Shown here piece after piece: positions 1-61,769 of a DNA stretch of 61,769 bases (positions are counted from its first letter, which is position 1; each line of letters starts with the position of its first letter). Made by a program: the position numbers and the translations under genes. Source of the DNA: a virus; the IMG/VR virus record IMGVR_UViG_3300006033_000029, positions 1 to 61,769 of that record. One strand, written 5' to 3'. The notes under the pieces were generated by a model. That model was not told where the DNA came from. It ran no database searches and was given only the letters and a program-made list of their open reading frames with translations.

Positions 1-229
1 CTCGTCCAGGCCAGCAGGGCTGCACCTCGTCCAGGCCAGCAGGGCCGCACCTCGTCCAGGCCACCAGGGCTGCACCTCGGACGCGCCAGCAGGGCTGCAC
101 CTCGTCCAGGCCAGCAGGGCTGCACCTCGTCCAGGCCACCAGGGCTGCACCTCGTCCAGGCCACCAGGGCTGCACCTCGTCCAGGCCACCAGGGCTGCAC
201 CTCGTCCAGGCCACCAGGGCTGCACCTCG
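1..229. repeat. 25-bp tandem repeat array (nine copies)
   Basis: Nine head-to-tail copies of a 25-bp unit run from the first base to 225, followed by a partial copy. Each unit starts CTCGTCCAGGCCA and ends AGGGCTGCAC. Copies differ mainly at one base (ccagcag versus ccaccag); copy 4 carries a cluster of changes. The unit length is not a multiple of three, there is no open gene through it and no spacers separate the copies, so it is a minisatellite and not a CRISPR. The array starts at base 1 and may be cut by the window edge. Bases 230-347 hold nothing I recognise. Confidence 0.95.
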
Positions 230-347
230 GGCGAGACTTCAAACATTCAAAGCTATGCAGACGTGAATATGTTTTTCCGGGAAGGTGTGGGCAGGCAGGA
301 GCGCTGCAGTCGCACACCAGGCCGCTAGGTCCGAACGGGTTAGCCGT

Positions 348-557
348 CACTACCTTGGAACCTCGCCGTGTCTAATTTTCCGCACTACCTCAGACCCTCG
401 CCGTTGCTTGAGCGCACTACCTCGGCACTGCAGCCGTACCTGACTCCCATCCCACTACCTCGGCACTGCAGCCGTGCCCGGATTGTTGCCGAGAAACACC
501 ACTACCTTGGAAAGTTGCCAAGAACTCTTCAGTTCATCAGCACACTGACTACCTTGG
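348..557. repeat. Six spaced ACTACCT repeats
   Basis: The motif CACTACCTYRG (last copy GACTACCTTGG) starts near 348, 383, 415, 453, 500 and 547. Spacing is 35, 32, 38, 47 and 47 bp. Two neighbouring copies (415 and 453) extend to CACTACCTCGGCACTGCAGC, and three others read CCTTGGAA. The set ends just before the HNH gene. Regular spacing of a short motif suggests protein-binding sites such as an origin, packaging or regulatory array, but nothing here decides which. No convincing gene covers 230-584. Confidence 0.75.
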
Positions 558-584
558 AATGTCAGCAAAGAACAGGAGTTCGAA

Positions 585-1183
585 GTGGTTCCGCCAGTGC
601 CGATGGAAGGTTTCACAAAAGACGGTGCGGTTGTTCTGCGCCAGGTCGAGAGCGACAACACACAGTTGGCGCGATGGCTCGTCAGATGCGCTTGTGGCGC
701 CGAGTTCGTAAAGCGAGGTTCCGACATTCGACGCGGACAATATCTTCGCTGTCGTTCCTGTGCGAACAGGCACTTAGCCGAACTCAGTAGGACTCACGGA
801 GAGACCGACGGCTATCTTATGGTGGCTAGAGAGAACATGCTCAAGCGATGCTACAGCGATACTTATGAAGGCCCGAAAACTACGCCGGTCGAGGCATCGC
901 CGTTTATGAGCCCTGGCGCAACTCGTACTCGACCTTTGCCGCTGACATCCGCAGGGAGATTGGCGAACGCCCTTCGAAAGCGCATTCGATCGACCGCATC
1001 AACAACGATGGCAACTATGAGCCTGGCAACGTCCGATGGGCTACAAGATCTGAGCAGATGCGGAACAGACGCCCGTCTTCTCAATGGAAGGGGAAAGGTG
1101 ACAGACCAAGGAAGACTCCATCCATGACCCAGGAGCCGAACCCACTGCAGGCTTACGTCGACGCGCTCCTATGTTGGCCGTGA
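585..1183 (+). pseudogene. HNH homing endonuclease, frameshifted
   Basis: From GTG 585 (AGGAG at 574-578, 6 nt spacing) the frame encodes a zinc-finger-like start (WLVRCACGAEFVKRGSD, then CRSC) and MLKRCYSD, and then loses homology. From base 878 the -1 frame continues the same family: NYAGRGI, SIDRINNDGNYEPGN, VRWATRSEQM, ending at TGA 1183. The break is at an AAAA run (876-879); a fifth A would restore one protein of about 199 residues. The family is that of free-standing phage HNH nucleases and resembles the HNH frame nested at 49379-50086. It is either a genuine inactivating deletion, a sequencing error or, less likely, a frameshift site. Confidence 0.85.
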
Positions 1184-1220
1184 AACGAATCTTGCGAAAC
1201 GGATTCGCCACTTTCGATTT

Positions 1221-1314
1221 GTCAAGTGCCGAGCGTCAAATGCTGAGCGGAATCACTTTGCGGGTTGTTTTCCTCGAACCGATATGGCTTAATCCGCGCG
1301 TCAAGTGCTGAGCG
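1221..1314 (+). repeat. 15-bp direct repeat, three copies
   Basis: GTCAARTGCYGAGCG occurs at 1221-1235, 1235-1249 (sharing one base) and 1300-1314. It lies in the gap between the HNH relic and the first membrane gene. The third copy abuts the TGAGGA ribosome-binding sequence of the gene starting at 1329. A degenerate ATCAC-N7-GTTGT element sits between copies 2 and 3 at 1252-1268. The position suggests regulatory sites for the gene downstream. Confidence 0.7.
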
Positions 1315-1328
1315 TGAGGAACGACATC

Positions 1329-1559
1329 ATGAATCCTGCCCTTACCGTTTACGTCCGCATCGCGCTCTACATCCTCGCGGGCCGTCTCATGGCCGGTGGC
1401 TGGATCCCCGAAGACGTGAAGCTGATGCTGGTCTCCCCCGAGATGGTCGAGACCACGACCGGCATCCTGCTCGGCGCCATCACGATCGCCTGGTATCACT
1501 ACAGCCGGGCGCGCAACGCCATTGTCAGGTTGGTGAAGTCGAGTGCCGGGGCTCGGTAA
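1329..1559 (+). CDS. Small two-helix membrane protein, putative holin
   Basis: A 76-residue protein starting at ATG 1329, chosen because TGAGGA lies 8 nt upstream; the frame is open to 1305. Two hydrophobic stretches are visible, roughly residues 4-25 (VYVRIALYILAGRLMAGGWI) and 50-66 (TGILLGAITIAWYHYS), joined by a polar loop and followed by a basic tail (SRARNAIVRLVKS). Size and topology fit small class II phage holins, which permeabilise the inner membrane so that endolysin can reach the wall. It overlaps the next membrane gene by 17 nt, so the two are probably co-translated and may act together. The endolysin lies far away at 18191, so the lysis role is inferred. Confidence 0.6.
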   Translation: MNPALTVYVRIALYILAGRLMAGGWIPEDVKLMLVSPEMVETTTGILLGAITIAWYHYSRARNAIVRLVKSSAGAR

Positions 1560-1932
1560 ACTCTTAAGTCTGATCTTCGGAGGCGGGCTACCCGATCAAC
1601 TGCGCCGTGCCTATGAGGCGAAGCTGCGCGCACAGAACGACGCCGACAAACTGGCGCTGGACCGCGACATCGAACGTATCAGCGCAGCGATCGAGATGGC
1701 ACGCATCGCGGCGCAGGATCGTCTCGGCGCCACCTCCATCGGTCGATACCTCATCGTCGTGCCCTATGGCATCTGGTGGGCAGCGATCTTCCTGGTGCAG
1801 ATCCTAAACCCTTGGTTTGGCCTGAACCTCGTGGTGATCGACGTGCCGCCCATGATTCATGACATGGCGAAAGTGCTGATCCCTGCAATCCTCATCGCTG
1901 ACGTGGGTCAGACGTTGGCGCGTCGCCGCTGA
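1543..1932 (+). CDS. Membrane protein with coiled-coil N-terminus, holin-like
   Basis: A 129-residue protein read from GTG 1543, overlapping the upstream holin candidate. Residues 15-60 are charged and heptad-like (QLRRAYEAKLRAQNDADKLA). Two hydrophobic segments follow, about 69-92 (YLIVVPYGIWWAAIFLVQIL) and 106-122, and the end is RRR. The architecture resembles the 3TM holin family associated with gene transfer agent release, but I cannot prove membership. The alternative is an accessory membrane protein of the lysis pair. The start is uncertain because the ribosome-binding sequence is weak. Confidence 0.5.
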   Translation: MPGLGKLLSLIFGGGLPDQLRRAYEAKLRAQNDADKLALDRDIERISAAIEMARIAAQDRLGATSIGRYLIVVPYGIWWAAIFLVQILNPWFGLNLVVIDVPPMIHDMAKVLIPAILIADVGQTLARRR

Positions 1933-2048
1933 TAATAGCGGATTCCGGGAAACAATACTTGACAAATCAGCAACATAACTACCGAGCGCCCTTGACCTAC
2001 AAGCGTGAGTAGGGAATCGTTTCCTTACAACTACAAGGGGTATTTAAG

Positions 2049-3170
2049 TTGGGAATCAGCGACGATGAACGCGCTCGTCGAGACGCACTGATCGCTGAGG
2101 CGCAGCGCAGCGGGCGATCAATGAAAGACGTCGCCGCCGAGTTGGGTATCAACGAGCGGACTTTGCGCCGATACCGCGAAGCCAAGGGTGACCCCGCGAT
2201 CGAGGAAGCCAAGTCAGCGGTCAACACGGCTCTCGAACCCGCGCTTGTCTGGGCCAAGACGAAGAGCGAGGATGGCACCAGCTTCTCCGTGCTGCTAAAA
2301 CCACAGGTCTGTAGCGAAAGCACTCTCGAACACATCCGTGAAGTCTTCGACGGAATCGTCCCGGCCGATCCAGTCCAGCCGCCAGACCAAGTGAAGAGCG
2401 ACCTCCTGACGCTATACCCGCTGATGGACGCACACATCGGCATGATGGCTTGGGGCCGCGAGACGGGCGACGTGGACTACGACCTGAAACTCGCAGCCCA
2501 GGACATGCGTCACGCCTTTACCCAGGTGACGGCACTGGTCCCGCCCTCTGACACGGCGCTGCTCATCGTCGGCGGCGACTACACGCACCAGGACGACAGC
2601 AATGCCGAGACGCCCGCCTCGAAGCACAAGCTGGACGTCGACGGGCGCTTCCACAAGGTGCTAGACGAGGCGATCAGGATCCTCGTCGAGGCGGTCGACA
2701 TCCTGCTCAGGAAGCACCGCACGCTGCATGTGCGCGTACTCAGGGGCAATCATGATCCTCATGCTCACCTGATCATCACGTTCGCGCTGTACGAGCGCTA
2801 CCGCAATGAGCCACGCATCAGGGTCGAGAAGGAACCGCGCGATCTGTTCATGATGCAATGGGGCCGGTCGGCGATCTTCGCTCACCACGGCGACAAGGCC
2901 AAGCCGCAGCAGATGGCGCTCTACCTCAGTGACATATGCCCGTTCTGGTCCGAGACGAAGCACCGGCATCTGTTCACCGGCCACGTCCATCATGATCAGG
3001 CGAAGGACGTCGGGCCGCTGCGCTTCGAGAGTCTGCGTGCCTTCTGCCCGCCTGACGCCTACGCCGCGTCTATGGGCTATGGCGGGCGTCGGGCTCTGCA
3101 GGCGGTCACATTCCACAAGCAGAAGGGTCTGGTGCTGCGGGCACTGGATCCCATCGAGAGGGCTGCATGA
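2049..3170 (+). CDS. HTH-metallophosphoesterase fusion
   Basis: A 373-residue protein starting at TTG 2049 (AAGGGG 8 nt upstream). Residues 1-50 form a helix-turn-helix of the winged or resolvase kind (SMKDVAAELGINERTLRRY). Residues 115-360 are a calcineurin-like phosphoesterase with the full motif ladder: DAHIG, GGDYTH, GNHD, HHGD and GHVHHD, the ligands of a two-metal centre. The family hydrolyses phosphodiesters or phosphomonoesters. With a DNA-binding head the natural target may be nucleic acid, which is inference. It overlaps the dNMP kinase gene by ATGA. Upstream, TTGACA at 1959-1964 could be a -35 box, but no good -10 follows. Confidence 0.88.
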   Translation: MGISDDERARRDALIAEAQRSGRSMKDVAAELGINERTLRRYREAKGDPAIEEAKSAVNTALEPALVWAKTKSEDGTSFSVLLKPQVCSESTLEHIREVFDGIVPADPVQPPDQVKSDLLTLYPLMDAHIGMMAWGRETGDVDYDLKLAAQDMRHAFTQVTALVPPSDTALLIVGGDYTHQDDSNAETPASKHKLDVDGRFHKVLDEAIRILVEAVDILLRKHRTLHVRVLRGNHDPHAHLIITFALYERYRNEPRIRVEKEPRDLFMMQWGRSAIFAHHGDKAKPQQMALYLSDICPFWSETKHRHLFTGHVHHDQAKDVGPLRFESLRAFCPPDAYAASMGYGGRRALQAVTFHKQKGLVLRALDPIERAA

Positions 3171-3745
3171 TCAGCGCAGACGACATCGAGGCCATGCAGG
3201 ATAACGGGCCGTCCCTGTTGGGCATCTGCGGTCGCAAAGGCTCGGGCAAGAGCACCGCTGCTCAAGTGCTGCTTGACGCCGGCTGGAAGCGGGTGAAGTT
3301 CGCCGATCCGCTGAAGAACATGCTGCGAGTGATCGGGCTCGACGACCGTCACATCGAGGGTGATCTGAAGGAACTACCTTGCGACCTGCTTGGGGGCAAA
3401 ACGCCTCGCTGGGCCATGCAGAGCCTCGGCACCGAGTGGGGCCGCAACTGCATCTTCCCCGACTTCTGGATGAGCCTGGCGCGGCGTGAGATCGCGCTGG
3501 TGCTGGCACAGGGTTACAGCGTCGTGGTGGACGACGTGCGGTTTGACAACGAGGCGCAGATGATCCGCGACTTGGGCGGCTCGGTGCTCCTGATCAAGCG
3601 CGGCTCGGATGCACCGATCGAGCATGAGAGCGAGAAGGGTGTCACGCCCGACTTCACCTATGAGAACGATCTCACGGTCAAACATCTGACCGGCTACATG
3701 CACTACGTCTTTCTTGAAAACGAATCCTTGCGTTCCGTCTTATAA
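3167..3745 (+). CDS. Deoxynucleoside monophosphate kinase
   Basis: A 192-residue P-loop kinase. The Walker A motif GRKGSGKS lies at residues 22-29, FADPLK follows about 15 residues later, and DDVRF near 124-128 fits the DxxR acid/arginine motif of phage dNMP kinases. The family phosphorylates dNMPs to dNDPs to feed replication. The start codon overlaps the stop of the phosphoesterase (ATGA), so the genes are translationally coupled. The C-terminus runs to just before the operator at 3745. Other nucleotide genes in the window (NrdJ, ThyX, dCMP deaminase, MazG) support the role. Confidence 0.85.
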   Translation: MISADDIEAMQDNGPSLLGICGRKGSGKSTAAQVLLDAGWKRVKFADPLKNMLRVIGLDDRHIEGDLKELPCDLLGGKTPRWAMQSLGTEWGRNCIFPDFWMSLARREIALVLAQGYSVVVDDVRFDNEAQMIRDLGGSVLLIKRGSDAPIEHESEKGVTPDFTYENDLTVKHLTGYMHYVFLENESLRSVL

Positions 3746-3766
3746 TCACTTTAATAGTGATATATG
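3741..3766 (+). promoter_or_regulatory. Operator ATCAC-N7-GTGAT with overlapping -10 box
   Basis: A perfect dyad, ATCAC TTTAATA GTGAT, occupies 3745-3761. TATAAT at 3741-3746 overlaps its left half and GATATAT follows its right half. No good -35 is visible at either spacing, so activation or a weak promoter is possible. It precedes the small gene at 3786. Confidence 0.7.
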
Positions 3767-3785
3767 AGCGTAAGGAGAACACGCG

Positions 3786-3953
3786 ATGGGTGTGACTGTC
3801 CGCAGATATGGTCGACGCAAGTTCACCAGCATGTACGCGCTGATCAATGAACTCAGGAAGGCGATCCGCGAGCACGATGCCGAGAAGACCGAGGCGATCT
3901 GGGATCAGTGCGAGCCGTTCATCGACGTAGTGTTTGAAAGGGGCGCCGAGTAG
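3786..3953 (+). CDS. Small charged protein of unknown function (55 aa)
   Basis: ATG 3786 with TAAGGAG at 3771-3777 (8 nt spacing), ending at TAG 3953. The protein starts MGVTVRRYGRRKFTSMYAL and continues as one amphipathic, charged helix (ELRKAIREHDAEKTEAIWDQ). I see no family motif. It has its own operator-bearing control region and is followed at once by a hairpin terminator, so it is a monocistronic unit. That favours a real regulatory or host-directed small protein. Confidence 0.7.
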   Translation: MGVTVRRYGRRKFTSMYALINELRKAIREHDAEKTEAIWDQCEPFIDVVFERGAE

Positions 3954-3961
3954 CGCCCCTT
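3938..3961. terminator. Bidirectional hairpin terminator
   Basis: GGGGCGC (3940-3946) pairs with GCGCCCC (3953-3959) around a 6-nt loop; A-T pairs extend the stem to 9 bp. It lies between the convergent ends of the small plus-strand gene (stop 3953) and the minus-strand reductase (stop 3971). T runs flank both sides but are short (TTCCCTT on plus, TTTC on minus), so efficiency is uncertain. Confidence 0.65.
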
Positions 3962-3970
3962 CCCTTCAGA

Positions 3971-6900
3971 TCAACCGCACTTGCTGTCGCCACAGTCGAG
4001 GCACTGGAAGCAGCCCGCCTCGTTCTTTGTATTGAAGCTGCTGCACTTCGGACACTGCTTCGACTTGGGCACATTCACTGCCGGACTGAAAGTGTGAAGA
4101 TCTTCGTCCTCGGCGACGCCACCGACGTGAACGGTCATCCGCTTGTCATCCATATGCCGCTCGATGACGCCACCGATCGCCGCCAGCACCGATGGGATGT
4201 ACTTCCCACCCAGCCAGGCTCCGCCGCGAGGATCGAACACGGCCTTCAGTTCCTCGGCAACGAACCGAACATCGCCGCCACGCCGGAACACTGCCGAGAT
4301 CATTCTCGTCAGCGCCACGATCCACGAGAAGTGCTCGGTGTCCTTGGAGTTGATGAATACCTCGAAGGGGTTGCCATGCTCATCGTCGTTGATGGTGACG
4401 TAGATCGCGTGCTCGCTACCCGGCCACTTCAGCTTGTAGGTGTAGCCCATCAGATGTTCAGGCCGCTCGGCGAGAGGTGTGGGGGTCGGGGCGTCGGGCT
4501 CTGACAGTGAACCGCCAGACTCGCCATCAATAGCTGTCTCATCCTTCTTCGGCTCCACACTCAGCACGGATCCAGTGACGTCGTTGGGTCGGTAGGTCGT
4601 GCAGCCCTTGCAGCCCATCTCGTAGGCCATCAGGTAGACCGCCTTGAAGTCGTCAAAGGAGATGTCCTCGGGCAGATTCACCGTCTTGCTGATCGAGGAG
4701 TCGACCCACTTCTGCGCAGCCGCTTGCATCTTGACGTGTGCCTCTGGCGGGAGGGTCTGCGCGCTGACGAAGTAGTCGGGAAGAGGCTGATCCTTGTCGA
4801 CGCGAATGGTGCGACTCCACAGCCCATAGGCGTAGTCCTCAACCTGCTCCTCGCGCTTCGAGCCGTCCTTCTCGAGCACCTTGCGGGTGTAGTGGTAGGC
4901 AAAGACTGGCTCGATGCCCGAGGAGATGTTGCCGGCATAGAGCGAGATGGTGCCGGTCGGCGCGATGGATGTCAGGTGTGAGTTGCGGAGGCCATACTTG
5001 GCAATGGCGAGGCGAACTTCCTCATCGAACTGCTGAATGTAGGGATGGTTGAGGTATGCCTCCTTGTCGAAGAGCGGGAACGGTCCCTTTTCAACGGCCA
5101 ACTCCGCACTTGCAAGATAGGCTTCTTGGGCGATGGATCGAGTGATTGCGTCAACCCAGGCAACAGCCTCATCGCTACCATAGGTGATGCCCAGCATCAG
5201 CAGCGCATCGGCGACGCCGGTCACGCCGAGGCCGATGCGGCGCTTGTTCTTCGACTCCTCGGCCTGCTGCGGAAGTGGGAAATTGGTCACCTCGATCACG
5301 TTGTCGAGCATCCGCACGGCAGTGCGGACCAGTTCCTTCAGAGCCTTGGAATCGAGGTGCGCGGTCTCGCTGTCGAATGGATGCTTGATCAGCGCCGCCA
5401 GGTTGATCGAACCCAGCAGACACGCGCCGTAGGGCGGGAGGGGCTGCTCGCCGCAATTTCCAGTATAACACCATTCCGAAGGAAACACATGTTCATCGTG
5501 ATACACAGAGATGTCCCAGACTTTGTGATGACCGACACTCTTTGTTCTTTTCACCACTTGATGTGAGGAGGAAACATGATCTCGTTTCTCACTTTTCAGG
5601 TGATCCTTTAGACGCGCCATCTTGCGTCCGCAAGACAAACGAAACAGATTGGAGAAGCGAACGGTGTTGCCATGACTGAGAGTGAGATCGCACCTATCGT
5701 AAAGCCCGCCGAAGGCTTCCGACTTTGAATCTCGAAGATTGCTGTTGATGCCGTGAAATGCCAAAAGTACTGCTACTTCTCGGCACAGCGCAGAACTCTT
5801 GTTGGTGAAGGTGATAGGTGCGTTTTCACCTGAAACATCATTCACGCATCCATCGGTAGAGAACAGACCGTCAACAAAACCGGCGATGAAATCGTCGTTC
5901 GATACCCAAACAGTCGCCGGAAGAGATGATTTGTCACCAAAGGTCAGGCCGACCCTTTCGACAAATTGCCGAACAACCGCGTCTCTCGTGACATTCAGTA
6001 TAACTTCGTCTGCCTGTTCTTTGGGAGCGACATTGAAGTACTCTGCGACAATGCCCTGCAGATCGGTGTCCAATTTATTACAATGAACCGACATGTAAGC
6101 CCGACCATCGTCAGACCTGACGTTGTATGAACCATCTCCGAAGACGATGCCTGCGACCAGGCCGTCTTGGTATGTAAGATCTGGGCGATTCGTCATGCCC
6201 AACCGCTCATTGCGGTTAAGCGGAATGCGATCGCCATCGCGCAGATCAGAAGCGTAGGACTTCAGATAACGACCATTGACCTGCACCGGCCAGCGATGTT
6301 CCTTTGTGGATCGAACAGTCTTACCGCCTCCGAAATCTATCTCCAAAACTTCAGCGGATTCGCTGGACAGGAAGCACTTTGCTGGCGCCCATCTTCCGTC
6401 AAGAGATTTAACGAAGAACTCTTTGCCTTCGAGGCTCTCGATTGGGAATATGCCGTCTTTGGTGTGGATCATCGTTCCTGCTGGCATTGAAGGATTAGTC
6501 GCGGCGATCGTCTCGCAGTAGTTCAGCGGGTTCATCGCGTTGATGCGATCAATGAAGATCACGCCCGGCTCGGCGTAGTCATAGGTCGCCTTCATGATCT
6601 TGTCCCAGAGATCCCGGGCGCGCACCGTCCGCTCAAGCAGCGTCTCTCCGGCACGCTTCTCGAAGTGCAGCCGCCAATCTGCATCGTCCTTGACGGCCTG
6701 CATGAAGGCGTCGGTGACCAGGACAGACATGTTGAACATCCGAAGGCGCGCCGGATCCTGCTTCGCCTCGATGAAAGCTTCGATGTCCGGATGATCGCAG
6801 CGCATCGTCGCCATCATGGCGCCACGTCGCGAACCGGCCGACATCACGGTGCGGCACATCGAGTCCCAGCAGTCCATGAAGGTGAGCGGCCCCGAAGCGT

Positions 6901-7312
6901 CGGAACCGACTCCCTTCACCAGCGTCCCCTTCGGCCGAATGGTCGAGAAGTCGTGCCCGATCCCGCCGCCCTGCTGCATGGTCAACGCCGCATCCTTGAG
7001 CGCGTCGAATATCCCCTCCATGCTGTCGGGGATGGTGCCCAAGACGTAACAGTTGAGCATCGTGACGCGCCGCCCGGTCCCGGCACCCGAGATGATCCGC
7101 CCGGCCGGGAGGAACTTGAAGCCTTCGAGGGCCTTGTAGAACTTATCCTCGAAGTGCGCCTGATCCTCGGGCTTCTCGGCCGATGCGAGCGCCTTGGCGA
7201 TGCGCCGCCAGGTGTCTTCGACCGTCACGTCGATCGGCGTGCCATCTGGCTCCTTGAACCGATACTTCGCGTCCCAGATCTGCTCCGCGATCAGCGCGGG
7301 AAAACTTGACAT
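3971..7312 (-). CDS. nrdJ: B12-dependent (class II) ribonucleotide reductase with intein
   Basis: Reduces ribonucleotides to deoxyribonucleotides using adenosylcobalamin, so it needs no oxygen-dependent partner. Start taken at ATG 7312 (GTGAGG upstream), not the in-frame GTG at 7324. The 1113-residue precursor contains a 345-residue intein; mature length would be about 768. Extein motifs: NCYVLGTIPDSMEGIF near the N-terminus, the split active-site motif NP/CGEQPLPPYGACLLGS, APTGTISLYAGNISSGIEP, and a C-terminal zinc-ribbon tail with CPKC and CLDCGDSKCG, typical of NrdJ. The intein sits exactly before the catalytic Cys of NPCGEQ. An operator overlaps the start region (7320-7336). It is convergent with the unit ending at 3953. 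Confidence 0.93.
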   Translation of the reverse strand: MSSFPALIAEQIWDAKYRFKEPDGTPIDVTVEDTWRRIAKALASAEKPEDQAHFEDKFYKALEGFKFLPAGRIISGAGTGRRVTMLNCYVLGTIPDSMEGIFDALKDAALTMQQGGGIGHDFSTIRPKGTLVKGVGSDASGPLTFMDCWDSMCRTVMSAGSRRGAMMATMRCDHPDIEAFIEAKQDPARLRMFNMSVLVTDAFMQAVKDDADWRLHFEKRAGETLLERTVRARDLWDKIMKATYDYAEPGVIFIDRINAMNPLNYCETIAATNPSMPAGTMIHTKDGIFPIESLEGKEFFVKSLDGRWAPAKCFLSSESAEVLEIDFGGGKTVRSTKEHRWPVQVNGRYLKSYASDLRDGDRIPLNRNERLGMTNRPDLTYQDGLVAGIVFGDGSYNVRSDDGRAYMSVHCNKLDTDLQGIVAEYFNVAPKEQADEVILNVTRDAVVRQFVERVGLTFGDKSSLPATVWVSNDDFIAGFVDGLFSTDGCVNDVSGENAPITFTNKSSALCREVAVLLAFHGINSNLRDSKSEAFGGLYDRCDLTLSHGNTVRFSNLFRLSCGRKMARLKDHLKSEKRDHVSSSHQVVKRTKSVGHHKVWDISVYHDEHVFPSEWCYTGNCGEQPLPPYGACLLGSINLAALIKHPFDSETAHLDSKALKELVRTAVRMLDNVIEVTNFPLPQQAEESKNKRRIGLGVTGVADALLMLGITYGSDEAVAWVDAITRSIAQEAYLASAELAVEKGPFPLFDKEAYLNHPYIQQFDEEVRLAIAKYGLRNSHLTSIAPTGTISLYAGNISSGIEPVFAYHYTRKVLEKDGSKREEQVEDYAYGLWSRTIRVDKDQPLPDYFVSAQTLPPEAHVKMQAAAQKWVDSSISKTVNLPEDISFDDFKAVYLMAYEMGCKGCTTYRPNDVTGSVLSVEPKKDETAIDGESGGSLSEPDAPTPTPLAERPEHLMGYTYKLKWPGSEHAIYVTINDDEHGNPFEVFINSKDTEHFSWIVALTRMISAVFRRGGDVRFVAEELKAVFDPRGGAWLGGKYIPSVLAAIGGVIERHMDDKRMTVHVGGVAEDEDLHTFSPAVNVPKSKQCPKCSSFNTKNEAGCFQCLDCGDSKCG
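5456..6490 (-). mobile_element. LAGLIDADG intein in NrdJ (345 aa)
   Basis: In-frame insertion between Pro and the active-site Cys of NPCGEQ. It begins Ser1 (SMPAGTMIHTKDG, block A), has block B TKEH, and ends CYTGN followed by Cys+1. Removing it rebuilds an uninterrupted reductase motif. The endonuclease core shows two LAGLIDADG-type helices, AGIVFGDGSYN and AGFVDGLFSTDG, both with acidic residues kept. Ser at position 1 and Gly (not His) before the terminal Asn are unusual but known variants. It probably splices and homes actively; this is inferred from the intact motifs. Confidence 0.92.
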
Positions 7313-7319
7313 ATGATGC

Positions 7320-7336
7320 CTCACTATTCGGGTGAT
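7320..7336 (-). promoter_or_regulatory. Operator dyad upstream of nrdJ
   Basis: CTCAC TATTCGG GTGAT (nine of ten half-site bases match ATCAC-N7-GTGAT). Its left edge overlaps the GAGG ribosome-binding sequence of nrdJ. A protein bound here could block both transcription and, if bound to nascent sites, initiation. No clear -35/-10 pair was found. Confidence 0.6.
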
Positions 7337-7383
7337 TTAACGCACATCTTGTGCCAGAAGGCTCTAGGCCACACAAGGATTCG

Positions 7384-7515
7384 TTAGGGACTAAGTACCA
7401 CTGCAAGCGTGACCGACACACATGTCCCGATGAAGTAGTGCACTTTCTCTCGCCGATGGATCATTTCAACAGAGCAGATCAGGGCAACGATGAGAAAGCC
7501 GATAGGGATCACCAT
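7384..7515 (-). CDS. Small membrane protein (43 aa)
   Basis: ATG 7515 with a perfect AGGAGG at 7519-7524 (spacing 3 to 4 nt), stop TAA at 7384-7386. The sequence starts MVIPIGFLIVALICSVEMIH and has a second hydrophobic stretch at its end (FIGTCVSVTLAVVL), so two membrane helices flank a basic loop (HRREK). No family recognised. It overlaps the end of the upstream frame (7466-7831) by 50 nt in another frame. The strong ribosome-binding site is the main support. Confidence 0.6.
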   Translation of the reverse strand: MVIPIGFLIVALICSVEMIHRREKVHYFIGTCVSVTLAVVLSP

Positions 7516-7831
7516 AGATCCTCCTAGTAGAGTTCGGGACCAGATAGCGACGACGAAAAACGCGATCAGTCCGGTCAGCCAGAGAAGGTACGTTGATCAC
7601 CGTGGTCGCCGGGCTTGATCCGCGCGTGGCAATCTTCACCGCCTGGGAAGATCGAAAAAACCTGATATTCTGGCCGACCCGGTTCCTTGCGGCGGCTTCG
7701 GCCATCAGTGACGCATCCTCATGCGACAGGCGCGCCACGACCAGCAGATAGTTTGCCGGGTCGTCGCGCGCCGTAGCCTTGGCGCGGGCCGCACTGGTGG
7801 ACTCCAGCCGTTCCACAAGAGCATCGCTCAT
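7466..7831 (-). CDS. Hypothetical protein; uncertain C-terminal half
   Basis: Starts at ATG 7831, overlapping the upstream stop by ATGA. The first 50 residues (MSDALVERLESTSA, NYLLVVARLSHEDASLMAEAAA) look like the small phage proteins found in such operons. After that the sequence becomes arginine/serine rich and unlike its start. The +1 frame downstream encodes protein-like text (VFSIFPGGEDCHARIKPGDH) and then a membrane-like stretch with no start codon. This pattern suggests either a frameshift near 7670-7690 or decayed overlapping genes. Function unknown. Confidence 0.45.
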   Translation of the reverse strand: MSDALVERLESTSAARAKATARDDPANYLLVVARLSHEDASLMAEAAARNRVGQNIRFFRSSQAVKIATRGSSPATTVINVPSLADRTDRVFRRRYLVPNSTRRIYGDPYRLSHRCPDLLC

Positions 7832-7944
7832 TCCGTCTCTCCTTTCATGAGGCCCCAGATGGCGATTCCGATCACCTCCACCGCCATGAGCAGCACGAGG
7901 GTCAGCAAGGCGGAGGTGTCGGGGTCAGGCATCAGTTCACCCAT
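7828..7944 (-). CDS. Single-pass membrane peptide (38 aa)
   Basis: ATG 7944 lies within the stop region of the upstream zinc-ribbon gene; stop TGA 7828-7830 overlaps the next ATG. The peptide reads MGELMPDPDTS, then one hydrophobic helix (ALLTLVLLMAVEVIGIAIWG), then LMKGETE. No family recognised. Position in a run of tightly overlapping genes supports translation. Confidence 0.55.
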   Translation of the reverse strand: MGELMPDPDTSALLTLVLLMAVEVIGIAIWGLMKGETE

Positions 7945-8245
7945 GGCGCGCGTCCTCGGCCCAGACCGCCGCCGCGCATTCAGGGTCCTTCTCAGCGACC
8001 AGCGCACGGTCGTCTGCGTCGCAATCCAGCACGCGTGGCAGGCACCCGTCCTCGCCTTCGATGCCTGCGGCAAAGAGGATCGCAGACGCGCGCTGGCAAT
8101 GAGTGTGCGACTTCCAGACCCAAGCATCACCGCCATCAACGATGCGGGCGCGAACGTAGATTTCGCCGGGCGCAATGCGGCCCCCGCAGTTTTCACAGCG
8201 GTGCGGCTTATTTGCGCGTTGCGTTGTCGTCCCGAGGTTAAGCAT
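7937..8245 (-). CDS. Zinc-ribbon small protein (102 aa)
   Basis: ATG 8245 overlaps the stop of the preceding gene (the upstream gene ends HA-stop across it). The N-terminal part holds CENCGGRIAPGEIYVRARI and later HTHCQRA, four ligands spaced like a treble-clef or zinc-ribbon fold often seen in phage proteins that handle restricted items such as PARP-type or TRASH domains. The C-terminal part is acidic (LDCDADDRALVAEKDPEC). It ends DARHG, close to the end of the next upstream protein (DARHA), which may reflect shared overlap sequence. Function unknown. Confidence 0.6.
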   Translation of the reverse strand: MLNLGTTTQRANKPHRCENCGGRIAPGEIYVRARIVDGGDAWVWKSHTHCQRASAILFAAGIEGEDGCLPRVLDCDADDRALVAEKDPECAAAVWAEDARHG

Positions 8246-8699
8246 GGCGCGCGTCCTCGCCCAGCGCGGCACGGATCGCCCGCGAAACTGCTGCCGCGTA
8301 ATCGTCCAGCGTGGTTTCGGCGTCGTGCACGTTGTCCAGTGCGCCCCAGATGAAATCCTGTTCGGTCGCTTCGTTGATCTGATGGCGCATCTTCTCCACC
8401 CGTGCCAGCGCCGCGTCACGCTCGGCTTCGGCGGCCTTGGCCCGCTGATAGTTGGTCTGCGAAACCTCTGCCCACTCCGCGACACCATGGTCGCTCTGCG
8501 CGACGGCCTCCCGCAGGCGCTGCAACTCGGCCAGAGCGTCGGCGCGGGGGATGAGGTCGCCGGACAGGGCGGCGTTGAGGATGGTGGCGATGGCGTCACG
8601 GATTTCGGTCCGGAATAGCGTTGGCAGAAAGTGTGCGCCATTCCAGTTACTGTGCGGCTTCACTTCCGCGATGGCTTCGGCAAGGGTCATGTCAGCCAT
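8238..8699 (-). CDS. Hypothetical helical protein (153 aa)
   Basis: ATG 8699 with GAGGAGATCG upstream. Residues 60-110 are strongly helical and heptad-like (LAELQRLREAVAQSD, RAKAAEAERDAALARVEKM), pointing to a coiled coil. The rest resembles the generic phage proteins of accessory operons; no catalytic motif is visible. It is followed by an overlapping start at 8245. Confidence 0.6.
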   Translation of the reverse strand: MADMTLAEAIAEVKPHSNWNGAHFLPTLFRTEIRDAIATILNAALSGDLIPRADALAELQRLREAVAQSDHGVAEWAEVSQTNYQRAKAAEAERDAALARVEKMRHQINEATEQDFIWGALDNVHDAETTLDDYAAAVSRAIRAALGEDARHA

Positions 8700-8739
8700 T
8701 GTCGATCTCCTCGAGATTCGCGCGCTGTTCCGGTGTCAT
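8692..8739 (-). CDS. Fifteen-residue mini-ORF, possible coupler
   Basis: ATG 8739 overlaps the upstream TGA; the frame reads MTPEQRANLEEIDNG and stops at 8692-8694, spanning the ribosome-binding site and start of the next gene (ATG 8699). Its codons encode the GAGGAG used by that gene. It may act by moving ribosomes across the gap. Translation is only inferred. Confidence 0.3.
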   Translation of the reverse strand: MTPEQRANLEEIDNG

Positions 8740-8999
8740 GTCCGCCCCCATTCCCTATCGCTCAACTCGCGCGGCGTGATACCCAGCCGCCGAGCCTCCT
8801 CTTGCAGGCTCACCCCCCGCGCCACGCGGTCCCGGCGCATCTCGCGACCGATCTGGTAGCGCAGGGCTTGTGTCTTGCTGACGGCGCCTGCGCCCTGGCA
8901 AAACAGGCACTCGGCCGCGTCGGCTGCGTTCGGGCTGACCCCGCTCCAGACAATCTCCACGATGCCGGCGCCGCTGCACTCGGGGCAGGTGGTGGTCAT
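8736..8999 (-). CDS. DnaJ-type zinc-finger protein with HTH-like end
   Basis: An 87-residue protein from ATG 8999 (GGAGATG upstream; ATGA overlap with the preceding stop). Two CxxCxGxG-like clusters, CPECSGAG and CLFCQGAG, form the paired zinc site of DnaJ cysteine-rich domains. The C-terminal 40 residues (REMRRDRVARGVSLQEEARRLGITPRELSDRE) read as a helix-turn-helix. Many phages carry such short zinc-HTH proteins, presumed regulators. The J domain itself is absent, so chaperone function is unlikely. Confidence 0.65.
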   Translation of the reverse strand: MTTTCPECSGAGIVEIVWSGVSPNAADAAECLFCQGAGAVSKTQALRYQIGREMRRDRVARGVSLQEEARRLGITPRELSDREWGRT

Positions 9000-9418
9000 G
9001 TGTTCATCTCCGTCAACTCCTGATCCGTCACGGTCAGCCGATCCCACGAATACGGTGCGTTTTGCTCGACGCGCCCCTTGAGGACGCGGCCATTCTTCCC
9101 GACCGGCACGAGCCGCTTCCAGCCCTCTGGCGTCACCCGGACCACATAGCGGTTCCGCGCGAGAGGCGACGTGTAGCCCTTGGGATGCCAGAGGATGATG
9201 GTCCTCATGGGCGTGATGCCGAGTGCGGCCAGTTCGGCCACGGCAACCGCCTGCCGGGCCTCCTGCACCCGGCGCTTAGCAGCCCATATCGCCGGATTAG
9301 TCCTGTTGGCGGCGGCGCGGTAGGCGGCGAGCTTGCGCTCATACGCGCGAGATAGGGCGGCCTCGGCAACCTTGGCGCGCTTCTTCGCATCGGCGATGCG
9401 GATTTCGGCGCGGGTCAT
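8996..9418 (-). CDS. Hypothetical protein with helical N-terminus (140 aa)
   Basis: ATG 9418, with ATGA overlaps at both ends. Residues 1-65 are an alanine-rich charged helix (ADAKKRAKVAEAALSRAYE), and residues 66-140 form a compact mixed domain (TIILWHPKGYTSPLARNRYVVRVTPEGW). No motif I recognise. It belongs to the uninterrupted translationally coupled run 10644-7828. Confidence 0.55.
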   Translation of the reverse strand: MTRAEIRIADAKKRAKVAEAALSRAYERKLAAYRAAANRTNPAIWAAKRRVQEARQAVAVAELAALGITPMRTIILWHPKGYTSPLARNRYVVRVTPEGWKRLVPVGKNGRVLKGRVEQNAPYSWDRLTVTDQELTEMNT

Positions 9419-9729
9419 TCGGGACGCTCCTTCTCGATCCTGTCGGCTAGGGCGGCACGGGCCACTAGCGCGGCCTCCATTGGCTCGTCTGCGTGTTTCA
9501 CCACGATCAGGTGGGCGTTGGCAACGGTTTCATTTTGGCTGGTGTGAGCATCCCACTTATACGGCCACTGTCCTCCCGGGCGAACAACCGTCTTGTCTGT
9601 GATGCTGACTGCTTCAATCGACAGAGGCCAGCCAGTCCATTGCCCGCCGCTGTCATCAATGAATACCACCCAAGGCCCCGGCGTCGTGCCTTCCAGCAGC
9701 TTCGCCGCCTGTTCTGCGGTGATGGTCAT
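9415..9729 (-). CDS. Ead/Ea22-like phage protein (104 aa)
   Basis: Start ATG 9729 with GGAGGCG 4-6 nt upstream, chosen over the longer open frame to 9837. The opening ITAEQAAKLLEGTTPGPWVV is the hallmark of the Ead/Ea22 group of phage accessory proteins, including the conserved TPGPW. The rest ends in NAHLIVVKHADEPMEAALVAR, also typical. The biochemical role of this group is unknown. The start lies 1 nt after the clamp-like gene's stop. Confidence 0.6.
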   Translation of the reverse strand: MTITAEQAAKLLEGTTPGPWVVFIDDSGGQWTGWPLSIEAVSITDKTVVRPGGQWPYKWDAHTSQNETVANAHLIVVKHADEPMEAALVARAALADRIEKERPE

Positions 9730-9730
9730 T

Positions 9731-10429
9731 TCAACGCCTCCGCTTCGGAGCAAACTCCGCGCGCCAGGGCTCGATGAATGGGAGATCCTTCTTCTCGCCC
9801 CGTGCCGGCATGAGAATGCCGAAAGCGTTCGGGACATAGGCGTGGGTGACGATCATCGGAGCGTCTTGCTTGTAAGCCGTGATGTCGAGAACGGGACGGT
9901 CGGTGTCAGAGAGGATCGAGAAGGCCGGGGCGAAGTCCGCGAAGTAGCGCGGGTTGAAGCAAAGATCGACAGGGGCCGACTGCTTGAGGCCGATGGCCCG
10001 CCACGGGATGACGCGCTGCCACTCAGGGAAGGTGCCGTCGACCTCCTGAACCATGATCGTGTCGGAGAGCGTGCCTTCGTCCCAGCGATCAGCGCCGTCG
10101 GGGCTGCACATGCCGCGGATCTCGGCCGGCTGGTTGCCGGGCCTGGTCTTCTCTCCGATGTCGATCGACAGGACGCGCTGGCCGATTTCCTTTTTCGGAA
10201 CCTTCAAGCCCTTGGCCTTCCAGTCCATCGACAGGATGCAGTCGCGCGGCGTGTAGCCGTGTTCGTCGTGGACGACCATCATGCGGTGGCCGTCGGTGGC
10301 GAGCAGGACCACGCCCTTGACCGGGTGCGGCTGGATGGCAACGCCGCAGAGATAGTAGTAGGTTTCCTCGGTCGAGACGGCCACGGACGCGGCCAGAAGG
10401 CAGGCGGTGGAAACGATCAGGCGGGTCAT
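9731..10429 (-). CDS. Truncated DNA polymerase sliding clamp (DnaN-like)
   Basis: A 232-residue protein from ATG 10429. The first 60 residues align by eye with domain II of bacterial beta clamps: VSTEETYYYLCGVAI followed by LATDGHRMMVVHDEHG (compare YYLNG and ATDGHRLA). Later FPEWQRVIP and FGILMPAR match domain III features. A full clamp is about 370 residues in three domains, so domain I is missing here. It may assemble as a different oligomer or compete with the host clamp. It could serve the phage PolB at 51568. It overlaps the upstream gene by ATGA. Confidence 0.7.
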   Translation of the reverse strand: MTRLIVSTACLLAASVAVSTEETYYYLCGVAIQPHPVKGVVLLATDGHRMMVVHDEHGYTPRDCILSMDWKAKGLKVPKKEIGQRVLSIDIGEKTRPGNQPAEIRGMCSPDGADRWDEGTLSDTIMVQEVDGTFPEWQRVIPWRAIGLKQSAPVDLCFNPRYFADFAPAFSILSDTDRPVLDITAYKQDAPMIVTHAYVPNAFGILMPARGEKKDLPFIEPWRAEFAPKRRR

Positions 10430-10644
10430 TTCACAATCTCCGCGTCGAGGTCGGGGAGGGGGGAGTAGTTGATGCTGAGCTTTTCGATTCTGGTGAGTTG
10501 GTCGTCGTCGAGAAGCTGGCCGATGGCGCAGCGATGGCCGTTGCTTTTCACTCGGTAGGAGCAGCCGCCGGAGGGGTCGATGGCAAGCTGACCTTGCTCG
10601 ACGACGCCGAGAACGGCGCGGTTGAGGGCGTTTTGAAGTTCCAT
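10426..10644 (-). CDS. Small phage protein of unknown function (72 aa)
   Basis: ATG 10644 with AAGGAG 9 nt upstream. The segment CSYRVKSNGHRCAIGQLLDDDQ matches a widespread phage family in which a CxYR....CxIG pattern is followed by an acidic L-DDQ stretch. The paired cysteines may bind metal. The role is not known. First gene of the overlapping minus-strand run. The gap 10645-10748 holds a CGGCCC/GGGCCG inverted repeat and no gene. Confidence 0.55.
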   Translation of the reverse strand: MELQNALNRAVLGVVEQGQLAIDPSGGCSYRVKSNGHRCAIGQLLDDDQLTRIEKLSINYSPLPDLDAEIVK

Positions 10645-10748
10645 GTCAGGTCTCCTTGGGTCTGGTTAACTTTGGATGTCGGCCCGCTCGATTGATGGGC
10701 CGGACACCAAAATCAACGCTGGTCGCCGCAGTTGGGCCGACCCGAAGG

Positions 10749-11360
10749 TCAGAAGCGGATGCCGACCCGCAGCGAGGTGCTGTCGTGGAAGTCGCCGGTC
10801 GTGTGCTTGATACCCAGCAGGAGACGCTTGCCCAGCTTCAGGTCGGCCCCGGCTCCGTAGATCATGCCGCTGGTGCCGTCAGCATCCCCGACCCCGGCGA
10901 GGCCGTAGACCAGCACGTTGCCGAGGTCCACGCCGCCCTGAGCTTCCAGAGATTTCAGGTCACCGAGGACGCCTGCCTCAATGCCACCGACGATCCTGCC
11001 GAAGTCATGGCGATAGCCGAGAAACGCGCCAACGTGGTCCTTGCTGGTCTCGGTCGTCACCGTCTCGCCCGGCACCTGCACCCGCTCCACCGAGTAGCCC
11101 TCGGGCGGGACATAGGTCGCACAGTCCACGGGATCGTCGCTGAACCGCTTGCCCGCGATGTCATCGAACTTGAAGCACTGCTCGCTGTATTCGGTTCTGC
11201 TGCCCAGGGAATTCATCCTGCCGTAGCTGAGGCCGACGTAAGGGCCGCCCCAATCGCTGCGAGGCTTCATCACCTCGGGATCGGTCAGCCCCTTTTCCAG
11301 AAGGCCATCGGCACTGGCCGAAGTGGCCAACAGCGACAGGCTAAGCATCAGAGTCTTCAT
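10749..11360 (-). CDS. Outer-membrane beta-barrel protein with signal peptide
   Basis: Start ATG 11360, preceded by AAGGAG (9 nt). Residues 1-18 (MKTLMLSLSLLATSASADG) form a signal peptide with an AxA cleavage site. The mature part has alternating strands (GGPYVGLSYGRMNS, HVGAFLGYRHDFGRIVGG, LLLGIKHTTGDFHDSTSLRVGIRF) and ends in a terminal Phe, the BAM recognition signal. It resembles the small Omp25/OmpA-like barrels. Phage-encoded barrels such as Lom change the host surface. Here it has its own promoter next to an operator cluster, so expression may be tied to the phage's regulatory state. Confidence 0.8.
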   Translation of the reverse strand: MKTLMLSLSLLATSASADGLLEKGLTDPEVMKPRSDWGGPYVGLSYGRMNSLGSRTEYSEQCFKFDDIAGKRFSDDPVDCATYVPPEGYSVERVQVPGETVTTETSKDHVGAFLGYRHDFGRIVGGIEAGVLGDLKSLEAQGGVDLGNVLVYGLAGVGDADGTSGMIYGAGADLKLGKRLLLGIKHTTGDFHDSTSLRVGIRF

Positions 11361-11398
11361 CGCTTGGTTCTCCTTCATCAGCGATTCGATACTAAGAA

Positions 11399-11470
11399 AG
11401 TATCCCTAGAGGTGATCATTAGCAAGCACTATTATCACTTGCGCCGGAATAGTCTCACTAATAAGGTGAT
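11399..11470. promoter_or_regulatory. Divergent control region with operator dyad
   Basis: Lies between the minus-strand barrel gene and the plus-strand gapR unit. On minus, TTGCTA (11420-11425 read in reverse) and GATACT (11399-11404) are 15 bp apart with a GTGAT half-site (11412-11416) between them. A further half-site ATCAC is at 11434-11438. On the plus side CTCAC TAATAAG GTGAT at 11454-11470 matches the window-wide operator in nine of ten half-site bases and precedes the gene starting at 11493. Confidence 0.65.
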
Positions 11471-11492
11471 CAACACATACGCGGAGAATCAA

Positions 11493-11693
11493 ATGACATT
11501 GACCACCACCTTCGAGGCGATCCGGCTCACCAGCCGCGACACACCAGAAGCGATCTACATCAGACACCCGAGTCGGCCGCTGAAGTGTCTTTTCCTGCCC
11601 AGGGCAGCGATCGTTCACATGAGCAAACTGACAAAGGGCTACTGGTCGATCGAGATTCCCGAAACCCTCGCAATCGAGAAGGACATCCTCTGA
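11493..11693 (+). CDS. Small protein upstream of gapR (66 aa)
   Basis: ATG 11493 with CGGAG 7 nt upstream; the open frame extends much further upstream only as read-through of non-coding sequence. Sequence: TLTTTFEAIRLTSRDTPEAI, then KCLFLPRAAIVHM and a C-terminal IPETLAIEKDIL. It has the feel of a compact beta-rich domain; no family recognised. The stop overlaps the start of gapR (TGATG), so both genes are co-translated. Confidence 0.6.
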   Translation: MTLTTTFEAIRLTSRDTPEAIYIRHPSRPLKCLFLPRAAIVHMSKLTKGYWSIEIPETLAIEKDIL

Positions 11694-12016
11694 TGGCACG
11701 CGACGAATATGACGACGACCTGGCCGGCGCCAGCACCACCGATGGGCGCGGCCGCAACAGCCGCGATGACAGCCACGGCCCTTATGCCGTGGCGTCCGAC
11801 GAACTGCGCCAGTTTATCGAGCGCATCGAGCAACTGCGCGAAGAGCAGGCCGACATCAAGGAGCAGGAGAAGGAAGTCTTCGCCGAAGCCAAGGGTCGCG
11901 GCTACGACACGAAGACCATGCGCGAGGTGCTGAAGATCAGGAAGCAGAATCCTGGTGAGCGCGCCGAACAGCAGGCGATCCTTGAGACCTATCTCGCCGC
12001 ACTCGGTATCGACTGA
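11693..12016 (+). CDS. GapR-like nucleoid protein (DUF2312)
   Basis: A 107-residue protein whose C-terminal 75 residues (from DELRQFIERIEQLREEQADI through KTMREVLKIRK and ILETYLAALGI) match GapR/DUF2312 of alphaproteobacteria from end to end. GapR binds overtwisted AT-rich DNA ahead of replication forks and is needed for normal chromosome replication and cell cycle in Caulobacter. The N-terminal 30 residues are acidic and glycine/asparagine-rich and unlike the host proteins. Here it may organise phage DNA or displace host GapR. Strong indicator of an alphaproteobacterial host. Confidence 0.88.
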   Translation: MARDEYDDDLAGASTTDGRGRNSRDDSHGPYAVASDELRQFIERIEQLREEQADIKEQEKEVFAEAKGRGYDTKTMREVLKIRKQNPGERAEQQAILETYLAALGID

Positions 12017-12261
12017 TGGCCGACCTTGAAGCTGATCTGCGCGCTGCCGCGAGGAACGGCTTCCTTGATCTCAGCCTGCATCGTCGGCCGACCGGCGAAT
12101 GGGAAGCTGCGTATCGCACGACCGACACTCTCGAAGTCTACCGCCACGAGGCGAAGGACATCGTTGAGGCGATCGGCAAGGCGGTGCGCAGCGGCACTCG
12201 AGTCGTAAAGGCCGTCTCACCGCAGCCGAAGCGGCGGCGTGACACGGAGGATCTCGCGTGA
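12016..12261 (+). CDS. Small protein with RRRDTEDLA tail (81 aa)
   Basis: ATG 12016 overlaps the gapR stop. The body (FLDLSLHRRPTGEWEAAYRT, then AKDIVEAIGKAVR) looks like a small alpha/beta domain. It ends PKRRRDTEDLA, a tail shared with the next gene and with those ending at 14316 and 16877. The tail's codons also provide GGAGG for the next start (GTG 12258), which overlaps the stop. Function unknown. Confidence 0.65.
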   Translation: MADLEADLRAAARNGFLDLSLHRRPTGEWEAAYRTTDTLEVYRHEAKDIVEAIGKAVRSGTRVVKAVSPQPKRRRDTEDLA

Positions 12262-12485
12262 TCGACATCTCTTTCGCCTTTGGTGACAAATACCAAGGTG
12301 TCTCCTTCTGGAAAGCCTCGGACGGTCGCGTTCAGTGTAACATCAAGAATAACGGCGGCTTCACCATCGACTACGGCGACACTCCCGAAGAAGCCTGGGA
12401 GAACGCACGGGCTCAGGCCGAGGGACGCAAGGCGCGACCGAGCAGCCCGAAGAAACGCCGCCGCGACACAGAGGATCTGGCATGA
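12258..12485 (+). CDS. Small protein with RRRDTEDLA tail (75 aa)
   Basis: GTG 12258 (GTGA overlap; GGAGG 7 nt upstream). The body alternates hydrophobic and polar residues in strands (IDISFAFGDKYQGVSFWKA, GFTIDYGDTPEEAWENARA) and resembles the preceding protein in layout. It ends PKKRRRDTEDLA. Compared with the preceding gene, the nine tail codons differ at six third positions with no amino-acid change, so the tail is conserved at the protein level. Confidence 0.65.
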   Translation: MIDISFAFGDKYQGVSFWKASDGRVQCNIKNNGGFTIDYGDTPEEAWENARAQAEGRKARPSSPKKRRRDTEDLA

Positions 12486-13027
12486 ACCGCCAAGGCACAT
12501 GGATGCAGACCGTCAGCGGGAAGGCTTTCTGGCCGATCGACCCGCGCCCCGAGGAACTGGACATCGGCGACATCGCTCATGCCCTCAGCATGATGTGCCG
12601 CTACGGCGGGCACTGCAGCCGTTTCTACAGTGTCGCCGAGCACAGCGTGCTGATGGCATCCTATGCTCTCGCCAACCACGGCGAAGAGGTAGCGAAGATC
12701 GCTCTGATGCACGATGCGACCGAAGCGTATCTGACAGACGTGATCCGGCCGATCAAGGCGCACCTCTCCAATTACAAGGAGATCGAGGGGCGTCTCTGGC
12801 TTTGCGTCGCCGAGCGTTTCGGTCTGCCGAGGGTAATCCCCGATGAAGTACAGCACCTCGACAACGCGATCCTCCGTGACGAGATGAGCGCGCTGCACAT
12901 GCCGCCGCCGATGGATTGGAACATCCCGTCCGAGGGTCTCGGCGTGCATATCGCTGGCTGGGAGCCGTCACTCGCCAGGTGGGCCTTCCTCGGCATGTAC
13001 TATCGGCTATGGGGTGAGACATGCTGA
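12482..13027 (+). CDS. HD-domain phosphohydrolase (181 aa)
   Basis: ATG 12482 overlaps the preceding stop. The motif ladder is that of HD hydrolases: a first His in FYSVAEHSVLMA, the pair HD in LMHDATEAYLTDVIRPIK, and a later Asp in VQHLDNAIL. The layout matches the phage/YfbR-like group that acts on nucleotides such as dNMPs. It probably adjusts nucleotide pools along with ThyX and the deaminase downstream. Substrate is inferred. It overlaps the methyltransferase start. Confidence 0.8.
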   Translation: MNRQGTWMQTVSGKAFWPIDPRPEELDIGDIAHALSMMCRYGGHCSRFYSVAEHSVLMASYALANHGEEVAKIALMHDATEAYLTDVIRPIKAHLSNYKEIEGRLWLCVAERFGLPRVIPDEVQHLDNAILRDEMSALHMPPPMDWNIPSEGLGVHIAGWEPSLARWAFLGMYYRLWGETC

Positions 13028-14316
13028 TCACTCGTCCCTGGGCGCTTTACAACGAGATTGACGAATATGCAGCAGACTGGCTCGAAAACCTCATTCGACT
13101 TGGTGTCATCGCTCCGGGTGTTGTCGATCGCCGAAGCATCGAAGATCTTCGAGGAGATGACCTCCGAGGATTTCGACAGTGCCATTTCTTCGCTGGCATC
13201 GGAGTTTGGAGTTACGCCCTCCGTTGCGCGGGCATCCCGGATGACGCTCCTCTTTGGACGGGAAGCTGCCCCTGCCAACCTTTCAGCGCGGCAGGCAAAG
13301 GAACAGGGATGGATGATGAGCGGCACCTATGGCCTACCTGGTTCCACCTCATCCAGCAGGAACGCCCGCCACGCATCTATGGAGAGCAGGTTGCGAGCAA
13401 GGACGGCCTCGGTTGGCTCGACCTTGTACTCGCTGACATGGAAGCAGAGGACTACTCCATCTGGGCGGTCGATACCTGCTCTGCGGGCAGTGGGGCGCCG
13501 CATATCCGACAGCGGCTCAGGTTCTTCGCCTACGATCTACGATCTTCCACAGGTCGGCTGGAACACACCGGCGATGACCGATCACAAGGGCGGCTACTTG
13601 GGCGGCAGGATGCGCAACGGGGAACTCTCGACGGATCGTCTGGACGTGACAGCGCAGTTGACCGGATGGCCAGCAGTGACGACCATGACGGGCGGTCAGA
13701 CCTCTCGCAGCGGCGACCGGAAGAACGAACCGCTGATGGGCGGGGCAGCGCAGCTTTGCGGATTGCCGACCTGCACGGCGACGGATGCAATCAAGGGCGG
13801 CAACGTCTCACCTCGGCCGGGGATGATGGGTTTGTCGGAAACGGTGCCCTTGGCAGGCTGGCCGACGCCAGCGGTAGCGGACGACAACAACTCCCGATAC
13901 TCGCCAGAAGCGATGGAGCGGGAAGCCGCGCGGGAGAAGAAGGGGTCGAGCCTCGGGACCGCAACCTACATTCAGATGACCCACGACGGCCCGGCCCGAC
14001 TAACGGCTTCTGGCGAGATGCTGATTGGCTCTTCTGCCGGGATGGAAAGTGGAGGCCAGTTGAATCCGGCACATTCCCGCTGGTTGATGGGTCTGCCTTC
14101 CGTATGGGATCAGGCGGCGCCTTTGAAGGCAAGTCGCGGCAAGGGATGCTCAGATGCTACGGAAACGCGGTCGACCTCCAAGCAACGATCGACTTCATCG
14201 AAGCCACTCTCGAACCGGACGTCATTGACGCTTTACGAAGTGGCTCTGATGAGCCTTGCCAATCACCTTTAGAGTTATATACTCGCAGCAGACGTGACAT
14301 CGAGGATCTGGCATGA
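13021..14316 (+). CDS. DNA cytosine-5 methyltransferase (431 aa)
   Basis: Transfers a methyl group to C5 of cytosine in DNA, probably for protection from restriction. Motif I is [12 protein letters not shown] (residues 56-67), motif IV is [12 protein letters not shown] with catalytic Cys85, and the C-terminal [14 protein letters not shown] fits motif IX/X. Between residues 175 and 340 the sequence is low-complexity and rich in D, R, G and S, because the same DNA codes a second long protein in the +1 frame (13067-14272). The protein ends SRRDIEDLA, the recurrent tail. A promoter for the next unit lies inside its 3' end. Confidence 0.85.
13067..14272 (+). CDS. Overlapping ORF within the methyltransferase (about 401 aa)
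   Basis: A second open frame covers almost the whole methyltransferase in another reading frame. The sequence looks protein-like, with repeated GWPTP, GWNTP and GWPAV units each followed by T/D, and later [18 protein letters not shown] and [16 protein letters not shown]. From memory, closely similar text is seen in phages beside C5 methyltransferases, so it is probably a real conserved product. Start is uncertain: ATG 13067, TTG 13058 or a later Met (MTLLFG). Its long length against chance and the low complexity of the other frame argue for double coding. Confidence 0.6.
14256..14283 (+). promoter_or_regulatory. Promoter with operator in the spacer
   Basis: TTGCCA (14256-14261), 16-bp spacer, TATACT (14278-14283). 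The spacer contains ATCAC CTTTAGA GTTAT (14262-14278), nine of ten half-site bases. It lies inside the 3' end of the methyltransferase and would start RNA near 14290, just ahead of ATG 14313. Binding at the operator should occlude polymerase. Confidence 0.75.
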
Positions 14317-14504
14317 GCGAATCGCGTGACCACATTTGCCCCCGCTGCGGCAGTTACCTGCCGATCGTCACGGTGCGCGTCCCGGTGTACGAGGATCGAA
14401 CTGTCTGGGACGAGATCGACAGCATCGGAAGATCCCCGGTCTTGACCGGCTACGAGGAGCGCGAGGATGTCACCGAGTGCGTCCGCTGCACGGGGTCGTA
14501 CTGA
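14313..14504 (+). CDS. Zinc-ribbon small protein (63 aa)
   Basis: ATG 14313 overlaps the methyltransferase stop and uses GAGGAT in its tail codons. CPRCGSYLP near the N-terminus and ECVRCTG near the C-terminus give a four-cysteine zinc site. The middle is acidic. Probably a small regulatory or adaptor protein; no specific family. First gene after the promoter at 14256. Confidence 0.6.
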   Translation: MSESRDHICPRCGSYLPIVTVRVPVYEDRTVWDEIDSIGRSPVLTGYEEREDVTECVRCTGSY

Positions 14505-14746
14505 TGAAGCATGAGTTCTCACTTTCAAGCAAGCTTGCCGCCCTTGATGTCGGACACGTCATCTATCTGGACGACGACGATCCCGTTGCGGAAGGTCGCA
14601 CTTCCGCGACCCAGATGGAGAGGCAGGTTACCAACATCGTCGCGAAGAGTGAAAAGCTGAAAGGGCGGAAGTTCAGCACTGCAAGATGCGGTCTCATCAT
14701 CGCTCGATCCATGCGACCCGTCCTTCGCATCGAGAGAATCGAGTGA
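14504..14746 (+). CDS. Hypothetical protein (80 aa)
   Basis: ATG 14504 (TGATG overlap with the preceding stop). The stretch ALDVGHVIYLDDDDP is followed by a lysine-rich region and ends RSMRPVLRIERIE. This resembles small phage proteins with a basic surface, but I recognise no family. Spacing in the overlapping run supports translation. Confidence 0.55.
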   Translation: MKHEFSLSSKLAALDVGHVIYLDDDDPVAEGRTSATQMERQVTNIVAKSEKLKGRKFSTARCGLIIARSMRPVLRIERIE

Positions 14747-14964
14747 TGCAGGACACCAACAGATACCCGGCGATCTGCTACCGATGCGGCCAGCGCTGCG
14801 CGGCTGGTGAAGGCGTCGTCTCATATCCGACCTGGGAGCACCTGAAGGCGTGGCCGCATCATCCACACCGCAAGGTTCTCGTCGAGCACAAGGAGTGCGC
14901 CGAGAAGTTCGCCGGGACATTCGTCCACTACATTGACCAACCGGAAAGGAAGACAGATGCGTAA
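14746..14964 (+). CDS. Zinc-finger small protein (72 aa)
   Basis: ATG 14746 (TGATG overlap). CYRCGQRCAAGEG is followed by HKECAEK, giving C-x2-C-x3-C and later H/C ligands of a zinc knuckle like the treble-clef proteins in phage accessory operons. No specific role known. The next gene starts 8 nt before its stop. Confidence 0.55.
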   Translation: MQDTNRYPAICYRCGQRCAAGEGVVSYPTWEHLKAWPHHPHRKVLVEHKECAEKFAGTFVHYIDQPERKTDA

Positions 14965-15133
14965 CCTGCCTCGTCACATCGTTGCCGCGCTGAACAAGTT
15001 CGACGAGGCCGCGCAGCAGTTGGCATTCAAGGGCGCCGCGATGCCCGAGGAACGCCACGCTATCGTCCACCAGCATCAGCAAGCCCGCGAGAAGCTGGAA
15101 ATCGTCATCCAGAAAGCATTGGAGAAGCGCTGA
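14957..15133 (+). CDS. Small helical protein (58 aa)
   Basis: ATG 14957 with AGGAAG 6 nt upstream, chosen over an earlier in-frame start. The protein is nearly all helix (HIVAALNKFDEAAQQLAF, REKLEIVIQKALEKR), with a histidine-rich middle (AIVHQHQQ). Unknown function. It overlaps both neighbours. Confidence 0.5.
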   Translation: MRNLPRHIVAALNKFDEAAQQLAFKGAAMPEERHAIVHQHQQAREKLEIVIQKALEKR

Positions 15134-15258
15134 TGGTCATCTGTTTCAAGGGGCACATGCTCTGCTTCGCCCAAGACGCCCGGTCGGCAACCCAAGACCT
15201 CGCCTTGGCTCTGCTCAGCGCCATCCAGCAATCCTATCCCGAGAGGCTCGCCAAATGA
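15133..15258 (+). CDS. Small protein upstream of thyX (41 aa)
   Basis: ATG 15133 overlaps the preceding TGA and the stop overlaps the thyX start (ATGA). The peptide begins MVICFKGHMLCFAQ and continues as an amphipathic helix (ATQDLALALLSAIQQ). No family recognised. The exact overlaps at both ends are the main evidence that it is translated. Confidence 0.5.
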   Translation: MVICFKGHMLCFAQDARSATQDLALALLSAIQQSYPERLAK

Positions 15259-16145
15259 CCATCGCCGCCAAAGTGATCGCCCACAGTCGAGCGGACGCGG
15301 GTACGCCCGATCTGATCACGCTGCAACTGCGATACCCGCGTTTCATCCATGCTGAGTTCATGACCCACCGGGTCTTCTCGCGCAACGCCAGCAGCAGCCG
15401 GGCCATCCCGGTCGAGCGGATGATCCGGGACGTGATCGATGATCCGGCGATGCCGGTGCGCTGGGGCGCCAACCAGCCGGGGATGCAGGACGCGGGGGAT
15501 CACGATGCCTTGGTTCTCTGCGGCGCTTCTGTCGCCGAGGTGGATCACTATGGACCATACGTCTCGCCCGATCAGGCGTGGTGCTACGCTCGGGACAAGG
15601 CCGTCGAGATGGCGCGGAACTTCGCCATGGCAGGCTACCACAAGCAGGTCGTGAACCGGCTGCTGGAACCCTTCGGTCACATCAGCGTCGTAGTCACCGC
15701 GACCGAGTGGGATAACTTCTTTGCGCTGCGCTGCCACCCGGATGCCGATCCTACGATGCGGGCGCTGGCTGAGGCGATGCGGGATGCGATTGCCGCTTCG
15801 AAGCCGGAAATCGTTGATGGTGGGTGGAGTTGGCACCTTCCCTATATCACCGAAGAAGATTTGCGATCGGACGTTGTGCAGAGCAAGTTGCAGCCCGAAG
15901 CAAACCGACTGCTGGCCATGATCAGCGCCGCCCGCTGTGCCAGGGTGTCCTACCTGAACCACGACGGCAGCAGCCCTGACATCGACAAGGACCTCGCACT
16001 AGCCAAGAGGCTACTGGAGTCGAAGCATATGTCTCCGTTCGAGCATCAGGCCGAAGCGTGCGCCAACGGCGTCAAGAAGACCTACCTGACCAGCAACCTG
16101 CGCGGCTGGTATCAGTTCCGCAAGATTATCGAGGTCGCAGCATGA
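15255..16145 (+). CDS. thyX: Flavin-dependent thymidylate synthase
   Basis: Makes dTMP from dUMP with FAD, NADPH and methylene-tetrahydrofolate. The ThyX motif appears as THRVFSRNASSSRA (residues 37-50), close to RHRxxSxNExSxR. The 296-residue length is the longer phage type (host ThyX is about 230-260). Conserved ends include HMSPFEHQAEA and LRGWYQFRK. It sits between small genes and dCMP deaminase, whose product dUMP it uses, so the two form a pathway pair. Confidence 0.93.
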   Translation: MTIAAKVIAHSRADAGTPDLITLQLRYPRFIHAEFMTHRVFSRNASSSRAIPVERMIRDVIDDPAMPVRWGANQPGMQDAGDHDALVLCGASVAEVDHYGPYVSPDQAWCYARDKAVEMARNFAMAGYHKQVVNRLLEPFGHISVVVTATEWDNFFALRCHPDADPTMRALAEAMRDAIAASKPEIVDGGWSWHLPYITEEDLRSDVVQSKLQPEANRLLAMISAARCARVSYLNHDGSSPDIDKDLALAKRLLESKHMSPFEHQAEACANGVKKTYLTSNLRGWYQFRKIIEVAA

Positions 16146-16183
16146 CCGCCCGAGACGACGCCTTCAAGGAAGGGAAAGCATGA
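16142..16183 (+). CDS. Thirteen-residue mini-ORF, possible coupler
   Basis: ATG 16142 overlaps the thyX stop; the frame MTARDDAFKEGKA ends at TGA 16181-16183, which overlaps the deaminase start. Its codons contain AAGGAAGGG, the ribosome-binding site of the deaminase. Likely a translational bridge. Whether the peptide does anything is unknown. Confidence 0.35.
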   Translation: MTARDDAFKEGKA

Positions 16184-16614
16184 TGACCGTCTCTTGGTCG
16201 GAACACTACATGGGCTTCGCCAAGCACGCAGCCACCAAGTCGAAGGACGTCACGAAGGTCGGTGCTGTCCTGGTCGGTTCCGAGGGTGAGGTGCGGCTCA
16301 CTGGCTACAACGGACCACCGAGGGGTGTACTCGATCTCCCTGAACGCCGTGAGCGGCCGATGAAGTACCTCTACGTCTCGCACGCAGAGAGCAACCTCAT
16401 CGCGTTCGCGGCGCGTGAGGGAATCGCTACCAAGGGCTGCACGGTCTATGTAACGCACACGCCCTGCGCCGGATGTATGAAGGCTCTGATCCAAGCTGGT
16501 GTCTCACGCATCGTCTGTGGTGACGGTACGACGTCGATGCCCGCCGAAGAGTTCGAGGTGGCGCGCCTCATGGCCAAGGAAGCAGGTGTGAAGTACGAGA
16601 TCGTGCAAGCATGA
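16180..16614 (+). CDS. Deoxycytidylate (dCMP) deaminase
   Basis: Converts dCMP to dUMP, the ThyX substrate. Zinc motifs are present: HAE at residues 68-70 and PCAGC at 95-99. The 144-residue length and the TGYNGPPRGV segment fit the dCMP deaminase group rather than cytidine deaminase. Two adjacent ATGs (16180, 16183) could serve as start; the first follows AAGGGAAAGC. It overlaps the next gene. Confidence 0.88.
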   Translation: MMTVSWSEHYMGFAKHAATKSKDVTKVGAVLVGSEGEVRLTGYNGPPRGVLDLPERRERPMKYLYVSHAESNLIAFAAREGIATKGCTVYVTHTPCAGCMKALIQAGVSRIVCGDGTTSMPAEEFEVARLMAKEAGVKYEIVQA

Positions 16615-16877
16615 CAATCCTCATCTACGAGTGCCCCGAGGCGCCACCGAAGCGCCGGTTCATCGCTCAGCATGAGCGAATGGAAAACAGCCTCTACCTG
16701 ACCTGTCACGGCTCAACGGCAGAGATCGCCCGAGCCAAGGCGCAACTGATGCTGGACTATGCCTCGCTCGATCCGAAGGAGCGCACCGGATTCAAGTTGA
16801 AGGAGCGTCTCGAAGCCCTGAACGGAGGCAACCTTCCTTCCCGTAAACCCCGCCGCGACGTCGACGACCTCGCCTGA
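16611..16877 (+). CDS. Small protein with RRDVDDLA tail (88 aa)
   Basis: ATG 16611 overlaps the deaminase stop. The body begins ILIYECPEAPPKRRFIAQHE and includes a helical middle (AEIARAKAQLMLDYASLD). It ends KPRRDVDDLA, the fourth example of the recurrent tail, but here the tail codons do not form a ribosome-binding site for a following overlapping gene. That argues that the tail is kept for the protein. Confidence 0.6.
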   Translation: MTILIYECPEAPPKRRFIAQHERMENSLYLTCHGSTAEIARAKAQLMLDYASLDPKERTGFKLKERLEALNGGNLPSRKPRRDVDDLA

Positions 16878-16893
16878 TACCCGGAGACCCGAA

Positions 16894-17616
16894 TTGCCTG
16901 AGCACTCGATCGCCGACGCGGTGGTGACATCTATGAAGCGGCACAAGCGCAAGCCTGCCGACTTCTATCCTACCCCTGCAGACGTGACCCACGCCCTCTG
17001 TCAGTGGCTCGATCTAGGTCAAGGAATTCAGATCTGGGAGCCTGCATGTGGCGACGGTGCTATGGCGAAGGTTTTGCTGCACTACGCCGACAGCGTGATC
17101 GCTACCGATTACCGGGAGGACTCTGGTTACGGCTATGGAGGTGTCGACTTCCTAAAGCAGCCAGAAGATCCTGATGAAAAGCTTTCACCAGATTGGATCA
17201 TCACGAACCCGCCGTTCAACCTGGCTCTGGACTTCATCCGGCACGCGCTGACCTTCACCCCGAACGTCGCCATGCTGCTGAAGGCCACCTACTGGAACGC
17301 TGCTGGACGAGCGAAGTTCTTCAGCGATCATCCGCCAGCTTGGATCCTTCCGCTGACGTGGCGTCCAGCCTTTCTGGAAGCGGAGCGGGGCAGCAGCCCG
17401 TTGATGGACGTAATGTGGTGTGTGTGGAAGGCTAACTCGGAAGGGCAAACTAAATTCACCCCACTGCTTCGACCGAAAGTAGTAACTGATCTGTCGCGCG
17501 GCGAACCCGAGTATGTCGACTTCCTTGAGCGGAGATTCAAGATCGACAGTGACGTCTATGCAACGGAGTCGCACCCTTACCTCGACCTCCTCGGAATTTG
17601 CTTGTCGGCAGAGTGA
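16894..17616 (+). CDS. DNA adenine-type methyltransferase (240 aa)
   Basis: TTG 16894 after CCGGAGA (8 nt); ATG 16933 is the alternative. FYPTPADVT precedes the SAM-binding IWEPACGDGAMAKV (residues 48-60), and the catalytic motif is ITNPPFNLA (NPPF at 105-108), as in class I adenine methyltransferases of phages. It likely modifies phage DNA to avoid host restriction or to mark replication. The target sequence cannot be read from the protein. Monocistronic end before the operator at 17627. Confidence 0.82.
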   Translation: MPEHSIADAVVTSMKRHKRKPADFYPTPADVTHALCQWLDLGQGIQIWEPACGDGAMAKVLLHYADSVIATDYREDSGYGYGGVDFLKQPEDPDEKLSPDWIITNPPFNLALDFIRHALTFTPNVAMLLKATYWNAAGRAKFFSDHPPAWILPLTWRPAFLEAERGSSPLMDVMWCVWKANSEGQTKFTPLLRPKVVTDLSRGEPEYVDFLERRFKIDSDVYATESHPYLDLLGICLSAE

Positions 17617-17626
17617 AGCCCTGTTA

Positions 17627-17646
17627 ATCACTGTTGCAGTTACTAT
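17627..17646 (+). promoter_or_regulatory. Degenerate operator with -10-like box
   Basis: ATCAC TGTTGCA GTTAC (17627-17643; eight of ten half-site bases) overlaps TACTAT (17641-17646). A convincing -35 is lacking. It directly precedes the gene starting at 17657. Confidence 0.5.
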
Positions 17647-17656
17647 GAGGGACAAC

Positions 17657-17932
17657 ATGAACGATTCGCGACTCCCCTTCTCGTCCTATGACGAGACCTC
17701 GGGGGCAATGCTCAAAGTCTGGGCCGTGGAAGACAGCGGAACCTGGGATGATGATGTGCAAAGGGGAAAGGGATACGCCGACGACCTGTTTCGGTTGGCG
17801 AAGACACATGAGAATGATGCGCTGACCGTGCGTGTGATTCGAGGGGGCGCGAAGAAGCGGGACGGCGTGTCGACGGGCTTCATGCTCCGCCTGGCCGAGA
17901 TGATCCGCTCATCGACGCCGACACTACCATGA
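17657..17932 (+). CDS. Hypothetical protein (91 aa)
   Basis: ATG 17657 with GAGGG 5-6 nt upstream; ATG 17645 is an in-frame alternative. Mixed alpha/beta composition: SYDETSGAMLKVWAVEDSGT, RGKGYADDLFRLAKTHENDA, TVRVIRGGAKKRDGV. No motif I recognise. It overlaps the next membrane gene by ATGA and follows an operator. Confidence 0.55.
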   Translation: MNDSRLPFSSYDETSGAMLKVWAVEDSGTWDDDVQRGKGYADDLFRLAKTHENDALTVRVIRGGAKKRDGVSTGFMLRLAEMIRSSTPTLP

Positions 17933-18150
17933 GCCCGAGAAACAGGCTGCGCCTGATACTCCTCGCAGAGTTCCTGCGCAGCCCGCGCACGCTCTTCTTC
18001 ATTCTCATCGCTGAAATCCTGACGACAGTCTGGCTTGCCGCAAGTGGTTTTTACATCACGGCCATACTGACAGCATCGCTTGCGACCTTGGACGTAGGCA
18101 GGTTCGGGAAGTGGGTGGTGGAGAACCGGACTTCGCGGCGGTCCAGATGA
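17929..18150 (+). CDS. Two-helix small membrane protein (73 aa)
   Basis: ATG 17929 overlaps the preceding stop. A basic start (SPRNRLRL) leads to two hydrophobic helices (FFILIAEILTTVWLAA, FYITAILTASLATL) and a basic tail (ENRTSRRSR). Positive charges at both ends suggest both termini face the cytoplasm. It could be a lysis accessory because the endolysin lies next to it on the opposite strand; that is only positional inference. Confidence 0.55.
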   Translation: MSPRNRLRLILLAEFLRSPRTLFFILIAEILTTVWLAASGFYITAILTASLATLDVGRFGKWVVENRTSRRSR

Positions 18151-18153
18151 GGC

Positions 18154-18372
18154 CGAGAACCAACGTGGCTCCGATTCCGCAAAAGTGCGCCTAGGTCGTC
18201 CCTTCGTAGGTCACCTTCGACTTGATAATGCCCCAGGCAATCAACACGATCCCTCCGATCACGAGTGCGCCAGCAAGCGTGTATAAGCCATTCACAGCGA
18301 GATCCATGAAGCGGTCGTCCGAGCCAAATCGCTCGGACAACTTGTCGAGAACCAACGTGGCTCCGATTCCGC
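18154..18372. repeat. 27-bp direct repeat, copies 192 bp apart
   Basis: An identical 27-bp sequence starting CGAGAACCAACGTGG and ending GATTCCGC occurs at 18154-18180, between the convergent genes, and at 18346-18372, inside the endolysin gene. Exact identity at this length suggests a recent local duplication, perhaps a deletion or recombination scar at the end of the lysis gene. Confidence 0.85.
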
Positions 18373-19279
18373 TGCCGGCAGCGAACGTGCCTGATGCGGT
18401 CTCCGGGAGTTCTTCCACCGGACGCTTGGCGACGGGCTCCCTGGCGGTCATCTTGAATCGCTGTAGCGCCTCGAAGGTCTCAGGCCCGACAACACCGTCC
18501 ACTGTGATCTTGGACGCCTTCTGGAAGGCGACGACTGCCCGTTTGGTGCTCGGTCCGAAGTCCCCATCGACAGTGATGCTGTAGCCGGCGCGACGGAGCA
18601 ACTGCTGCACCTCGCGCACGCGCGCGCCATGAGAGCCAATGCGCAGCATCGTAACGGCGCTGGGAAGCTTCTCCGGGGCCTCTTCGCGCAGCAGTCTCAG
18701 CGCTGCTGTGTAAGCCTTGGCCATTTTGGTGTGGTATGCGTTCTTTCGGTATGCCGGCCCGTTGTAGCCTCGGGCGAAACCGGACCAGTCCAGACGGTCG
18801 ATCTCGTCCTTCAGGCCGAAGTGGACGATGAAGCGACACATGATGTCGACTTGACCGGCCAGTCCGGTTTCCGCCAGGTCGAACATCTTTTCAGGGTGCT
18901 CGAAGCCGAGGGTCTTCCAATGTGAACCCATCACCTGCCCGACGCCGATGGAGATCGAAGAGATCGCTGCCACCTTGTCGATCGTGATAGCGCGTTCAAG
19001 CATGTCATAACGGCCGCGCTGCGACTTGGGGTTCTTCACGACGCCAGCTTGCGGATGCGCCAGTCCCGCTCGAACAGCGGCAGCCCGCTTCGCTCCTTTC
19101 AGAAGTCGGTAGAAGTAGTGACCTTCCCAGCGAATCACCGGAGCGTTTTCGGCGACATCCTTGGCGAAGATCTGCCCAGCGCTCTCGACGTTGACGACAG
19201 CAACAAGGGCGGGCAGAGAGATAGCATGCTTGTCGGCCACTGTCTTCAAGGAGCGCGCTTGCGCAAGGGTCAGCGCCAT
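18191..19279 (-). CDS. Endolysin: muramidase + PG-binding + C-terminal membrane helix
   Basis: Cleaves peptidoglycan. Residues 1-185 match the N-acetylmuramidase family (DUF3380): VNVESAGQIF with likely catalytic Glu32, GRYDMLERA, GVGQVMGSHWKTLGF and FARGYNGPAYRKN. Residues 213-275 are a PG_binding_1 domain (VREVQQLLRRAGYSITVDGDFGP). Near the end a hydrophobic segment (LYTLAGALVIGGIVLIAWGI) and basic tail give a C-terminal membrane anchor, which is unusual for an endolysin. A perfect operator lies just upstream of the start. Confidence 0.88.
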   Translation of the reverse strand: MALTLAQARSLKTVADKHAISLPALVAVVNVESAGQIFAKDVAENAPVIRWEGHYFYRLLKGAKRAAAVRAGLAHPQAGVVKNPKSQRGRYDMLERAITIDKVAAISSISIGVGQVMGSHWKTLGFEHPEKMFDLAETGLAGQVDIMCRFIVHFGLKDEIDRLDWSGFARGYNGPAYRKNAYHTKMAKAYTAALRLLREEAPEKLPSAVTMLRIGSHGARVREVQQLLRRAGYSITVDGDFGPSTKRAVVAFQKASKITVDGVVGPETFEALQRFKMTAREPVAKRPVEELPETASGTFAAGSGIGATLVLDKLSERFGSDDRFMDLAVNGLYTLAGALVIGGIVLIAWGIIKSKVTYEGTT

Positions 19280-19296
19280 CAGATCACCTTCGCAGA

Positions 19297-19313
19297 ATCA
19301 CTCGATCAGTGAT
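19297..19313 (-). promoter_or_regulatory. Operator dyad upstream of endolysin
   Basis: Perfect ATCAC TCGATCA GTGAT. A further ATCAC half-site overlaps its right end (19312-19316) and another is at 19283-19287, so up to three binding positions cluster here. It begins 17 bp upstream of the endolysin ATG (19279). On minus, TTTGCAG lies upstream but no good -10 is visible. Confidence 0.65.
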
Positions 19314-19345
19314 CACCATACTGCAAAGGCGAACATCTTACCAGC

Positions 19346-19771
19346 CTAGCGGATGGTGAACTCGTTGCTGACCACATTCAGCATCTTCCTGGGCAGGAAC
19401 CCGGGGTAGATCTCCCAGGTCGTCGTCAGGATATAGATGCCTGCATCCAAAGTGGGGCACGCCCCTGCAGTCCACCACTCCAAAGTCAGGTCTTCAGGCA
19501 ATTCCGCGTCTGCCCGGTAATCGGCGCTTCCTGCACTAGGGCATACGATAACCCACCCAGCCCCTTGTCGCTTCCTGACGATAGCTGACCACTCCCCGAA
19601 GAAGGGACGCACGATCTCTCGCTCTACCTCCATGGTGATCGGCTGTCCGGCCAGCCCGTCGTTGACGTGGATACGTTGGACCTTGAACCACCAATCTGCG
19701 GGCCATAGCCAGGCGATCAGGAACAGGCCCCACAAGCCCATCAGGATGCGGCTCCAGGTGCGGTCGCTCAT
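19346..19771 (-). CDS. Membrane-anchored protein of the lysis region (141 aa)
   Basis: Start ATG 19771, overlapping the upstream stop by ATGA; the longer open frame is read-through. One N-terminal hydrophobic helix (ILMGLWGLFLIAWLW) is followed by a soluble domain with beta character (VNDGLAGQPITMEVEREIV, WVIVCPSAG, GIYILTTTWEIYPGF). The domain should lie in the periplasm. A spanin-like or other envelope role is possible because of the neighbours, but no lipobox or coiled coil is seen. Confidence 0.55.
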   Translation of the reverse strand: MSDRTWSRILMGLWGLFLIAWLWPADWWFKVQRIHVNDGLAGQPITMEVEREIVRPFFGEWSAIVRKRQGAGWVIVCPSAGSADYRADAELPEDLTLEWWTAGACPTLDAGIYILTTTWEIYPGFLPRKMLNVVSNEFTIR

Positions 19772-20064
19772 TTCGGTTCCTTCCAGTCCATGAAGTCGCG
19801 CTTCAGGTCGCCAGGCCGCTGGGAGTAACGGATGATCCGCCGCACGATCTGTTCCCCCGTCAGCGCCAGGATAGCTGCCGTCGGCGTCTTGTAGACCTCC
19901 GGGTTCAGCCCGGACCAGTCGAGAAGTGGATCGGTGAGCAGCCACGCCGACCCTACGCCCATGACGAAAGTCAGGCAGGCGTACTTGAGCGTCAGGGTCT
20001 GGGACAACATCACCTTCACCGCAGCCGAGCCTATGATCGCGGTCCAGTAGCGCCAATCTTCCAT
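19768..20064 (-). CDS. Holin-like membrane protein (98 aa)
   Basis: Start ATG 20064 with AAGGAG 6-7 nt upstream. Two or three hydrophobic segments: WTAIIGSAAVKVMLS, YACLTFVMGVGSAWLL and TAAILALTGEQIV, then a basic, charged end (RRIIRYSQRPGDLKRD). Size and topology fit a holin. It leads the two-gene unit under the promoter at 20098 and is near the endolysin, so it may be the true lysis holin, with the pair at 1329-1932 as a second set. Confidence 0.55.
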   Translation of the reverse strand: MEDWRYWTAIIGSAAVKVMLSQTLTLKYACLTFVMGVGSAWLLTDPLLDWSGLNPEVYKTPTAAILALTGEQIVRRIIRYSQRPGDLKRDFMDWKEPK

Positions 20065-20097
20065 TCTCGGCTCCTTGTGTAGGCGGCATTTCGCCTG

Positions 20098-20126
20098 CTT
20101 ATACAACCTGCGGTATGCTGTGACAA
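20098..20126 (-). promoter_or_regulatory. Strong sigma70-like promoter for lysis membrane genes
   Basis: On minus: TTGTCA (20126-20121), 17-bp spacer, TATAAG (20103-20098). This is among the closest consensus matches in the window and carries no ATCAC-N7-GTGAT operator. It lies in the gap between the tail fibre stop (20162) and ATG 20064, so it should start RNA near 20091. Confidence 0.7.
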
Positions 20127-20161
20127 CACGACCTGCTGTGGGTGGTTTTGATCAGGCCCAC

Positions 20162-21154
20162 TTAGGCTGCGGACTTCAAGCCGACCTGGATACCAGAGAG
20201 GTCGGCCCCGGCCCAGGCAACAGCGGTAGCGGGGTTAGTCTCCCAGATTTTCTGCCAGACGGTGCTGTCCCCGATGGTCTGATCAGCCCCGTCATAGTCC
20301 GAGCCGCTGAGTCGCAGGAAGTGTGCCAGCTTGGACGGGGTGCCGCTCTTGCGGTGTGCCCGCCCCGAGGCCACGACAGCGACGATCCCCCCAGACCCGG
20401 CATAGGCGACGGGGTTCCAGGAGGTCCGCTGCCCAGCCCCGGTGGACAACAGGCCAGTCGTCGGGTCTGCCGTGTTCAGGTCGGTGAGGGTGCCAGACAT
20501 GTCGCTGTAGAAGCCTGCCGAGTTTACACTGAGTTCGCCCAGCCGCATACCAATGGTCGAGGTGGTGGCGATGATGAACTCCGAGTAGTTCGCCCGGTTC
20601 AGGTTCTGGTATCCGATGTTGCCACCCCGGCAGACCAGTCGGTTCGGGATGCCCCTGCCACCGTTGGCGGTGTTCGTCGCGGACATCGCCAGGGAGCCAT
20701 TGACGTAGACCTCGACGGTCGTGGTGGACCCGGAAACAGTGCACTTGATGTCTACCAGATAGGCCGTGTTCACGACCCAAGTCTGCGTCCCGGCAGAGTT
20801 GACGTCAGACGTTCCCTTGACCCGAAGGAACGTGGCGTCGGACACGTTGCCGTTCTTAAACAATTCGGCAACGGGTTGGTTGGAACTGTTCACGAGTTGC
20901 AACCACGGAGTGCTGCTCCCGCCGTCTGTGCCGCCGTCGGTGCAATACAGTCGGAAGTGGAACCACTGCGTGGCGTCGGTGCCTGGGGTGAGAAGCACAA
21001 GCCGCCCCGCTTGAGAGATGTCGGCACCACTGGTAAAGCAGGCAAGACCATTGCTGACATAGGAACTGTCGAAGTGCCCAGCCGTCGTGCTTTCAATGAA
21101 GCCGGAAAACTCGTCGAACTCGAAGTAGCGGTTGGCGACTTTCAGGATGGTCAT
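20162..21154 (-). CDS. Tail fibre / receptor-binding protein candidate (330 aa)
   Basis: Last gene of the tail cassette. Residues 1-190 have a jelly-roll or LamG-like pattern of short strands (YFEFDEFSGF, WFHFRLYCTDGGTDGG, TAYLVDIKCTVSGSTT, VEVYVNGSLAMSA). The C-terminal part is glycine/serine-rich, ending IQVGLKSAA. LamG-like folds bind sugars, so host receptor binding is plausible. Identity is inferred from composition and position. Confidence 0.55.
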   Translation of the reverse strand: MTILKVANRYFEFDEFSGFIESTTAGHFDSSYVSNGLACFTSGADISQAGRLVLLTPGTDATQWFHFRLYCTDGGTDGGSSTPWLQLVNSSNQPVAELFKNGNVSDATFLRVKGTSDVNSAGTQTWVVNTAYLVDIKCTVSGSTTTVEVYVNGSLAMSATNTANGGRGIPNRLVCRGGNIGYQNLNRANYSEFIIATTSTIGMRLGELSVNSAGFYSDMSGTLTDLNTADPTTGLLSTGAGQRTSWNPVAYAGSGGIVAVVASGRAHRKSGTPSKLAHFLRLSGSDYDGADQTIGDSTVWQKIWETNPATAVAWAGADLSGIQVGLKSAA

Positions 21155-21157
21155 GGT

Positions 21158-21847
21158 CTATCCTTTCACCACATAGAAGCTTTGGTTGACGGCCTTGATA
21201 CCGTCGGCGGAGGGGGCACTGCCTTCTTTCACGACATAGATCGACTGGCGCGAGGCCCTGATCCGGCTGGCGGCGAGCCAGGAATTGTTCACCACGTCGA
21301 TGTCGGCCAGAAGCGTCATGTCTGCAGAGGCGTAGTAGGTGAACCCGCTCATGGCCGGGTCTGGGGTCACGTCCCCGGCGGCAAGGGTCATGAACCACGT
21401 CGAGTCATTCAGGAGCGCGAACGATGATCCAGAGTTGGCGGTCAGAACGAAGCAGATGCCCAATGAGAAAGCCCCGGTGAACGACACAGTTGTCTCGTCA
21501 CTCTGGATGCTGCTGCTTGCGGCCAAGGAGAACCCGGAGGCTCCACCAAATTTCACTTCGGTGGGAGCATTCTGGAACAGGTAGCCTTCCCGCGTGGCCG
21601 CGACTTCTCCGACAAAGACCTTCGACACCGTCACAGTGTTGGAGGGGCGAGACTGGAACGTCAGGCGGATTTTCGTGAAGGCCGAGAGCAACATCCCCGG
21701 ATTGTAGACCATCATGTATGTTCGGTTCGTCGTCAGGCCAATCGAGTTGTTGAACGACGTCGTGTAGAGGTCCGTCCAGGGCAAGGGTGTCCCGAGGCCT
21801 GCAGACATCGCAGCCGCCGAGACACCACTAAGGAGGGCTGAAATCAT
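21158..21847 (-). CDS. Tail-associated protein (229 aa)
   Basis: ATG 21847 overlaps the upstream stop by ATGA; the longer frame to 21880 is read-through. The protein is strand-rich (TYMMVYNPGMLLSAFTKIRL, VTVSKVFVGEVAATREGYL) with little charge. The C-terminus has two similar units, SIYVVKEGSAPSADGIKA and SFYVVKG, which look like a short repeat. Role in the fibre or tip complex inferred from location. Confidence 0.5.
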   Translation of the reverse strand: MISALLSGVSAAAMSAGLGTPLPWTDLYTTSFNNSIGLTTNRTYMMVYNPGMLLSAFTKIRLTFQSRPSNTVTVSKVFVGEVAATREGYLFQNAPTEVKFGGASGFSLAASSSIQSDETTVSFTGAFSLGICFVLTANSGSSFALLNDSTWFMTLAAGDVTPDPAMSGFTYYASADMTLLADIDVVNNSWLAASRIRASRQSIYVVKEGSAPSADGIKAVNQSFYVVKG

Positions 21848-22731
21848 CAGATCAACTCCAGGTCGCCGGTCAAATCCCACTCGTTCGTGCCGACCTTGAT
21901 CAGGGACGCGCTGGAGCCTTGCTTCCGCAGCTTCGAGGTCTCGGGGGTGTTGATCGTCACGGTGCCGTCGAAGGGCGAGACGGTCGTCTGCCCAGCCCCG
22001 GTCTGCCTGAGGTGGATCACGGTCCCGATGGGGAAGGCCACCGTCGTGTTGGTCGGCACAGTCAGGGTATTGGCCCCGGCGAGGTTCATGCGGACATAGG
22101 CCCCAGCATCCCCGAGGGCCAGCGTGTAGTTCGCCGTGCGGGTGTTGACCGTCAGAGCACCACCGCCACCGCCAGACGGAGCGGCCCAGGTGCCGTCAGC
22201 CCGCAGGAAGTTCGTCGTTCCGCCGCCTGATGCCGGGACCAGCCCCTTCGCGCCGCTGGTAAAGGTGTCCAGCATTTCGGTGACCTGTGTTCCGGTAAGG
22301 TCTTCCGGGGAGCCGGTGCCTGCCGCGGTGCGGCCCTTGATCCGAGCCGTAGCCATGTCGGCAAGCTTGGAGTTGGTGACAGAGCCGTCGACAAGACCTC
22401 CACCACTTACTACCCAAGATGTGCCGTCGAAGACAACCAATTCATCAGTGTCTCGAACCCAGGCGCGCCAGCCTTCTTGTGGCGTCAGATAGACCCAAGC
22501 CCCATTGTCGCGCACGGCAACCTTGTTTGGCTCAGCAGCGGCATCAGAGCGAACGATGTAAATGTCGCCGTCTGTGGGAGACACGGGCAGCACTGTGGTG
22601 CGAGAGACGACGCTCAGTTGTGTCAGTGCCGACAAGGTTAGCCAGTTTGTATCGACACCGGGCTTCCAGCCAGACTCTCCAAGAGCCCAGAATCCGTTCA
22701 GACCGATACCCGGTAGTGTGCGTGACGGCAT
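21847..22731 (-). CDS. DUF2793-type tail protein (294 aa)
   Basis: The first 110 residues carry the DUF2793 signature: PGIGLNGFWALGESGWKPG then NWLTLSALTQL and later a TPQEGWRAWVRD pattern. The middle has the fibre-like repeat text ADMATARIKGRTAAGTGSPEDLTGTQ, followed by a glycine run (SGGGGGAL) and a C-terminal beta domain. DUF2793 proteins are common in alphaproteobacterial prophages and are thought to be fibre or tip parts. Confidence 0.7.
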   Translation of the reverse strand: MPSRTLPGIGLNGFWALGESGWKPGVDTNWLTLSALTQLSVVSRTTVLPVSPTDGDIYIVRSDAAAEPNKVAVRDNGAWVYLTPQEGWRAWVRDTDELVVFDGTSWVVSGGGLVDGSVTNSKLADMATARIKGRTAAGTGSPEDLTGTQVTEMLDTFTSGAKGLVPASGGGTTNFLRADGTWAAPSGGGGGALTVNTRTANYTLALGDAGAYVRMNLAGANTLTVPTNTTVAFPIGTVIHLRQTGAGQTTVSPFDGTVTINTPETSKLRKQGSSASLIKVGTNEWDLTGDLELI

Positions 22732-22772
22732 GGTTGCCCCTTTCAGAACGTGAGCATATCTGATTGCGGAAG

Positions 22773-23213
22773 TCAGTCGATGTTTGTGCCGATAACCAGC
22801 CGCAGCACCCGCACTTCGGCCCCGACAGTCACTGTCTTCTGGTTCACGATCAGCTTGCTCATCGCCTCTGCCATATTCTCGCTGACCTCGCCTTGGTGCG
22901 TAGGCTCCCCATCCGTACCATAGATGCGGAAGAAGCTGATGTCGCCGGCATCGAGCGCCTCTTGTGCCGGGGTCGTCGACAGTGCTGCTTCGACGACCCC
23001 GCTACCCCCGATCTGGGCGGCCGGCCCAAACATCGAATCCTCGAATTCGAAGGAGCACACATGGCGGTTCTGCGCGACGTTCAGGGCGGCTGCAGCGCTT
23101 GTCGGCACAGGACCGGTGTACAGCGAGAGACTTGCGCTACCTGGGCCGGGGGCGAAAGGTGCATCGGCAACGGCCCGCACCATGGCAATGGCGACAGGGA
23201 CTGTGATCAGCAT
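22773..23213 (-). CDS. Tail protein of unknown function (146 aa)
   Basis: Start ATG 23213 with GGAGG 5 nt upstream, immediately after the stop of the tail-tip gene. Starts MLITVPVAIAMVRAVADAPFA and later has HVCSFEFEDSMFGPAAQI and a charged, helical C-terminus. It sits between the tail-tip protein and DUF2793, so it is probably structural or an assembly factor. No family recognised. Confidence 0.5.
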   Translation of the reverse strand: MLITVPVAIAMVRAVADAPFAPGPGSASLSLYTGPVPTSAAAALNVAQNRHVCSFEFEDSMFGPAAQIGGSGVVEAALSTTPAQEALDAGDISFFRIYGTDGEPTHQGEVSENMAEAMSKLIVNQKTVTVGAEVRVLRLVIGTNID

Positions 23214-23214
23214 C

Positions 23215-25512
23215 TCATCCTCCATATGACGTACCGTAGTCGTACCCATAGCCGACGCCGATCACGGCAAGAATCGAGTGGCCTTGAATGGATTCGCCTG
23301 CTGATGTCTTGGCGGTCGCCTTGACGAAGCCGCGCGTGAAACTTCCAAACGCAGATGCAGGCAGCGTATATGAGGTGCCCGTAAGCCCGTCGGTTGTGCT
23401 GATGACCATGCCATCTTCGCCGATCACGGTTATCGTTGTCGTCTGCCCCGCTTCCGGAGTAACGCTGGGATCGTTCCATGAGAGCAGAACCGAGTCTTCC
23501 GTGAGACGATTGCGGTTCTTCCATGTCAACGCGAGGCTTGTCGCCCCTATGGCCGTGACAGTGCCATCTTCCACGCCGTTGACGCGGAAGTCGGCCGGGC
23601 GTGTGGGAAGCCAAGGGCGACGGCTTAGAGTGCCGTCCAGATCGGGGGAGTCATCCAGCGCCAGCACACCCAGAGAAGTCATGCTGAGAAGCCTGTATGT
23701 CACCGGCTGATCGCCAACGCGCACCGTGGCGTCGTAGAAGTCGGCGTCGGGGGAAATGAACCAGACCGGCGATCCTGCCGACCAGGCTCTCGGAACCGTA
23801 TCCAGCATTCCTCGCTGCAGCGTGACCGTGTTGAGCCCGATGGCAGTGACGAGGCATATTTCTTGCGAGCCGTCGCCCGTACCTAGCAGAGCGAAGTGCC
23901 CGACGTCGACGCCGTAGCCGCTGGTAGGCACGGTGACAGTTGCAACGCTGGTGGTACCGGAGAACGGCAGCGCCGACACCAGCGACGAACGGCTGAGCAG
24001 ACTCTTCGTCTCGGCACCTTCCCAGACGAGCCCGACGCCGGGCACCGCACCCTCGGACATGATGACGTAGGAGGACACGTCATTGCTCGCGTCAGCGGCC
24101 AGCACACCTGCGATCACATCAGGATCGCTCAGCGAACTGATGTCTTCCCCGGATTGCACGAGGAAATAGTAGGGCAGGGTGATGACCTGAGAGAAGTCCA
24201 GCGGTGAGGGCACTTCGGTCTGAGGCACCCAAGCCGTCGATGGCGGGGTCATGTATGTGCCGACATCGAGCGCGAAGATGTCCTCGGTCAGCGACAGTTT
24301 GACCTTGGAGTCGTTCGTCTTGCCGTAGTCGACCTCTCCGACACGCATGACGATGCCATCCATGCCATGTTCCGGCCAAGTGACTTTCACGCAGTCTCCG
24401 GGCACGACGCGCCAGGCAGAACGGTTCACGATCGCAGTGCAGGACATCAGAGGCGCCGCTGCGACACGCAGATCGCGCTGCGCGAGCCGCATCGCCAAGT
24501 CCTTGTTCCGGACTCCCTTCATGGATTTGGTCTGGCTGACAATCTCCTGGATCGCCATGTTCCCGAGATCCTGAGCGGTGACCGTCTCTTCTTCCTCGTT
24601 CTCGGGGTTTGTCCATGTGACGCTGAGTTCGTTGATTGTCTCGCCCCAAGCCTTGCGCTGGAAGCCCTTCAAATCGGCGTTGTCGGGTGTGATATGAAAG
24701 AGGGTTTCGGGGTCGTAGTCGTCCCTGATCAACTTGATGTCGAACAGTCCTGTCGCAGGATTTACGAAGATCACGCCCTCCACATATTCCAGCATCGAGG
24801 CGATGAAGTCTTCGCCGCTCTGCTGTTCCACCCAAAGGACAGATACTCCGATACCCTCGTTGAAGACGACTTGGGAGACAGCATCGAAGTTCGCGGTGTT
24901 GATGGCACTTGTCGCAATGCCGAGCCCCCAATCGGTGTTGGTCATCACCTCGTAGATGATGTGGATCGGGTTCGCGTCATCACCAACCATCGCGTAGAGC
25001 GAGTTGAGCACTTTCGGAGCCCGTCGCGCTTTAACCCAGACAGCAGGAATGTTCGGTTGGTTGGCGCGCCAATAGAAGCCCTTCTGGCTCGCGATGGTGA
25101 CGTTGGCAAAAGCAGTGGCGAGACCGAGTACGTTGCCGATGATGCCAGTGCCGTATGAGCCAGATGGCCCGCCACTGACATGACCGCTGAAGAATAGAGA
25201 AGCGATGCCGCGATGCGCAGGGCACGTTGCCTCAGTTCGACCCATCTTGTTTGCCAGGTATTCGGGAATCGTCTGCGAAAACCTGCCATCCAAGTATGTG
25301 ACTGCACCTGAGACTCCACCTTCCTTCTTGATACCGCCGAAAAGATCCTGGTTGTCGATCCGGATAACAGCAGACGTGTCCAGATCGCCGCTCCAAATCT
25401 CTTTCTCATCAACGAAGATAGCCTTGATGGCATCGACAGGCCCCGTGGCAAATCCATACCAGAGGGACATGTAATACTGGACGACTTCGATCTTCGGCTT
25501 CTTAGACCCCAC
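23215..25512 (-). CDS. Tail tip / host specificity protein (gpJ-like, 765 aa)
   Basis: GTG 25512. It forms the distal tail tip that contacts the host. The N-terminal region (VVQYYMSLWYGFATGPVDAI, then IWSGDLDTSAVIRIDNQ) and a central tip-attachment region (IIYEVMTNTDWGLGI, DFIASMLEYVEGVIFVNPAT, FDIKLIRDDYDPETL) are characteristic of phage tail-tip J/tail_3 proteins. The C-terminal third consists of fibronectin-like beta domains. Shorter than lambda gpJ (about 1130), so more domains reside in neighbouring genes. Confidence 0.82.
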   Translation of the reverse strand: MGSKKPKIEVVQYYMSLWYGFATGPVDAIKAIFVDEKEIWSGDLDTSAVIRIDNQDLFGGIKKEGGVSGAVTYLDGRFSQTIPEYLANKMGRTEATCPAHRGIASLFFSGHVSGGPSGSYGTGIIGNVLGLATAFANVTIASQKGFYWRANQPNIPAVWVKARRAPKVLNSLYAMVGDDANPIHIIYEVMTNTDWGLGIATSAINTANFDAVSQVVFNEGIGVSVLWVEQQSGEDFIASMLEYVEGVIFVNPATGLFDIKLIRDDYDPETLFHITPDNADLKGFQRKAWGETINELSVTWTNPENEEEETVTAQDLGNMAIQEIVSQTKSMKGVRNKDLAMRLAQRDLRVAAAPLMSCTAIVNRSAWRVVPGDCVKVTWPEHGMDGIVMRVGEVDYGKTNDSKVKLSLTEDIFALDVGTYMTPPSTAWVPQTEVPSPLDFSQVITLPYYFLVQSGEDISSLSDPDVIAGVLAADASNDVSSYVIMSEGAVPGVGLVWEGAETKSLLSRSSLVSALPFSGTTSVATVTVPTSGYGVDVGHFALLGTGDGSQEICLVTAIGLNTVTLQRGMLDTVPRAWSAGSPVWFISPDADFYDATVRVGDQPVTYRLLSMTSLGVLALDDSPDLDGTLSRRPWLPTRPADFRVNGVEDGTVTAIGATSLALTWKNRNRLTEDSVLLSWNDPSVTPEAGQTTTITVIGEDGMVISTTDGLTGTSYTLPASAFGSFTRGFVKATAKTSAGESIQGHSILAVIGVGYGYDYGTSYGG

Positions 25513-25711
25513 GGCGCTGCCTCAGCATCTCTACGGCCTTCAAGGCCAGCCCGTCGCCGGTTGCAAGCAAAAGTTCGGCGCTCACACCGTTTTCCAGAAA
25601 GGAACGGAAGTCGATGCCGTGCGAATCGCACCAACTTTTCTGACCACGAACGCAGAAGCCGCAACTAATGAGATCGCGCGCAGTGATCCTGAAGTCTGAC
25701 GTCTCGCTCAT
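25502..25711 (-). CDS. Small tail-cluster protein (69 aa)
   Basis: ATG 25711. The core ITARDLISCGFCVRGQKSWC followed by HGIDFRSFLENGVSAELLLA and TGDGLALKAVE is a recognisable conserved family just before tail-tip genes in alphaproteobacterial phages. Function unknown; the cysteine trio may bind metal. It overlaps both neighbours. Confidence 0.6.
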   Translation of the reverse strand: MSETSDFRITARDLISCGFCVRGQKSWCDSHGIDFRSFLENGVSAELLLATGDGLALKAVEMLRQRRGV

Positions 25712-25932
25712 GCTTTCACCTTGCGCTTCACATACTGCTTGTCGCCAAACCAGAGGCAGTTGGGGCTCTTGATCGTCTTGGTGCCGAACAGCACCGGAAT
25801 AGGGCGCCCGGCGTCGGCCGTAGGATCATCCGCCTCGGTGATTGCCGAGTCGTCGATCTTCGGCTTTGGCATGATGAGATACGAGATCACCATCAGGGCC
25901 AAGCCGACGATCAGTTGCAGAAAGAGTCCCAT
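25708..25932 (-). CDS. Small membrane-anchored tail-cluster protein (74 aa)
   Basis: ATG 25932. A single hydrophobic helix (FLQLIVGLALMVISYLIM) is followed by PKPK, an acidic linker, and the conserved end PVLFGTKTIKSPNCLWFGDK. This family regularly precedes the tail-tip protein. The helix suggests a role in the tip or in membrane passage during DNA entry, which is inference. Confidence 0.6.
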   Translation of the reverse strand: MGLFLQLIVGLALMVISYLIMPKPKIDDSAITEADDPTADAGRPIPVLFGTKTIKSPNCLWFGDKQYVKRKVKA

Positions 25933-25980
25933 CGCGTTTCCGATATTCCGTTATAGGTAATCTATAGCACGAAAGGTGAC

Positions 25981-26811
25981 TTAGTAGAACAGGTTCGATC
26001 TGCTCACGGGGTTCTTCGTGGGGATGAAGGGGCATCCACCGAAGTTGTGGATATTGTTGTGAGAATTGCATCCCGCCTCGTCTCTGGTGCAGCCCCGAAT
26101 CACCGTCACTGCCGTGCCGGTTACGATCCCCTTTGGCGCTCCACTGAGCGTCAGAGTGTCACCGACGATTCGCACGATCGAGCGTACCTCGCGGTCGCCG
26201 GCCGCGTTCAACCACTCTGCCATGCCGCCGATATAATCGCTCACTGGCCTGGGGTTCCAACCGCCGACCAGAGTGATCCTGTGACCGCTGACCGAACTCA
26301 CGACAGCATCGGTCGACGCCGCAGTCTTGTTTGCGTTGCACCAGGGGCCGTAGAGTTTGTGCGAGCATCCGTAGCTGTAGTGCCGCCTCAGCCCGAAGCG
26401 CTTCATCGAAGTCCGGGCAGACTCGCAGTTCAAGATCAGTTCCGGCGCTTCACGCTTGGCAGACAGGATCCTGCCGGCCCAGATGGTGAGGAATTGAGCA
26501 TCGGGGTCGTTCAGGTGGCCTTGGAAGATCGTCAGCGCGACCTCTTGGGAAGGCGGGTAAGCCAAGAAAAGATCGGCGACGTCGAGTTTCAGCGACAGAC
26601 GAACTTCCATCGCTGCCTTGTCCATGTTGCCCTTCACCACGATGGCGCCCCGGGTCACTGCGACAGAGCGATAGAGGCGTCCATCGTGTGTGATGTCATA
26701 AGGGGCGTCCGTGTAGGCATAGTAACTGCTGGTCGACTCACCATACCTGATCAGGAACAAGTTGCAGGGCGTGCCCTTGCTGCGGCTGTTTTCGCGGGCG
26801 TTCAGGCTCAT
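25981..26811 (-). CDS. BR0599/DUF2163-type tail protein (276 aa)
   Basis: The C-terminal signature GCTRDEAGCNSHNNIHNFGG followed by CPFIPTKNP is that of the phage BR0599 family, shared with gene transfer agents. The N-terminal part (RYGESTSSYYAYTDAPYDIT, then RGAIVVKGNMDKAAMEV) fits the companion DUF2163-like domain. It belongs to the hub region of the tail. Confident family call, with the exact structural role less certain. Confidence 0.8.
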   Translation of the reverse strand: MSLNARENSRSKGTPCNLFLIRYGESTSSYYAYTDAPYDITHDGRLYRSVAVTRGAIVVKGNMDKAAMEVRLSLKLDVADLFLAYPPSQEVALTIFQGHLNDPDAQFLTIWAGRILSAKREAPELILNCESARTSMKRFGLRRHYSYGCSHKLYGPWCNANKTAASTDAVVSSVSGHRITLVGGWNPRPVSDYIGGMAEWLNAAGDREVRSIVRIVGDTLTLSGAPKGIVTGTAVTVIRGCTRDEAGCNSHNNIHNFGGCPFIPTKNPVSRSNLFY

Positions 26812-26813
26812 GG

Positions 26814-28532
26814 TCAGGTCTCCGCAGGGACGTAGCGCAACGCTTGCATTGTCAAGCTGATCTGCGAAGTTTCATCGGTCAACCACTGGACGGTCAGACC
26901 ATCGGTCGAGAAGCGCCAGAGGGGGAGCCAGCATATCTGCAAGATCAGCGCCGGGTCTGCCGTGTTGAACAGCGGGGTCGTCAGACCAATCACCGTATCG
27001 TTCCCATTCTCATCGGAAATGAAGGTGATCGTGTCGATGTGCAGCGCTTCATAAGTACCATTGGCGTAGAAGATGATCAGGTCTTTGTAAACCACGTCAT
27101 CGAGATAGTCCTGATAAATCTCGCGCCCTTCAAAACGAAGTCCGAATGTCCCAGCCGGGGCCACACTCTTCAACTTGAGATCCTCGGCAAAGGTCGGCAT
27201 GAAGAACTCGCCTTGCGCCCCCCTGTTGCGTCGGAAGAAGTCCACGATGGCGTCGGTGCGCTCACGAGACGACCCGATGTATTGGGCCTTGTGGATGCGC
27301 ATGTTGAAAGGTCTGGGGATGTTGAAATCCTTGCGCCCCTTCCCGTAGTCAATGATTTCCAGCGCCGCCTCGAACTCCGGCGCGACAGAAGACGCCCAAT
27401 CGGGACGTTCGAGAAAGAGTTCTCGTCCGAGATGAAACGCAGTCCCCGCTGGCACCGACCACCAAAGTTCCTCGCCAGGATCAGCGTCAAAGGTGACGTT
27501 CACCGACGCCGTGCGGTTCGTAAGCTGGGATGCCGTGATCTTGGTGCCGAGGTAGCCCACATATGCCGGATAGACCTTGCTGCCTGCAACCCAACTCCGA
27601 TCGAGGTCAGAAGTCAGAATAACCGAGTTGCCAACCGCAGTGTCGATCTTGCGTACGGCAAACTCAGACTGCGAAGCATTTCCGCGCATCAGCACAACGG
27701 TTCTCCCCGGAAGCATCCAGTCGACAGATTCTTCCAGGACCAGGGTGTTATGCCCAGCATTGGCGTCTTCGATCAATGCGATTCCATGACTGAAATCCGG
27801 CATCAGTGTGCTCTTGTTTTGCCAAGAAGCCATCTGCCGAATGAACTGCCGGAACGTGCCTTCGTTGACCAAAGTCGTGAACTTGATAGCCATCCTTGGG
27901 TCGGTGCGGTTGGCGATCCGTTGCTCGAAGCCGCTGCGTGAGGCAATGATCTCGGTCATGAATTCGTAAGACACTTCGACCGGGCTGGTCCAGTTCGGTA
28001 GAAATGCCCAGACCTTTGCGCGAACACCGGTGACCGGCAGAGCCACTTGCTCAGTCGGAGTGAACTCGAATACGATCGAGAAGTCGACGTCGGGGTCACC
28101 ATTCTCATCGGCGGTGACGACGAACGTTTTCTGCGCGAGGGGTTTCATGGTCAGCGGTAGAGCAACGCCGCTGACAGAAACACTTTCATCCCCGGAAGTG
28201 TCGATGCTGGACAGAACCACTGTGCTGCGCTTTGCGTTCCACATTACCGCCGTCCGACCAACTGTCGCCGAGATGGCGCCGAAGTCGATCGTTTGTGGAA
28301 TGAACCAGATGCGGTTGTAGAAGTCGTCGTAGAAGGAGGGCAGCAAGTCTCCCGCGTAGGTCTGCAAACCATAGCGAGTAGATGGCTGATTGATGTCCGC
28401 ATCACCATAAATGCAATCCACACCTTCGACCGCACTCTCCCACATGTTGGTGTTGAGCGGTCTGATCGGCGAGAGCGCCGAAGTCTTGGAGAATTCACCT
28501 ACTGTGATGAAATAGCCCGGGAACGACGGCAT
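26814..28532 (-). CDS. Tail protein (572 aa), hub region
   Basis: Start ATG 28532 (TGATG overlap); the frame upstream to 28652 is read-through. The protein begins PSFPGYFITVGEFSKTSALS and is built of mixed beta domains, with a segment MAIKFTTLVNEGTFRQFIRQ typical of long tail proteins that bind the tip. The C-terminal 200 residues contain RRNRGAQGEFFMPTFAEDL, which resembles DUF2460-like tail assembly domains. Structural role inferred. Confidence 0.6.
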   Translation of the reverse strand: MPSFPGYFITVGEFSKTSALSPIRPLNTNMWESAVEGVDCIYGDADINQPSTRYGLQTYAGDLLPSFYDDFYNRIWFIPQTIDFGAISATVGRTAVMWNAKRSTVVLSSIDTSGDESVSVSGVALPLTMKPLAQKTFVVTADENGDPDVDFSIVFEFTPTEQVALPVTGVRAKVWAFLPNWTSPVEVSYEFMTEIIASRSGFEQRIANRTDPRMAIKFTTLVNEGTFRQFIRQMASWQNKSTLMPDFSHGIALIEDANAGHNTLVLEESVDWMLPGRTVVLMRGNASQSEFAVRKIDTAVGNSVILTSDLDRSWVAGSKVYPAYVGYLGTKITASQLTNRTASVNVTFDADPGEELWWSVPAGTAFHLGRELFLERPDWASSVAPEFEAALEIIDYGKGRKDFNIPRPFNMRIHKAQYIGSSRERTDAIVDFFRRNRGAQGEFFMPTFAEDLKLKSVAPAGTFGLRFEGREIYQDYLDDVVYKDLIIFYANGTYEALHIDTITFISDENGNDTVIGLTTPLFNTADPALILQICWLPLWRFSTDGLTVQWLTDETSQISLTMQALRYVPAET

Positions 28533-29527
28533 CAGTTGCTCCTGTAGGCATAGCCCAAGTAGACAGAGGATTCGTACAAGCGGTAAGAACTTCCACCCGC
28601 TGCTGGCTCCGCAGCGCTGTCCCGCTTGCTCGTTGCTGCGAACGCTCGCCAAGTTTCCGAACCGACAGTGAGTACTGCCCGTGGCTCGATGAACTGGTTG
28701 TTGATCAGACGTACCCCTGAAGGCTTCCCGATGGCTCGGAAGCGCACATCCCCTGTCACGGTCTGTGTCGCGTAGAGGTTTACCGGGATCAGGATGTTGG
28801 CACCCGAGAACTGGCTCACAGCCTTTGCGACCAGCGGGTCGTTGATAGAATCGGCGAAGCCGCCAAGCACCTCATCTCCGATGTAGGATGACGGAACACT
28901 CGTGCCACGGGGGTTGCGGAAACGTCGCCAAGTGACAATGTTGTCGGGGTGGACGATACGGACGCCACCAGATTCATCGTCGGCCCAAGCGGTCTGAACA
29001 TTTGAAAAGAGGAAGTTCTTGCGACTGCGAGAACTCATGCCACTCGAACCCACAAAACTGCCCATCGGGCCGTTCTGAGATGAGATAACTTCACCGCCCT
29101 GATAATCGCCGATCTTCTCCATGAAGCCGAGGTAGAGGTGGCGGTACAGGTTGTAGCCATGCTCAGTAACGATAGCGATGAAGGGTTCGGGCGTCAGCAT
29201 CCCGATCAGGTAGACCTTCTGAGGGTGCTGGATGATGGCAACAGCGGGTGCTGCCGTGGTCGCAAAGATGGGTGCCCTGATCGTCGACTTCGGAACGATA
29301 CCGCTGATCGTTTCCTGCGCAGTCCAGCGCAGATCCCGGTTGACGCCGCTGGTGATGCTGGAGAGAGCGAAAGCGACGCCGCCAGGGCCTGCGCCATTGT
29401 AGTTGGGATGTCGCACGATCGGGTTGGATGCGGTACCCGACACATCGAAACCAAGTGCCGTGGCGAAGGCATGGACGAGCGGAGGAATGTCGCTCATCGC
29501 GCTGATGATGTGTTCGCTATATGCCAT
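28532..29527 (-). CDS. Tail structural protein (331 aa)
   Basis: ATG 29527. Starts MAYSEHIISAMSDIPPLVHA. The pattern resembles the next protein upstream (both begin MAY and carry a pattern of a capsule-like beta domain), so they may be paralogues. Composition is strand-rich with few charged runs (YRLYESSVYLGYAYRSN at the end). No catalytic motif. Position between tape measure and hub supports a distal tail or tip part. Confidence 0.5.
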   Translation of the reverse strand: MAYSEHIISAMSDIPPLVHAFATALGFDVSGTASNPIVRHPNYNGAGPGGVAFALSSITSGVNRDLRWTAQETISGIVPKSTIRAPIFATTAAPAVAIIQHPQKVYLIGMLTPEPFIAIVTEHGYNLYRHLYLGFMEKIGDYQGGEVISSQNGPMGSFVGSSGMSSRSRKNFLFSNVQTAWADDESGGVRIVHPDNIVTWRRFRNPRGTSVPSSYIGDEVLGGFADSINDPLVAKAVSQFSGANILIPVNLYATQTVTGDVRFRAIGKPSGVRLINNQFIEPRAVLTVGSETWRAFAATSKRDSAAEPAAGGSSYRLYESSVYLGYAYRSN

Positions 29528-29530
29528 TTC

Positions 29531-30517
29531 TCACTCCAACCGGATCGCCATGTAGGTGCTTGTCGTCGAGCGGAATACGTTCTGAACGACGAGATGATCG
29601 ACAGATTCGATCTGCACAGTATTCTCGGACGCATTGCCGACACCAGGGCAGACGTAGCATCCGTCGAGTACGCCGAACATCTGCAACGAGTTGTTCGTCT
29701 GGATCAGAGTGATGGGATCCAGCGGGAAAATGCCGCCATAAGACATCATCTGTCTGGACCGAATGGAATTGTAGCCGGGCGTCTCGTAGGAACCGCTTGC
29801 TGCTGAAAGCAGAAAACGGTTACCGCCGTCCACATCGTATTCCTGATAGCGGTACGGGCCAATACATGCCTGGGCTCTGGAGTCGTTAACAGACGGGGCG
29901 TTCATCCAGCCGCCGTTTGGCCCGAGAATATACCCACTAGCCCTGTCGACGCCGGAACCGGCATAAGGAGAGAAGGGAAACGCGGCATGGGCATCTACAG
30001 TCGAACGCCAGGATGCGACTTCGGACGACGCGCTCGAAGAGCCACCGATAAAGAGCGGGTAGGGATATTCAGTGGGGAGCGCGTAGGGTAGGAAGAGACC
30101 GCAGTACGCCACCTCGTAAACGGTGCTCATGTTCGCCACGACCATGAAGCGTCGCCCGCTCGCAACGAACCAGTATTTCATCGGCCCGGCGTCAAGCCAG
30201 ATTCGCACCCCGGGGGAGACGTTGAGGTGTTCGGTAACGAGCAGAGCGGACGAGTTGATGGCACTCATCCCGTGGAACTGAATCCTGTGATCGTCAGTGC
30301 CAGTCGTCGTTGTCAACGCCATGCTGATGAAGATCGAATCGGTGCCAGCCGCACCCGGGCCACGGAGGACCACACCCGATGTCGAACCGCTCGGGTGCGT
30401 CCAGACCACATCCCATTCTTCCCCCGCCGCGACAAGGGACACATCTGCCGTGAGGAACGCGAGAAGCTTGTTCCAAAGGTCGGTGCTGCTCGTCGCGATA
30501 CCTGTCGCGTAAGCCAT
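29531..30517 (-). CDS. Tail structural protein (328 aa)
   Basis: ATG 30517. Starts MAYATGIATSSTDLWNKLLA, followed by DVVWTHPSG and GVVLRGPGAAGTDSIFISM. The FVASGRRFMVVANMSTVYE segment and the aromatic C-terminus are like virion beta-domain proteins. It starts right after the tape measure, where distal tail proteins occur. Function inferred from order only. Confidence 0.5.
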   Translation of the reverse strand: MAYATGIATSSTDLWNKLLAFLTADVSLVAAGEEWDVVWTHPSGSTSGVVLRGPGAAGTDSIFISMALTTTTGTDDHRIQFHGMSAINSSALLVTEHLNVSPGVRIWLDAGPMKYWFVASGRRFMVVANMSTVYEVAYCGLFLPYALPTEYPYPLFIGGSSSASSEVASWRSTVDAHAAFPFSPYAGSGVDRASGYILGPNGGWMNAPSVNDSRAQACIGPYRYQEYDVDGGNRFLLSAASGSYETPGYNSIRSRQMMSYGGIFPLDPITLIQTNNSLQMFGVLDGCYVCPGVGNASENTVQIESVDHLVVQNVFRSTTSTYMAIRLE

Positions 30518-30522
30518 ATCTC

Positions 30523-33500
30523 TCAGCCCTCCATAGCCTGTTTGAACGCAGCAGGGTTCGCCCTGATGTAGTTCAGAATGGTTTCTTCGCCGACAACGTT
30601 GCTCAGCGACTCCTTTAGGAAGGAAGCCGCGTCGAACATGTTGACGATCTTCGTTCTACCGACAGGCTGTGCCATCCCGCCACCGTTCCTGATGTGACGC
30701 GGGTCGTTCTCGGTGAGCACTTCTTCGCCTGCCTTCAGGATCGCAGGCACCTCATTGGGCTTCAGCCCGGCAATACCGCCAGAGTGGTAGCGCATGGCGC
30801 CGCTGAACCAGGCGGGGCTGACGTTCCGCGAGCCGACGCCAACACCGGAGGCTCCGACAACACCGCCCGTGTGCATGAGTCCGACGCCGAACAGACCGCC
30901 AGAGATGCTCTTGGAAATCTGCTGCAAGGTGTTGAAGAGCGCCTGCTTGATGATCATCTTCGCGATCTCCATCAGAAAGTCGGCCGCGAACTGACGGAAT
31001 GCTTCTCCGAGTGCGCCAACAGCATCCTCGCCGTTCGCGATAGCCTGCGCGAACTTGTCGAACATATTCAAGATGCCGCTGTCGAGCATGTTGAAGATGT
31101 TCTCTTGAACCTGCTGCTGCGTGTAAGCCGCCTGCCGAGCGGCATTACCCACGCTTTGCAGAGACAAAGCAAGAGCGTTGTTCTGAGCGACCGCCGCAGC
31201 AGCCTTGTCCCCGCCCATCACGCTATACAGTTGATTGGCCTGCGCGATTGCTTCTGACAGTTGGGTGTTGACCCCTGCGATCTGCCCTTCGAGTTCCTGG
31301 ACCTTGGCGGTATTGCCTTGATCTTCGTAGATGCGCCGCTGTTCGATCAGCGCGTTGCGCTGACTTTCGAGTGCGTTGATACGCTCCTCGATCTGTTCCA
31401 GTTCGGTCTTTGCACCTTTTTGTGCCTGCAGAGCCTCGTTCAAGTCATACTGCGCTCCGAGCAACTCGCGCGCCCGGGCGATCTCCTCCTCGGTGATAGC
31501 CGGGTTCTGCTCGCGGAGGGCTCTGATCTGCTCCTCGATGAAGGCTTCGCGCTCTTTGCCCTCCATCTTCTTCTGAAGCATCTCGTTCTCGAAGCCCAAG
31601 TCGGCGAGCGACTGCGCGGTCGCTTCCCGCTGCTTCTTCTGCTCATCGGCGATACGCTCTTCCTCAGAGACACGCTTCCTGGTCTCTTCGGCGATACCAC
31701 CATATGCCGCGAGAAGGCCCTCGGCGCGTGCCTGATGGGCTGACATCTGATTATACACCTTGTCGGAAACATCACCAGGAGCGCCACCGTTGTGCTCATC
31801 GGTTGCGTGGATCTTGGATGCGTCACCGGCGTTGATTGCCGCGTAGATTTGGAGCAGACCGTCGCCAGCTTTGACGCCAGCATCTTCGAGGTATTTTCCG
31901 ACTGCGCGGATTTGCTCTTCGATGGAAGAGTCCGCCGAGACGCCATACTTCGCAGCCTGCGGTTCTCCCCACTGAATGAGACCACGGTGCTGTCCCCACT
32001 GCGTAGTTGGACCCGCCTTCCAAGGATCGAACGTGCCACCAGTCTCGTACGACATCACCGTGAGCAGATCTTTTGCGCTGAGGCCCATCTGCTCGGCGAG
32101 TTCCGTCGTAGCGCGAACGAGTTCTTCCATCTGAGCGCCTTGCGGCGTGCCACGTTCGGTCGTGTATTTGGCTTCGTAGTCGCTCGAATCCAGTTTCGGA
32201 ATGTTGATGTTGGCGAAGCCCTGTCCCCAAAGCTTCATCACTTCGAGGATCTTGGAGTAGTCACCACTCTCCCAGGCAGCGACCAGCGCCGACCATGCCG
32301 TTGCGTTCAACTCAGTCGTCTTCTTGAGTTTCTCCATCTCCTCGCGGAGTTCGGGGATGAAGCCTTTCAGTTTGTCGATGGCATCGGCATAGGTGATTGT
32401 GGACGTGGCACCTTCATCAAAGGATCTGCTGGCATCGTCAGCCGACTCGGCCACATCCTTGAGTTTGGCGTCAGATAGCCCGAGTGCTTCGCTCACGAGG
32501 TCGATCTTGCTGCCGAAATTCTGCGCGATCTGAGCCGCCAGCGACGTCCGATCAGCTTGCTCTTCGAGGGCGCGGGCCTGATCGAGAAGCGTTTCTAGGT
32601 ACTTCTGCGCATCGGCGTTGCCACGCGCAATCGCTTCCTTGTAAAGCTTTTCCAGTTCAAGACGATAGTCCTTGGCTCTGATGGTACCGTCTTCCAAAGC
32701 GCTTCCGAGTGACTGCAACGAAAGCGTCAGTTCGCGGGCGTCTCCGTTGAAACCACCTGCCCAGGAAAAATCCACAGCAGTCGTGCTTCTGGCTGCGCGA
32801 GCCGCTTCGTCCCGCAGTCGACCATAGGCGTCGACCATCTGACGCAGACTTGCGTTGGCCTGGTCCAGCGAGACGGCTTTGATGGCATCGCCCCACTCCC
32901 CGGTCTTGTCCTTCACATTGTCGTAATTCTCAAGAACTGCCGACATGATGCGGTTGTGTTCGTCGAGCGCTGCCGTGGTCGCGTCGACCCCAGACGCCCA
33001 ATTCGTGAGCAGCGGGACCGCCAGTAGAGATGCCAAGGTGATCAGGACGCCTACAGGCCCACCAAGAGCGACGAGGGCGCCGTTCAGCAGCGCGAGGGCG
33101 CCGCGCCATACACCAAGCGCACCGGCGATAGCGAGGCTGCTCGTGCGAGCCAACAGGGTGCGAGCCGAGAAGGTCGCAACGAGGTTGCCCGCCGTCAGCA
33201 TCGTGGTGCCGAGGAGCGCCGCTCGGCCCTGCGCTGATAGCAGTTGTGCGCCCATTGCCACGGCGGAAGCCCCGACCGTCCTCAGAGCCGCTCCAAATGC
33301 CGTGGTCTGCGTCACCGCCATCTGCTGACGCGCGCCGAGTTCTGCGGTTCCGACGGCGGCGGTCCGCAGATTCGCCACCATCAACTGAATGTTCTGGATG
33401 CTCGAATTGAGCCAGGACGCGAGTTTCAGGCTGATGATCAGTTGCAGAACGTCGCCAAAGAACTCAGCGTTTTCCACGAGATAACGAAGCCCATCAGCCG

Positions 33501-35601
33501 CCTTACCAGCAGCGGCACCAAGGGCGAGGAAGAAGTCGCGCCCCTCGCGACTCTGAAGGCGTTGGTTCAGCGTCGCCAAAAGTTCATTGAATGAGTCGAT
33601 GAAGCCGCCGTTGGCAACTTGAAGCTGAGCCTGGAAGATGTTGTTCCAGAACTTGCCCAACTGCGCCGTGGTGGACTGTAGAGACTTCGACAACTGCGGC
33701 CCGAAGCGCCGATTCAACTCGTCCGCGAACTTCAGGAAGTTGGTCGAGTTGGCGAGCACTTCGCCTTCTTCGAGCATCTTGTAGAGTTCTGCCGACGTGA
33801 CACCGAGGGCGTCTGCCATGATGTTCATGGCGCCCGGGAGCCGCTCCCCAAGCTGCTGCCGCAGTTCCTCGGAACTGATCTTACCCTTCGAGATCATCTG
33901 GGTGAGAGCCAGGAAGACGCCGTTCATGTCTTCCAGTGACAGCTTGTTCACCCGACCCGCCTCGGCCACCGCGAGGAACACCTTCCGGGTTTCCTGAGTA
34001 GCGAAGTTGGCTGCTTGGGCGGCGACAGCGAACTTAGAATACTGGTCGGCCAAGGTGCCAAACTCGATCCCGAGACGCGCTGCCTGGGCTTGCAGGAATT
34101 GCAGTTCTGCGCCGGTCTTCTGCTGGTTCTGCTCGAAGACGACCCCGAGGCGGTTCTGTGCGGCCTCCATCTTCTGATAGGCTTGCAGCACGCCGCCGAC
34201 GTTGCTGATGGTGCCGTAGAGCCCCACATAAGCCGTGGCGAGGCTCAGGATCTCCCCGCGAAGGCGCTGGAAGATCGACATGGCCTGACGCGACTCACGG
34301 TTGAAGCCGTCGAGGATTCCCTTGGCCGATGCTGCTCCCTGCCGCTGCATGGCCTTGGTAGCCTCGTCGATGTCGGTCTTGAGTTTCCGTTGCGAGGTGC
34401 TGGTCTGCGTCGTGGCGGAAGCAAGGCGCGAGAACATCGGTGGCAGCATGTTTGCCGCACCGCTGATGCGGTTCATCTGCACCGCGAGCGCCTGGTATTC
34501 GCCCTTGGCAGCGCGAGATGCGGCGATCACCTGTTTCTGCCGCTCTGCGAGTTCGGTAATGTTACCCGAGGTGGACTTCATCTGCCCCCCGAGACGCGCA
34601 GCCTCTTCCTGCAACGCCTGCCAGGACGCCTTCGCGGCATCGGCCTGCGTACGCAACTCCTGCATCCGCGCGGCAGTCTTCGGATCCACGAATTGACCGG
34701 CACCCGTGCTGTAACGCATGAGCGCCTGCATGACGGCGCCGAGACGTTCGATCTCCGGGATCAGCTTGCCGGTAGTGGAAGAAGTGTCGTTCGCTTCGCG
34801 ATCAAAGACGTTCAGCGCGGATGCGGCTTCTCGCACCGATGCTTCGATTTGCGAGTACTCGGCCTCGGCTTGATCAAGGTTGCCCTTCTGCTCGGCAAGG
34901 GCCGAGGTGGTCTTCTCGATGTCAGCGACGAGTGTGCGCTGCGAAGATCGTACTGACCTGATCTCGCTCGTGATTTGCTTGAGTTCGCCAGCCGTCTTCG
35001 CGACCTGGGCTTGCAGTTCCTTGTAGGTGCTGGCGTTCTTTTCGACAGATTGCCGAGCAGCATCCAGACGCGCTTTCGTGGCGGCAATGCCGTCATCACG
35101 CCCGGCCGTGCCAGCGGGCCTTGCCTGCGCCGCCTTGTAGGCTTTCTCGGCAGCAGCGAGTTCCTTCATCGCCGCAGCCTTCTTCAGCGTCGCCTGCCGG
35201 GCCTGATCGAGTGCGGCCTTCTCTGCCTTCAGCCGGTGCTCGACCTGCTGTGCGTTCCGTTCCAGATCAGCGAGACGAGCCGCAGCGGCCTGACTGTCCT
35301 GACCGAGCGACTGCAACTTTGCTTCGGTGCCGGCGAGTTCGCCCTTGAGGCGAGACACCGCGTCTGCTGCCGAGCCCATGATCGCCGTTGCACGGTCGAG
35401 TGCGGCGAATGCGTTGGACTTGGCCTTGAGGCGGTCGAGTTCGTCCCCGAGACCCCCGAGTGCGCCGTCGACCTTGGCGGTGGACGAGGCGAGACCTTCC
35501 TGACTTCCTTTGAGAACCTTGAGAGCGTCCGAAACCTGATCGAGGCTCTTGGACGCTTGGTTCTTGGCGCGGATGATCAGGTTTACGTCGCGGTTCGCCA
35601 T
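30523..35601 (-). CDS. Tape measure protein with lysozyme-like domain (1692 aa)
   Basis: Sets tail length and passes into the host envelope. Residues 1-380 are long coiled coils; 440-700 match the tape-measure N-terminal domain (FQRLRGEILSLATAYVGLYG, later RLPGAMNIMADALG); hydrophobic stretches follow around 790-890 (GALALLNGALVALGGPVGVL). A lysozyme-like domain occupies about 1150-1340, with probable catalytic Glu1186 in SYETGGTFDPWKAG and IQWGEPQAAKYG. A coiled-coil region and a C-terminal glycine-rich part end the protein. The embedded muramidase should open the wall for DNA entry. Confidence 0.9.
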   Translation of the reverse strand: MANRDVNLIIRAKNQASKSLDQVSDALKVLKGSQEGLASSTAKVDGALGGLGDELDRLKAKSNAFAALDRATAIMGSAADAVSRLKGELAGTEAKLQSLGQDSQAAAARLADLERNAQQVEHRLKAEKAALDQARQATLKKAAAMKELAAAEKAYKAAQARPAGTAGRDDGIAATKARLDAARQSVEKNASTYKELQAQVAKTAGELKQITSEIRSVRSSQRTLVADIEKTTSALAEQKGNLDQAEAEYSQIEASVREAASALNVFDREANDTSSTTGKLIPEIERLGAVMQALMRYSTGAGQFVDPKTAARMQELRTQADAAKASWQALQEEAARLGGQMKSTSGNITELAERQKQVIAASRAAKGEYQALAVQMNRISGAANMLPPMFSRLASATTQTSTSQRKLKTDIDEATKAMQRQGAASAKGILDGFNRESRQAMSIFQRLRGEILSLATAYVGLYGTISNVGGVLQAYQKMEAAQNRLGVVFEQNQQKTGAELQFLQAQAARLGIEFGTLADQYSKFAVAAQAANFATQETRKVFLAVAEAGRVNKLSLEDMNGVFLALTQMISKGKISSEELRQQLGERLPGAMNIMADALGVTSAELYKMLEEGEVLANSTNFLKFADELNRRFGPQLSKSLQSTTAQLGKFWNNIFQAQLQVANGGFIDSFNELLATLNQRLQSREGRDFFLALGAAAGKAADGLRYLVENAEFFGDVLQLIISLKLASWLNSSIQNIQLMVANLRTAAVGTAELGARQQMAVTQTTAFGAALRTVGASAVAMGAQLLSAQGRAALLGTTMLTAGNLVATFSARTLLARTSSLAIAGALGVWRGALALLNGALVALGGPVGVLITLASLLAVPLLTNWASGVDATTAALDEHNRIMSAVLENYDNVKDKTGEWGDAIKAVSLDQANASLRQMVDAYGRLRDEAARAARSTTAVDFSWAGGFNGDARELTLSLQSLGSALEDGTIRAKDYRLELEKLYKEAIARGNADAQKYLETLLDQARALEEQADRTSLAAQIAQNFGSKIDLVSEALGLSDAKLKDVAESADDASRSFDEGATSTITYADAIDKLKGFIPELREEMEKLKKTTELNATAWSALVAAWESGDYSKILEVMKLWGQGFANINIPKLDSSDYEAKYTTERGTPQGAQMEELVRATTELAEQMGLSAKDLLTVMSYETGGTFDPWKAGPTTQWGQHRGLIQWGEPQAAKYGVSADSSIEEQIRAVGKYLEDAGVKAGDGLLQIYAAINAGDASKIHATDEHNGGAPGDVSDKVYNQMSAHQARAEGLLAAYGGIAEETRKRVSEEERIADEQKKQREATAQSLADLGFENEMLQKKMEGKEREAFIEEQIRALREQNPAITEEEIARARELLGAQYDLNEALQAQKGAKTELEQIEERINALESQRNALIEQRRIYEDQGNTAKVQELEGQIAGVNTQLSEAIAQANQLYSVMGGDKAAAAVAQNNALALSLQSVGNAARQAAYTQQQVQENIFNMLDSGILNMFDKFAQAIANGEDAVGALGEAFRQFAADFLMEIAKMIIKQALFNTLQQISKSISGGLFGVGLMHTGGVVGASGVGVGSRNVSPAWFSGAMRYHSGGIAGLKPNEVPAILKAGEEVLTENDPRHIRNGGGMAQPVGRTKIVNMFDAASFLKESLSNVVGEETILNYIRANPAAFKQAMEG

Positions 35602-35657
35602 AGTCGCCCTCTCACTCTGGACGTTACCTTCTTATCTTAAAAGTGAGCGCACGACCA

Positions 35658-36310
35658 CTAGGATTGCGTCATATCCTTGATCTTCTTCCGGAACACTTCA
35701 CCGGCTTTCTTGGAGAGGATTGACGAGACCGCCATCTGAAGCAGCACAGCGCGAGAAGCCTCTTCGCGATCAATGCGCTCCACCACATACTCTGCTTCCA
35801 CATAGACCATGCCCACCGGATACAGGCGAGCATGGCGATGACCGTGGGCCAGGAGCAGACTTACTTGGCGTCGGATCCCGGCAACCCACTCGGCGAAGGT
35901 TGCGACTCGGGCATCAGATTGTTGATGCCCTTGATCAGACGGACGACGGCCTCGATGAATTTTTTTGGCCCACCTGCCGCGTCGAAGGTCAGTTGGGCGA
36001 TCTTCTCGATCGCTTCCTGCTGGACGGTCAGCGGCAGTTTGGCCACCTTGTCGGTCAGATGCGGCCGATCCGCAGCCATCGCGATCATCTTGTTCAGCAG
36101 CATCGGCGCCGTGTCGATGAGGTCCATGCCGACCGAGAGCGGACTGGCAGACGGGTTGCCGGCGTACTTCTGGAAGAACGCTTCCATCTCGTTGCCGTGC
36201 TGGCTCATCAATTTGGTGATGTCCTGCAAAGACAAACCCCTGACGGCGAACGAATCGCCGCCAGGGAGACCGACTTCGAGGGTCGGCAGTTCAAAGTCTT
36301 CGAGCGCCAT
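35658..36310 (-). CDS. Tail assembly chaperone GT, -1 frameshift product
   Basis: The upstream chaperone frame (start 36310) contains the slippery run A AAA AAA at 35966-35960 in the right phase (CCA AAA AAA). After a -1 slip the frame stays open from 35960 to TAG 35658, adding 100 residues (SDARVATFAEWVAGIRRQ, then VGMVYVEAEYVVERIDREEA). These residues make protein-like sequence without a usable start, which supports fusion as in lambda G/GT. The fusion would be about 217 residues. It serves tail tube and tape measure assembly. Lies directly before the tape measure. Confidence 0.88.
35861..36310 (-). CDS. Tail assembly chaperone G (149 aa)
   Basis: ATG 36310. The unshifted product ends SGLPGSDAK. 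The sequence ALEDFELPTLEVGLPGGDSF and QDITKLMSQHGNEMEAFFQK resembles alphaproteobacterial phage tail chaperones that act before tail polymerisation. It sits between the major tail protein and the tape measure, the standard place. The poly-A slip site near its end yields the longer GT form. Confidence 0.8.
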   Translation of the reverse strand: MALEDFELPTLEVGLPGGDSFAVRGLSLQDITKLMSQHGNEMEAFFQKYAGNPSASPLSVGMDLIDTAPMLLNKMIAMAADRPHLTDKVAKLPLTVQQEAIEKIAQLTFDAAGGPKKFIEAVVRLIKGINNLMPESQPSPSGLPGSDAK

Positions 36311-36342
36311 TGTGTTCTCCTGACGTTGGCGGGCAGTTCAGA

Positions 36343-37110
36343 TCAGAGCGGGCGACCGTCGATGTAGATTGCCTCGTAGCCGGGCCGCTTCAGAATCTCG
36401 ACGTTGAACGGGATCTGCTGCCACTCGTCGCCCTTCAGAGCGAAGTCGCCGTTGGGCGACAGCTTGACGTATGGCATGTACCAGTCGTAGCGCTTGCCCT
36501 GCGGGTTGTAGCTGATGAAGCGCAGTGCGCCCGCGATCGCCGACGAGCCCGAGATCACACGCTCGCGGGTCTGCGCGGCGACGGTGTAGTCGACGGTCAG
36601 GTCATCGCCATCGACCACGGTGGGCGAGGTGGACAGCAGCGTGATGCGGCCCAGAGCAGCGTCCAGCGTGTAGTCGGTGTTCAGCACCAGAGTGGTCGCA
36701 CCCTTGCTGACGGTGACTGCGGTGACGTTGCGGACGCCCGAGGGGTTCGTCGGCGACATGCCGAGTTGATAGGTCAGGCCCTTCTTGACGTCGTTCATCG
36801 CTTCGTCGTTCACGCTCGCAGCAGCAGTCGCGAAGATCTCCGAGGTTCCGAAGAAGAACAGCGCCAGGTTCTCGGGGCTCACGTTGTCGGTAATGAACGA
36901 CGCCGTGCGGTTGGTCTGCAGCACGATCGATTCGTCCTTCTCGCGCACACCCCGGTCGGAGTTGTAGTGATCGAGGTTCTCCGACTCGATGGTCGCGCTG
37001 AACTCGGGCGAGTTGCCGATGTACCGCTCGCCGCTCAGGACGAAGTTGACGGGATCCGAAAAACGGTCGAAGTGCAGTTCGCCGCGACCGAGCGTGTAGT
37101 TGTTTGCCAT
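36343..37110 (-). CDS. Major tail tube protein (255 aa)
   Basis: ATG 37110. Beta-rich with an Ig-like insertion around residues 130-190 (VRNVTAVTVSKGATTLVLNT, TVVDGDDLTVDYTV), flanked by tube-like segments (YTLGRGELHFDRF, SGERYIGNSPEFSATIE, DWYMPYVKLSPNGDFAL). Order and size fit the tail tube protein. Two operator dyads lie upstream (37137-37171), so it may be made at a higher level than its neighbours. Confidence 0.78.
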   Translation of the reverse strand: MANNYTLGRGELHFDRFSDPVNFVLSGERYIGNSPEFSATIESENLDHYNSDRGVREKDESIVLQTNRTASFITDNVSPENLALFFFGTSEIFATAAASVNDEAMNDVKKGLTYQLGMSPTNPSGVRNVTAVTVSKGATTLVLNTDYTLDAALGRITLLSTSPTVVDGDDLTVDYTVAAQTRERVISGSSAIAGALRFISYNPQGKRYDWYMPYVKLSPNGDFALKGDEWQQIPFNVEILKRPGYEAIYIDGRPL

Positions 37111-37136
37111 GACAGGTCAGTCCTTTCAGTTGGCGA

Positions 37137-37171
37137 ATCACCCAAAGTGTGAGGATCACTATACAGGTGAT
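37137..37171 (-). promoter_or_regulatory. Tandem operators upstream of the major tail protein
   Basis: ATCAC CCAAAGT GTGAG (37137-37153) and ATCAC TATACAG GTGAT (37155-37171) are separated by one base. On minus, TATAGT inside the second dyad is a good -10 but the -35 is poor. An internal promoter for the most abundant tail protein would make sense. Confidence 0.65.
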
Positions 37172-37186
37172 TCAGTGGATGGAAAA

Positions 37187-37717
37187 TCAGGAGTAGGGTT
37201 CCTCAAGTGTCTCTGCCAAGCGCAAGGTGAGCGTTAACCAGAAGAAGGCGTCTGCGGTGGCGTCTTCGGGTGGGCGCACGCTCCCCTGGCCGATATACAT
37301 CTCCATGACGCGACCATCCATTTCCAGGATGTTGTTGCCGCGATCACGCTTCTTCTCTTTGATAAGAACCGCTTTGACTTCGGACATCAGGTGATGAGCC
37401 GGGTCAGATGGGTTCTGACGATCATCGTCGGCGAAGCCTTGGATGAGCAACTCCCACGGGCCGGTCGAGCCGTGGTGATCCCCACGGGCCTGCGCGACCT
37501 CGGCCGGGATCGGCGCTTCGAGAATCGACACCATTGGGATCGGGTCGTCCTGGTCGTAACGGATGCGACCACGGAAGACTTTCTTGCGCAGGTCAAAGTG
37601 GTAGCCGTTGTCGGGGTTCACCTCTTCGATCGCGCGAGTCAGTCGACGCAGAACCCGGAGACGGAACGGAACCGGCTTCACATCGAGAGTGCCGTTGCAG
37701 TAGAGAATGGGCAGCAT
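37187..37717 (-). CDS. Tail terminator / completion protein candidate (176 aa)
   Basis: Start ATG 37717 (ATGA overlap); the frame to 37840 is read-through. Sequence starts MLPILYCNGTLDVKPVPFRL and includes RGDHHGSTGPWELLIQGF and a C-terminal ADAFFWLTLTLRLAETLEEP. Order just before the tube protein and after the minor tail Z-like gene fits a tail terminator (gpU-like). Inferred mainly from synteny. Confidence 0.6.
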   Translation of the reverse strand: MLPILYCNGTLDVKPVPFRLRVLRRLTRAIEEVNPDNGYHFDLRKKVFRGRIRYDQDDPIPMVSILEAPIPAEVAQARGDHHGSTGPWELLIQGFADDDRQNPSDPAHHLMSEVKAVLIKEKKRDRGNNILEMDGRVMEMYIGQGSVRPPEDATADAFFWLTLTLRLAETLEEPYS

Positions 37718-38313
37718 CAGAATGGCTCCAAATCCAGCAGGCGCGTGAACTCCTCTTCCAGGAAGACTGCCGCGTCCTTCTTCGTCATCTCCCGCGCATA
37801 GTTGAACGCCTGATTGACGCTGATACCATAGAGCAGCCACAGCCCCTCAGCCAGCTTGCTCGGCTTGTAGGCGGCGTCGGGGCGGGCTCCACGAGCGGTG
37901 CGAACTGCCAACCCGAGGTTGCTGTTCTCTCCCTTGGCGCCGCGCAGTTTGACCGGGAACGCGCGCTCAAGCGTAGCACTGCGCCCCTTCTTCATCTCGA
38001 TCACGACACCCATACGATTGACGGTGCCGCTGATCATGAAGCGAGCAAGCGATGTCGCTCTGGCGCGGGCGGTGAGCATCGCCTCAAGGTTTGAAGTGCG
38101 AGCCCGCTTGCTGACGACCAGACGACCTTTACTCGGGTCCAGGTAGTTGCCCGGGAAATTATACTGTCTGCGCATCGCGTCAGCGCTGTGAGCACGGGAG
38201 AAGTCGGCAGTCCTGTTGATCGCACGGAGAGCCGCTGTCTCGATTCTGGGCTTCAGGTCCACGAGGTCGAGATCTTCCAGACCTTCAACGAAGACAGCAT
38301 ATTCTCCGCTCAT
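37717..38313 (-). CDS. Minor tail protein Z-like (198 aa)
   Basis: ATG 38313. The N-terminal half is helical and basic: RAINRTADFSRAHSADAMRR, LVVSKRARTSNLEAMLTARA. It matches the pattern of gpZ-type tail completion proteins (ALRAINRTA...ARA motif). It sits between the head-tail attachment and tail terminator genes. The C-terminus (AREMTKKDAAVFLEEEFTRL) is helical. Confidence 0.65.
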   Translation of the reverse strand: MSGEYAVFVEGLEDLDLVDLKPRIETAALRAINRTADFSRAHSADAMRRQYNFPGNYLDPSKGRLVVSKRARTSNLEAMLTARARATSLARFMISGTVNRMGVVIEMKKGRSATLERAFPVKLRGAKGENSNLGLAVRTARGARPDAAYKPSKLAEGLWLLYGISVNQAFNYAREMTKKDAAVFLEEEFTRLLDLEPF

Positions 38314-38687
38314 CGTGCGCGCTCTGGATATGGGAAATTCCGCAGCTTTTCAGCAGGAACACGCAACACGTTCGCCGTCACCGTGATGTCTTCGGGAGGC
38401 TGAACAGTGTCGATCTGGTACACCAGGTCTTTCTCAACACTGATGTAGAAATTCCGGGACGGCTTGACCTCGCTCAGCAGCATCTCGATGCGCGGCGTGT
38501 TGTCGAGCACTTCGGCATAGTTGAAGTTGGTGCCCTTGAGATCGCCCAGGCTTTGAAAGCGATCAGTGATGATCACACGGATTTCGACCGGAGCATCGGC
38601 GGGATCCTTGAAATAGAAGGCAGTTCGAGCCATCCGCTCGAACTTCTTCCGTGTGGATCTGCGCAATGCTTCGGTGAAGCGGTCCAT
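38310..38687 (-). CDS. Head-tail attachment protein candidate (125 aa)
   Basis: ATG 38687. Contains RVIITDRFQSLGDLKGTNFN and YISVEKDLVYQIDTVQPPE, resembling lambda gpFII/head-tail attachment proteins in size and strand pattern. Placed just before gpZ-like gene as in lambda. Assignment rests on position and size. Confidence 0.55.
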   Translation of the reverse strand: MDRFTEALRRSTRKKFERMARTAFYFKDPADAPVEIRVIITDRFQSLGDLKGTNFNYAEVLDNTPRIEMLLSEVKPSRNFYISVEKDLVYQIDTVQPPEDITVTANVLRVPAEKLRNFPYPERAR

Positions 38688-38908
38688 CAGCGCCGCTTCC
38701 CCCGTTTGCCCCAGCCCTTCGGGGCGGGCGAGTCAGCAGGCGGCTCAAGCAGCATTTCAAGTTGCGGTGCGGGTAGACGAACGGAACCCTGAGCAGCCAG
38801 TTCCTCTGCTACTTGACGCGGTAGAACAAGCGTCACCGGAGGACGATGCACTTCTCCTGCCCATTCGACAGTGTGGATCAGAGTGACTTCGATGGTTCCG
38901 TTCGTCAT
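38687..38908 (-). CDS. Hypothetical head-region protein (73 aa)
   Basis: ATG 38908, overlapping the next gene. Begins NGTIEVTLIHTVEWAGEVH and ends with a proline-rich and basic tail (SPAPKGWGKRGKRR). No family recognised. Location between the head genes and attachment protein suggests a head completion or assembly factor. Confidence 0.5.
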   Translation of the reverse strand: MTNGTIEVTLIHTVEWAGEVHRPPVTLVLPRQVAEELAAQGSVRLPAPQLEMLLEPPADSPAPKGWGKRGKRR

Positions 38909-38919
38909 GACTTCCCCCG

Positions 38920-39198
38920 TCAGGCCAGGTCGTTGTCGGGCTTCTTGTCGCCAGCAGATTCGACCTTCTTGTCGTCAGCCTTCTCGGCCTTCGCAGCGCG
39001 CTTCTTCTGCTCTTTGACCATGCGCTTGCTTTCGGCCTCGGCGATCTCGCCGATCGTGGCCTTGCGCAGATAGCCGTTGGCGATCGCGGCCTCGGCTTCA
39101 TCTTCGGGGAAGTCGAAAGCGATGGTGTTGGCAGGCGCGCAGAACTTCTTGCCGTCGACCAAGTAGTAGAGACGCACGAGTGCGAGGTATTGGTTCAT
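38920..39198 (-). CDS. Head completion-region protein (92 aa)
   Basis: ATG 39198. The N-terminal 50 residues form a small beta domain (ALVRLYYLVDGKKFCAPANT), followed by a lysine/alanine/glutamate-rich helix and the end DKKPDNDLA. Its position after the capsid protein matches lambda gpFI (DNA packaging/head completion), which also has a charged, flexible end. The final NDLA resembles the recurrent DLA tails elsewhere in the window. Confidence 0.5.
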   Translation of the reverse strand: MNQYLALVRLYYLVDGKKFCAPANTIAFDFPEDEAEAAIANGYLRKATIGEIAEAESKRMVKEQKKRAAKAEKADDKKVESAGDKKPDNDLA

Positions 39199-39223
39199 AT
39201 GAGTTCTCCTCAGAAACAGCGTT

Positions 39224-39248
39224 CGCCCGGCAGACCATCTGCCGGGCG
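39224..39248. terminator. Perfect 11-bp hairpin after the capsid gene
   Basis: CGCCCGGCAGA and TCTGCCGGGCG pair perfectly around the 3-nt loop CCA. It lies 8 nt beyond the capsid stop (39257) on the minus strand. The T-rich side (GTTTGTTTA) follows it on plus, not minus, so it is more likely an RNA stabiliser or attenuator that favours capsid mRNA than a strong terminator. Confidence 0.7.
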
Positions 39249-39256
39249 TTTGTTTA

Positions 39257-40360
39257 TCAGATGTTCAGGACGGTCGCCTTGAACGTGCGGTTCGGGAACC
39301 GGGGGATCGGCAGCGGCGCCGACTGCGACAGCATGTTGATCGCCGAGGGGTTCGGGATCTCGTACTGCTTCTGGAAGATGTCGGTGCGGATGCCCGCCGC
39401 CGACGCCTGAACGTCGTAGATCGCGCCGAACGCCATCAGCCCGTTGACGCCCGGGGCCGACATGAAGATGTCGTTCGGGTTGAGCATCTCGACCGTGTTG
39501 CCGGCGTCAGTCAACTGCTGATCCCGATAGGTCCAGACATCCAGAGCGCCGCCCGTGCCGCCGATACGGCCCAGATAGGCCGGTCTGTTGTTGTCGTCGG
39601 ACATACCAGTCACAACCAGGCCGCGCTGGAAGGACGTTCCTTCGCCGCCACGGTATTTCGTATCGAGCAGCTCCTTGATCTGGTTGTTCGCCATGAAAGG
39701 AGCCACGACGTTTGCGCCAAGGATCAGGTTGTTGTAGTTGCCACCGAACTGCGCAGCACGGCCAAGTCCGACCCATTCCGACAGGTCGCCGAGGATGTCG
39801 TGCGTCGGACTGGACCAGTCGATGCCGGCCGAGTAGGCCACGGTCAGGTTGGGATCGCGGCCGAAGCTGATGGTGACTTCCGGATTCGGCTGACCCTGGT
39901 CATGCTCGTACTTCACGGTAACAGCAGCGTCGATCAGGGCACGGGCGCACATGTAGTCCCAGGTCCGGTAGATCGAGGTGAGGTGCTGCTCGGCGACCTC
40001 AGAAGTGCGCAGATCGAAGCGGGCCTGCATGTCGAGTCGCTCGCCGGTCAGCACTTCTTCCGGGGTCAGCGACGTCGCGTCTTCCGGACGAACCGCGTCC
40101 AGCAGCTTGATGTAGGCCGGCGTGAAGGTCTCGACGGACATACCGCGATGCTTCACGATAGGCTTGCCCATATGCGAAGGCTGAGCGAAGGGCGCCATCG
40201 CACGGGTTCCGGTGATCTTGCCGAAGGCGATCTCCATGTTGTCGGAGAAGAACGGCGTGCCGCCGAAGTAGGTGCGGCGAAACCAGTCGGTCGGGTTTTC
40301 CAGTCGCGCGTCGCGGCGGATCTCGACGAGTTCCCGCTGCGAGAAAATGCTGAGAGCCAT
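39257..40360 (-). CDS. Major capsid protein (gpE family, 367 aa)
   Basis: ATG 40360 with AAAGGAC upstream. The sequence carries lambda gpE family features: an early FFSDNMEIAFGKITG, then RGMSVETFTPAYIKLLDAVR, ATSLTPEEVLTGERLD, and the C-terminal IRTDIFQKQYEIPNPSAINML. It forms the HK97-fold capsid shell, decorated by gpD encoded upstream. Hairpins lie on both sides of the gene, consistent with high stable mRNA level. Confidence 0.92.
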   Translation of the reverse strand: MALSIFSQRELVEIRRDARLENPTDWFRRTYFGGTPFFSDNMEIAFGKITGTRAMAPFAQPSHMGKPIVKHRGMSVETFTPAYIKLLDAVRPEDATSLTPEEVLTGERLDMQARFDLRTSEVAEQHLTSIYRTWDYMCARALIDAAVTVKYEHDQGQPNPEVTISFGRDPNLTVAYSAGIDWSSPTHDILGDLSEWVGLGRAAQFGGNYNNLILGANVVAPFMANNQIKELLDTKYRGGEGTSFQRGLVVTGMSDDNNRPAYLGRIGGTGGALDVWTYRDQQLTDAGNTVEMLNPNDIFMSAPGVNGLMAFGAIYDVQASAAGIRTDIFQKQYEIPNPSAINMLSQSAPLPIPRFPNRTFKATVLNI

Positions 40361-40398
40361 GTTGATGTCCTTTCAACTCTCGGGTGATGGGAGAACGG

Positions 40399-40414
40399 CC
40401 CCGCCGAAGCGGGG
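40399..40414. other. Intercistronic hairpin between gpD and capsid genes
   Basis: CCCCGC (40399-40404) and GCGGGG (40409-40414) with tetraloop CGAA. No T-run follows on either strand. It resembles the 56975-56996 hairpin (same CCCCGCCG...AAGCGGGG core). Probably an mRNA processing or stability element. Near it, TTCAA CTCTCGG GTGAT is a weak match to the operator. Confidence 0.6.
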
Positions 40415-40423
40415 ACGCAGCGG

Positions 40424-40861
40424 TTACGGGGTGTAGGTCTTCGGGGCGCCGACCTTGATGTTCGGTTCCAGAGCCCGGATCGCCGCCAGCTTCTTCGCGT
40501 CGGTGTCGAACGTCGCGTCCCACACCAGGCGGTTGAAGTTGAAGTGGCCGGTCTTGTAGACCAGAGCACCCTTGTAGTTGGTCGAAGCGTCGGTGGTGAC
40601 GGCCTCCGCCAGGATACCGATCGGGTTGATCGCGTTGGTGGGGGTCGCGTTCCACGTCGCCTTGACCAGACGTCCGTTGGTGTCCTTGCCGACGACGGTG
40701 AACGCCGCGAGGGTCTGCGAAGCGGCCACGACTTCGGTGAACGTCACCGGCTCGGGATGCGTCGACAGGAACAGCGATTCTGGGGTCGCGCCGATTGTGT
40801 CCGAGGTTCGGGCCGGGATGCCGAGGCCCGAGTCCACGGCAGGAATGGGATAGTTCGCCAT
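40424..40861 (-). CDS. Head decoration protein (gpD family, 145 aa)
   Basis: ATG 40861. The gpD-like core is visible: VVAASQTLAAFTVVGKDTNG, GILAEAVTTDASTNYKGALV, YKTGHFNFNRLVWD. It binds capsid threefold sites and stabilises the filled head. Order protease-gpD-gpE is the lambda order. The end AIRALEPNIKVGAPKTYTP fits. Confidence 0.85.
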   Translation of the reverse strand: MANYPIPAVDSGLGIPARTSDTIGATPESLFLSTHPEPVTFTEVVAASQTLAAFTVVGKDTNGRLVKATWNATPTNAINPIGILAEAVTTDASTNYKGALVYKTGHFNFNRLVWDATFDTDAKKLAAIRALEPNIKVGAPKTYTP

Positions 40862-40889
40862 GTGATTACTCCTTCATGGTCTCAGGGGT

Positions 40890-41273
40890 TCACTTCTTGT
40901 CCCAGCCACGCATGGCCGCGACACGCTGAGCGCGCGAGGGCTGCTGGTCTTCGTCGGTGCCGCCAGCGCTGATGTTCGGCGCACCGCCCTCGACGGCGGA
41001 TTGGAACTGCGCAGCCGGGGTCGTAAGCGCGGTCGAAGCTGCTTCCTCGGGCATGTCGGCCAGGCTGGCATTCGCTTCATCCAGCGACAGCGCGGTCTTC
41101 ATCGCGAGGGACATCGCAGCCTTCGGCCGCTTCTTGCCTTCTTCGCTGGCGAGGATCGCCGCGATGCGGGCACGTTCGGCAGTCGCACCGGCCTTCACGC
41201 CTTCAGCGTGACCTTCAGCGCGAGCGGCGTCGATGGCGGCTTGATCGACCGCCGCAGAGGTCTCTTTGGTCAT
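40890..41273 (-). CDS. Nested scaffold protein (Nu3-like, 127 aa)
   Basis: An internal start, ATG 41273, in frame with the protease gene, is preceded by AAGGAG (41287-41282) with 8 nt spacing. The product (starting MTKETSAAVDQAAIDAARAE) equals the protease's C-terminal scaffold. Lambda uses the same arrangement for gpC and gpNu3. The strong ribosome-binding site supports real internal initiation. Confidence 0.75.
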   Translation of the reverse strand: MTKETSAAVDQAAIDAARAEGHAEGVKAGATAERARIAAILASEEGKKRPKAAMSLAMKTALSLDEANASLADMPEEAASTALTTPAAQFQSAVEGGAPNISAGGTDEDQQPSRAQRVAAMRGWDKK

Positions 41274-42152
41274 GTGCTCATCTCCTTGGACTTGAGCGGT
41301 TTCGAGATCAGCGGCAAAAGCCGCCACGGCGTCATCAAGCGGCCCGACTGCATCAGCAAGGCCGATTGAAATTGCCTCGGAAGGCGAGTAGGTGAGGGCT
41401 TCCGTCTTGCGGACATTCTCACTATCCATCTTCCGGTTTCGGGCCACGGTGGCCACGAACACTTCTCCAAGTTCATCGATGCGGGCTTGGATACGCGCCC
41501 GGGCGTCTTCGCCCAGAGCCTCGTAAGGGTTGCCGTCGGTCTTGTGCTTGCCGAACTGGATGAAGGTGACCTTGATCCCTTCGTTCTCAAGCGCCTTGGA
41601 ATAGTCGACGTGAGCGCTCACAACGCCGATCGAGCCCACGCCACCAGTACGCGACATGACGATCTTGTCGGCCAGCGAGGCGATGGCGTATGCGGCCGAG
41701 TAGGCGTACTCATGGGCGAAGGCACGCACCGGCTTGTTGCCCTTAGCCGCGAACATCTTGTCCACGGCATCGAAGCAGCCCGACACGTCGCCGCCCGGGG
41801 AATTGATCAAGAAGGCGATGCCGCGCACGTTGGCGTCAGCCATGCCACGCTGGAACGCCTTGAGGATGTAGTCGTAGCCGGTCGCCCAACCACCAATGGT
41901 CCAAGGAAAGTCGTGCAGCAGAACACCTTTGACCGGAATGGTCAGGATGCCGTCTCTGACGTTGTAGGGCCGGTAGCGAGCACGCCAGTCGTCGTCGCGG
42001 AACCAGAAATCGTCCTGCCCTGAAGCAGCGAGCAACTTCGGAAGATCCTCATGCGCAGAGAGTGCCGCCAGATTGGCGTTGAACACGCTCTGCTGTTGCA
42101 CGGAGACCAGCGACGGGTTGTCCTGAAAACTGGCGAGGAATGTCTCAAGCAT
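40890..42152 (-). CDS. S49-family capsid protease with scaffold domain (420 aa)
   Basis: ATG 42152. The SppA/S49 protease domain spans residues 60-270: FLINSPGGDVSG (115-126), nucleophile Ser152 in HEYAYSAAYAIA, GVGSIGVVSAHVDYS, and a likely lysine base near 202-204 in FGKHKTDG. The C-terminal 130 residues are helical and charged (AAIDAARAEGHAEGVKAGAT), typical of a scaffold. As in lambda gpC, it matures the prohead. A nested in-frame start at 41273 produces the scaffold alone. Confidence 0.88.
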   Translation of the reverse strand: MLETFLASFQDNPSLVSVQQQSVFNANLAALSAHEDLPKLLAASGQDDFWFRDDDWRARYRPYNVRDGILTIPVKGVLLHDFPWTIGGWATGYDYILKAFQRGMADANVRGIAFLINSPGGDVSGCFDAVDKMFAAKGNKPVRAFAHEYAYSAAYAIASLADKIVMSRTGGVGSIGVVSAHVDYSKALENEGIKVTFIQFGKHKTDGNPYEALGEDARARIQARIDELGEVFVATVARNRKMDSENVRKTEALTYSPSEAISIGLADAVGPLDDAVAAFAADLETAQVQGDEHMTKETSAAVDQAAIDAARAEGHAEGVKAGATAERARIAAILASEEGKKRPKAAMSLAMKTALSLDEANASLADMPEEAASTALTTPAAQFQSAVEGGAPNISAGGTDEDQQPSRAQRVAAMRGWDKK

Positions 42153-43863
42153 TCTGGTTCTCTACTGCACTGTCGGGATTGTCGGCCTCGGTGCTCGGAG
42201 TCAACGCAGCGGTCATAGTCTGGTTGCCGGGGAACACGAGTTCTCTCTTCTTGATGTCGGCCTGCTCACGCTGCTGCTGTGCGAAGACCTGGCGCCAGTC
42301 GTTGCCGAGGCGCGCGTGCTCCTGCTCGTAAGTGCTGAGACCGCTCTGCAGGCGCAGGACCGCCGCCTGGGTTTCCTTCAACTCGTCGATCTGGCCGCGC
42401 GATGCGCCGATCCACTCTGCCGAGGAGTATGCCTCCTTGTTCATCCGCTCCCAGAACGACGGAGCGTTGCGCGGCATCGAGGTAATCTCGCCGATGGCGA
42501 TGGCTTCTTCCAGCCAGAGCGAATAGATGATGTTGGCGAACCTGTCGGCGACGTTACGCTTCACCGACTGCATGGTCTTCCACGTCTCGTTGTTCGCGGC
42601 CCGAGCCGACGAGTAGTTCGTCTTGCTGTAGTCCTTCGACAACTGCTCGTAGCTGACGCCGAGGATCGCCGCGATGTAGCGAAGAAGGCTCTGCTCGAAG
42701 TCAGTGCCGATCAGACCGCCCTGCGACGGGCTGCGCAGGTTCAGCTTCATGCCCGGCAGAAGATGCGGAACCTTGACGCCATCAAGAGTCAGGTTCTCCG
42801 AAGTGCTGGCGTAGGCTTCCGAGGCGGTCATGTAGCCCGATGTCACCGACGCCAAAGCCTTCGCCACCGCGTTGCTGTCCAGTTGCCCGCCGCCGATGGC
42901 TTGGAACACGACTTCGCTGGGCAGTTCCGACTCGATGGTCGCGGCGTAGGTCGCGTTCAGGACGGCGTTCTGCAGCGTCACCTCTCGGAATCGCTTGGTG
43001 ATGCGAGACTCCTTGAGCCCAGCGACCATAGCCGAGAAACCGCGCGACTGTGCGGCCCGCTGCTGCTCGAAGATGTGGATCACCTTGTCACGGCCCCATC
43101 CATAAGTGCGGGCGACGCGTGTCCACGAGTTGCGTGCCTGCATGATGTCGCCAGGATGGACGTCGCGGATGTGGTATGCGACAGGAGCGCCGTAGCGGTC
43201 CTTTTCCACGCCCATGCTCATCTGCGGTCCATCGCGCATCGTCGGCGGCGTGCTCAGACGATCGGGGTCGATCAGTTGAATCGCGGTGCGGAACGGCTTG
43301 CGGTCACGCGGGTATTCAGCAGTGCCGAAAACTTCGCCGGTCGTCGTGAACTGTGCGATGGCGAGACGGACAAGACCGGTCAGAGTGTTGACGCGCTGAG
43401 CATCGACATAGCACGACGGGCTCTCGGCCCACAGCGTGAACTTGCTCTCGACTTCGGTCTGAAATTCCTCAGCCCACGTCTCGTCCAAAGCCGAATTCTC
43501 AAAAGACAGATACTTGTAGTTCGGCTTGGAGTTCAGCAGGAACATCGCGCCGACAATGCTGTCCTTGCGGATCTCAGCACCGGCAGCGGCGTATGCGTCA
43601 TTGCGGATGGTGTCGCGAACGCGGGCATCCATCAGTCGCTTGGACGGAGCCAGGTCGCGGTCGGCCGAGCGCACGGGCGGCTGGAACAGCAGCATCTCTT
43701 GCGAGAGACGGCTTCCGGCCTCATACGCCTCGCCGATCATGGCTTTCGGGACGGCGCCCGTGTCGGGCTGGAGAACTTCACCAGACACGGGCGCCCTTGA
43801 CAAGGGCGAGATGACCGCCCCGGCCAATTCGAGGATCTCTTGTCTACGGCTCGCACGCACCAT
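42145..43863 (-). CDS. Portal protein (lambda gpB family, 572 aa)
   Basis: ATG 43863 overlapping the gpW stop. Lambda-type portal text is clear: RDLAPSKRLMDARVRDTIRN, VGAMFLLNSKPNYKYLSF, AIQLIDPDRLSTPPTMRDG, VAYHIRDVHPGDIMQARNSW, and GVSYEQLSKDYSKTNYSSAR. It forms the dodecameric channel for DNA packaging and tail joining. It overlaps the protease gene by 8 nt. Confidence 0.93.
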   Translation of the reverse strand: MVRASRRQEILELAGAVISPLSRAPVSGEVLQPDTGAVPKAMIGEAYEAGSRLSQEMLLFQPPVRSADRDLAPSKRLMDARVRDTIRNDAYAAAGAEIRKDSIVGAMFLLNSKPNYKYLSFENSALDETWAEEFQTEVESKFTLWAESPSCYVDAQRVNTLTGLVRLAIAQFTTTGEVFGTAEYPRDRKPFRTAIQLIDPDRLSTPPTMRDGPQMSMGVEKDRYGAPVAYHIRDVHPGDIMQARNSWTRVARTYGWGRDKVIHIFEQQRAAQSRGFSAMVAGLKESRITKRFREVTLQNAVLNATYAATIESELPSEVVFQAIGGGQLDSNAVAKALASVTSGYMTASEAYASTSENLTLDGVKVPHLLPGMKLNLRSPSQGGLIGTDFEQSLLRYIAAILGVSYEQLSKDYSKTNYSSARAANNETWKTMQSVKRNVADRFANIIYSLWLEEAIAIGEITSMPRNAPSFWERMNKEAYSSAEWIGASRGQIDELKETQAAVLRLQSGLSTYEQEHARLGNDWRQVFAQQQREQADIKKRELVFPGNQTMTAALTPSTEADNPDSAVENQNA

Positions 43864-44084
43864 CAGAAGAACGCCCTCATGGGCGGTCGCGGAGCAGTCG
43901 GCAGACCGAGTTGAGACTTGAGATCTTGGATGTAAGTGCGCAGACGCGGCAGCGTGGTGGAATTGTATTCGACGCGCTGTCCGTTCTGATGAACGATGAC
44001 CTTCACGCTCTGCCCGATGGCGAGTTCGTGGTATGCCTGCTCGGCTTCCTTCAGAAGCGCAGTCAGTTCTTCCCGCGTCGCCAC
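43863..44084 (-). CDS. Head-tail joining protein (gpW family, 73 aa)
   Basis: GTG 44084 chosen because AGGG lies 7 nt upstream; TTG 44087 is the alternative and the frame is open to 44141. ATREELTALLKEAEQAYHEL, SVKVIVHQNGQRVEYNS and LPRLRTYIQDLKSQLG match gpW, a connector component. It has its own promoter/operator between terminase and this gene, giving a short leader of about 24 nt. Confidence 0.85.
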   Translation of the reverse strand: MATREELTALLKEAEQAYHELAIGQSVKVIVHQNGQRVEYNSTTLPRLRTYIQDLKSQLGLPTAPRPPMRAFF

Positions 44085-44114
44085 CAACGAGCCCTCACAA
44101 TGGTCTGTGCTAGA

Positions 44115-44154
44115 AGTATCACTGTTAGGGTGATCGTGCAACGCTGAAAGTGAT
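44115..44154 (-). promoter_or_regulatory. Promoter with paired operators before gpW
   Basis: On minus: TTGCAC, 15-bp spacer, GATACT (44120-44115). The spacer carries the perfect dyad ATCAC TGTTAGG GTGAT (44118-44134 on plus). A second site, GCAAC GCTGAAA GTGAT (44138-44154), lies with its GTGAT exactly 20 bp from the first. The same two-site geometry occurs at 48795-48831. Confidence 0.75.
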
Positions 44155-44159
44155 GACGT

Positions 44160-46295
44160 TCAGCCGAGTTTCTTGCCGAGTGCTCGCAAGGCTTCGAGTG
44201 GGTCTTCGGTCTGTTTTACGCTGAAAGGCTCGTCGTCCTCGTCCCGCAAGATCAGCGGGTTCTTGTCCCAATCCCAAGCCCACTCCGGAAGTTTCGCCTC
44301 GTCCGACCAATCGAATTTCTCCACGGCGCCGAACTTCGGCAGCACCCGAAGGCCGAGCGTGTAGACCAGAAGGTCGGTGCTTTCGTTCCGCAGGCTTCTC
44401 GGGTTCTCCCAGCGACGGGTCTTCTTGTCGTACACCTCGACGCACAGTTCCTGGTAGAACCAGAGTTTCAGATGAGAAGCGAAGCTGATCATCCCGCCAC
44501 CTGGCTCAGTGCGGTCGAGCATTCCATCTAATTGCGTCTTGAGCGCGTTGACGTTCAGTTCGAGAATCGGGATCTCGCCTCGCGCCCCAGCGTTGCGGTC
44601 CTTTCGACCGGAATCCGGGTATCCAATCTTCGCCCGCGGGGCTTCGACTGTTGACATGCCCTTAAGCAGATGGAAGACCTGAAAGAAGGTGTTGGGATGT
44701 TCGTTGCGCAATTTTCGAACGAACTCATATGCGCGGGCAGTCACCCCCTTTGCACCGGCCGAGTCGCAGACGGTGAACTTGATCGGCATTCGCCGGCCAG
44801 AGCCGTCGATCAGAGGATAGGTGCGACGCATGACATCGGTGATCAGCACGTCCCAATCTTCGAGATACGCCCCGGGCTTCAACGGGTAGGGGTGACCTTC
44901 CGAGTCGAGGCGCGGTGCCTTGCGCAGCGTGAATCGGTCAACGATCTTGATGTCGCCACCCGGCGCGTGACCGTGGATCTGCACAACGAAGCGACCTGGC
45001 GAGTCCTGCACGTCGACGGCGGCAGTCAGGAAGCGCACGCCTTCTGGCACATGTGGGTCATCTTCGTCGCCCCAATCGTTGCCGACTGAACGGGCGCGCA
45101 GTTGCTCGGGTGTCCGCTCGCTGGTGAGACTCGGCGGGAGGAATGGGAGCCCTAGATCGACGTTCACGACCGCTTTCAGCGTCTCGTGGTCCATCGTCTT
45201 CTCGTATTCGCGGTACGCTTCGAGGTATCGCTGCACGAGTTCGCGCCAGGTCACGAAGGCCGCTGCCGGCCCCTTCAGCCAGAAGGATGCGACCTCTGAC
45301 TCCTCGCCCTTGCCGACAACGATGCCATCTGACGTGATCTTCTGGCCGTCACGCAGCCATTTACCTTTCTTGTTCAGCCCGTACTTGCCAGGCTGCGGGA
45401 CGGGCTTTGCTGTCTGATCGGCATCGTGGGTATGTGGGAAGCCGCACTCCGGACAGATCATCCGCACGTTCGCCGCCTTCTCGGCGACGCTCATGTTCTC
45501 GTCCTTTGGCCATTCCAGTTTGTCGAAGTCAGGCTCGAAGTATTCGTTGCACTGCGCGCAGGGCACATACCAGCGGCGGCGATCACCCGTGTTGTAGACA
45601 CTCAGCAGACCGACCGTCGGTGGCGCCTCATGTGGGGTCTTGGGCTGGAAGTGTGGATCCAATACCTCAAAACCGGGCGAGCCTTCAGCCACGGTCATGC
45701 CGCGACGGCGCGCAGTCTGCGTCCGCTTCTTGGCGAGAGGCCATGGCGCACCTTGACCTTCGACGTTCATGTCCATGCGGTCATAGTCAGCGAGCCATAC
45801 ACGGCGCAGCGTCTTGCCCGAAAGTTCGGTGATCGACGGCCACTTGATCAGCAGCCGCATCCCGCTCTTGAAGCGCACGACCTCGGTGTTGATGTTCTGC
45901 TTGCCAGGGATGATCGTGTCTGCCAAGGCTGGGCTCTGCCGGATGGCTTTGCGCAGATCACCTTGTGACCAGTCCCGCGCGACGCTCTGCGTCATGCCAA
46001 TGAACATCATGTCGGCCGGGTCGCACTTGGCGCTGTAGATCAGCCAGTTGAAGAAGGGCTCTGATTTGCCGCATCGTGCGGGACCGACGAAAACCAGACC
46101 AGTGAAGTCCAGCGACTCCATCGTGTCCATGATTTCGACCAGATATGGCGCGACGTCGTTATCCCACGGGCCGCTGGTGATGTCGTTGCTGAGGCGTCGA
46201 TACTTCCCCGCCGCTTCCGACACGCTGAGGCGCTCAGGCGGGCGAATGGCCTGCGCGATTTCCTTGAGTAGATCGCCGAAGGTGCGGAAGGTCAC
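44160..46295 (-). CDS. Terminase large subunit (gpA family, 711 aa)
   Basis: ATP-driven DNA packaging motor and nuclease. Walker A-like VGPARCGKSE (residues 70-79), IFIGMTQSVARDWS-type segment (MFIGMTQSVARDWSQG), zinc-finger-like YVPCAQCNEYFEPD plus ICPECGFPH, and later VDVQDSPGRFVVQIHGH and ITDVMRRTYPLI match lambda gpA type terminases. A start overlapping the small subunit stop. Lambda gpA family phages usually cut at cos sites, so a cos site is expected somewhere in the genome; I did not identify it. Confidence 0.93.
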   Translation of the reverse strand: MTFRTFGDLLKEIAQAIRPPERLSVSEAAGKYRRLSNDITSGPWDNDVAPYLVEIMDTMESLDFTGLVFVGPARCGKSEPFFNWLIYSAKCDPADMMFIGMTQSVARDWSQGDLRKAIRQSPALADTIIPGKQNINTEVVRFKSGMRLLIKWPSITELSGKTLRRVWLADYDRMDMNVEGQGAPWPLAKKRTQTARRRGMTVAEGSPGFEVLDPHFQPKTPHEAPPTVGLLSVYNTGDRRRWYVPCAQCNEYFEPDFDKLEWPKDENMSVAEKAANVRMICPECGFPHTHDADQTAKPVPQPGKYGLNKKGKWLRDGQKITSDGIVVGKGEESEVASFWLKGPAAAFVTWRELVQRYLEAYREYEKTMDHETLKAVVNVDLGLPFLPPSLTSERTPEQLRARSVGNDWGDEDDPHVPEGVRFLTAAVDVQDSPGRFVVQIHGHAPGGDIKIVDRFTLRKAPRLDSEGHPYPLKPGAYLEDWDVLITDVMRRTYPLIDGSGRRMPIKFTVCDSAGAKGVTARAYEFVRKLRNEHPNTFFQVFHLLKGMSTVEAPRAKIGYPDSGRKDRNAGARGEIPILELNVNALKTQLDGMLDRTEPGGGMISFASHLKLWFYQELCVEVYDKKTRRWENPRSLRNESTDLLVYTLGLRVLPKFGAVEKFDWSDEAKLPEWAWDWDKNPLILRDEDDEPFSVKQTEDPLEALRALGKKLG

Positions 46296-46981
46296 AGCAC
46301 CACCTCTTCGTCCATGTCACCGGCCAATGGGTGAGTCTCGTCGGCCTCGGCCATACGGATTGCATCAGTGTAGATGTCCTCTTGGAGCCCATCCATGACC
46401 GCTCTGATCAGTTTGTATTGATCGGGCGTGATGCCAGTCATCCGTTCGAGTTGATCGGGGACGAGTTGGAGACGCTCGCGGATCGAGAGCAGGTACTCGC
46501 TGAACTTCGCCAGCACCTCTGACGTGTGCCAAAGTTCCCCTTCTTCCTGCATCACGCGGTTGCGGGCGCGTCTGGCTTGCCACAACTTGAGGCGCAGATC
46601 GTCGGGGAGATCATCGTCCTTGATGCTGCGTAAGAACTCCGCAGTGTCCACCTTCGGGTCGACCAGGTATGCAGCGGCGTCGGCCACCAAATAGAGCGGG
46701 TTGCCGTGCGCCCCGACGTCGATCGGGCGGCAGTCCTTCAGGCGGCGCTTCACCTGGTGCTCAGTCATGCCGAACACGAGCGCCAACCAGCGAACCGGCA
46801 CACCCTGCTTGATCTGGTAGACGCCACGGTAGGAGAGGTCCACGTCGCCATCTTCTTCGCCCTTCGGAGGTGGCAGCAGGGAAGGGTCGATCTTGCGCGG
46901 TCGCCCAGGACCACGGCGCGGCGGTGCCGTCACGACGCCCGCCAATTCGTCAATCTCGCGGCGGCGGTCTTCAGGCATCAT
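46292..46981 (-). CDS. Terminase small subunit (229 aa)
   Basis: ATG 46981 (TGATG overlap with the methyltransferase stop); TTG 46984 and ATG 46978 are possible. The N-terminus is basic with GPGRPRKIDP; residues 55-90 form a helix-turn-helix (VYQIKQGVPVRWLALVFGMT, EHQVKRRLKDCRPI) resembling Nu1-like DNA recognition; the C-terminal half is helical (KLWQARRARNRVMQEEGELW). It recognises the packaging site and recruits the large subunit, whose gene overlaps. Confidence 0.82.
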   Translation of the reverse strand: MMPEDRRREIDELAGVVTAPPRRGPGRPRKIDPSLLPPPKGEEDGDVDLSYRGVYQIKQGVPVRWLALVFGMTEHQVKRRLKDCRPIDVGAHGNPLYLVADAAAYLVDPKVDTAEFLRSIKDDDLPDDLRLKLWQARRARNRVMQEEGELWHTSEVLAKFSEYLLSIRERLQLVPDQLERMTGITPDQYKLIRAVMDGLQEDIYTDAIRMAEADETHPLAGDMDEEVVL

Positions 46982-48528
46982 CAACAGATTTCCCAGATGT
47001 TGAAGGCCCGCCCGATGCGCCTGGCTTCAACACTAATGCTGTTCGGCTGCACACCGGCGATGCTGACGATACGGTTGTTCATCATCTCCACATAGTCGGG
47101 GTTCAGTTCGCACAGGATGCCCCTGCGCCCATGTTTCAGAGCCACGCCTGCGGTCGTGCCGCTGCCGCCGAACGGGTCCAGCACCGTGCCGCCAGATGGG
47201 CAACCGGCAAGGATGCACGGCTCTATCAGGTCGGGCGGGAAGGTCGCGAAGTGCGCACCCTCGAAGGGCTTGGTCGTGACGGTCCAGACGCTGCGGCGGT
47301 TGCGCTTTGTGAAGTCATCACCGTCACGACGCTGGCCGGACTTCCATTCCGCACGACCATCGAGCTGCTTCGCACCGGCGCTGGTGTACGGACGCCGTGG
47401 ATCGTTTGTGACGCTCGGCTCCTTAATCGCCTCGGCATCGAAGTAATACCTCGGCGACTTCGAGAGCAGGAAGATGTACTCGTGCGCCTTGGTGCAGCGG
47501 TCGCTCACGCTTTCCGGCATCGGGTTCGGCTTGTGCCAGATGATGTCCTGTCGAAGGAACCAGCCCGGCTCGAAAGCGGACGGCGGCTCGATCAACCACG
47601 ATGGTATGTCCACAGATGCACGCTGGTTGAGCGAGGAAAGCAGATCAGTCAGCACCTTCCTCTTGTCGCGAGTGGCGTCACGCTGCGGCGAGTGCCCTAG
47701 CCTTTTGGCATCAGCCATCAGTAAAAGCAGGTTGTAGGCCACCATCGCTTGGCGCTTTTTCTCGATCAGATAGGGGTAGATTTCCCGCAGGATCAGCGTC
47801 TTGTTTTCGATCCCATGAACTATCCATCGCCAAGTCGGACGCTTGCCAATATGGCCGTCGCCGGGAACATCATGCTCACTCCGGCTGGCTGGCCAGATGC
47901 GCGCGGCTTCTTCCAGCAGGGCGCGGGAACTGTTCGTTATGGTGATGTGAACGCCGGTCCTCGGGCGCCCATCATCTGCCCGAACGTGGTGAAACCCGCA
48001 GATGGTCCCTTCTCCGTCGATCATTGCCGCGAGCCAAACACGGTCACGTTCGCGAGTGATCTTGCCTGTGTAGTATGGATCGCGCAGAGCCGTTGCGACT
48101 GCCCACGGGATGCCGATCAGGTCTTTGTGCTTCAGCCCGATGGCGGGGGCGTTGCGTGTAGGGTTGTATCCGTCGTGACGGCCGCGGTTGACGTTCGCAC
48201 CATCAGCAGCCTTGCCGCTTTTCCCGCCTGCCAGCGTTTCGGCGGGCTGGTGAGTGCCGCCGCGCGCAGCCGCATGGGCGCTGTAGCTATCCCCCAGGTT
48301 CAGCCACAGCGTACCGTCATCGCGCAGCACGCGCCGCACCTCGCGGAACACCTCGACCAGCCGCGCCACGAAGGCGTCGGGCGTTGCCTCAAGCCCGATC
48401 TGGCCCTCGTGCCCGTAATCCCGCAGACCGAAGTAAGGTGGGCTGGTGACGCAGGTATGGACGCACTTATCAGGCAGATGACGCAGCGATTCGATGCAGT
48501 CGCCGATGGAAATCAGGACGCTACTCAT
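46981..48528 (-). CDS. DNA methyltransferase with in-frame LAGLIDADG insertion
   Basis: A 515-residue protein. Methyltransferase motif IV is TSPPYFGLRDYG (residues 28-39) and motif I is LDPFGGSGTTAG near the C-terminus, the beta-type order of N4-cytosine/N6-adenine enzymes. Between IPWAVATALR and WFLRQDIIWHKPNPMPES an extra segment of about 172 residues carries WLAAMIDGEGTI, a LAGLIDADG motif. No intein splicing blocks flank it, so it probably stays in the protein as an inserted domain. It may protect phage DNA and also act as a homing or nuclease element. Confidence 0.85.
   Translation of the reverse strand: MSSVLISIGDCIESLRHLPDKCVHTCVTSPPYFGLRDYGHEGQIGLEATPDAFVARLVEVFREVRRVLRDDGTLWLNLGDSYSAHAAARGGTHQPAETLAGGKSGKAADGANVNRGRHDGYNPTRNAPAIGLKHKDLIGIPWAVATALRDPYYTGKITRERDRVWLAAMIDGEGTICGFHHVRADDGRPRTGVHITITNSSRALLEEAARIWPASRSEHDVPGDGHIGKRPTWRWIVHGIENKTLILREIYPYLIEKKRQAMVAYNLLLLMADAKRLGHSPQRDATRDKRKVLTDLLSSLNQRASVDIPSWLIEPPSAFEPGWFLRQDIIWHKPNPMPESVSDRCTKAHEYIFLLSKSPRYYFDAEAIKEPSVTNDPRRPYTSAGAKQLDGRAEWKSGQRRDGDDFTKRNRRSVWTVTTKPFEGAHFATFPPDLIEPCILAGCPSGGTVLDPFGGSGTTAGVALKHGRRGILCELNPDYVEMMNNRIVSIAGVQPNSISVEARRIGRAFNIWEIC
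47569..48084 (-). mobile_element. LAGLIDADG domain inserted in methyltransferase
   Basis: Approximate borders: residues 149-320 of the methyltransferase. It begins RDPYYTGKITRERDRVWLAA, carries one LAGLIDADG helix (AAMIDGEGTIC), ITITNSSRALLEEAARIWP and a helical end (EKKRQAMVAYNLLLLMADAK). Only one motif copy is evident, so action as a dimer is expected. There is no Cys/Ser at the left end and no His-Asn at the right, so it is not an intein. Confidence 0.75.
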
Positions 48529-48755
48529 CAGGCCAACTCGTGACTATCGCGTTTCCGTTTGGGCTTGCTGCCCATCTTGTCGCCGAGCCATTGCTCGACC
48601 TGGTTCTTATGCCACAGGGGTGCTCTGCCGATGTAGATCGGCTCAGGAACTCGACCATCCTTGACATGTCGCCACAGCGTCGTCTTCGACATGCGGAACA
48701 GCGACATCATGTCGGCACTGTCGAGCATCTGAAGATGAGAGTTTTCGGGTTTCAC
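48528..48755 (-). CDS. AlpA/excisionase-like HTH protein (75 aa)
   Basis: GTG 48755 chosen because AGGTGG is 6 nt upstream; the frame is open to 48818, beyond the promoter. LDSADMMSLFRMSKTTLWRH and VKDGRVPEPIYIGRAPLWHK is the MerR-like winged helix of AlpA/excisionase regulators. It ends KPKRKRDSHELA, a relative of the RRDxEDLA tail. It opens the late operon, so it could regulate late genes or excision. No integrase is present in the window. Confidence 0.72.
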   Translation of the reverse strand: MKPENSHLQMLDSADMMSLFRMSKTTLWRHVKDGRVPEPIYIGRAPLWHKNQVEQWLGDKMGSKPKRKRDSHELA

Positions 48756-48791
48756 AGGGTTCCACCTAGTAGCATTTGCCGTCACCAAGAC

Positions 48792-48831
48792 CCTATCAGC
48801 CGAAAAGTGATTGTGCAACCCTTCGGGTGAT
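48792..48831 (-). promoter_or_regulatory. Promoter with paired operators for the late operon
   Basis: On minus: TTGCAC, 15-bp spacer, GATAGG (48797-48792). Operator 1 is ATCAG CCGAAAA GTGAT (48795-48811); operator 2 is GCAAC CCTTCGG GTGAT (48815-48831). GTGAT starts are 20 bp apart, as at 44118-44154. Transcription would begin near 48785, 30 nt before GTG 48755. Confidence 0.72.
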
Positions 48832-48842
48832 CATTTATTAGG

Positions 48843-51299
48843 TCAGCGGTGATTTGCTGAAGTCTTTCGTCTGCCTAACAATTTCAGGCGAAGATCCGCC
48901 ATAATCTCGTCTTGTGTGATGGCCCGATCCTGCAATTTTGGAAGAATATCATCATCATAGGTGCCCTTGGCGATGATGTGGCGGATGGTGACCGGCCTCG
49001 TTTGCCCTGGGCGGTGCAGACGCTTGTTCATCTGCTGATAGGTTTCCAGATCATGAGTCAACCCATACCAGACGAGTATGTTCCCGCCGAACTGAATATT
49101 CTGACCATGTCCCACAGATTGTGGGTGCGCGAGCAACAGGTCGATCTTGCCGGCGTTCCAATCGGCCTTCGTTTTCCTGACGTCACCCTCTCCAAAGACC
49201 ACCGCTTTCTTGAATTTCTTCCTGATTCGATCGAGGTCGAACTTGAAGTTATAGGCCACCAGGACGGGCGCACCGTCGGCTTCATTGACGATCTCTTCGA
49301 GGGCTTCCAGCTTCTTGTCGTGGATCCAGACGTCACGTCCGTTCTCGTCATACATGCTGCCGTTGCAGTTATGCACAATCAGAGGGCCGCGCGATCCTCT
49401 GACGACATACCGGTTTCTCGGCCCACAGTCGGCGATGTCATAGACTTTCGATCTACGGGTTTGAACAATCTCTGTCCGCGAAGGCCCCTCCTGAACCTCC
49501 TGTAGAAAGTCTGATATTCCAAACCCGCCTTCTCTGCTGCTTCCGCTAGACAGATCGTACCCCACGGACTCTCGACATGCACGTTGACTCGGGTGTTCCG
49601 CAACTGCTGTTTCTCCGTCACCCATCGGTAGTTCTGCGCCGAATACGGCTCGTTGTTGTTCACCCTGTCGATGGACAAATTGTCCGCGTATCCAACTCTC
49701 ACATCTTCCCAGAACGCCTCGAAAGATTCGAACCACGCTTGAGGCATGTCGATCCCACGACCCCCATAGTTCTTGAAATCCTTGGCCAAAGGATCCCGGC
49801 AACGAGACTTCATGAGCGTCCAAATCCGGTAGGGCCTGGTGCCAGTCATACCGTGACCATTTACACCTCTGCTCACAGTTTTCCCGTGCTTGCAGCCGCA
49901 GTTCGGAGTGGCTGTGGGTCGATGTGGCAAACGAAGATTCTGACTGATCCGAACTACTTCCTTCCCGCAGTCGCAACGGCACAGCCAGGTGGCCTTCTTC
50001 GTAGAAGTTGCCGTCGACCCGTGTCTCGACAAAACCGTCAGGTAACCGAACTTCATGCCGGTCAAATCTTTCGCAGGATGCGCCATCGAGAATCTCTTCT
50101 GCCTTCTTCCAACCTTCTACAGTAAGAATAAGATGCTCTTTGGTCATATCAACGCCAAAGCAAGGAATAACTTCCTTTTCTCCTTGGTAAAGGAGACCGC
50201 CATGAGCGACAAACTGCTCCCCATCCCATATGAGGTCAGTCGCCCCAATACTTTCGATTGGCTTCCATCCGTCTCTGGTAAGAACATCAGTACCTTCGGC
50301 GATGCAGAACTGCAGCAGTTTGCCCGCCAGCACGCCCCGGTTCACAGCCTCGATGTCATAGGCTTCGGAGACCAACGTCTTCTTGAACGCTTGGTATTCT
50401 TCCATCGCCTTGCGAGGCAGCGTGACGCGAACATCGTTGATCAGCAGCGGCGGCAAATCGGGGTAGAGTTCTGGGTCGAGCGTGAACATGATGTCGCTCA
50501 TGCGCTCAGTAATCTCCCTCTGTGCATGAGGCTTTGGCGTCAGATTCCAGCCCATGTAGTCCTTGTCGAACCACCGCTCCTCGAACTTCGTGCGAGACGA
50601 CCCGAGGCGCTCCCCGAGGTCGGCGATATAGGCCAAGCCCCACATGTTCCGCAGCCCTTTGGGCGTCGGCGTGCCAGTCATCAGAACGATACGCTTGACA
50701 AACTTCCGAGCCTTCGCAGCCGCGCCGAAGATACTGATCTCCTTCGTGGCGGTGCGCTTCTTCCCGTTCTTGAAAACGCTCGCCTCGTCGACGATCATCA
50801 TGTCGTAAGGCCACTTCTTCTCGAAGTGCTTCCAAAGCCAGGGCAGACCCTCCTTGTTGATGATGTGGACCTCGGCGCCATCCGAGACCAAGCGCCGACG
50901 CTTCCACTCCTTCGCTCTCGTTCGGTGCCGACCGGCCCACTTGGACGCCTCTGCTGCCGGAAGACCTGCGATCTTGGCGATCTCATAGGCGTCCTTGTAG
51001 GCACGCACGATGTCCTCGTCGTCATCTTCGGCCCTGATGAGCGTCCAGTCGATGTGGTTCAAGTGCTTCCAATCAGCGAACTCATCCGGATAGGTGGCCG
51101 TGGCGACCAGCATGGGCGCGACGATCAGCACTTTCTTGACGATGCCATCTTCGAGCAGGTCGTCGGCAGCGGTGAGCACGGTGACGCTTTTTCCGGCCCC
51201 CATCTGCCATCCGAGGATGGTGATCTCGTTCTCATATATTTGCCGAATTCCCCACTTTTGGAATGAGCGAAGCTGACTGCGCTTGATGCCGTTGGTCAC
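48843..51299 (-). CDS. SNF2-type DNA helicase with intein (818 aa)
   Basis: Extein is about 505 residues. Motif I GWQMGAGKSVT (30-40), motif II IVDEAS (169-174), motif III LMTGTPTP (206-213), and C-terminal helicase motifs HDLETYQQMNKRLHRPGQTR. Such phage Snf2-like helicases work with replication or recombination proteins. A 313-residue intein interrupts LLQF/CNGSMYDENG. It follows the VRR-NUC gene with overlap (51296-51299) and ends the replication operon. Start ATG 51299. Confidence 0.9.
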   Translation of the reverse strand: MTNGIKRSQLRSFQKWGIRQIYENEITILGWQMGAGKSVTVLTAADDLLEDGIVKKVLIVAPMLVATATYPDEFADWKHLNHIDWTLIRAEDDDEDIVRAYKDAYEIAKIAGLPAAEASKWAGRHRTRAKEWKRRRLVSDGAEVHIINKEGLPWLWKHFEKKWPYDMMIVDEASVFKNGKKRTATKEISIFGAAAKARKFVKRIVLMTGTPTPKGLRNMWGLAYIADLGERLGSSRTKFEERWFDKDYMGWNLTPKPHAQREITERMSDIMFTLDPELYPDLPPLLINDVRVTLPRKAMEEYQAFKKTLVSEAYDIEAVNRGVLAGKLLQFCIAEGTDVLTRDGWKPIESIGATDLIWDGEQFVAHGGLLYQGEKEVIPCFGVDMTKEHLILTVEGWKKAEEILDGASCERFDRHEVRLPDGFVETRVDGNFYEEGHLAVPLRLREGSSSDQSESSFATSTHSHSELRLQARENCEQRCKWSRYDWHQALPDLDAHEVSLPGSFGQGFQELWGSWDRHASSVVRIFRGVLGRCESWIRGQFVHRQGEQQRAVFGAELPMGDGETAVAEHPSQRACRESVGYDLSSGSSREGGFGISDFLQEVQEGPSRTEIVQTRRSKVYDIADCGPRNRYVVRGSRGPLIVHNCNGSMYDENGRDVWIHDKKLEALEEIVNEADGAPVLVAYNFKFDLDRIRKKFKKAVVFGEGDVRKTKADWNAGKIDLLLAHPQSVGHGQNIQFGGNILVWYGLTHDLETYQQMNKRLHRPGQTRPVTIRHIIAKGTYDDDILPKLQDRAITQDEIMADLRLKLLGRRKTSANHR
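49368..50306 (-). mobile_element. Intein in helicase containing an out-of-frame HNH gene
   Basis: 313-residue intein: Cys1 in CIAEGTDVLTRDGWKPIESI (block A), block B MTKEHLIL, and C-terminal block RNRYVVRGSRGPLIVHN followed by Cys+1. Extein joins as LLQF-CNGS. Between residues about 110 and 280 the intein frame is low in family likeness (serine/glutamate/histidine-rich) because the DNA also encodes an HNH endonuclease in another frame. So the splicing domain is about 145 residues. Confidence 0.9.
49379..50086 (-). CDS. HNH homing endonuclease nested out of frame in intein (235 aa)
   Basis: Reads in a frame one base off the intein frame. Full HNH family layout: DLTGMKFGYLTVLSRHG, zinc-like WLCRCDCGKEVVRI and NCGCKHG, then RIWTLMKSRCRDP, NYGGRGI, SIDRVNNNEPYSAQNYRW and VTEKQQLRN. 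The C-terminal region may be a DNA-binding repeat (ICLAEAAEKAGLEYQTFYRR). Start ATG 50086 with a weak AAGAG site; MKFGYL is an alternative. It matches the frameshifted HNH gene at 585-1183. It ends 11 nt before the intein's last codon. Confidence 0.85.
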   Translation of the reverse strand: MAHPAKDLTGMKFGYLTVLSRHGSTATSTKKATWLCRCDCGKEVVRISQNLRLPHRPTATPNCGCKHGKTVSRGVNGHGMTGTRPYRIWTLMKSRCRDPLAKDFKNYGGRGIDMPQAWFESFEAFWEDVRVGYADNLSIDRVNNNEPYSAQNYRWVTEKQQLRNTRVNVHVESPWGTICLAEAAEKAGLEYQTFYRRFRRGLRGQRLFKPVDRKSMTSPTVGRETGMSSEDRAAL

Positions 51300-51568
51300 T
51301 CGAACAGCGCCCTCCCGGCATCAATGCTGTCAATGACATGGACCTCGAAGCCGAGGTCGCGCAGCCGGGCGATCTCGCGCTCCTGATGCGGCTCTGGTTT
51401 CTTCCCCCGGGCTTTGAACTCCACGATGATCAGTCGCGCACCTGGGCCGAAGAACCAGCGATCGGGGCTCCCGGCGCGATTCATGTAGACGACCTTCCGC
51501 TGCATGAATCCTGCCGACTCGGCGATCTTGCAGACCGTACGCTCAATGTGGGATTCAAGGACGCCCAT
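51296..51568 (-). CDS. VRR-NUC domain nuclease (90 aa)
   Basis: ATG 51568 overlaps the polymerase stop (ATGA); GTG 51571 is possible. The core GSPDRWFFGPGARLIIVEFK and ARGKKPEPHQEREIARLRDL matches VRR-NUC, with catalytic Asp, Glu and Lys in PD...EFK. Stand-alone VRR-NUC proteins resolve or cleave branched DNA. Located between polymerase and helicase, it probably works in replication or recombination. Confidence 0.85.
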   Translation of the reverse strand: MGVLESHIERTVCKIAESAGFMQRKVVYMNRAGSPDRWFFGPGARLIIVEFKARGKKPEPHQEREIARLRDLGFEVHVIDSIDAGRALFE

Positions 51569-53652
51569 CACAGTTCCTCGTAATAGCCGATGTCTTCGAG
51601 GATACGCCGAGCCTCACGCACATACCATGCAAAATCAACGTCTTCGGGGAACTCGTCCGGAAGATCCATGATGGGGCGGGCACCATCACTCTTCGGCACG
51701 CGGTTCAAGCTGTCCTTGTAGTGAATGGCCCCGTTGCCACAGGTCGACTGATACCAGCGAATGGCCTTGCCGAGGTAGTGCGCATCACCGGCGTCGAAGC
51801 GCGCGCCAGGCTTGAGCAGTTGCCCCCGTTTTCCGCGCCGCTCGAACTCGATCTCTTTGACGTTCCAGATCGCCCCACCCTTCACAGTGCGCACAGTGAC
51901 GAATTTGCGAATGTCACGGCACTCGCGGATGGTCTTGGAGACAGGCGTGCCGGTGGAAAGAAACGTCGCTACTGCTTCGGCGCAGATGTCCATCGTCGGG
52001 TTCTTCTTCTCTTCCAGACCAGACTTCGCGTAGGCACCCTTGCGCTTGACGCCGCCATCAGGCTTCAGCGCATAGTAGTTGTTCACATCCCTACTGTAGA
52101 TCGCGATATACTCTACGCTTTCCATCTCGAAGCCTGTCTCTTTCTCCCAGCGTTTGATGATAGACTTCATCTCGTCTAGGCGTTTGCGCGGGCACTTTAT
52201 CACGATGCCGTCAGTGTTCCCGCTGACGACGGAAATGCCCGCCAGTTCCAACCACTCAATCAGCATCAGCAGCGCCAACTGACCGGTCAGCGTCACGGTA
52301 ATCAGCAGGTTCGGGGAGAACAGCGCAGACCAACGCGAGCCCAGCTTCCCGAAGGCGCCGTTGATCATGATCTTGCCACCTTCATTGGCGACCTTCTGCT
52401 GGTGCGCTTCAGCCTTCAGTTCGGCCAGACGTTCCACGATCAGTTCACTCTGGCGGTCGACCTGTTCGATCTGCGCCTGTAACGCCTTGATCTCTTTCTC
52501 AAGTTCCTTCTGCTTCGCCTTTGCCGCTAGGCGGCGATCGACAATGCTTCGGTAGACCTTGAGGAACACCTTCCCCATCGTCTCCGGGTAGAGCCCGAGG
52601 GTTAGGATGATGTTCGGGTAGTAGGATGCCACGTCGGCGTCGATCAGCACATATTCATCATCGGAGTGGTGGACGGCGCGCTTCTCGGAAGAGTGCAGAC
52701 CACCGATGCCCATGCGGTAGACAGAGGTGCCGAGCCGCAGAGCGCCCTCGCGGTTGTCCTCCTCGTCCTCGTTCAGGTGACCGATCGTCTCGCCCATCTG
52801 CTCGAAGGTGATCTCGGCATCAGACAAGAAGTCTGGCATCTGCACCTTGCCGCTGTAGGACAGCTTGAACTCCCAAGCCTCGATCGTGTCGAGGAGATCG
52901 TTCAGGTGCTCGTTCTCGAAGCGGATGTAGTCAGGCGCGCGGTACTTGAAGGGCTTGATGTTCGCGAGGTCGGGCTTCTTCGGCGCGGTGCCGGTGATCT
53001 GCTCGACGCGCTTCTTGATGACCGCCTCAGCCACCTGAGCGTCGGACTTCGAGCGAAGGTCCATGCCATATTCGCGGGAGAGTTCTGTGCGCAGCGCGAT
53101 CTGCTCGGACAGGCTCAAATACAGGTCTTTCGTGGCCTGAAGGTCGTTCTTCCAGTACCGGTAGACCTCTTCCTTCTGGTCCTCAGTGAGGATCGCCTCG
53201 GGGTCGATCGGCAAGTCCTGCATCCGCTTGCCGTGGATGCGACCATTGTAGATCTTCAGGCTCGCCTTGCCGGGGGCGACCTCGATCAAGTCGATGTGGT
53301 CGAGTTTCTTGGGGATCTCGATTTCCCAATCGCGCTCGATGTCCCACGCCTTCTGCTGAACAAAATCTCCGTTCTTCCCCCGCTTACCGACGACGATCTC
53401 GTTCGCGAGACGCTTCAGCGCCTTCGCCGCGAATCCCTTGAGCGCGGCGAACAAGATCAGTATGTCGAACCCTCGGCTGTTGAAGCCGACGATCAGGTTT
53501 TTCATCACCAGACGACGAATCGCATTGCGATCTTCGAGCGATAGCGGTTCTTCGAACTCCCACGACCAGATCTCGTCGGTCTGGAAGTCCATGAAGCCGA
53601 TCAAGCAGTAGTTCTCGTAGATCTCGATGTCGTGGATCAGTGTTCGCTTCAC
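51568..53652 (-). CDS. Family B DNA polymerase (694 aa)
   Basis: GTG 53652. Exonuclease domain: HDIEIYENY with Asp8/Glu10 and GFNSRGFDI (exo II), plus the YRYWKNDLQATKDLY segment (exo III). Polymerase motifs: A as DADVASYYPNII (residues 338-349), B as KIMINGAFGKLGS, and C as SGNTDGIVI with the invariant TD. It is shorter than most replicative B polymerases. A helical charged insert (AKAKQKELEKEIKALQAQIE) lies between motifs A and B. It is the main phage replicase. Confidence 0.88.
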   Translation of the reverse strand: MKRTLIHDIEIYENYCLIGFMDFQTDEIWSWEFEEPLSLEDRNAIRRLVMKNLIVGFNSRGFDILILFAALKGFAAKALKRLANEIVVGKRGKNGDFVQQKAWDIERDWEIEIPKKLDHIDLIEVAPGKASLKIYNGRIHGKRMQDLPIDPEAILTEDQKEEVYRYWKNDLQATKDLYLSLSEQIALRTELSREYGMDLRSKSDAQVAEAVIKKRVEQITGTAPKKPDLANIKPFKYRAPDYIRFENEHLNDLLDTIEAWEFKLSYSGKVQMPDFLSDAEITFEQMGETIGHLNEDEEDNREGALRLGTSVYRMGIGGLHSSEKRAVHHSDDEYVLIDADVASYYPNIILTLGLYPETMGKVFLKVYRSIVDRRLAAKAKQKELEKEIKALQAQIEQVDRQSELIVERLAELKAEAHQQKVANEGGKIMINGAFGKLGSRWSALFSPNLLITVTLTGQLALLMLIEWLELAGISVVSGNTDGIVIKCPRKRLDEMKSIIKRWEKETGFEMESVEYIAIYSRDVNNYYALKPDGGVKRKGAYAKSGLEEKKNPTMDICAEAVATFLSTGTPVSKTIRECRDIRKFVTVRTVKGGAIWNVKEIEFERRGKRGQLLKPGARFDAGDAHYLGKAIRWYQSTCGNGAIHYKDSLNRVPKSDGARPIMDLPDEFPEDVDFAWYVREARRILEDIGYYEEL

Positions 53653-53667
53653 GTCGCACCAAAGGTT

Positions 53668-53692
53668 TGACCCCCGGTGCTACCGAGGGTCA
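53668..53692. other. Intercistronic hairpin between ssb-like and polymerase genes
   Basis: TGACCC (53668-53673) pairs with GGGTCA (53687-53692), with an inner CGGT/ACCG stem and a 3-nt loop. On minus it is followed by AAACCTTT, without a proper U-run. It lies between the ssDNA-binding protein stop (53701) and the polymerase start, so it may reduce polymerase expression relative to the binding protein. Confidence 0.55.
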
Positions 53693-53700
53693 GTGTCGTG

Positions 53701-54537
53701 TCAGGCCACGTCCTCGTCGCGGCTGCGACGGCGCCGGGGTGCCGGCTCGTCGTCTTCATCATCGCGGCTGCGGCGGCGAGGAGCCCGATCTTCGTCCTCG
53801 TCACGGGACCGACGCTTCGGACGTTCTTCCTCATCTTCATCATCGCGGCTGCGGCGGCGAGGAGCCCGCTCTTCATCTTCATCTTCGTCTTCATCGTCGC
53901 GGCTGCGGCGCTTCGGACGTTCATCCTCGTCGTCATCGCGGGACTTGGAACGGCGGCTCGGCCGTTCATCCTCGTCATCGTCCTCGAAGTCGTCGGCGTC
54001 GATCGGCGCGGCACCGAACGCTTCGCCGTCAGCGCGGAACTTCACCCCTTCGAGGCTGGCGTTGATGCGCTTTCCGTACTTGTTGTCCTGACCCCAGACG
54101 CGGACGATCATGTCGACGTAGCATCCGGCGTAGGGAGCACCCTCCTCACCCTCACGCACGTCCTGGCCGTCAACATCGAGGACGCGCGGCTTCCTCGCGT
54201 TGGATGCGGTGACGTACATCATGCCCTCGTAGCCTTCCTTCATCTCCTCAAGGTCTTCGGAGTCCTTCAGGCAGATCTTCGTCGGAGAGAACTTCGGAGC
54301 ACCCTTCGGCCATGTGGTCCTCTTCACATGCTCGATCGCGTCTTCCAGCTTGGCGATGTTCACCTTGCCGATCTTCGTGGTGGGGTCCATCAGTGCCACC
54401 GCGCTGAACTTCGGCTCGCCCGAACTGTCGCCACCGTCGCTGCCGCCAAATACCTTGGCCTTGTAGATGGACGGGTAGGAGAGACGGACGTTCTTCAGCA
54501 GAACTCGCGCCGGATCCTTCTTCTTCTTCTCGGTCAT
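53701..54537 (-). CDS. ssDNA-binding protein (DUF2815) with repeat tail (278 aa)
   Basis: ATG 54537 (AGAGGA upstream). Residues 1-170 match DUF2815/Enc34-type ssDNA-binding proteins: VLLKNVRLSYPSIYKAKVFG, SAVALMDPTTKIGKVNIAKL, YEGMMYVTASNARKPRVLD and CYVDMIVRVWGQDNKYGKR. After residue 190 the tail is a degenerate repeat of SRDDEDEDE and RPKRRSRD units, ending RRRRSRDEDVA. Acidic tails of SSB proteins recruit partners; here acid and base alternate. The end resembles the RRDxEDLA tails. Confidence 0.85.
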   Translation of the reverse strand: MTEKKKKDPARVLLKNVRLSYPSIYKAKVFGGSDGGDSSGEPKFSAVALMDPTTKIGKVNIAKLEDAIEHVKRTTWPKGAPKFSPTKICLKDSEDLEEMKEGYEGMMYVTASNARKPRVLDVDGQDVREGEEGAPYAGCYVDMIVRVWGQDNKYGKRINASLEGVKFRADGEAFGAAPIDADDFEDDDEDERPSRRSKSRDDDEDERPKRRSRDDEDEDEDEERAPRRRSRDDEDEEERPKRRSRDEDEDRAPRRRSRDDEDDEPAPRRRRSRDEDVA

Positions 54538-54539
54538 GT

Positions 54540-55733
54540 TCAATCCTCTTCGTTGAACTCATCTGCGATGTTGCGTAGCGCCGGTCTCGCGTCCTCCACC
54601 GGCACAAGGACGGGCTTCCGCTCGCCATTGTCGATCAGATCGGCTAATTCCTCGAACTCCTTGTCGCTGAGAACCTCGCTAGCCTTCTTGGGAGTAATCA
54701 CCTTTTTGGTGTAAACTCTCTCAAGAGGTAAGTACTCACGCAAAGCTTTTTCGGCTGCGTCATTGTCGAGCCACTTTCGAGGTGGCGAACGCCCCTCCAC
54801 GACCTTCAGACCAGGTGTCGGACGCCCCTTGATGGCATCGTCGATGATCTCGGCCTTGATGCGCTCAAGGTATTTCATGATCATGCTGCTGTGCTTGTAA
54901 AGGAACGAGCGACGCTCTGGAGTGAGCAGCCCGATCGGCGTCATGCGGAGCGGCAGATCGTGCTCCATGTGATCGTCGAGTTCATCGAAGTCGCGGACAA
55001 TCATGTCGAGATTGAACTTGTCATACTCGGGGCACTGACGGTCCTTGGCGCCCGGGCAGTAGGCATCGTCGCACCACGCACCGGCAATACGCGGAGCGTC
55101 GTCCCGTGCAACTTCCTTCGCCAGACGCTTCAGCCTCTTGCCGAATTCCAGCAGCGTGTCGAGATCGGTGTCCCATTCGCCACCGCCGCCGCGCACCCGG
55201 GGCTGGTGGATGATCAGGCGGAACTCCTCAACGTCGCTCTGCCCACGGACAAAGGTGTCCCAGAGCCCAAGGGCATAGGCCATGATCTGCGGATTCCTGA
55301 CCGGGCTGATCGGTTTGAAGCCGAACTTCCAGTCGAATACCGTGATGCGCTTCTTGCCCACAATGCCGACGTCGCATGTGCCAAACTGCTCGGGCATCCA
55401 GCGGCCGAGGTCGACGCGCTTCTCCACCAGCAGTTTGCCAGGGATGTCGTCGATGATGTCAAGGCCATCTCGAATGCCCTCTGCGTCCTCTTCGGTGAGT
55501 TCGTACTTGTAGCCGTTGTAGGTGCGCACTTCGCCCACCATGTCGAAGGGATCAAGGTTCCTGTTCAGACAGTCCTCAGCGAACGAGTGCAGGATCGTGC
55601 CTTCGTCTGCCATCGGGCCGGCGCCGTCCTCGTCATCAAGGCTGTCGATGAAGTTCACGGAACCCGGACAACTGAGCGCCCGTGCGAGAGTTGAGGGGCC
55701 GATCCGGGCATGAGCACGTTCGCGTGGTGCCAC
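54540..55733 (-). CDS. DUF2800 PD-(D/E)XK nuclease-like protein (397 aa)
   Basis: GTG 55733. Typical partner of DUF2815 in phage replication modules. Motifs: ILHSFAEDCLNR, LLVEKRVDLG, GTCDVGIVGKKRITVFDWKF with D-x-K in VFDWKFG, NPQIMAYALGLW, and CDDAYCPGAKDRQCPEYDKF with cysteines in the iron-sulfur Cas4-like order. It likely acts as a nuclease-helicase partner in recombination or end processing. Stop adjoins the ssDNA-binding gene. Confidence 0.8.
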   Translation of the reverse strand: MAPRERAHARIGPSTLARALSCPGSVNFIDSLDDEDGAGPMADEGTILHSFAEDCLNRNLDPFDMVGEVRTYNGYKYELTEEDAEGIRDGLDIIDDIPGKLLVEKRVDLGRWMPEQFGTCDVGIVGKKRITVFDWKFGFKPISPVRNPQIMAYALGLWDTFVRGQSDVEEFRLIIHQPRVRGGGGEWDTDLDTLLEFGKRLKRLAKEVARDDAPRIAGAWCDDAYCPGAKDRQCPEYDKFNLDMIVRDFDELDDHMEHDLPLRMTPIGLLTPERRSFLYKHSSMIMKYLERIKAEIIDDAIKGRPTPGLKVVEGRSPPRKWLDNDAAEKALREYLPLERVYTKKVITPKKASEVLSDKEFEELADLIDNGERKPVLVPVEDARPALRNIADEFNEED

Positions 55734-55734
55734 T

Positions 55735-56286
55735 TCAGTTCTTCTCCCAAGGGAAAACGAAGCCGTTCAGCCGTTCGCCGTGATAGCCGCGACCCCAGGT
55801 CGTGTGAACAACAGCGTCCCAGCCCTTTTCCTTCATCTTCTTCCGAATCTTGCAGATCATGACGTCGATGATTTTCGGGTTGATCAGTTCCCCGGAAGAG
55901 CGGCTTCCGTAGATGGCGTCGTAGATCACCTCTTTCGGCATGAAGCGGTCATCGAAGACCATCAGAAGAATTTGCGCCTCAGTGGCGGTGAAGCCTTGAC
56001 GACAAACCTTCATGACTCGGTCTTCTTCCAGTGCAGGAACAAGTTGCCGCACCAATTCCAGAAGGAATTCGACCGCATCGCGAGCGCCCATATCGGCGAC
56101 AGCCCTCTCGATCGAAGCGATCTTGGGAATACGCGAGCCGTGAACCTCGATGCCGAGTGCTTTGGCCCTACGCATGATCGTATTGCGACCGTAACCGAGT
56201 TCGCGGCCGATAGCGGTGGCAGAGAGGCCGTCTGCGACGCGCTGGCGCAGTTCAGCGGGGTCCATCCGAGCCGGTTGTTGTGTCAT
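55735..56286 (-). CDS. CtrA-like winged-helix regulator with GcrA-like HTH (183 aa)
   Basis: ATG 56286. Residues 6-45 (DPAELRQRVADGLSATAIGR, ELGYGRNTIMRRAKALGI) look like the GcrA/resolvase-type HTH of alphaproteobacteria. Residues 95-180 are an OmpR-family winged helix: GFTATEAQILLMVFDDRFMP, KEVIYDAIYG, IIDVMICKIRKKMKEKGWDA, VVHTTWGRGYHG, which is very near the CtrA DNA-binding domain. There is no receiver domain. It may bind host cell-cycle promoters without needing phosphorylation. This is inference from motifs. Confidence 0.75.
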   Translation of the reverse strand: MTQQPARMDPAELRQRVADGLSATAIGRELGYGRNTIMRRAKALGIEVHGSRIPKIASIERAVADMGARDAVEFLLELVRQLVPALEEDRVMKVCRQGFTATEAQILLMVFDDRFMPKEVIYDAIYGSRSSGELINPKIIDVMICKIRKKMKEKGWDAVVHTTWGRGYHGERLNGFVFPWEKN

Positions 56287-56287
56287 C

Positions 56288-56689
56288 TCAATACTTCTTG
56301 CCCCCTGCTGCACGGGTTTCCAGCTTGTGATCGGCGCGCTGCCGGTTGTAGCGGTTCTTCTCGATGATCGCGCCGGCCACGTCCAAACCCAGCGCAGCCG
56401 CCGTGTCGAAGATGCGGAGGATGCAGTCAGCGAACTCGACCTCGCGGCCGTCGCGGTGAGGCAGTTTGTCGTCCATCAACCCATTGCGATCAGCTTCCAG
56501 CGCCTCGGAGAGTTCCGAGTGCATCAGCGCCACTACTTCACCGAAGTTGCGCTTGATCGGCAGCAGCGTCGTCGGATCGGTGTACCAGCCAGCCTCGGTG
56601 GCGGTGCGGTGCGCGAGATCCTGAGCCTTCGCCAGACCGATGTAGGCGTCGGCCTCTTCGCGACTCATGTCGTCGATCGTAAGACGCAT
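56288..56689 (-). CDS. MazG-like nucleotide pyrophosphohydrolase (133 aa)
   Basis: ATG 56689 (TGATG overlap). The core FGEVVALMHSELSEALEADR and GREVEFADCILRIFDTAAAL matches the EExxE-12-28-ExxD metal-binding pattern of MazG-type all-alpha NTP pyrophosphatases. Removes (d)NTPs or alarmone and can aid nucleotide supply in infection. Located between the CtrA-like regulator and a basic protein in the replication operon. Confidence 0.8.
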   Translation of the reverse strand: MRLTIDDMSREEADAYIGLAKAQDLAHRTATEAGWYTDPTTLLPIKRNFGEVVALMHSELSEALEADRNGLMDDKLPHRDGREVEFADCILRIFDTAAALGLDVAGAIIEKNRYNRQRADHKLETRAAGGKKY

Positions 56690-56919
56690 CAGCCGACCCT
56701 CCGAAGGCCGACAGTGGGGAAACCGTTGGCCTGGTGCCACATGAACTGGCTCAGAGCCACCGGCATCTTCTTCGCCCGGCGCTGCTGGTGGCGAACGACC
56801 TGGCGAGAGAGACCGAGGTCTTCGGGGGCGTTCTTCAGCCGCTTCGCCGTGGCCTTGCGGTGTACATCGAGACGCTTCGCAGCGCGCTCAGCACCGGTCG
56901 TCACTTTCTTCTTCGTCAT
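56689..56919 (-). CDS. Basic small protein (76 aa)
   Basis: ATG 56919 (GGAGAACCG upstream). The N-terminal half is highly basic (MTKKKVTTGAERAAKRLDVH, RKATAKRLKNAPEDLG), followed by SRQVVRHQQRRAKKMPVALS. DNA binding is plausible. It has no known family. It overlaps the MazG gene. Confidence 0.5.
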   Translation of the reverse strand: MTKKKVTTGAERAAKRLDVHRKATAKRLKNAPEDLGLSRQVVRHQQRRAKKMPVALSQFMWHQANGFPTVGLRRVG

Positions 56920-56974
56920 CTCGGTTCTCCATTCGAGGTCCTCGGAGGAGACGCGCTGACGCGCCTCGCCGGAA

Positions 56975-56996
56975 GACCCCGCCGTGAAGCGGGGTC
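56975..56996. other. Intercistronic hairpin
   Basis: GACCCCGC (56975-56982) pairs with GCGGGGTC (56989-56996) around CGTGAA. No T-run follows. It lies in the 84-bp gap between two operon genes (57004 and 56919) and shares its core with the hairpin at 40399-40414, so it may be an RNA processing or stability signal. Confidence 0.55.
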
Positions 56997-57003
56997 GCCG
57001 AGG

Positions 57004-57186
57004 TCAGATGACGGATTCCAGCGCGTCAACATCCCACCACGCCTCGACGGCGCGACCGTCACCGGCCATGTAGCGGACAAGCGCCTGGTCCGCGTGGTTC
57101 TTGTACTGAGCGTAGCCGACGACAATACCCTTCTCGCCAGAACAGACGATTTTCACCCGCTCGTCGAGACCGAATACCGGGTTCAC
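57004..57186 (-). CDS. Small SH3-like protein (60 aa)
   Basis: GTG 57186 overlaps the preceding stop. NPVFGLDERVKIVCSGEKGI and VVGYAQYKNHADQALVRYMA read as a small beta-barrel such as a KOW/SH3-like fold seen in phage proteins with a VxIxxSGxxGxVVGxA pattern. Function unknown. Confidence 0.55.
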   Translation of the reverse strand: MNPVFGLDERVKIVCSGEKGIVVGYAQYKNHADQALVRYMAGDGRAVEAWWDVDALESVI

Positions 57187-57620
57187 GCCAGCGACTCCTC
57201 TTCGTAGCCGGTTTCATCACCGGCCTTGTATGCGGTCAGCGCGTCAAGTGCCTTCTGCCGTTCGGCCTCGGGGATCTCCGACATCTTCTTCACGCCGTGA
57301 CTGGCGATGATGCGCTTGACCAGCGCGCGGCGGGCGTCGTGTTCGTCATCGTCGTCGACTTCCAGGAACTCGACAGTCGCGTCGGCCATTTCCTTTTCGG
57401 TCGGAGCCCTCTTCGCCTTCGGTTTCTCGGCAGCAGCCTCCTTCGGCGGGCGCCCGCGACCACGCGGAGCATCTTCGACTTCGACGTCCTTCGGCTTCTC
57501 GGCCGGCGCCGAGGTCTTCGCGGCAGCGCCAGCAGCAGCCTTGGCCGTGAGCCCTTCCAGAAGATCGCTGTTGCGGTTAAGTGCCGCCGTGAGAGCCTTG
57601 ATTTCGTCTTCAAGTGCCAT
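57183..57620 (-). CDS. AT-hook/charged-linker protein, first gene of the replication operon
   Basis: ATG 57620 (GGAG 9 nt upstream). N-terminal helix (ALEDEIKALTAALNRNSDLL), alanine/proline/lysine-rich linker with GRGRPPKEAAAEKPKAKR (an AT-hook-like GRGRPP), and a C-terminal helical domain (HDARRALVKRIIASHGVKKM). It ends GYEEESLA. It probably binds DNA in replication, as the first gene after the divergent promoter. The SLA end resembles the other LA-ending tails. Confidence 0.55.
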   Translation of the reverse strand: MALEDEIKALTAALNRNSDLLEGLTAKAAAGAAAKTSAPAEKPKDVEVEDAPRGRGRPPKEAAAEKPKAKRAPTEKEMADATVEFLEVDDDDEHDARRALVKRIIASHGVKKMSEIPEAERQKALDALTAYKAGDETGYEEESLA

Positions 57621-57658
57621 GAGTCTTGTTCTCCATCAGGGTTGGTTCAGTGATGTCG

Positions 57659-57713
57659 ATTGAAAACACCTTCCAAGCACGTTGTCAAACGCTAAAATCA
57701 CCCATATGGTGAT
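57659..57713. promoter_or_regulatory. Divergent promoters sharing one operator
   Basis: Plus: TTGTCA (57682-57687), 17-bp spacer, TATGGT (57705-57710). Minus: perfect TTGACA (57688-57683), 18-bp spacer, TTCAAT (57664-57659). The -35 boxes overlap. The perfect dyad ATCAC CCATATG GTGAT (57697-57713) covers the plus -10 and lies upstream of the minus promoter, so a bound protein would repress plus and might repress or activate minus. This is the layout of a control switch. Confidence 0.78.
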
Positions 57714-57740
57714 GACGAAGAACGACATCTGGGAATCAAC

Positions 57741-58043
57741 ATGACCGACCTTCCTTCCCCGATCCCTCGCGGCAGCAGCGCGGGAGAAGAGCGCACCGAC
57801 CTCTATGTGCTCTGCTACAGGAGTCTACCCCTCCATCGAAAGGTGATCAAAAACCGGAAAGGCGAGGAGTGGCGCGGGCTCGACATCGAGCGAATCTCCA
57901 AGGAAATCGGTGTTTCCAAGCAGAAAATCAGCATGTGGATGAAGCAGAACAGCCTGCCGGGTCAGCGCGTGAAAGCCTTGATCGGACTTGAAGGCAGCAC
58001 GCTCACCTTCGAGACGCTCGGGCCGTTCATCAACGCCCGCTGA
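57741..58043 (+). CDS. HTH regulator, candidate operator-binding repressor (100 aa)
   Basis: ATG 57741 with GGGA upstream. Basic N-terminal half (LHRKVIKNRKGEEWRG) followed by the helix-turn-helix LDIERISKEIGVSKQKISMW and a C-terminal segment (LPGQRVKALIGLEGSTLTF). Small phage repressors and Cro-like proteins share this size. It is transcribed from the divergent region that holds a perfect operator, so autoregulation is likely. It is the best candidate for the protein that binds all ATCAC-N7-GTGAT sites; not proven. Confidence 0.65.
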   Translation: MTDLPSPIPRGSSAGEERTDLYVLCYRSLPLHRKVIKNRKGEEWRGLDIERISKEIGVSKQKISMWMKQNSLPGQRVKALIGLEGSTLTFETLGPFINAR

Positions 58044-58090
58044 CCACCCTCCTGATCACCAATTACCGGCAAGAATCAGGGGACGATCTT

Positions 58091-58171
58091 ATGAATTTGG
58101 ACTTCGAGACAGTCCCGAACGCGAAAAAGCAGCACGCGACCTCTTCGGCGAAGGGGAACGACCGTTGTTGA
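58091..58171 (+). CDS. Leader mini-ORF overlapping the primase start
   Basis: ATG 58091 with AGGGG 8 nt upstream encodes MNLDFETVPNAKKQHATSSA and stops at 58169-58171, overlapping the primase's TTG start codons (58165, 58168). Its last codons contain the AAGGGG that serves the primase. A leader or coupling peptide is likely; a frameshift in the true primase start is an alternative. No ATG in the primase frame explains the missing start. Confidence 0.4.
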   Translation: MNLDFETVPNAKKQHATSSAKGNDRC

Positions 58172-60450
58172 ACGACGCGATCTCCCTGCGAAATGCCGGT
58201 TTTTCAGTGATTTGGCTGAAAAAGAGGTCGAAACGGCCTGTCGACGAGAAGTGGACCGACAAAGAGACTCTGAGCGTTGAGAGGCTGAAATCCTCCTACG
58301 TCCAAGGCTACAACTGCGGCGTCAGACTCGGAAAACCCTCCGTCGTCGGTGGTCTTTACCTCCATGTGCTCGATGTCGACATCCGGAAGGCCGAATTGGC
58401 GTCGCAGGCGAGAAAAACGGTCGAATCGCTGCTGAAAACGCGATTTTCTGACTTCCAAGCGGTCATTTCAGGCTCTGGCGGGGCGTCGAGGCACCTTTAC
58501 TTCGGCACGGACAAACCGTTTCGGTCCAAGAAACTATGGCACTCTGACGACAAGTTCCTCGGCGACGACGGCTCGGAGCATTGGGGCGCCGAGATCGAGT
58601 TGATCGGAACAGGCAAGCAGGTCGTGCTACCGCCGTCGATTCACCCGGATACCGGCAAGCCTTATGTCTGGGAAGAGGGCGAATTCTACGTCGAAGACCT
58701 GATCGAGATCGATTCGGACCTTCTGGAAGACCTGATCGGCGTCAAGGAACGCCATATCGTCGATGATAAAGGGCCGCTCGGGCTCTCGGAAGACGAGATT
58801 GAGGGCTATCTGGCCGATCTGGACCTGGCGACGTACTGTGAGGACCGCGAGGGCTGGATCAAGGTCGGCATGGCCCTGCATCATGAGTTCGACGGTGCCG
58901 ACATCGGCCTGAAGATCTGGAATAAGTTCTCAAAGCAGTCGAAGAAGTTCGATGCTCGCATCTCAAGGCAGCAATGGCACAGTTTCAGGGGATCGGAGCA
59001 GCCGATTACGTTCGCCAGCATCATCCAGGCAGCGAATGAGCACCGCCACCAGATCGAATGGGAGTCCCTGCCCGACGAATTCAATGACGACGAAGATGAT
59101 CCCGATGAAGACGTGCCGCCGCTGCGCAAGGAGCGACGCGAAGAGCCTCGACGCCATGTCGAGGAACAGGAAGAGGGCATACCGCCACACATCCTGACCA
59201 TCCCAGGCGTCCTCGGGCTGGCGGTCGAGCACTACAACGCAACCTCGACGCAGAAGCAGCCGCAGTTCGCCGTGCAGACAGCTTTGGCGCTCGGCTCAGT
59301 TGTCCTCGGCCGCTACTGGATGACCGAGCACGACAACTTTTCGTCGCTCTACCTGGTCAATCTGGGTGTCACGGGATCCGGCAAGGAATTCTCCCGCAAG
59401 TTCATCTCCCGTGCGCTGGAAGAAGCTGGCCTCGGAGAGATCGTGGGGCCGTCCATGTACGCATCATCGGCCGGGATCATGTCGGAACTCGCATGGAAGC
59501 CGCGCCACATTACGGTCTACGACGAGTTCGGGATGCTGCTCGCCAGCACCGGCAACAAGTCCAACACCAACCTGCGCGACGCCCAGCGCCTTCTGATGAG
59601 CCTATTCGGTCAACTCGGCGACGTGGCCCGTCCGGTGGCCTATTCGACCAACGGCAAGACGGCACAGCAGATCGAGGGCATGAGGCAGCAGAAGGTCGTC
59701 AGACCGGCCATCACGCTGCTCGGTCTATCGACTCCCGAGACCTTCTTCGACGCGCTGTCGCAGGACGACGTGGCAAACGGCTTCCTGAACCGCCTACTGG
59801 TCGTGAACAGCCGCAGAGACCCCCAGGTCGAAGATCCTCGGGCGTGGAAGAAGATCCCGGCTGAACTGCGCGCGTGGATCAAGGAATTCGGCAAGAGCGA
59901 CTCAGAGGACTTCCTCGAAAGCGAGATCTCCACCGAGGCGGAAGACCCAGAGGTGGTCGAGTTCACCAGCGGCGCCAAGGCGCGTCTGCGCGAGATTGCC
60001 CATGAGGTCATCGACCTGCAGGCGAAGTACCGACCCTACCGTCTGGACGGGATGCTGTCGCGCTCGCGGGAAATCGCCATGCGGATCGCACTGATCGTGG
60101 CGCTGAGCCGCAACAAGAAGCGCATCGACGAGGAGTCGGTCAACTGGTCCTGGGACTACGTTCGCTTCTACACGATGGAGACGATCGCCAACACGCGCCG
60201 CATGATGGGCTCGACGCCGATCGCGCGCATCGCCGATCACCTGGCAGACGTCATCGCCGAGGCCGGTCGGAAGGGCCTCAGCCAGCGCGACATGGGCCGC
60301 AAGTCCTACGAGTTCGCCAAGCTGGATAGCCGCGCACAAGGCGAGGTCATCTACGCGCTGACGACGCACATGGGCATCGTGAAAGTCAGCATCAAAGGCG
60401 AAAGTCGCGGTCGTCCGACCATCAGATACGTCCACGAAGACTACACCTGA
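58165..60450 (+). CDS. Primase-polymerase/helicase fusion (about 761 aa)
   Basis: TTG 58165 (or 58168) after AAGGGG; the frame is open from 57988 but without an earlier convincing start. N-terminal prim-pol domain: GFSVIWLKKRSKRPVDEKW, VDIRKAELASQARK (probable metal ligand in DVD), SGSGGASRHLYFG, and HWGAEIELIGTGKQVVLPPS. A PriCT-like region follows (REGWIKVGMALHHEF). The C-terminal half is a DUF3987-type P-loop domain with VTGSGKEFSRK and YDEFGML. It makes primers and probably unwinds DNA at the fork. Operators or other controls of this gene lie in 57659-57713. Confidence 0.85.
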   Translation: MLNDAISLRNAGFSVIWLKKRSKRPVDEKWTDKETLSVERLKSSYVQGYNCGVRLGKPSVVGGLYLHVLDVDIRKAELASQARKTVESLLKTRFSDFQAVISGSGGASRHLYFGTDKPFRSKKLWHSDDKFLGDDGSEHWGAEIELIGTGKQVVLPPSIHPDTGKPYVWEEGEFYVEDLIEIDSDLLEDLIGVKERHIVDDKGPLGLSEDEIEGYLADLDLATYCEDREGWIKVGMALHHEFDGADIGLKIWNKFSKQSKKFDARISRQQWHSFRGSEQPITFASIIQAANEHRHQIEWESLPDEFNDDEDDPDEDVPPLRKERREEPRRHVEEQEEGIPPHILTIPGVLGLAVEHYNATSTQKQPQFAVQTALALGSVVLGRYWMTEHDNFSSLYLVNLGVTGSGKEFSRKFISRALEEAGLGEIVGPSMYASSAGIMSELAWKPRHITVYDEFGMLLASTGNKSNTNLRDAQRLLMSLFGQLGDVARPVAYSTNGKTAQQIEGMRQQKVVRPAITLLGLSTPETFFDALSQDDVANGFLNRLLVVNSRRDPQVEDPRAWKKIPAELRAWIKEFGKSDSEDFLESEISTEAEDPEVVEFTSGAKARLREIAHEVIDLQAKYRPYRLDGMLSRSREIAMRIALIVALSRNKKRIDEESVNWSWDYVRFYTMETIANTRRMMGSTPIARIADHLADVIAEAGRKGLSQRDMGRKSYEFAKLDSRAQGEVIYALTTHMGIVKVSIKGESRGRPTIRYVHEDYT

Positions 60451-60457
60451 TTAGTCG

Positions 60458-60485
60458 TTGACTTAATCACCTTTAGAGTGATACT
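60458..60485 (+). promoter_or_regulatory. Promoter with operator in the spacer
   Basis: TTGACT (60458-60463), 16-bp spacer, GATACT (60480-60485). The perfect dyad ATCAC CTTTAGA GTGAT (60466-60482) fills the spacer. The spacer dyad and its neighbours ATCACC...GTGATACTTCT match the minus-strand promoter at 44115-44134. RNA would begin near 60492, 28 nt before ATG 60520. Confidence 0.8.
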
Positions 60486-60519
60486 TCTGAGGCACGGATG
60501 TATGCCACAGGAGAGAAAC

Positions 60520-61002
60520 ATGCTTGACGCCAAACCGACGATCGAAATTGAGGTGCCTTCCGGGCCGCAGAAGCAGCAGTTCAGCGCCATCTTCAAGCGT
60601 CCGAATTGGCCTCCCGACCTGGCGCCGATGCCATTCGGCATCATGTTGCATGAGAGCCTGTTACCCGAGGTGCTGATGGACAAAGTCGCTCTCCACGCGA
60701 AGAACCTCACCATCTGGGGTGGCGAGAAGGGCCGCTGGTTCCACTGCAAGAGCCGCCATGTGCAGCCGAGGGTGTCCATCCGGGATGCCAACGGCGAGTT
60801 GATGAGCGTCTACCAGACCGCAAGGCTCCTCTCGGACCTGACGACTGGCTTCGAGCTCATCGGCCTCGGGCTCGATCAGTTCACGCGCTACGTTCCCAAG
60901 CGGCTGATCTGCGCCTACAAGGACGACGTGCCGACGCTGATCGGGGTACAGTTCCGCTGGACGGACCTGATCGCGGCTTCTCTCGAACCGTGGGGCGCGT
61001 GA
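60520..61002 (+). CDS. Hypothetical protein (160 aa)
   Basis: ATG 60520 with AGGAGAG 5-6 nt upstream; the frame extends to 60478 inside the promoter. Starts MLDAKPTIEIEVPSGPQKQQ, with LAPMPFGIMLHESLLPEVLM and VALHAKNLTIWGGEKGRWFH later. It has a compact alpha/beta look. No motif I recognise. Leads the last unit of the window and is operator-controlled. Confidence 0.6.
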   Translation: MLDAKPTIEIEVPSGPQKQQFSAIFKRPNWPPDLAPMPFGIMLHESLLPEVLMDKVALHAKNLTIWGGEKGRWFHCKSRHVQPRVSIRDANGELMSVYQTARLLSDLTTGFELIGLGLDQFTRYVPKRLICAYKDDVPTLIGVQFRWTDLIAASLEPWGA

Positions 61003-61136
61003 TGTCTAAGCACTACTGCTCGGTCTGCATGGCGCGGCACAGCAACGGCAGTGTCGGCCTATACGATGTTCACCTCGATCAGAGGGAGGCGAAACGCGCC
61101 AGGGTCGGCAACAGCGATCAGCCGTTTCATCGGTGA
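61002..61136 (+). CDS. Small protein with CxxC (44 aa)
   Basis: ATG 61002 overlaps the preceding stop. MSKHYCSVCMARHSNGSVGL has a CxxC pair and a His, then a charged helix (HLDQREAKRARVGN). Stop TGA at 61134-61136 overlaps the next start. Unknown function; the overlaps support it. Confidence 0.5.
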   Translation: MSKHYCSVCMARHSNGSVGLYDVHLDQREAKRARVGNSDQPFHR

Positions 61137-61333
61137 ATATCGTGATGGAGAGTGAGGTCTGGTCCGAGGCGAAGAAACGGTGGCCGAAGCGCGACTACGA
61201 AAACTTCCGCGAGTGGCGCCATCGCGTGCTGACGAACCTTCTCCAAGAGCGCGTGAACGCGATAGAAGACCCCGCCGCGAAGGACGCTTTCGTCATTCTG
61301 GCGCGATTACTCGACCTCAGCAGCACCGACTGA
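61133..61333 (+). CDS. Small helical protein (66 aa)
   Basis: GTG 61133 overlaps the stop upstream; internal ATG 61145 is the alternative. Charged, helical sequence (ESEVWSEAKKRWPKRDYENF, REWRHRVLTNLLQERVNAIE) ending AFVILARLLDLSSTD. No family known. It is the last gene before the terminator. Confidence 0.5.
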   Translation: MNIVMESEVWSEAKKRWPKRDYENFREWRHRVLTNLLQERVNAIEDPAAKDAFVILARLLDLSSTD

Positions 61334-61337
61334 TCAG

Positions 61338-61358
61338 GCCCGCTTCGGCGGGCTTTTT
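61338..61358 (+). terminator. Strong rho-independent terminator
   Basis: GCCCGC (61338-61343), TTCG tetraloop, GCGGGC (61348-61353) and TTTTT (61354-61358). It lies 5 nt after the last stop on plus and ends the final transcription unit. Confidence 0.92.
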
Positions 61359-61769
61359 CACACCTGAATTTCGTCGAAAAAGTCCTGACGAAAATCGCTC
61401 GAAGGGTATTTTCGTCATTTTCGTCAATACCTGTCAGGGCGGCCCCCTGAGCGTTCGAGGTGTGAATCGGCCAAAAGGGGTGCACCCCCTCATTCTCATG
61501 ACGAAAATACCCCCCTCTATATGTAAATATATGTTTTTGCTAAGGTTTTGAGCGGTTGAATTTCGTCAAAAAACTATCGACGAAATTCGACGTTATTGAC
61601 GAAAATACCCAACCTGTCGTGGGGTATCAGAACACCTCATTTTACCCGGATCAGTCCCTTTTGAGCCTGAAACAGTGTGAAACTGGATGCGATCTGCTGC
61701 TCATCAGCGATACGCTGTGAAACCTTGTGAAACGAGTCCGGCAAATGTTGCGTTTTTTGCAAAAAATCC
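61359..61769. repeat. Right-end non-coding region with iterons
   Basis: No gene. TGACGAAAAT or its complement recurs at least eight times; three copies extend to TGACGAAAATACCC, two direct (61499-61512, 61597-61610) and one inverted (61404-61417). Further copies lie at 61386-61395, 61417-61427 and near 61368, 61560 and 61579. An AT-rich stretch (TATATGTAAATATATG, about 61518-61533) lies between. At the extreme right TGTGAAAC occurs three times (near 61676, 61716, 61727). The pattern suggests an origin or a partition/packaging site. Confidence 0.8.

Follow-up and report, generated by a model that had tools for sequence, protein, structure and literature searches.

The question raised by this locus is why a gene for a C5 cytosine methyltransferase should be overlapped, over nearly its whole length, by a second long open frame on the same strand, and what the product of that second frame could do. 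The locus lies in a virus record of 61,769 bases, the whole of which is here called the window. The original prediction had claimed two overlapping open frames, and both are found (Table 1). The open stretch of the +1 frame in the window is 414 codons long, and its candidate starts are a TTG at 13058 and ATGs at 13067 and 13157, among which the choice is uncertain. We use class 1 for the window's type of locus and class 2 for C5 enzymes with the canonical motif order. Comparison of the sequences makes it probable that the locus encodes a C5 cytosine methyltransferase of two chains, which would be read from the two overlapping frames.

Table 1. Coordinates of the two overlapping frames and of their parts, numbered along the window
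Feature	Position	Strand	Basis
C5 cytosine methyltransferase frame (frame 0, proposed catalytic chain)	13021..14316	+	ORF, 431 aa, ATG start
+1 overlapping frame (proposed second chain)	13058..14272	+	ORF, 404 codons from TTG
ATG, candidate internal start of the +1 chain	13157..13159	+	39 codons upstream of the motif IV anchor and close to the internal start of relatives
Motif I (FAGIG), frame 0	13189..13203	+	alignment A3; profile alignment to motif I of canonical phage C5 enzymes
Motif IV (PCQPFS, catalytic cysteine), frame 0	13270..13287	+	near-invariant, 45 sequences
Helix and beta hairpin, +1 frame (SMESRL...)	13352..13492	+	AlphaFold2 block, pLDDT 66-89; conserved columns
Motif VIII (APHIRQRL), frame 0	13495..13518	+	alignment A3
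Middle region: WxTP units (+1) / disordered low-complexity tract (frame 0)	13543..13980	+	omega; pLDDT 33-40
GWPTP unit of the +1 frame, R-L-A-D-A in frame 0	13856..13870	+	
Motif IX, +1 frame	14054..14107	+	near-invariant; profile-profile match to in-frame motif IX of single-chain relatives
Motif X, frame 0	14149..14199	+	alignment A3; profile match to the GNAVVPQ end of class-2 enzymes

That so long a second frame would hardly be open by chance had been part of the original prediction, and this was borne out. None of 300 synonymous shuffles of the window's methyltransferase kept a +1 frame of that length (mean 170, maximum 332), and when the same comparison was made in 53 representatives, 0 to 48 of 300 shuffles matched the +1 length. 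The representatives were taken at 80% identity from the 81 unique sequences among 89 loci, with the cut or frame-broken loci L005, L009, L010 and L012 and the window's own copy, L093, set aside. The +1 similarity was higher than in all 30 synonymous shuffles for 52 of 52 class-1 relatives, and the methyltransferase similarity was in its turn higher than in all shuffles that preserve the +1 protein, again in 52 of 52, with protein identities of about 32-54% in both frames among the relatives. Class 2 was also above this shadow null, in 66 of 66 pairs among the matches listed, and a control with neighbouring genes stayed near the null, with values above the maximum in 1 of 24 (+1) and 2 of 24 (+2) comparisons. 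The alignments leave out L030 and L083, which have long insertions, and alignments A1-A4 leave out L059 too, which reaches a contig end.

Selection was estimated as omega in each frame from isolated single changes, in 40 of 64 independent pairs at a protein identity of at least 0.70; the two-frame omega was preferred to codon-position counts, which are ambiguous in the middle region. For the catalytic part, omega is 0.30 in the +1 frame (bootstrap 0.21-0.42) and 0.07-0.08 in frame 0 (0.05-0.10 for the estimate of 0.08), and for the end of the gene the values are 0.20-0.37 (0.24-0.55 for the estimate of 0.37) and 0.10-0.19 (0.13-0.27 for the estimate of 0.19), respectively. The middle region has an omega of 0.11 in the +1 frame (0.07-0.15), against 0.63-1.08 in frame 0 (0.39-1.02 for the estimate of 0.63); the estimators that build on few events are loose there, and give 0.19 (0.09-0.77) for the +1 frame and 1.08 (0.53-4.27) for frame 0. 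A fictive +2 frame gave dNN/dNS of 1.9-4.7. Frame-by-frame analysis of purifying selection had been put forward as a check, and it finds both frames constrained in the catalytic part and at the C-terminus. Both proteins are therefore selected, with the +1 protein as the one that counts in the middle. What is seen at this locus is purifying selection in each frame that is not explained by the other, which is the mark of dual coding on one strand.

Frame 0 belongs with the C5 methyltransferases. It matches PF00145 (E 5e-9) and phrog_363 (E 2e-68), and has a Rossmann methyltransferase fold with motifs I, IV, VI, VIII and X; the PCQPFS peptide is what we take to be motif IV, and motif VI reads GEQV instead of ENV. 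In the structural model, residues 1-180 are mostly above pLDDT 80, and M.HaeIII and M.HhaI are the best Foldseek matches (E 3e-7). Residues 188-334 are predicted to be disordered, with pLDDT below 50, and evolve almost without constraint, in agreement with the earlier remark that the methyltransferase frame is poor where the overlapping frame is rich. A C5 enzyme is also expected to have motif IX and a target-recognition domain in one chain, and frame 0 was found to lack them by pattern search and in the model: a motif IX-like pattern is absent from the window's frame 0 and from 69 of 69 class-2 relatives among the matches listed, 64 of which have a motif X downstream in frame 0. The frame opens with YNEID...VDxRSI, similar to motifs II and III, ahead of FAGIG (window 13021-13290), and the gap from motif I to motif IV is about 20 residues. 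This suggests that the motif order in the window's methyltransferase may be permuted, II-III-I-IV, with a profile support of E 2.8e-7 for motif I and a weak one for the motif II part (probability 6%).

The +1 protein has matches in two PHROGs families that carry the label DNA methyltransferase, phrog_31772 (E 1e-31) and phrog_1008 (E 6e-26), and it gave no match in Pfam or NCBIfam, nor any in PDB by profile. Its AlphaFold2 model is poor (mean pLDDT 53.9, pTM 0.27). The sole well-modelled part is the helix and hairpin (GSTLYxLTWKxRxTPSGRxI), which is followed by the WxTP units and then by the motif IX end. A fold search with this low-confidence model was uninformative, giving four viral proteins at E <0.001, of which one is labelled methyltransferase, one is uncharacterised and two are nameless. 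Matches of the +1 protein to bacterial proteasome activators (E 0.5-0.9) were rejected as noise. The recurrent GWPTP and GWNTP units that had been pointed out in the overlapping frame are a real feature of it: the +1 frames of 155 unique relatives hold 478 WxTP units, where 10 synonymous shuffles gave 59.5 on average and 67 at most. At 306 of these 478 sites frame 0 reads [LMV]A[DNHY], and the RLADA-type repeats of annotated methyltransferases are the places where the +1 frame reads GWPTP. The C-terminus of the +1 chain aligns with the in-frame motif IX of a group of enzymes typified by locus L235, in a profile-profile match of short length and moderate strength (35 columns, probability 69%, E 4.6e-5), and phrog_1008 matches a class-2 +1 protein (E 1.8e-33) as well as L235's in-frame motif IX (E 1.6e-10).

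We propose that the frame-0 chain would make the catalytic Rossmann domain with motifs I-VIII and be closed by motif X, and that its stretch between motifs VIII and X may be for the most part the other gene's shadow. The +1 chain would start inside the same gene and supply motif IX together with the WPTP-repeat region, which most likely recognises the DNA target, and the two chains would then associate into one active enzyme that methylates. The phage is likely to use this enzyme to modify its own DNA against restriction by the host, and the enzyme is likely to have originated from a single-chain enzyme in which the recognition segment slipped to the +1 frame, with a compensation before motif X. 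The original prediction was that the second product could help or control the methyltransferase. Conservation, the frame-specific selection and a frame 0 without motif IX support the former, and also support the more specific reading that the +1 product could be a part of the enzyme; control by a separate regulator is a less likely reading. Two things go beyond that prediction, namely that the second frame appears to carry motif IX and that the arrangement appears to be general in phages.

It could be argued that the +1 protein is no part of the enzyme but a product of its own (a regulator, for example, or an anti-restriction protein or DNA-binding partner), and that the DNA is shared for compactness. 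The protein has no recognisable domain beyond its motif IX-like end, and its conservation could serve a function of its own, but we find this explanation unlikely: the frame-0 chain is without motif IX (0 of 69 among the matches listed) and without a modelled recognition domain, motif IX alternates between the frames in the relatives of L235, and a +1 frame without the methyltransferase was never met, as all 80 loci retrieved with the +1 profile (the best 80 of about 580-600) have both. Among the best 80 relatives of L235, motif IX lies in frame 0 in 27 and in +1 in 48, in both frames in none, and it was not found in 5. The +1 frame of the 27 with a frame-0 motif IX still exceeds the null, with a median of 175 against 83 codons, and motif IX is therefore not the sole job of the second chain. 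Three loci of the L235 type (L307, L331 and L344) have motif IX in the methyltransferase frame. Their +1 frame still codes for the WPTP part but ends ahead of motif IX, which suggests that the +1 frame's own job is recognition. L235 itself, from the same contig as L307, was considered as an ordinary single-chain enzyme and rejected, since its +1 frame still encodes the WPTP part.

The breadth of the arrangement was followed in several sets of loci. With tblastn, 199 phage records were matched by the +1 protein and 401 by the methyltransferase, and both queries match 93 of 93 loci, the window included, always in the +1 relation. Between motif IV and motif IX the +1 frame is uninterrupted in 16 of 16 phage records, in 78 of the 80 best-scoring relatives chosen by the methyltransferase frame alone, in 77 of the 80 loci fetched by the +1 profile (the remaining 3 are cut at contig ends), in 77 of 80 bacterial-genome loci and 2 of 2 plasmid loci, and in 4 of 6 loci of a further set, where the other 2 are fragments without a methyltransferase match. 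The two exceptions among the methyltransferase-chosen relatives are without the motif IX pattern only, and have 290 and 350 open codons; these 80 are the best-scoring ones, and more distant relatives could therefore differ. Three of the relative scans, that with the +1 profile among them, cover the best 80 of about 580-600 each, and another the best 80 of 134. No stop was found between motifs IV and IX in the +1 frame in any of these sets. Relatives with a stop in the second frame and an intact methyltransferase, named in the original prediction as the cases to look for, were sought, and none was seen among the 80 relatives (78 open) and the 16 phage records (all open). The shortest enzymes also keep the +1 frame, which is the case for Bas75 (265 aa), KLEP18-1 (273 aa), Aragogtheria (279 aa) and pangalan (284 aa).

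Class 2 was found through a DNA pattern for NPxWVEWLMG[FY]P, which was chosen independently of any methyltransferase. The pattern gave at least 120 stretches, and the 80 listed loci, with 81 ORFs, were analysed. Among the matches listed, 71 of the 81 ORFs overlap a C5 ORF by at least 300 nt, all of them in +1, as scored by tblastn (a narrower regular expression for motif IV gave 51 of 81). The others are 2 in the same ORF, 2 of other kinds and 6 without a C5 match because the motif is near the contig end. Paenibacillus phage HB10c2 and Stenotrophomonas phage SBP3.1phi2.1 share the layout, the motif of the latter being read by eye, whereas in E. coli Dcm and mycobacteriophage Graduation it is frame 0 that contains motif IX, and the +1 frame is ordinary, with Graduation's motif likewise read by eye.

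In 103 of 149 unique class-1 loci there is an ATG 43 codons upstream of motif IV, and a Shine-Dalgarno sequence is found at 72 of these 103, against 3 of the 46 with a non-start codon at that place and 533 of 3311 in the background. In the window, GAGGAG directly abuts the ATG at 13157, a spacing that is not ideal; the start and Shine-Dalgarno analysis gave no well-spaced Shine-Dalgarno for the window's +1 start, and with the purine run in this place the window's own start therefore stays uncertain. We infer that the +1 chain is translated. A programmed +1 frameshift could also be imagined, by which the frame-0 part with motifs I-VIII would be continued in one polypeptide by the recognition part and motif IX from the +1 frame, with an unshifted product that has motif X. 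The +1 frame does continue exactly where the recognition domain and motif IX of a normal enzyme would sit, and the relation is +1 in 82 of 82 loci and, among the matches listed, in the 71 of 81 pattern ORFs, but the catalytic part, which precedes any useful shift site, already shows selection on the +1 frame, the internal ATG and its Shine-Dalgarno are conserved, and the shifted product would be without motif X. The apparent fusion in L242 does not help such a mechanism either, as reading it in three frames reveals a slip of frame between motifs VI and VIII; it was rejected as a natural in-frame fusion and is therefore not used as fusion evidence. We consider a frameshift very unlikely. That only the methyltransferase is real, and the +1 frame a compositional artefact or the shadow of a conserved gene, is scarcely credible even with long open alternative frames being common in high-GC genes and many in the window, as it is contradicted by the shadow nulls, the neighbour control, omega, the WxTP excess and the openness null.

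The reading that we prefer, a methyltransferase of two chains from overlapping frames, would not be without precedent. In M.EcoHK31I the gene of the large chain also contains the small chain, in an alternative frame, and here too the second chain would come from another frame (+1) of the same gene. The sections that deal with M.EcoHK31I (YGGCCR; Lee, Kam and Shaw 1995) in PMC3404938 and PMC3439449 present it as a natural two-polypeptide C5 methyltransferase, and that of PMC3404938 gives the large chain motifs I-VIII and X, with motif IX only on the small chain. To judge by its motifs, the pair in the window is alike in layout, with motifs I-VIII and X but not IX in the large chain, and motif IX in the second. 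The second chain is however larger here (about 265-450 codons in class 1) and overlaps nearly the whole catalytic gene, it has WPTP repeats in a strongly selected middle, and it is found in phages and prophages of many hosts. The same section of PMC3404938 has the recognition domain of M.EcoHK31I predicted in the large chain, whereas we place recognition in the +1 chain, and this counts against our proposal. By analogy, the simplest reading is that the window's pair would work like M.EcoHK31I, its closest precedent. Another two-polypeptide C5 enzyme, M.AquI (CYCGRG), is described in PMC3404938 with motifs IX and X and half of the variable region on the second chain, and it is similarly divided into a catalytic and a recognition-containing chain, but in the window the two genes overlap and the catalytic frame keeps motif X. 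The part of PMC11855218 on ShiLan also describes a further frame lying within phage methylase genes, that of an out-of-frame HNH endonuclease; that one is however a mobile insertion encoding a homing endonuclease, and is neither a part of the enzyme nor as long as the whole gene.

The two proteins are already present in PHROGs, frame 0 as phrog_363 and +1 as phrog_31772 and phrog_1008, and the class-2 examples that were scanned match the same families. All three are labelled 'DNA methyltransferase' and stand separately in the match tables, with the overlap unmentioned. Both overlapping frames are annotated in Escherichia phage K1ind3, as 'C-specific methylase' and 'Mte8-like protein', and in Xanthomonas phage PhiXhv-28, as two 'DNA methyltransferase' CDS; PMC5582158 names Mte8 once, in a list, and the word 'overlap' does not occur in it. 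The usual annotation in other phages and prophages is one of the two proteins, and no account of a phage-wide overlap was found in the openly licensed literature.

We are inclined to go further, and think the chances somewhat better than even that a large share of the C5 methyltransferases of phages and prophages, permuted-looking as well as canonical and in phages of Proteobacteria as well as Paenibacillus, are obligate two-chain enzymes with one DNA encoding both. The +1 chain would then be the specificity chain, with WPTP recognition and motif IX, and the annotated 'LADAxGxG' filler would be its out-of-frame shadow. If this is true, many phage 'DNA cytosine methyltransferase' entries are half an enzyme, and the annotated ORF would be expected to be inactive when cloned alone. 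DNA viruses would also be seen to have a dual-coding gene pair that is long and very widespread; it would be a natural system for the coevolution of two interacting chains in one sequence and for specificity change under constraint, and a concrete class of genes that gene callers suppress.

Some minor observations concern single records and the surroundings of the locus. The +1 frame is annotated without the catalytic frame in PMG1 (CDS 2513-3274 of L005), and it is the only frame annotated in Microcystis phage Mwe-Yong1318-1 (L470), judging from the motif content of the CDS. Neither frame is annotated in full in Komagataeibacter phage phiKX1 (L181), where both have a long insert near the C-terminal end; the +1 frame reads CEKCGDPHWRLHVHHISENRSDNHPENLKTLCPSCHKLSH there, and by eye the insert resembles an HNH homing endonuclease that could have been inserted in the overlapping gene. 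Elsewhere in the window, a thymidylate synthase of the ThyX type (PF02511) is encoded at 15255-16145, downstream of the overlapping pair, and the minus strand encodes another DNA methyltransferase at 46981-48528, an N6/N4-type enzyme (PF01555, E 4e-45). Three nearby genes end in a nearly identical peptide, RRD[T/I]EDLA (12230-12261, 12462-12484 and 14293-14315), and at two of these three junctions there is a repeated DNA cassette with GAGGA and the ATG of the next gene. The cassette gave 2 matches at 3 or fewer mismatches, against 0 expected, and the first junction is visible at the protein level only; apparently, the cassette is a coupling or ribosome-binding element that has been reused.

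Follow-up and report, generated by a model that had tools for sequence, protein, structure and literature searches.

The helicase gene in the window (the whole stretch of viral DNA analysed here, 61,769 nucleotides) contains an insert that is best explained, with a probability that we put at roughly 0.87, as a composite mobile intein with an out-of-frame homing endonuclease, an element that would be expected to splice, to express its HNH protein and to home. Since at least 144 related virus inserts share the out-of-frame HNH, the layout is widespread in phages; it is apparently undescribed. The elements of the insert and its host gene, all on the minus strand, are listed below with the evidence on which each assignment rests.

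48843..51299, minus strand: host helicase gene, SNF2/DEAD-type, exteins plus intein, 818 aa (Pfam, PHROG, Loktanella homologue)
49368..50306, minus strand: intein reading frame, 313 aa, CIAEGTDVLT to PLIVHN, Cys1 to His-Asn, no stop (translation)
49365..49367, minus strand: Cys+1 codon (TGC) of the C-extein (sequence; Ala in the uninvaded Loktanella relative)
50085..50306, minus strand: N-terminal splicing block, residues 1-74, block A CIAEGTDVLT, block B TKEHLILTVEGW (conserved columns in alignments A1, A3 and A5)
49368..49460, minus strand: C-terminal splicing block SKVYDIADCGPRNRYVVRGSRGPLIVHN (conserved columns G295, H312 and N313; AlphaFold2 pLDDT about 95)
49379..50086, minus strand: nested HNH endonuclease reading frame, ATG start, 235 aa, +1 relative to the intein frame (PHROG match, alignment A4, AlphaFold2)
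50087..50104, minus strand: AGGCAGAAGAGATTCTCG, a weak Shine-Dalgarno-like stretch upstream of the HNH ATG, -3.1 kcal/mol (pairing energy)
49460..50000, minus strand: dual-coded core, evolving at the HNH wobble position, with the intein frame free of stops and predicted disordered (stop shuffling, codon-position divergence, AlphaFold2)

An HNH reading frame nested in a helicase intein

The host reading frame matches the SNF2-rel_dom family of Pfam (E 2e-11) and the phrog_62 helicases (E 1e-115), and has an intein-free homologue, the helicase of Loktanella phage pCB2051-A, with 54% identity over the exteins. Across the insertion site the pCB2051-A protein reads GKLLQFANGSMY, where the window has GKLLQF and C-NGSMY on the two sides of the insert, so the boundaries of the window intein match an empty site. 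The hallmark residues C1, T55-H58 (the TxxH of block B), H312-N313 and C+1 are all present and are conserved in alignments A1 and A3/A5, and full-length relatives of the intein frame align over 1-314. AlphaFold2 models residues 1-75 and 283-313 with a pLDDT of about 94-98, the middle being mostly below 50, and the top matches of the intein model in a fold search of the PDB were all inteins. By its hallmark residues, its predicted Hint fold and the intein-free homologue, the insert is an intein, which would be expected to splice. The open frame from Cys1 to His-Asn/Cys+1 had been placed at 50306..49368 in an earlier, sequence-only reading of the window, and translation returned exactly these coordinates. 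The same reading had reported a complete, separately startable HNH of 235 residues in another frame of a real intein, and this, too, was borne out (ATG at 50086, end at 49379).

The nested frame encodes a zinc finger (C.CG...CGC), an HNH core (HGM...NYGGRGI...DRVNNN...NYRW) and then a C-terminal region resembling a helix-turn-helix (HTH). It matches phrog_374 (E 2e-52) and phrog_3377 (E 1e-41), its AlphaFold2 model has a pLDDT of 88, and the zinc-finger cysteines and the residues of the HNH core are invariant among the 42 HNH rows of alignment A4. The profile match to I-HmuI (1u3e) was weak (E 0.009), and the fold search of the HNH model against the PDB gave no significant match for the HNH core. 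On sequence grounds the nested frame belongs to the HNH endonuclease family of the PHROG 374 type, and it would be expected to cut the empty site and to drive homing; what was seen in this respect is a patchy distribution and site-specific clades.

Two further observations were made in the window. A short second relative of the HNH lies at 875-1075 on the plus strand (43% identity over 63 residues, E 1.5e-10, in a frame of 104 codons). The adjoining DNA methylase gene (46981-48528, minus strand) contains an in-frame block, at residues about 160-303, that matches PHROG 5046 'HNH endonuclease' (E 9e-15), with a further, weak match to LAGLIDADG_3 (E 0.036); no splicing blocks are obvious in it by eye, and it recalls the 'lone LAGLIDADG' of phage methylases mentioned in PMC11855218.

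Related inteins and the frame of their HNH

Relatives were collected by tblastn with the whole intein frame and, separately, with the HNH, with IMG/VR and GTDB genomes added; the splicing blocks without the HNH were the query of a second survey, and a third started from full-length sequences of the intein frame, taken from the +2 and Gardnerella types. Pooled, the three surveys gave 164 distinct related inteins. The HNH lies in +1 in 109 of them and in +2 in 35, and the other 20 are mini-inteins of 110-167 aa; eight splicing-domain matches with no C-terminal block within 2.5 kb were kept out of these classes. The HNH was in frame in none of the 144 relatives that carry it. Relatives with and without the HNH, which the sequence-only reading had suggested looking for, were both found. 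No relative was detected in a search of plasmids, and a search of viral contigs with the whole helicase returned one locus only.

With the intein frame as query, full-length relatives were found in DNA polymerase genes, namely those of Caulobacter phages GB2A, RW, RLK and KcrB, of Shewanella phage SFCi1 and of APSE phages of Hamiltonella, and the tblastn matches of the HNH coincided with the places of intein-frame matches, in another frame. Translation in all frames revealed the nesting in GB2A, SFCi1, APSE-1, Sodalis phage SO-1, Pseudomonas phage MR14, Salmonella phage FSL SP-101 and a Gardnerella phage. Two of the nested genes, P46 of APSE-1 and gp39 of SO-1, already bear an HNH annotation, as genes that overlap the polymerase, and gp39 is given as an intron product. 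The host genes of the relatives are PolA-type polymerases (DNA polymerase I; two main sites), the helicase at the window's site (21 nested and 2 mini-inteins by a rough motif count) and a terminase-like gene, a few host sites being left without gene assignment in this census. Judged from these genes, the origin of the composite is not confined to the helicase lineage of the window: polymerase and terminase-like genes carry it too.

Several loci stood out in the census. In L055, L058 and L162 a single polymerase gene is occupied at two sites by nested inteins, one of them with its HNH in +2 and the other in +1. Nested +1 inteins at sites without assignment to the polymerase or helicase groups were seen in L172 (1884-2774 and 3270-4157, two on one contig), L168 (3987-4967) and the terminase-like L057 (2501-3391). 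In one locus, L156 (4001-4966), the HNH is intact in +1 and the intein frame of the polymerase has five mixed stops, the only such case among the 164; this is either a broken host gene or an assembly problem.

Probable expression of the nested HNH

The HNH starts directly after block B. A Shine-Dalgarno-like sequence (GGAGG, AAGGAG, GAGGAG or GAGGT) precedes this start in most relatives; where it is GAGGT, it arises from the codons for HEVL, a motif of block B. The mean pairing energy is -6.9 kcal/mol at the HNH starts, as compared with -2.5 kcal/mol at the remaining out-of-frame starts in these genes. This signal is strong in comparison with the other starts, yet in the relatives the block B amino acids are enough by themselves to make a run of purines likely (median null p about 0.3). 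Because the Shine-Dalgarno sequence is largely implied by the amino acids of the intein, we rejected it as proof of initiation and counted it as support only.

Internal initiation on the helicase mRNA is the best reading of how the HNH is probably made. Its main rival is programmed +1 ribosomal frameshifting, by which the N-terminal splicing block and the HNH would be synthesized as one fused protein, rather than the HNH from its own start. The window itself is compatible with such a slip, the match to a Shine-Dalgarno sequence being weak and the HNH frame opening about 10 codons before the ATG, which leaves room for it. Most loci, however, have a start codon near the natural N-terminus of the family, with Shine-Dalgarno pairing above background, and in L014, L019, L026 and L029 there is no room for a slip because a stop stands directly before the start. 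We therefore consider frameshifting improbable, and internal initiation preferable.

Selection on the two frames

The two overlapping open frames are more than chance would give. When synonymous codons of the window HNH were shuffled, the intein frame acquired 10.6 stops on average, and none of 1000 shuffles left that frame free of stops; the converse shuffle, of the intein codons of the window, gave 3.8 stops in the HNH frame, with a probability of 0.007 of none. When HNH codons were shuffled in the same way over 89 loci, 7.0 intein-frame stops were expected on average and none was observed, in agreement with the earlier proposal that selection keeps the host frame open. Free-standing relatives of the HNH (n=7) have 4-49 stops in each of the other same-strand frames, and the third, unused frame of the nested loci has 5.9 stops per 100 codons.

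Divergence by codon position was pooled over 16 close pairs. It was highest at intein position 3 in the extein (0.55), the N-terminal block (0.39) and the C-terminal block (0.35), whereas in the overlap the peak was at intein position 1, the wobble position of the HNH (0.39, against 0.14 at position 3). In the +2 pair L009/L011 the overlap peaks at intein position 2, which is again the HNH wobble. Divergence in the overlap was highest at the HNH wobble in all 16 pairs, clearly so except in the decayed pair L007/L095, where the peak is barely present, and the very close pair L072/L078. The HNH frame also had the wobble pattern when the window was compared with 13 helicase-site relatives. The splicing blocks are selected as protein in the host frame, and the HNH is selected in its own. 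Because the wobble position switches, and no stops are seen where about 7 are expected, the HNH is the conserved protein in the overlap, and the intein frame there is merely held open.

We also considered whether the intein frame of the overlap is constrained at the sequence level, and set this aside as marginal only: the identity in the window is 0.26, and shuffling synonymous HNH codons already gives about 0.23. The suggestion that about 700 bp must satisfy two proteins goes too far: the overlap evolves as coding sequence of the HNH, and apart from stops, the middle of the intein is almost unconstrained and is predicted to be disordered.

The HNH could also be a dead passenger, an old insertion that stays open by chance, and decay is indeed seen in some relatives (L095, L096 and L169). 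The wobble peak of the overlap in 16 of 16 pairs, with the two reservations given above, led us to reject a dead HNH, and the invariance of the zinc-finger cysteines and HNH-core residues in 42 sequences argues in the same direction; we regard this reading as very improbable.

Still less probable is an RNA-level group I or group II intron carrying the HNH gene. Such an intron is annotated in Sodalis phage SO-1 (GenBank note on gp38/gp39), and phage introns often house HNH genes. The conserved intein blocks with Cys1, TxxH, HN and Cys+1 speak against it, as does the evolution of the splicing blocks as protein in the host frame, and we rejected it since Rfam searches gave no intron match in the window region or in eight loci of relatives. 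The SO-1 element itself (L009, NC_013600, 2501-3400), described in its annotation as a type I self-splicing intron, has the intein blocks and no Rfam intron match, and looks like a +2 nested intein.

Origins and loss of the HNH

In the HNH tree, the root of which is not fixed, the helicase-site loci form one group (97*), the HNHs of the +2 inteins another (80) and those of the Gardnerella type a third (96*), and free-standing genes lie between the large +1 group and the +2 and Gardnerella groups. The clades comprise a +1 clade with PolA, helicase and terminase-like hosts, a +2 clade and a further +1 clade at another PolA site; the frame offset follows the tree. The case named against the sequence-only reading, in which paired frameshifts or sequencing errors would have given an ordinary in-frame HNH intein the look of nesting, is hardly credible. 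In-frame HNH inteins are known from the literature (Dalgaard et al. 1997, as cited in PMC5050341), but the relatives rule this reading out, as the HNH is out of frame in 144 of them from many records and in frame in none, its offset tracks the tree, and the nesting is present in complete reference phages.

The tree is in keeping with homing to specific sites and an infrequent jump from one host gene to another, and the nesting perhaps arose two or three times. With perhaps so few origins the absence of in-frame HNHs is not significant, the probability of finding none in frame being about 0.3-0.4 with two or three origins, and we rejected it as a sign of selection. The layout is old and mobile.

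Loss of the HNH with the splicing frame kept is a known decay path of homing inteins. The clearest case is the pair L191 and L193, near-identical viral contigs from one metagenome with an intein at the same polymerase site, which are 99.6-100% identical outside a single clean in-frame deletion of 531 nt in the HNH. All readable mini-inteins (L193/L111, L096/L177, L103, L169/L174 and L173) retain both ends of the HNH and are therefore deletion products; in L096, L177, L103, L169 and L173 the remnants at both ends lie in the +1 frame. In these relatives the HNH was lost by deletion while the splicing frame was kept. The APSE-like polymerase inteins of L095 (Arsenophonus) and L076 have an open intein frame and an HNH frame shortened to 161 and 169 codons, respectively.

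No ancestor of the composite, that is, a mini-intein from before HNH invasion, was found among the relatives. The idea that an HNH gene invaded a mini-intein may hold for the origin, but the mini-inteins that can be read are products of the reverse event. Taken together, what the sequence-only reading observed is confirmed, and its interpretation is supported in part.

A model for the composite intein

In the model that we favour, the composite intein, the helicase frame encodes a splicing block at either end, with a long linker of predicted disorder between the two, and the intein would remove itself from the helicase by splicing. The DNA of the linker, read in +1 from a start that follows block B, encodes a complete zinc-finger/HNH endonuclease, whose synthesis would probably begin internally on the helicase mRNA. 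If it acts as the nucleases of homing inteins do, the HNH would cut the helicase gene of a co-infecting phage where that gene lacks the intein, and the gap would be repaired by copying in the whole intein with its HNH. Selection acts on the splicing blocks as read in the host frame and on the HNH as read in its own; in the overlap, the intein frame is selected for the absence of stops alone. As relatives show, an in-frame deletion of the HNH can later leave a mini-intein. Against the model stand the weak Shine-Dalgarno match of the window, the run of purines that the block B amino acids make likely in any case, the intein-frame stops of L156 and, for the HNH core, a PDB fold search with no significant match beside the weak profile match to I-HmuI.

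Discussion

In-frame homing inteins, both LAGLIDADG (for example PI-SceI) and HNH in type, resemble the window element in their fold, in their conserved sites in replication genes, in having the endonuclease between the N- and C-terminal splicing blocks and in having mini-intein derivatives. In the window, by contrast, the endonuclease is in another frame, lies outside the intein protein and could be made without the host protein. In the 'fractured genes' that Dassa and colleagues are said to have described in 2009, an endonuclease gene lies between the halves of a split intein. These share with the window a separate endonuclease gene tied to an intein, whereas the host gene of the window is one unbroken frame, overlapped by the endonuclease. 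The free-standing HNHs of PHROG 374 (for example Burkholderia phage BcepMigl gp14 and Acinetobacter phage AP22 ORF19) are homologous to the window HNH along most of its length, with about 36-38% identity; unlike the nested ones, they are free genes with many stops in their other frames.

The closest precedent is offered by DNA methylases of mycobacteriophages, in which the ShiLan domain and the Pacc40 insertion contain an out-of-frame HNH (Arsenault, Gosselin and Gogarten 2025, PMC11855218). There, as in the window, an insertion contains an out-of-frame HNH, the host frame is open and the distribution is patchy and homing-like. The ShiLan and Pacc40 insertions, however, have no splicing domain and are believed to stay in the protein (PMC11855218), whereas the HNH of the window sits in an intein that is expected to remove itself. 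They also lie in methylases, while the nested inteins are in replication genes and have internal starts that often come with Shine-Dalgarno sequences. The window HNH has a tblastn match at a place in Arthrobacter phage Tiff81, which is not necessarily the Tiff81 HNH gene that was compared with that of Pacc40 (PMC11855218). We found no description of an out-of-frame HNH nested within an intein in the open-access PMC literature.

Dual-coded inteins may conceivably be a major convergent class of phage homing elements, although we offer this only tentatively. They would have arisen by at least two or three out-of-frame captures of an HNH, and would have been favoured as the dose and folding of the nuclease are uncoupled from the host enzyme, the nuclease is entangled with an essential gene and the DNA of a splicing block doubles as its ribosome-binding site. 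Splicing domains that tolerate such linkers may serve as tools. The more than 140 natural pairs of overlapping genes, in which one frame is fully constrained and the other only open, should be useful for the theory of overlapping genes, and same-site pairs with and without the HNH, such as L191 and L193, make endonuclease loss from inteins directly testable. The nested layout is common in phages, where it has been annotated away as polymerase sequence, as 'HNH endonuclease' or as a wrong intron, and it represents a third way to join a homing endonuclease and an intein, beside in-frame fusion and the split-gene arrangement.

Follow-up and report, generated by a model that had tools for sequence, protein, structure and literature searches.

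CtrA is a master switch of the bacterial cell cycle, and GcrA is another cell-cycle regulator. Both are connected with phages. Promoters of alphaproteobacterial phages are known targets of host CtrA; it binds sites on several of these phages, and this binding has been proposed to defer lysis (PMC9437464). A GcrA homologue encoded by phages of the phiCbK type is believed to alter the replicative state of the host (PMC3556154), and another GcrA homologue is found in an Agrobacterium phage (PMC6630229). In the Roseobacter phages RDJL Phi 1/2, one gene is annotated ctrA. Its product (gp37, ADK73438) is a receiver-less winged helix of the CtrA type encoded in an early operon, and so are RCWHITEOAK_59 and related proteins from Rhodobacter capsulatus phages, which have in addition an HTH-like region at the N-terminus. 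None of these proteins has previously been described as combining CtrA with GcrA. Among the open-access papers searched, we found none that treats receiver-less CtrA winged helices as a family of phage proteins, none that reports the fusion of such a winged helix with a GcrA-like HTH, and none on operons that combine these winged helices with GcrA.

The protein analyzed here, P0001, is encoded in IMG/VR virus record IMGVR_UViG_3300006033_000029. The whole stretch of 61,769 nucleotides, referred to as the window, includes genes for terminase, portal, capsid, tail, tape measure and endolysin, and also encodes ribonucleotide reductase, thymidylate synthase and a methyltransferase; we infer that the host is alphaproteobacterial. 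GANTC occurs 166 times, against 372 expected from dinucleotides, and is the lowest-represented gapped palindrome of the window, at 0.58 of expectation; CTAG, AGCT and GTAC are likewise low. This depletion is consistent with a host that has a GANTC methylase, and is silent on what P0001 binds. Rfam and tRNA searches of the window gave zero matches. The very start of the record (1-229) is a tandem array of a 25-bp unit in 9.2 copies.

P0001 has 183 residues and is read on the minus strand from an ATG at 56286 to a TGA at 55735. The pyrophosphatase gene upstream stops one base before the P0001 start codon, and the DUF2800 exonuclease gene downstream starts one base after the P0001 stop (Table 1). 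Further 3' are genes for a single-strand DNA-binding/annealing protein, a DNA polymerase, a VRR-NUC-like protein and a SNF2-type helicase. This replication block is syntenic with that of the Loktanella phage pCB2051-A (Casjensviridae), where the early leader gene and the exonuclease gene have no P0001 counterpart between them. Thus, the P0001 gene is an accessory addition to the early operon and not part of the core replication machinery. Close relatives of the exonuclease were sought in IMG/VR and none were found; therefore, no ortholog of P0001 could be traced in close relatives. The SNF2-type helicase (48843-51299, minus strand) has an apparent intein at about residues 343-609, which begins CIAEGTDVLTRDG and ends VHNC; the Loktanella homologue aligns on either side of it, and a 235-residue homing-endonuclease-like ORF (49379-50086) lies within it in another frame. 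An N6/N4 DNA methyltransferase (46981-48528, minus strand) has an HNH-endonuclease-like insertion at residues 160-303.

Table 1. Features of the P0001 locus, candidate operators, and related loci in other records. Positions refer to the window unless another record is named.
Feature	Position	Strand	Basis or remark
P0001 gene, HTH plus CtrA-type winged helix	55735..56286	-	ORF, Pfam, AlphaFold model
Tri-helical HTH, GcrA-DBD-like, residues 10-44	56155..56259	-	Pfam, model, 5YIV, hhalign
Helical linker, residues 54-95, including 28-residue helix 68-95	56002..56127	-	AlphaFold model
CtrA-type winged helix, residues 99-172	55771..55992	-	Trans_reg_C, tree, PDB folds
Recognition helix IIDVMICKIRKKMKE, residues 139-153	55828..55872	-	
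Wing, residues 158-172, with CtrA-type Trp164	55771..55815	-	
Pyrophosphatase-like gene, upstream operon neighbor	56288..56740	-	
DUF2800 / Cas4-type exonuclease gene, downstream operon neighbor	54540..55733	-	
ATCACYNTWANRGTGAT, exact copies, 17 bp each	3745, 19297, 37155, 44118, 57697, 60466		weaker copies also present
Perfect palindrome ATCACCCATATGGTGAT, candidate operator in divergent promoter of P0001 operon	57697..57713	.	
Small HTH protein, divergent from P0001 operon	57741..58043	+	rival reader of ATCAC-N7-GTGAT
TCAAC-N5-GTTGA, RHph_X2_30 record	502, 1533, 2555, 3007, 6221, 11986, 27128, 39243, 53540, 60641, 67261		
CtrA-type winged helix overlapping full GcrA gene	L134 5318-6564; L171 5096-6483; L195 4394-6483		

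The C-terminal region of P0001 had been predicted to be closely similar to the DNA-binding domain of CtrA, and this is borne out. Pfam Trans_reg_C matches residues 101-168 (E=4e-7; 30.3 bits, above the cut-off of 26.2). One Mesorhizobium and one Acetobacter genome were searched for OmpR-family regulators; of all those recovered, the ones that matched P0001 best were of the CtrA type, with 45% identity over 51 residues (E=3e-11) and 38% over 76 residues (E=1e-8), while the remaining regulators gave E>=1e-3. The CtrA-specific motif KIIDVxICKxRKK...TxWGRGY, which spans the recognition helix and the wing tryptophan, is present. In a tree of 105 winged-helix domains, the phage and CtrA domains split from the other OmpR-family domains with SH-aLRT support of 96%; within this group, the order of branching is for the most part unresolved, and the branch that leads to the window domain is long. 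Two residues, Cys145 of the recognition helix and Trp164 of the wing, occur in 14/14 CtrA, 47/47 phage and 0/15 other OmpR domains, and the lysine beside Cys145 in 14/14, 44/47 and 1/15, respectively, the phage counts for Cys and Trp being inflated because the large phage set was gathered with patterns that contain those residues. P0001 and the matches from Rhodobacter, Rhizobium and Roseobacter phages were picked without such patterns, and all of them carry both residues. By analogy with PhoB, these positions presumably face the DNA.

In other respects P0001 departs from CtrA. Its recognition helix has Met where CtrA has Phe, and the loop before this helix is longer and altered (YGSRSSGELINPK, against YGGMDEPELK in CtrA). 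A sequence search of the PDB with P0001 returned generic OmpR-family matches only. OmpR-type domains have an N-terminal beta-sheet platform ahead of the first helix; in the P0001 model, this platform is missing, the long helix 68-95 stands in its place, and there is no strand before residue 158. With about 40% identity, a long branch, the Met-for-Phe exchange and the longer loop, the specificity of P0001 may have drifted. The loop that precedes the recognition helix can serve OmpR-type winged helices as a contact to the sigma factor, and since that loop is altered in P0001, the protein could conceivably act through proteins, e.g., by sequestering host RNA polymerase or CtrA with its winged helix or long helix. 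We consider this very unlikely, as both DNA-reading helices are kept in the sequence and in the model.

The model was computed with AlphaFold2 from 25 related sequences and has a mean pLDDT of 88. It consists of helices 10-18, 23-30, 34-44, 54-65 and 68-95, followed by the winged helix at 101-172; the first three, which form the HTH, exceed pLDDT 90. In agreement with the prediction that the receiver is lacking, residues 1-98 match HTH models only in Pfam and are purely helical in the model, with no receiver and no phospho-acceptor aspartate. Therefore, P0001 would have no phosphorylation switch of the CtrA kind. The segment between the HTH and the winged helix is a putative dimerization element; related phage proteins have a coiled coil at this position.

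That the N-terminal HTH resembles GcrA was also part of the original prediction, and here the outcome is mixed. GcrA is its top Pfam match, ahead of two generic HTH models, but at 21.2 bits it falls below the cut-off of 26.9. Profile-profile alignment of the HTH with nine GcrA proteins gave a probability of 94% (hhalign), while a PDB search with the HTH profile returned mostly non-GcrA HTHs. Structure comparison, which had been suggested as a check, placed the full model among OmpR-type folds (Z up to 9.8) and the HTH, modeled alone, on the Caulobacter GcrA DNA-binding domain 5YIV (Z 5.3, 1.5 A over 42 residues, 31% identity); the HTHs of FapR, a mycobacteriophage repressor and Tn3 resolvase, however, tie with 5YIV in Z. 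The tri-helical fold and an RN motif at the start of helix 3 are common to P0001, GcrA and the phage GcrA homologues compared, namely phiCbK gp222, Agrobacterium phage Atu_ph08 gp5 and RHph_X2_30 QXV73548. The Pfam GcrA match stops at residue 62, beyond which lie the linker and the winged helix. The C-terminal sigma-interacting domain, which in Caulobacter GcrA comprises residues 108-173 (PMC7403470), is absent from P0001 according to both Pfam and the model. Thus, GcrA-like HTH is a fair label, and homology to GcrA, whose own HTH reads methylated GANTC, is not established.

The RDJL and Rhodobacter phage proteins are about 31-46% identical to P0001 over the matched parts; the RDJL proteins, unlike P0001, have no N-terminal HTH. 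Beyond these phages, a profile scan of IMG/VR for the CtrA-type winged helix returned 198 or more relatives; 80 were kept, and their partner domains were read from the ORFs. Receiver-less CtrA-type winged helices are a large family in alphaproteobacterial phages, and the receiver is kept in a minority of the IMG/VR relatives. The commonest partner is a coiled coil. An N-terminal HTH is found in the window, in nine further loci (L071, L019, L047, L079, L033, L081, L082, L086 and L087) and in the Rhodobacter phages; a CPCC zinc knuckle, in some cases together with a C-terminal HTH, occurs in L001-L008, RHph_X2_30 and the Mesorhizobium locus L016. A coiled coil or long helix in place of the receiver would allow dimers to form without phosphorylation. 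The domain order of P0001, HTH, linker and CtrA-type winged helix, recurs in L071 and L134, and L071 has in its linker the motif RDAVE(F/Y)LL in common with P0001. Overall identity to both is low (28% for L071), and the gene neighborhoods differ. A scan of the genome collection with the whole of P0001 gave three loci only, two of them full receiver-bearing regulators. Seven contigs classed as viral (L048, L049, L052, L065, L072, L077 and L083) encode regulators that resemble full CtrA with its receiver. Eight other loci (L022, L023, L028, L029, L032, L045, L055 and L074) contain, in addition to the CtrA-type gene, a second coiled-coil winged-helix gene whose recognition helix, ESHxSKxRRK, is not of the CtrA type, and which is a possible partner or paralogue.

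The C-terminal alanines of CtrA belong to a ClpXP signal, and their replacement by Asp stabilizes the protein (PMC4433202). P0001 ends in PWEKN and has no Ala-Ala signal for ClpXP. Among non-redundant phage CtrA-type proteins, 19/47 end in Ala-Ala (e.g., those of L023, L029, L034, L063 and L073), compared with 33/375 neighboring ORFs, a difference with p about 1e-7 if one disregards that the sequences are not independent. The excess persists both where stop and start overlap (7/14 against 15/105) and where they do not (12/33 against 23/288).

It could be argued that the specificity of P0001 has gone from both CtrA and GcrA, that it reads other phage or host sites, and that its cell-cycle resemblance reflects ancestry only. 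The long branch, the identity level, the altered loop and the lack of a terminal Ala-Ala would all fit, as would the occurrence of receiver-less CtrA-type proteins in many different phages with varied partners. Nonetheless, drift would not predict that the very residues that distinguish CtrA from other OmpR-type proteins are kept, and we regard this alternative as rather unlikely.

Independent support for a connection between CtrA and GcrA came from phages in which a CtrA-type winged-helix gene is coupled to a full GcrA gene. Within the CtrA-type set, a GcrA match is present on 15 contigs, and in 10/15 it lies within 3 kb of the winged-helix gene; a few of these ten have receiver-bearing regulators (L046, L053), and the adjacent pairs in L001, L006 and L007 all belong to one family. 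In the reverse direction, 7/80 GcrA loci, scanned with a profile built from four GcrA sequences because one from nine was too diverse, have a strong winged-helix match within 6 kb. The exact Cys motif was found in 4/7 of these by an automatic filter and in L134 by inspection, while L171 and L199 have variants. In L134, L171 and L195, the stop codon of the winged-helix gene shares the sequence ATGA with the start codon of a full GcrA gene, and the L134 protein, as that of the window, is an HTH joined to a CtrA-type winged helix. The Mesorhizobium locus L016 (5827-7453) encodes in one ORF a zinc knuckle, a CtrA-type winged helix and a C-terminal HTH, followed by a small HTH gene and then, two genes on, by a GcrA-like gene. 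RHph_X2_30 encodes a CtrA-type protein about 6 kb from one that is annotated as GcrA-like. Some clustering is to be expected, however, because both kinds of gene lie in the early regions of phages of one host class.

With regard to binding sites, the window has zero exact TTAA-N7-TTAA boxes and two sites with one mismatch, against 1.9 expected. Therefore, any action of P0001 through CtrA boxes would need to take place on host DNA. Across 764 kb of related phage loci, there are five CtrA boxes at the 7-base spacing, the top of 26 spacings; we do not take this count as evidence, because it is small and some of the boxes come from phages related to each other. Among inverted dyads, the window is instead most enriched in ATCAC-N7-GTGAT, found in six exact copies (0.1 expected), each of them intergenic, and with a strong preference for spacing 7. 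The phage-wide consensus of this palindromic candidate operator is ATCACYNTWANRGTGAT. The only perfect copy of its longer form, in the divergent promoter of the P0001 operon, lies 27 bases before a small HTH gene. An extension of this operator to a TTAA half-site was ruled out, as the flanks have no such signal.

These sites raise the question of whether P0001 regulates the phage's own promoters through ATCACYNTWANRGTGAT, as an early-to-late switch that has nothing to do with the cell cycle of the host, with a symmetric linker setting two winged helices on the inverted half-sites. The enrichment and intergenic position of the dyad and the location of its sole perfect longer copy are compatible with such a switch, as is the single copy in pCB2051-A, a related phage without P0001. 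But RcWhiteOak also has a single copy even though it encodes a CtrA-type protein, RDJL Phi 1 and RHph_X2_30 have zero, and RHph_X2_30 (L132/L133) has its own palindrome, TCAAC-N5-GTTGA, in 11 exact copies against 0.16 expected. Moreover, the small HTH protein directly beside the perfect site, whose relatives in pCB2051-A, RcWhiteOak and RHph_X2_30 occupy the corresponding position, is a likelier reader of ATCAC-N7-GTGAT than P0001. The consensus also resembles what we take to be typical operators of small HTH repressors. We thus deem control of the phage's own promoters by P0001 unlikely.

Our preferred reading, tentative and held with somewhat less than even confidence, is that P0001 is a phosphorylation-independent transcription regulator derived from the DNA-binding half of an alphaproteobacterial CtrA, which acts on CtrA-controlled sites of the host. 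P0001 would be made early in infection and would dimerize through its helical linker; its winged helix would bind CtrA-type, TTAA-like half-sites without awaiting the CckA-ChpT phosphorelay, and its HTH would provide a second contact with DNA. Since CtrA boxes are missing from the phage itself, P0001 would target CtrA-controlled promoters and possibly the origin of the host. There, P0001 would most likely compete with host CtrA or fix the state of part of the CtrA regulon, so that the cell would be kept permissive for DNA replication. A role as repressor or competitor, rather than activator, is suggested solely by the altered loop before the recognition helix. The recurrent pairing of CtrA-type and GcrA genes in other phages would support this reading; against it, P0001 might instead read the phage's enriched operator, which is unrelated to TTAA. 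Judged from sequence and comparison, then, the observation that prompted this analysis is upheld, and the accompanying interpretation is a reasonable hypothesis that has gained new comparative support and is, as a whole, partly supported; that P0001 would act on the host cell cycle, forcing or blocking it, is its conjectural part.

Taken together, the pairings allow a broader, more doubtful proposition: that alphaproteobacterial phages have repeatedly built a host-derived module, consisting of a receiver-less CtrA DNA-binding domain and a GcrA-type reader, which hijacks the cell cycle by overriding the swarmer/stalked or G1/S decision. It is equally speculative that the module would be fused in the window and contained in one operon in L134, L171, L195 and L001, and we would likewise give little weight, for now, to the idea that in many phages it would still be timed by host ClpXP through a CtrA-like Ala-Ala tail. 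A widespread phage family that keeps the DNA-reading surface of CtrA, dispenses with its phosphorylation input and recurs next to GcrA genes would supply the trans-acting half so far missing from phage control of the alphaproteobacterial cell cycle, and receiver-less CtrA-type proteins would offer small natural tools with which to drive CtrA sites without the phosphorelay.
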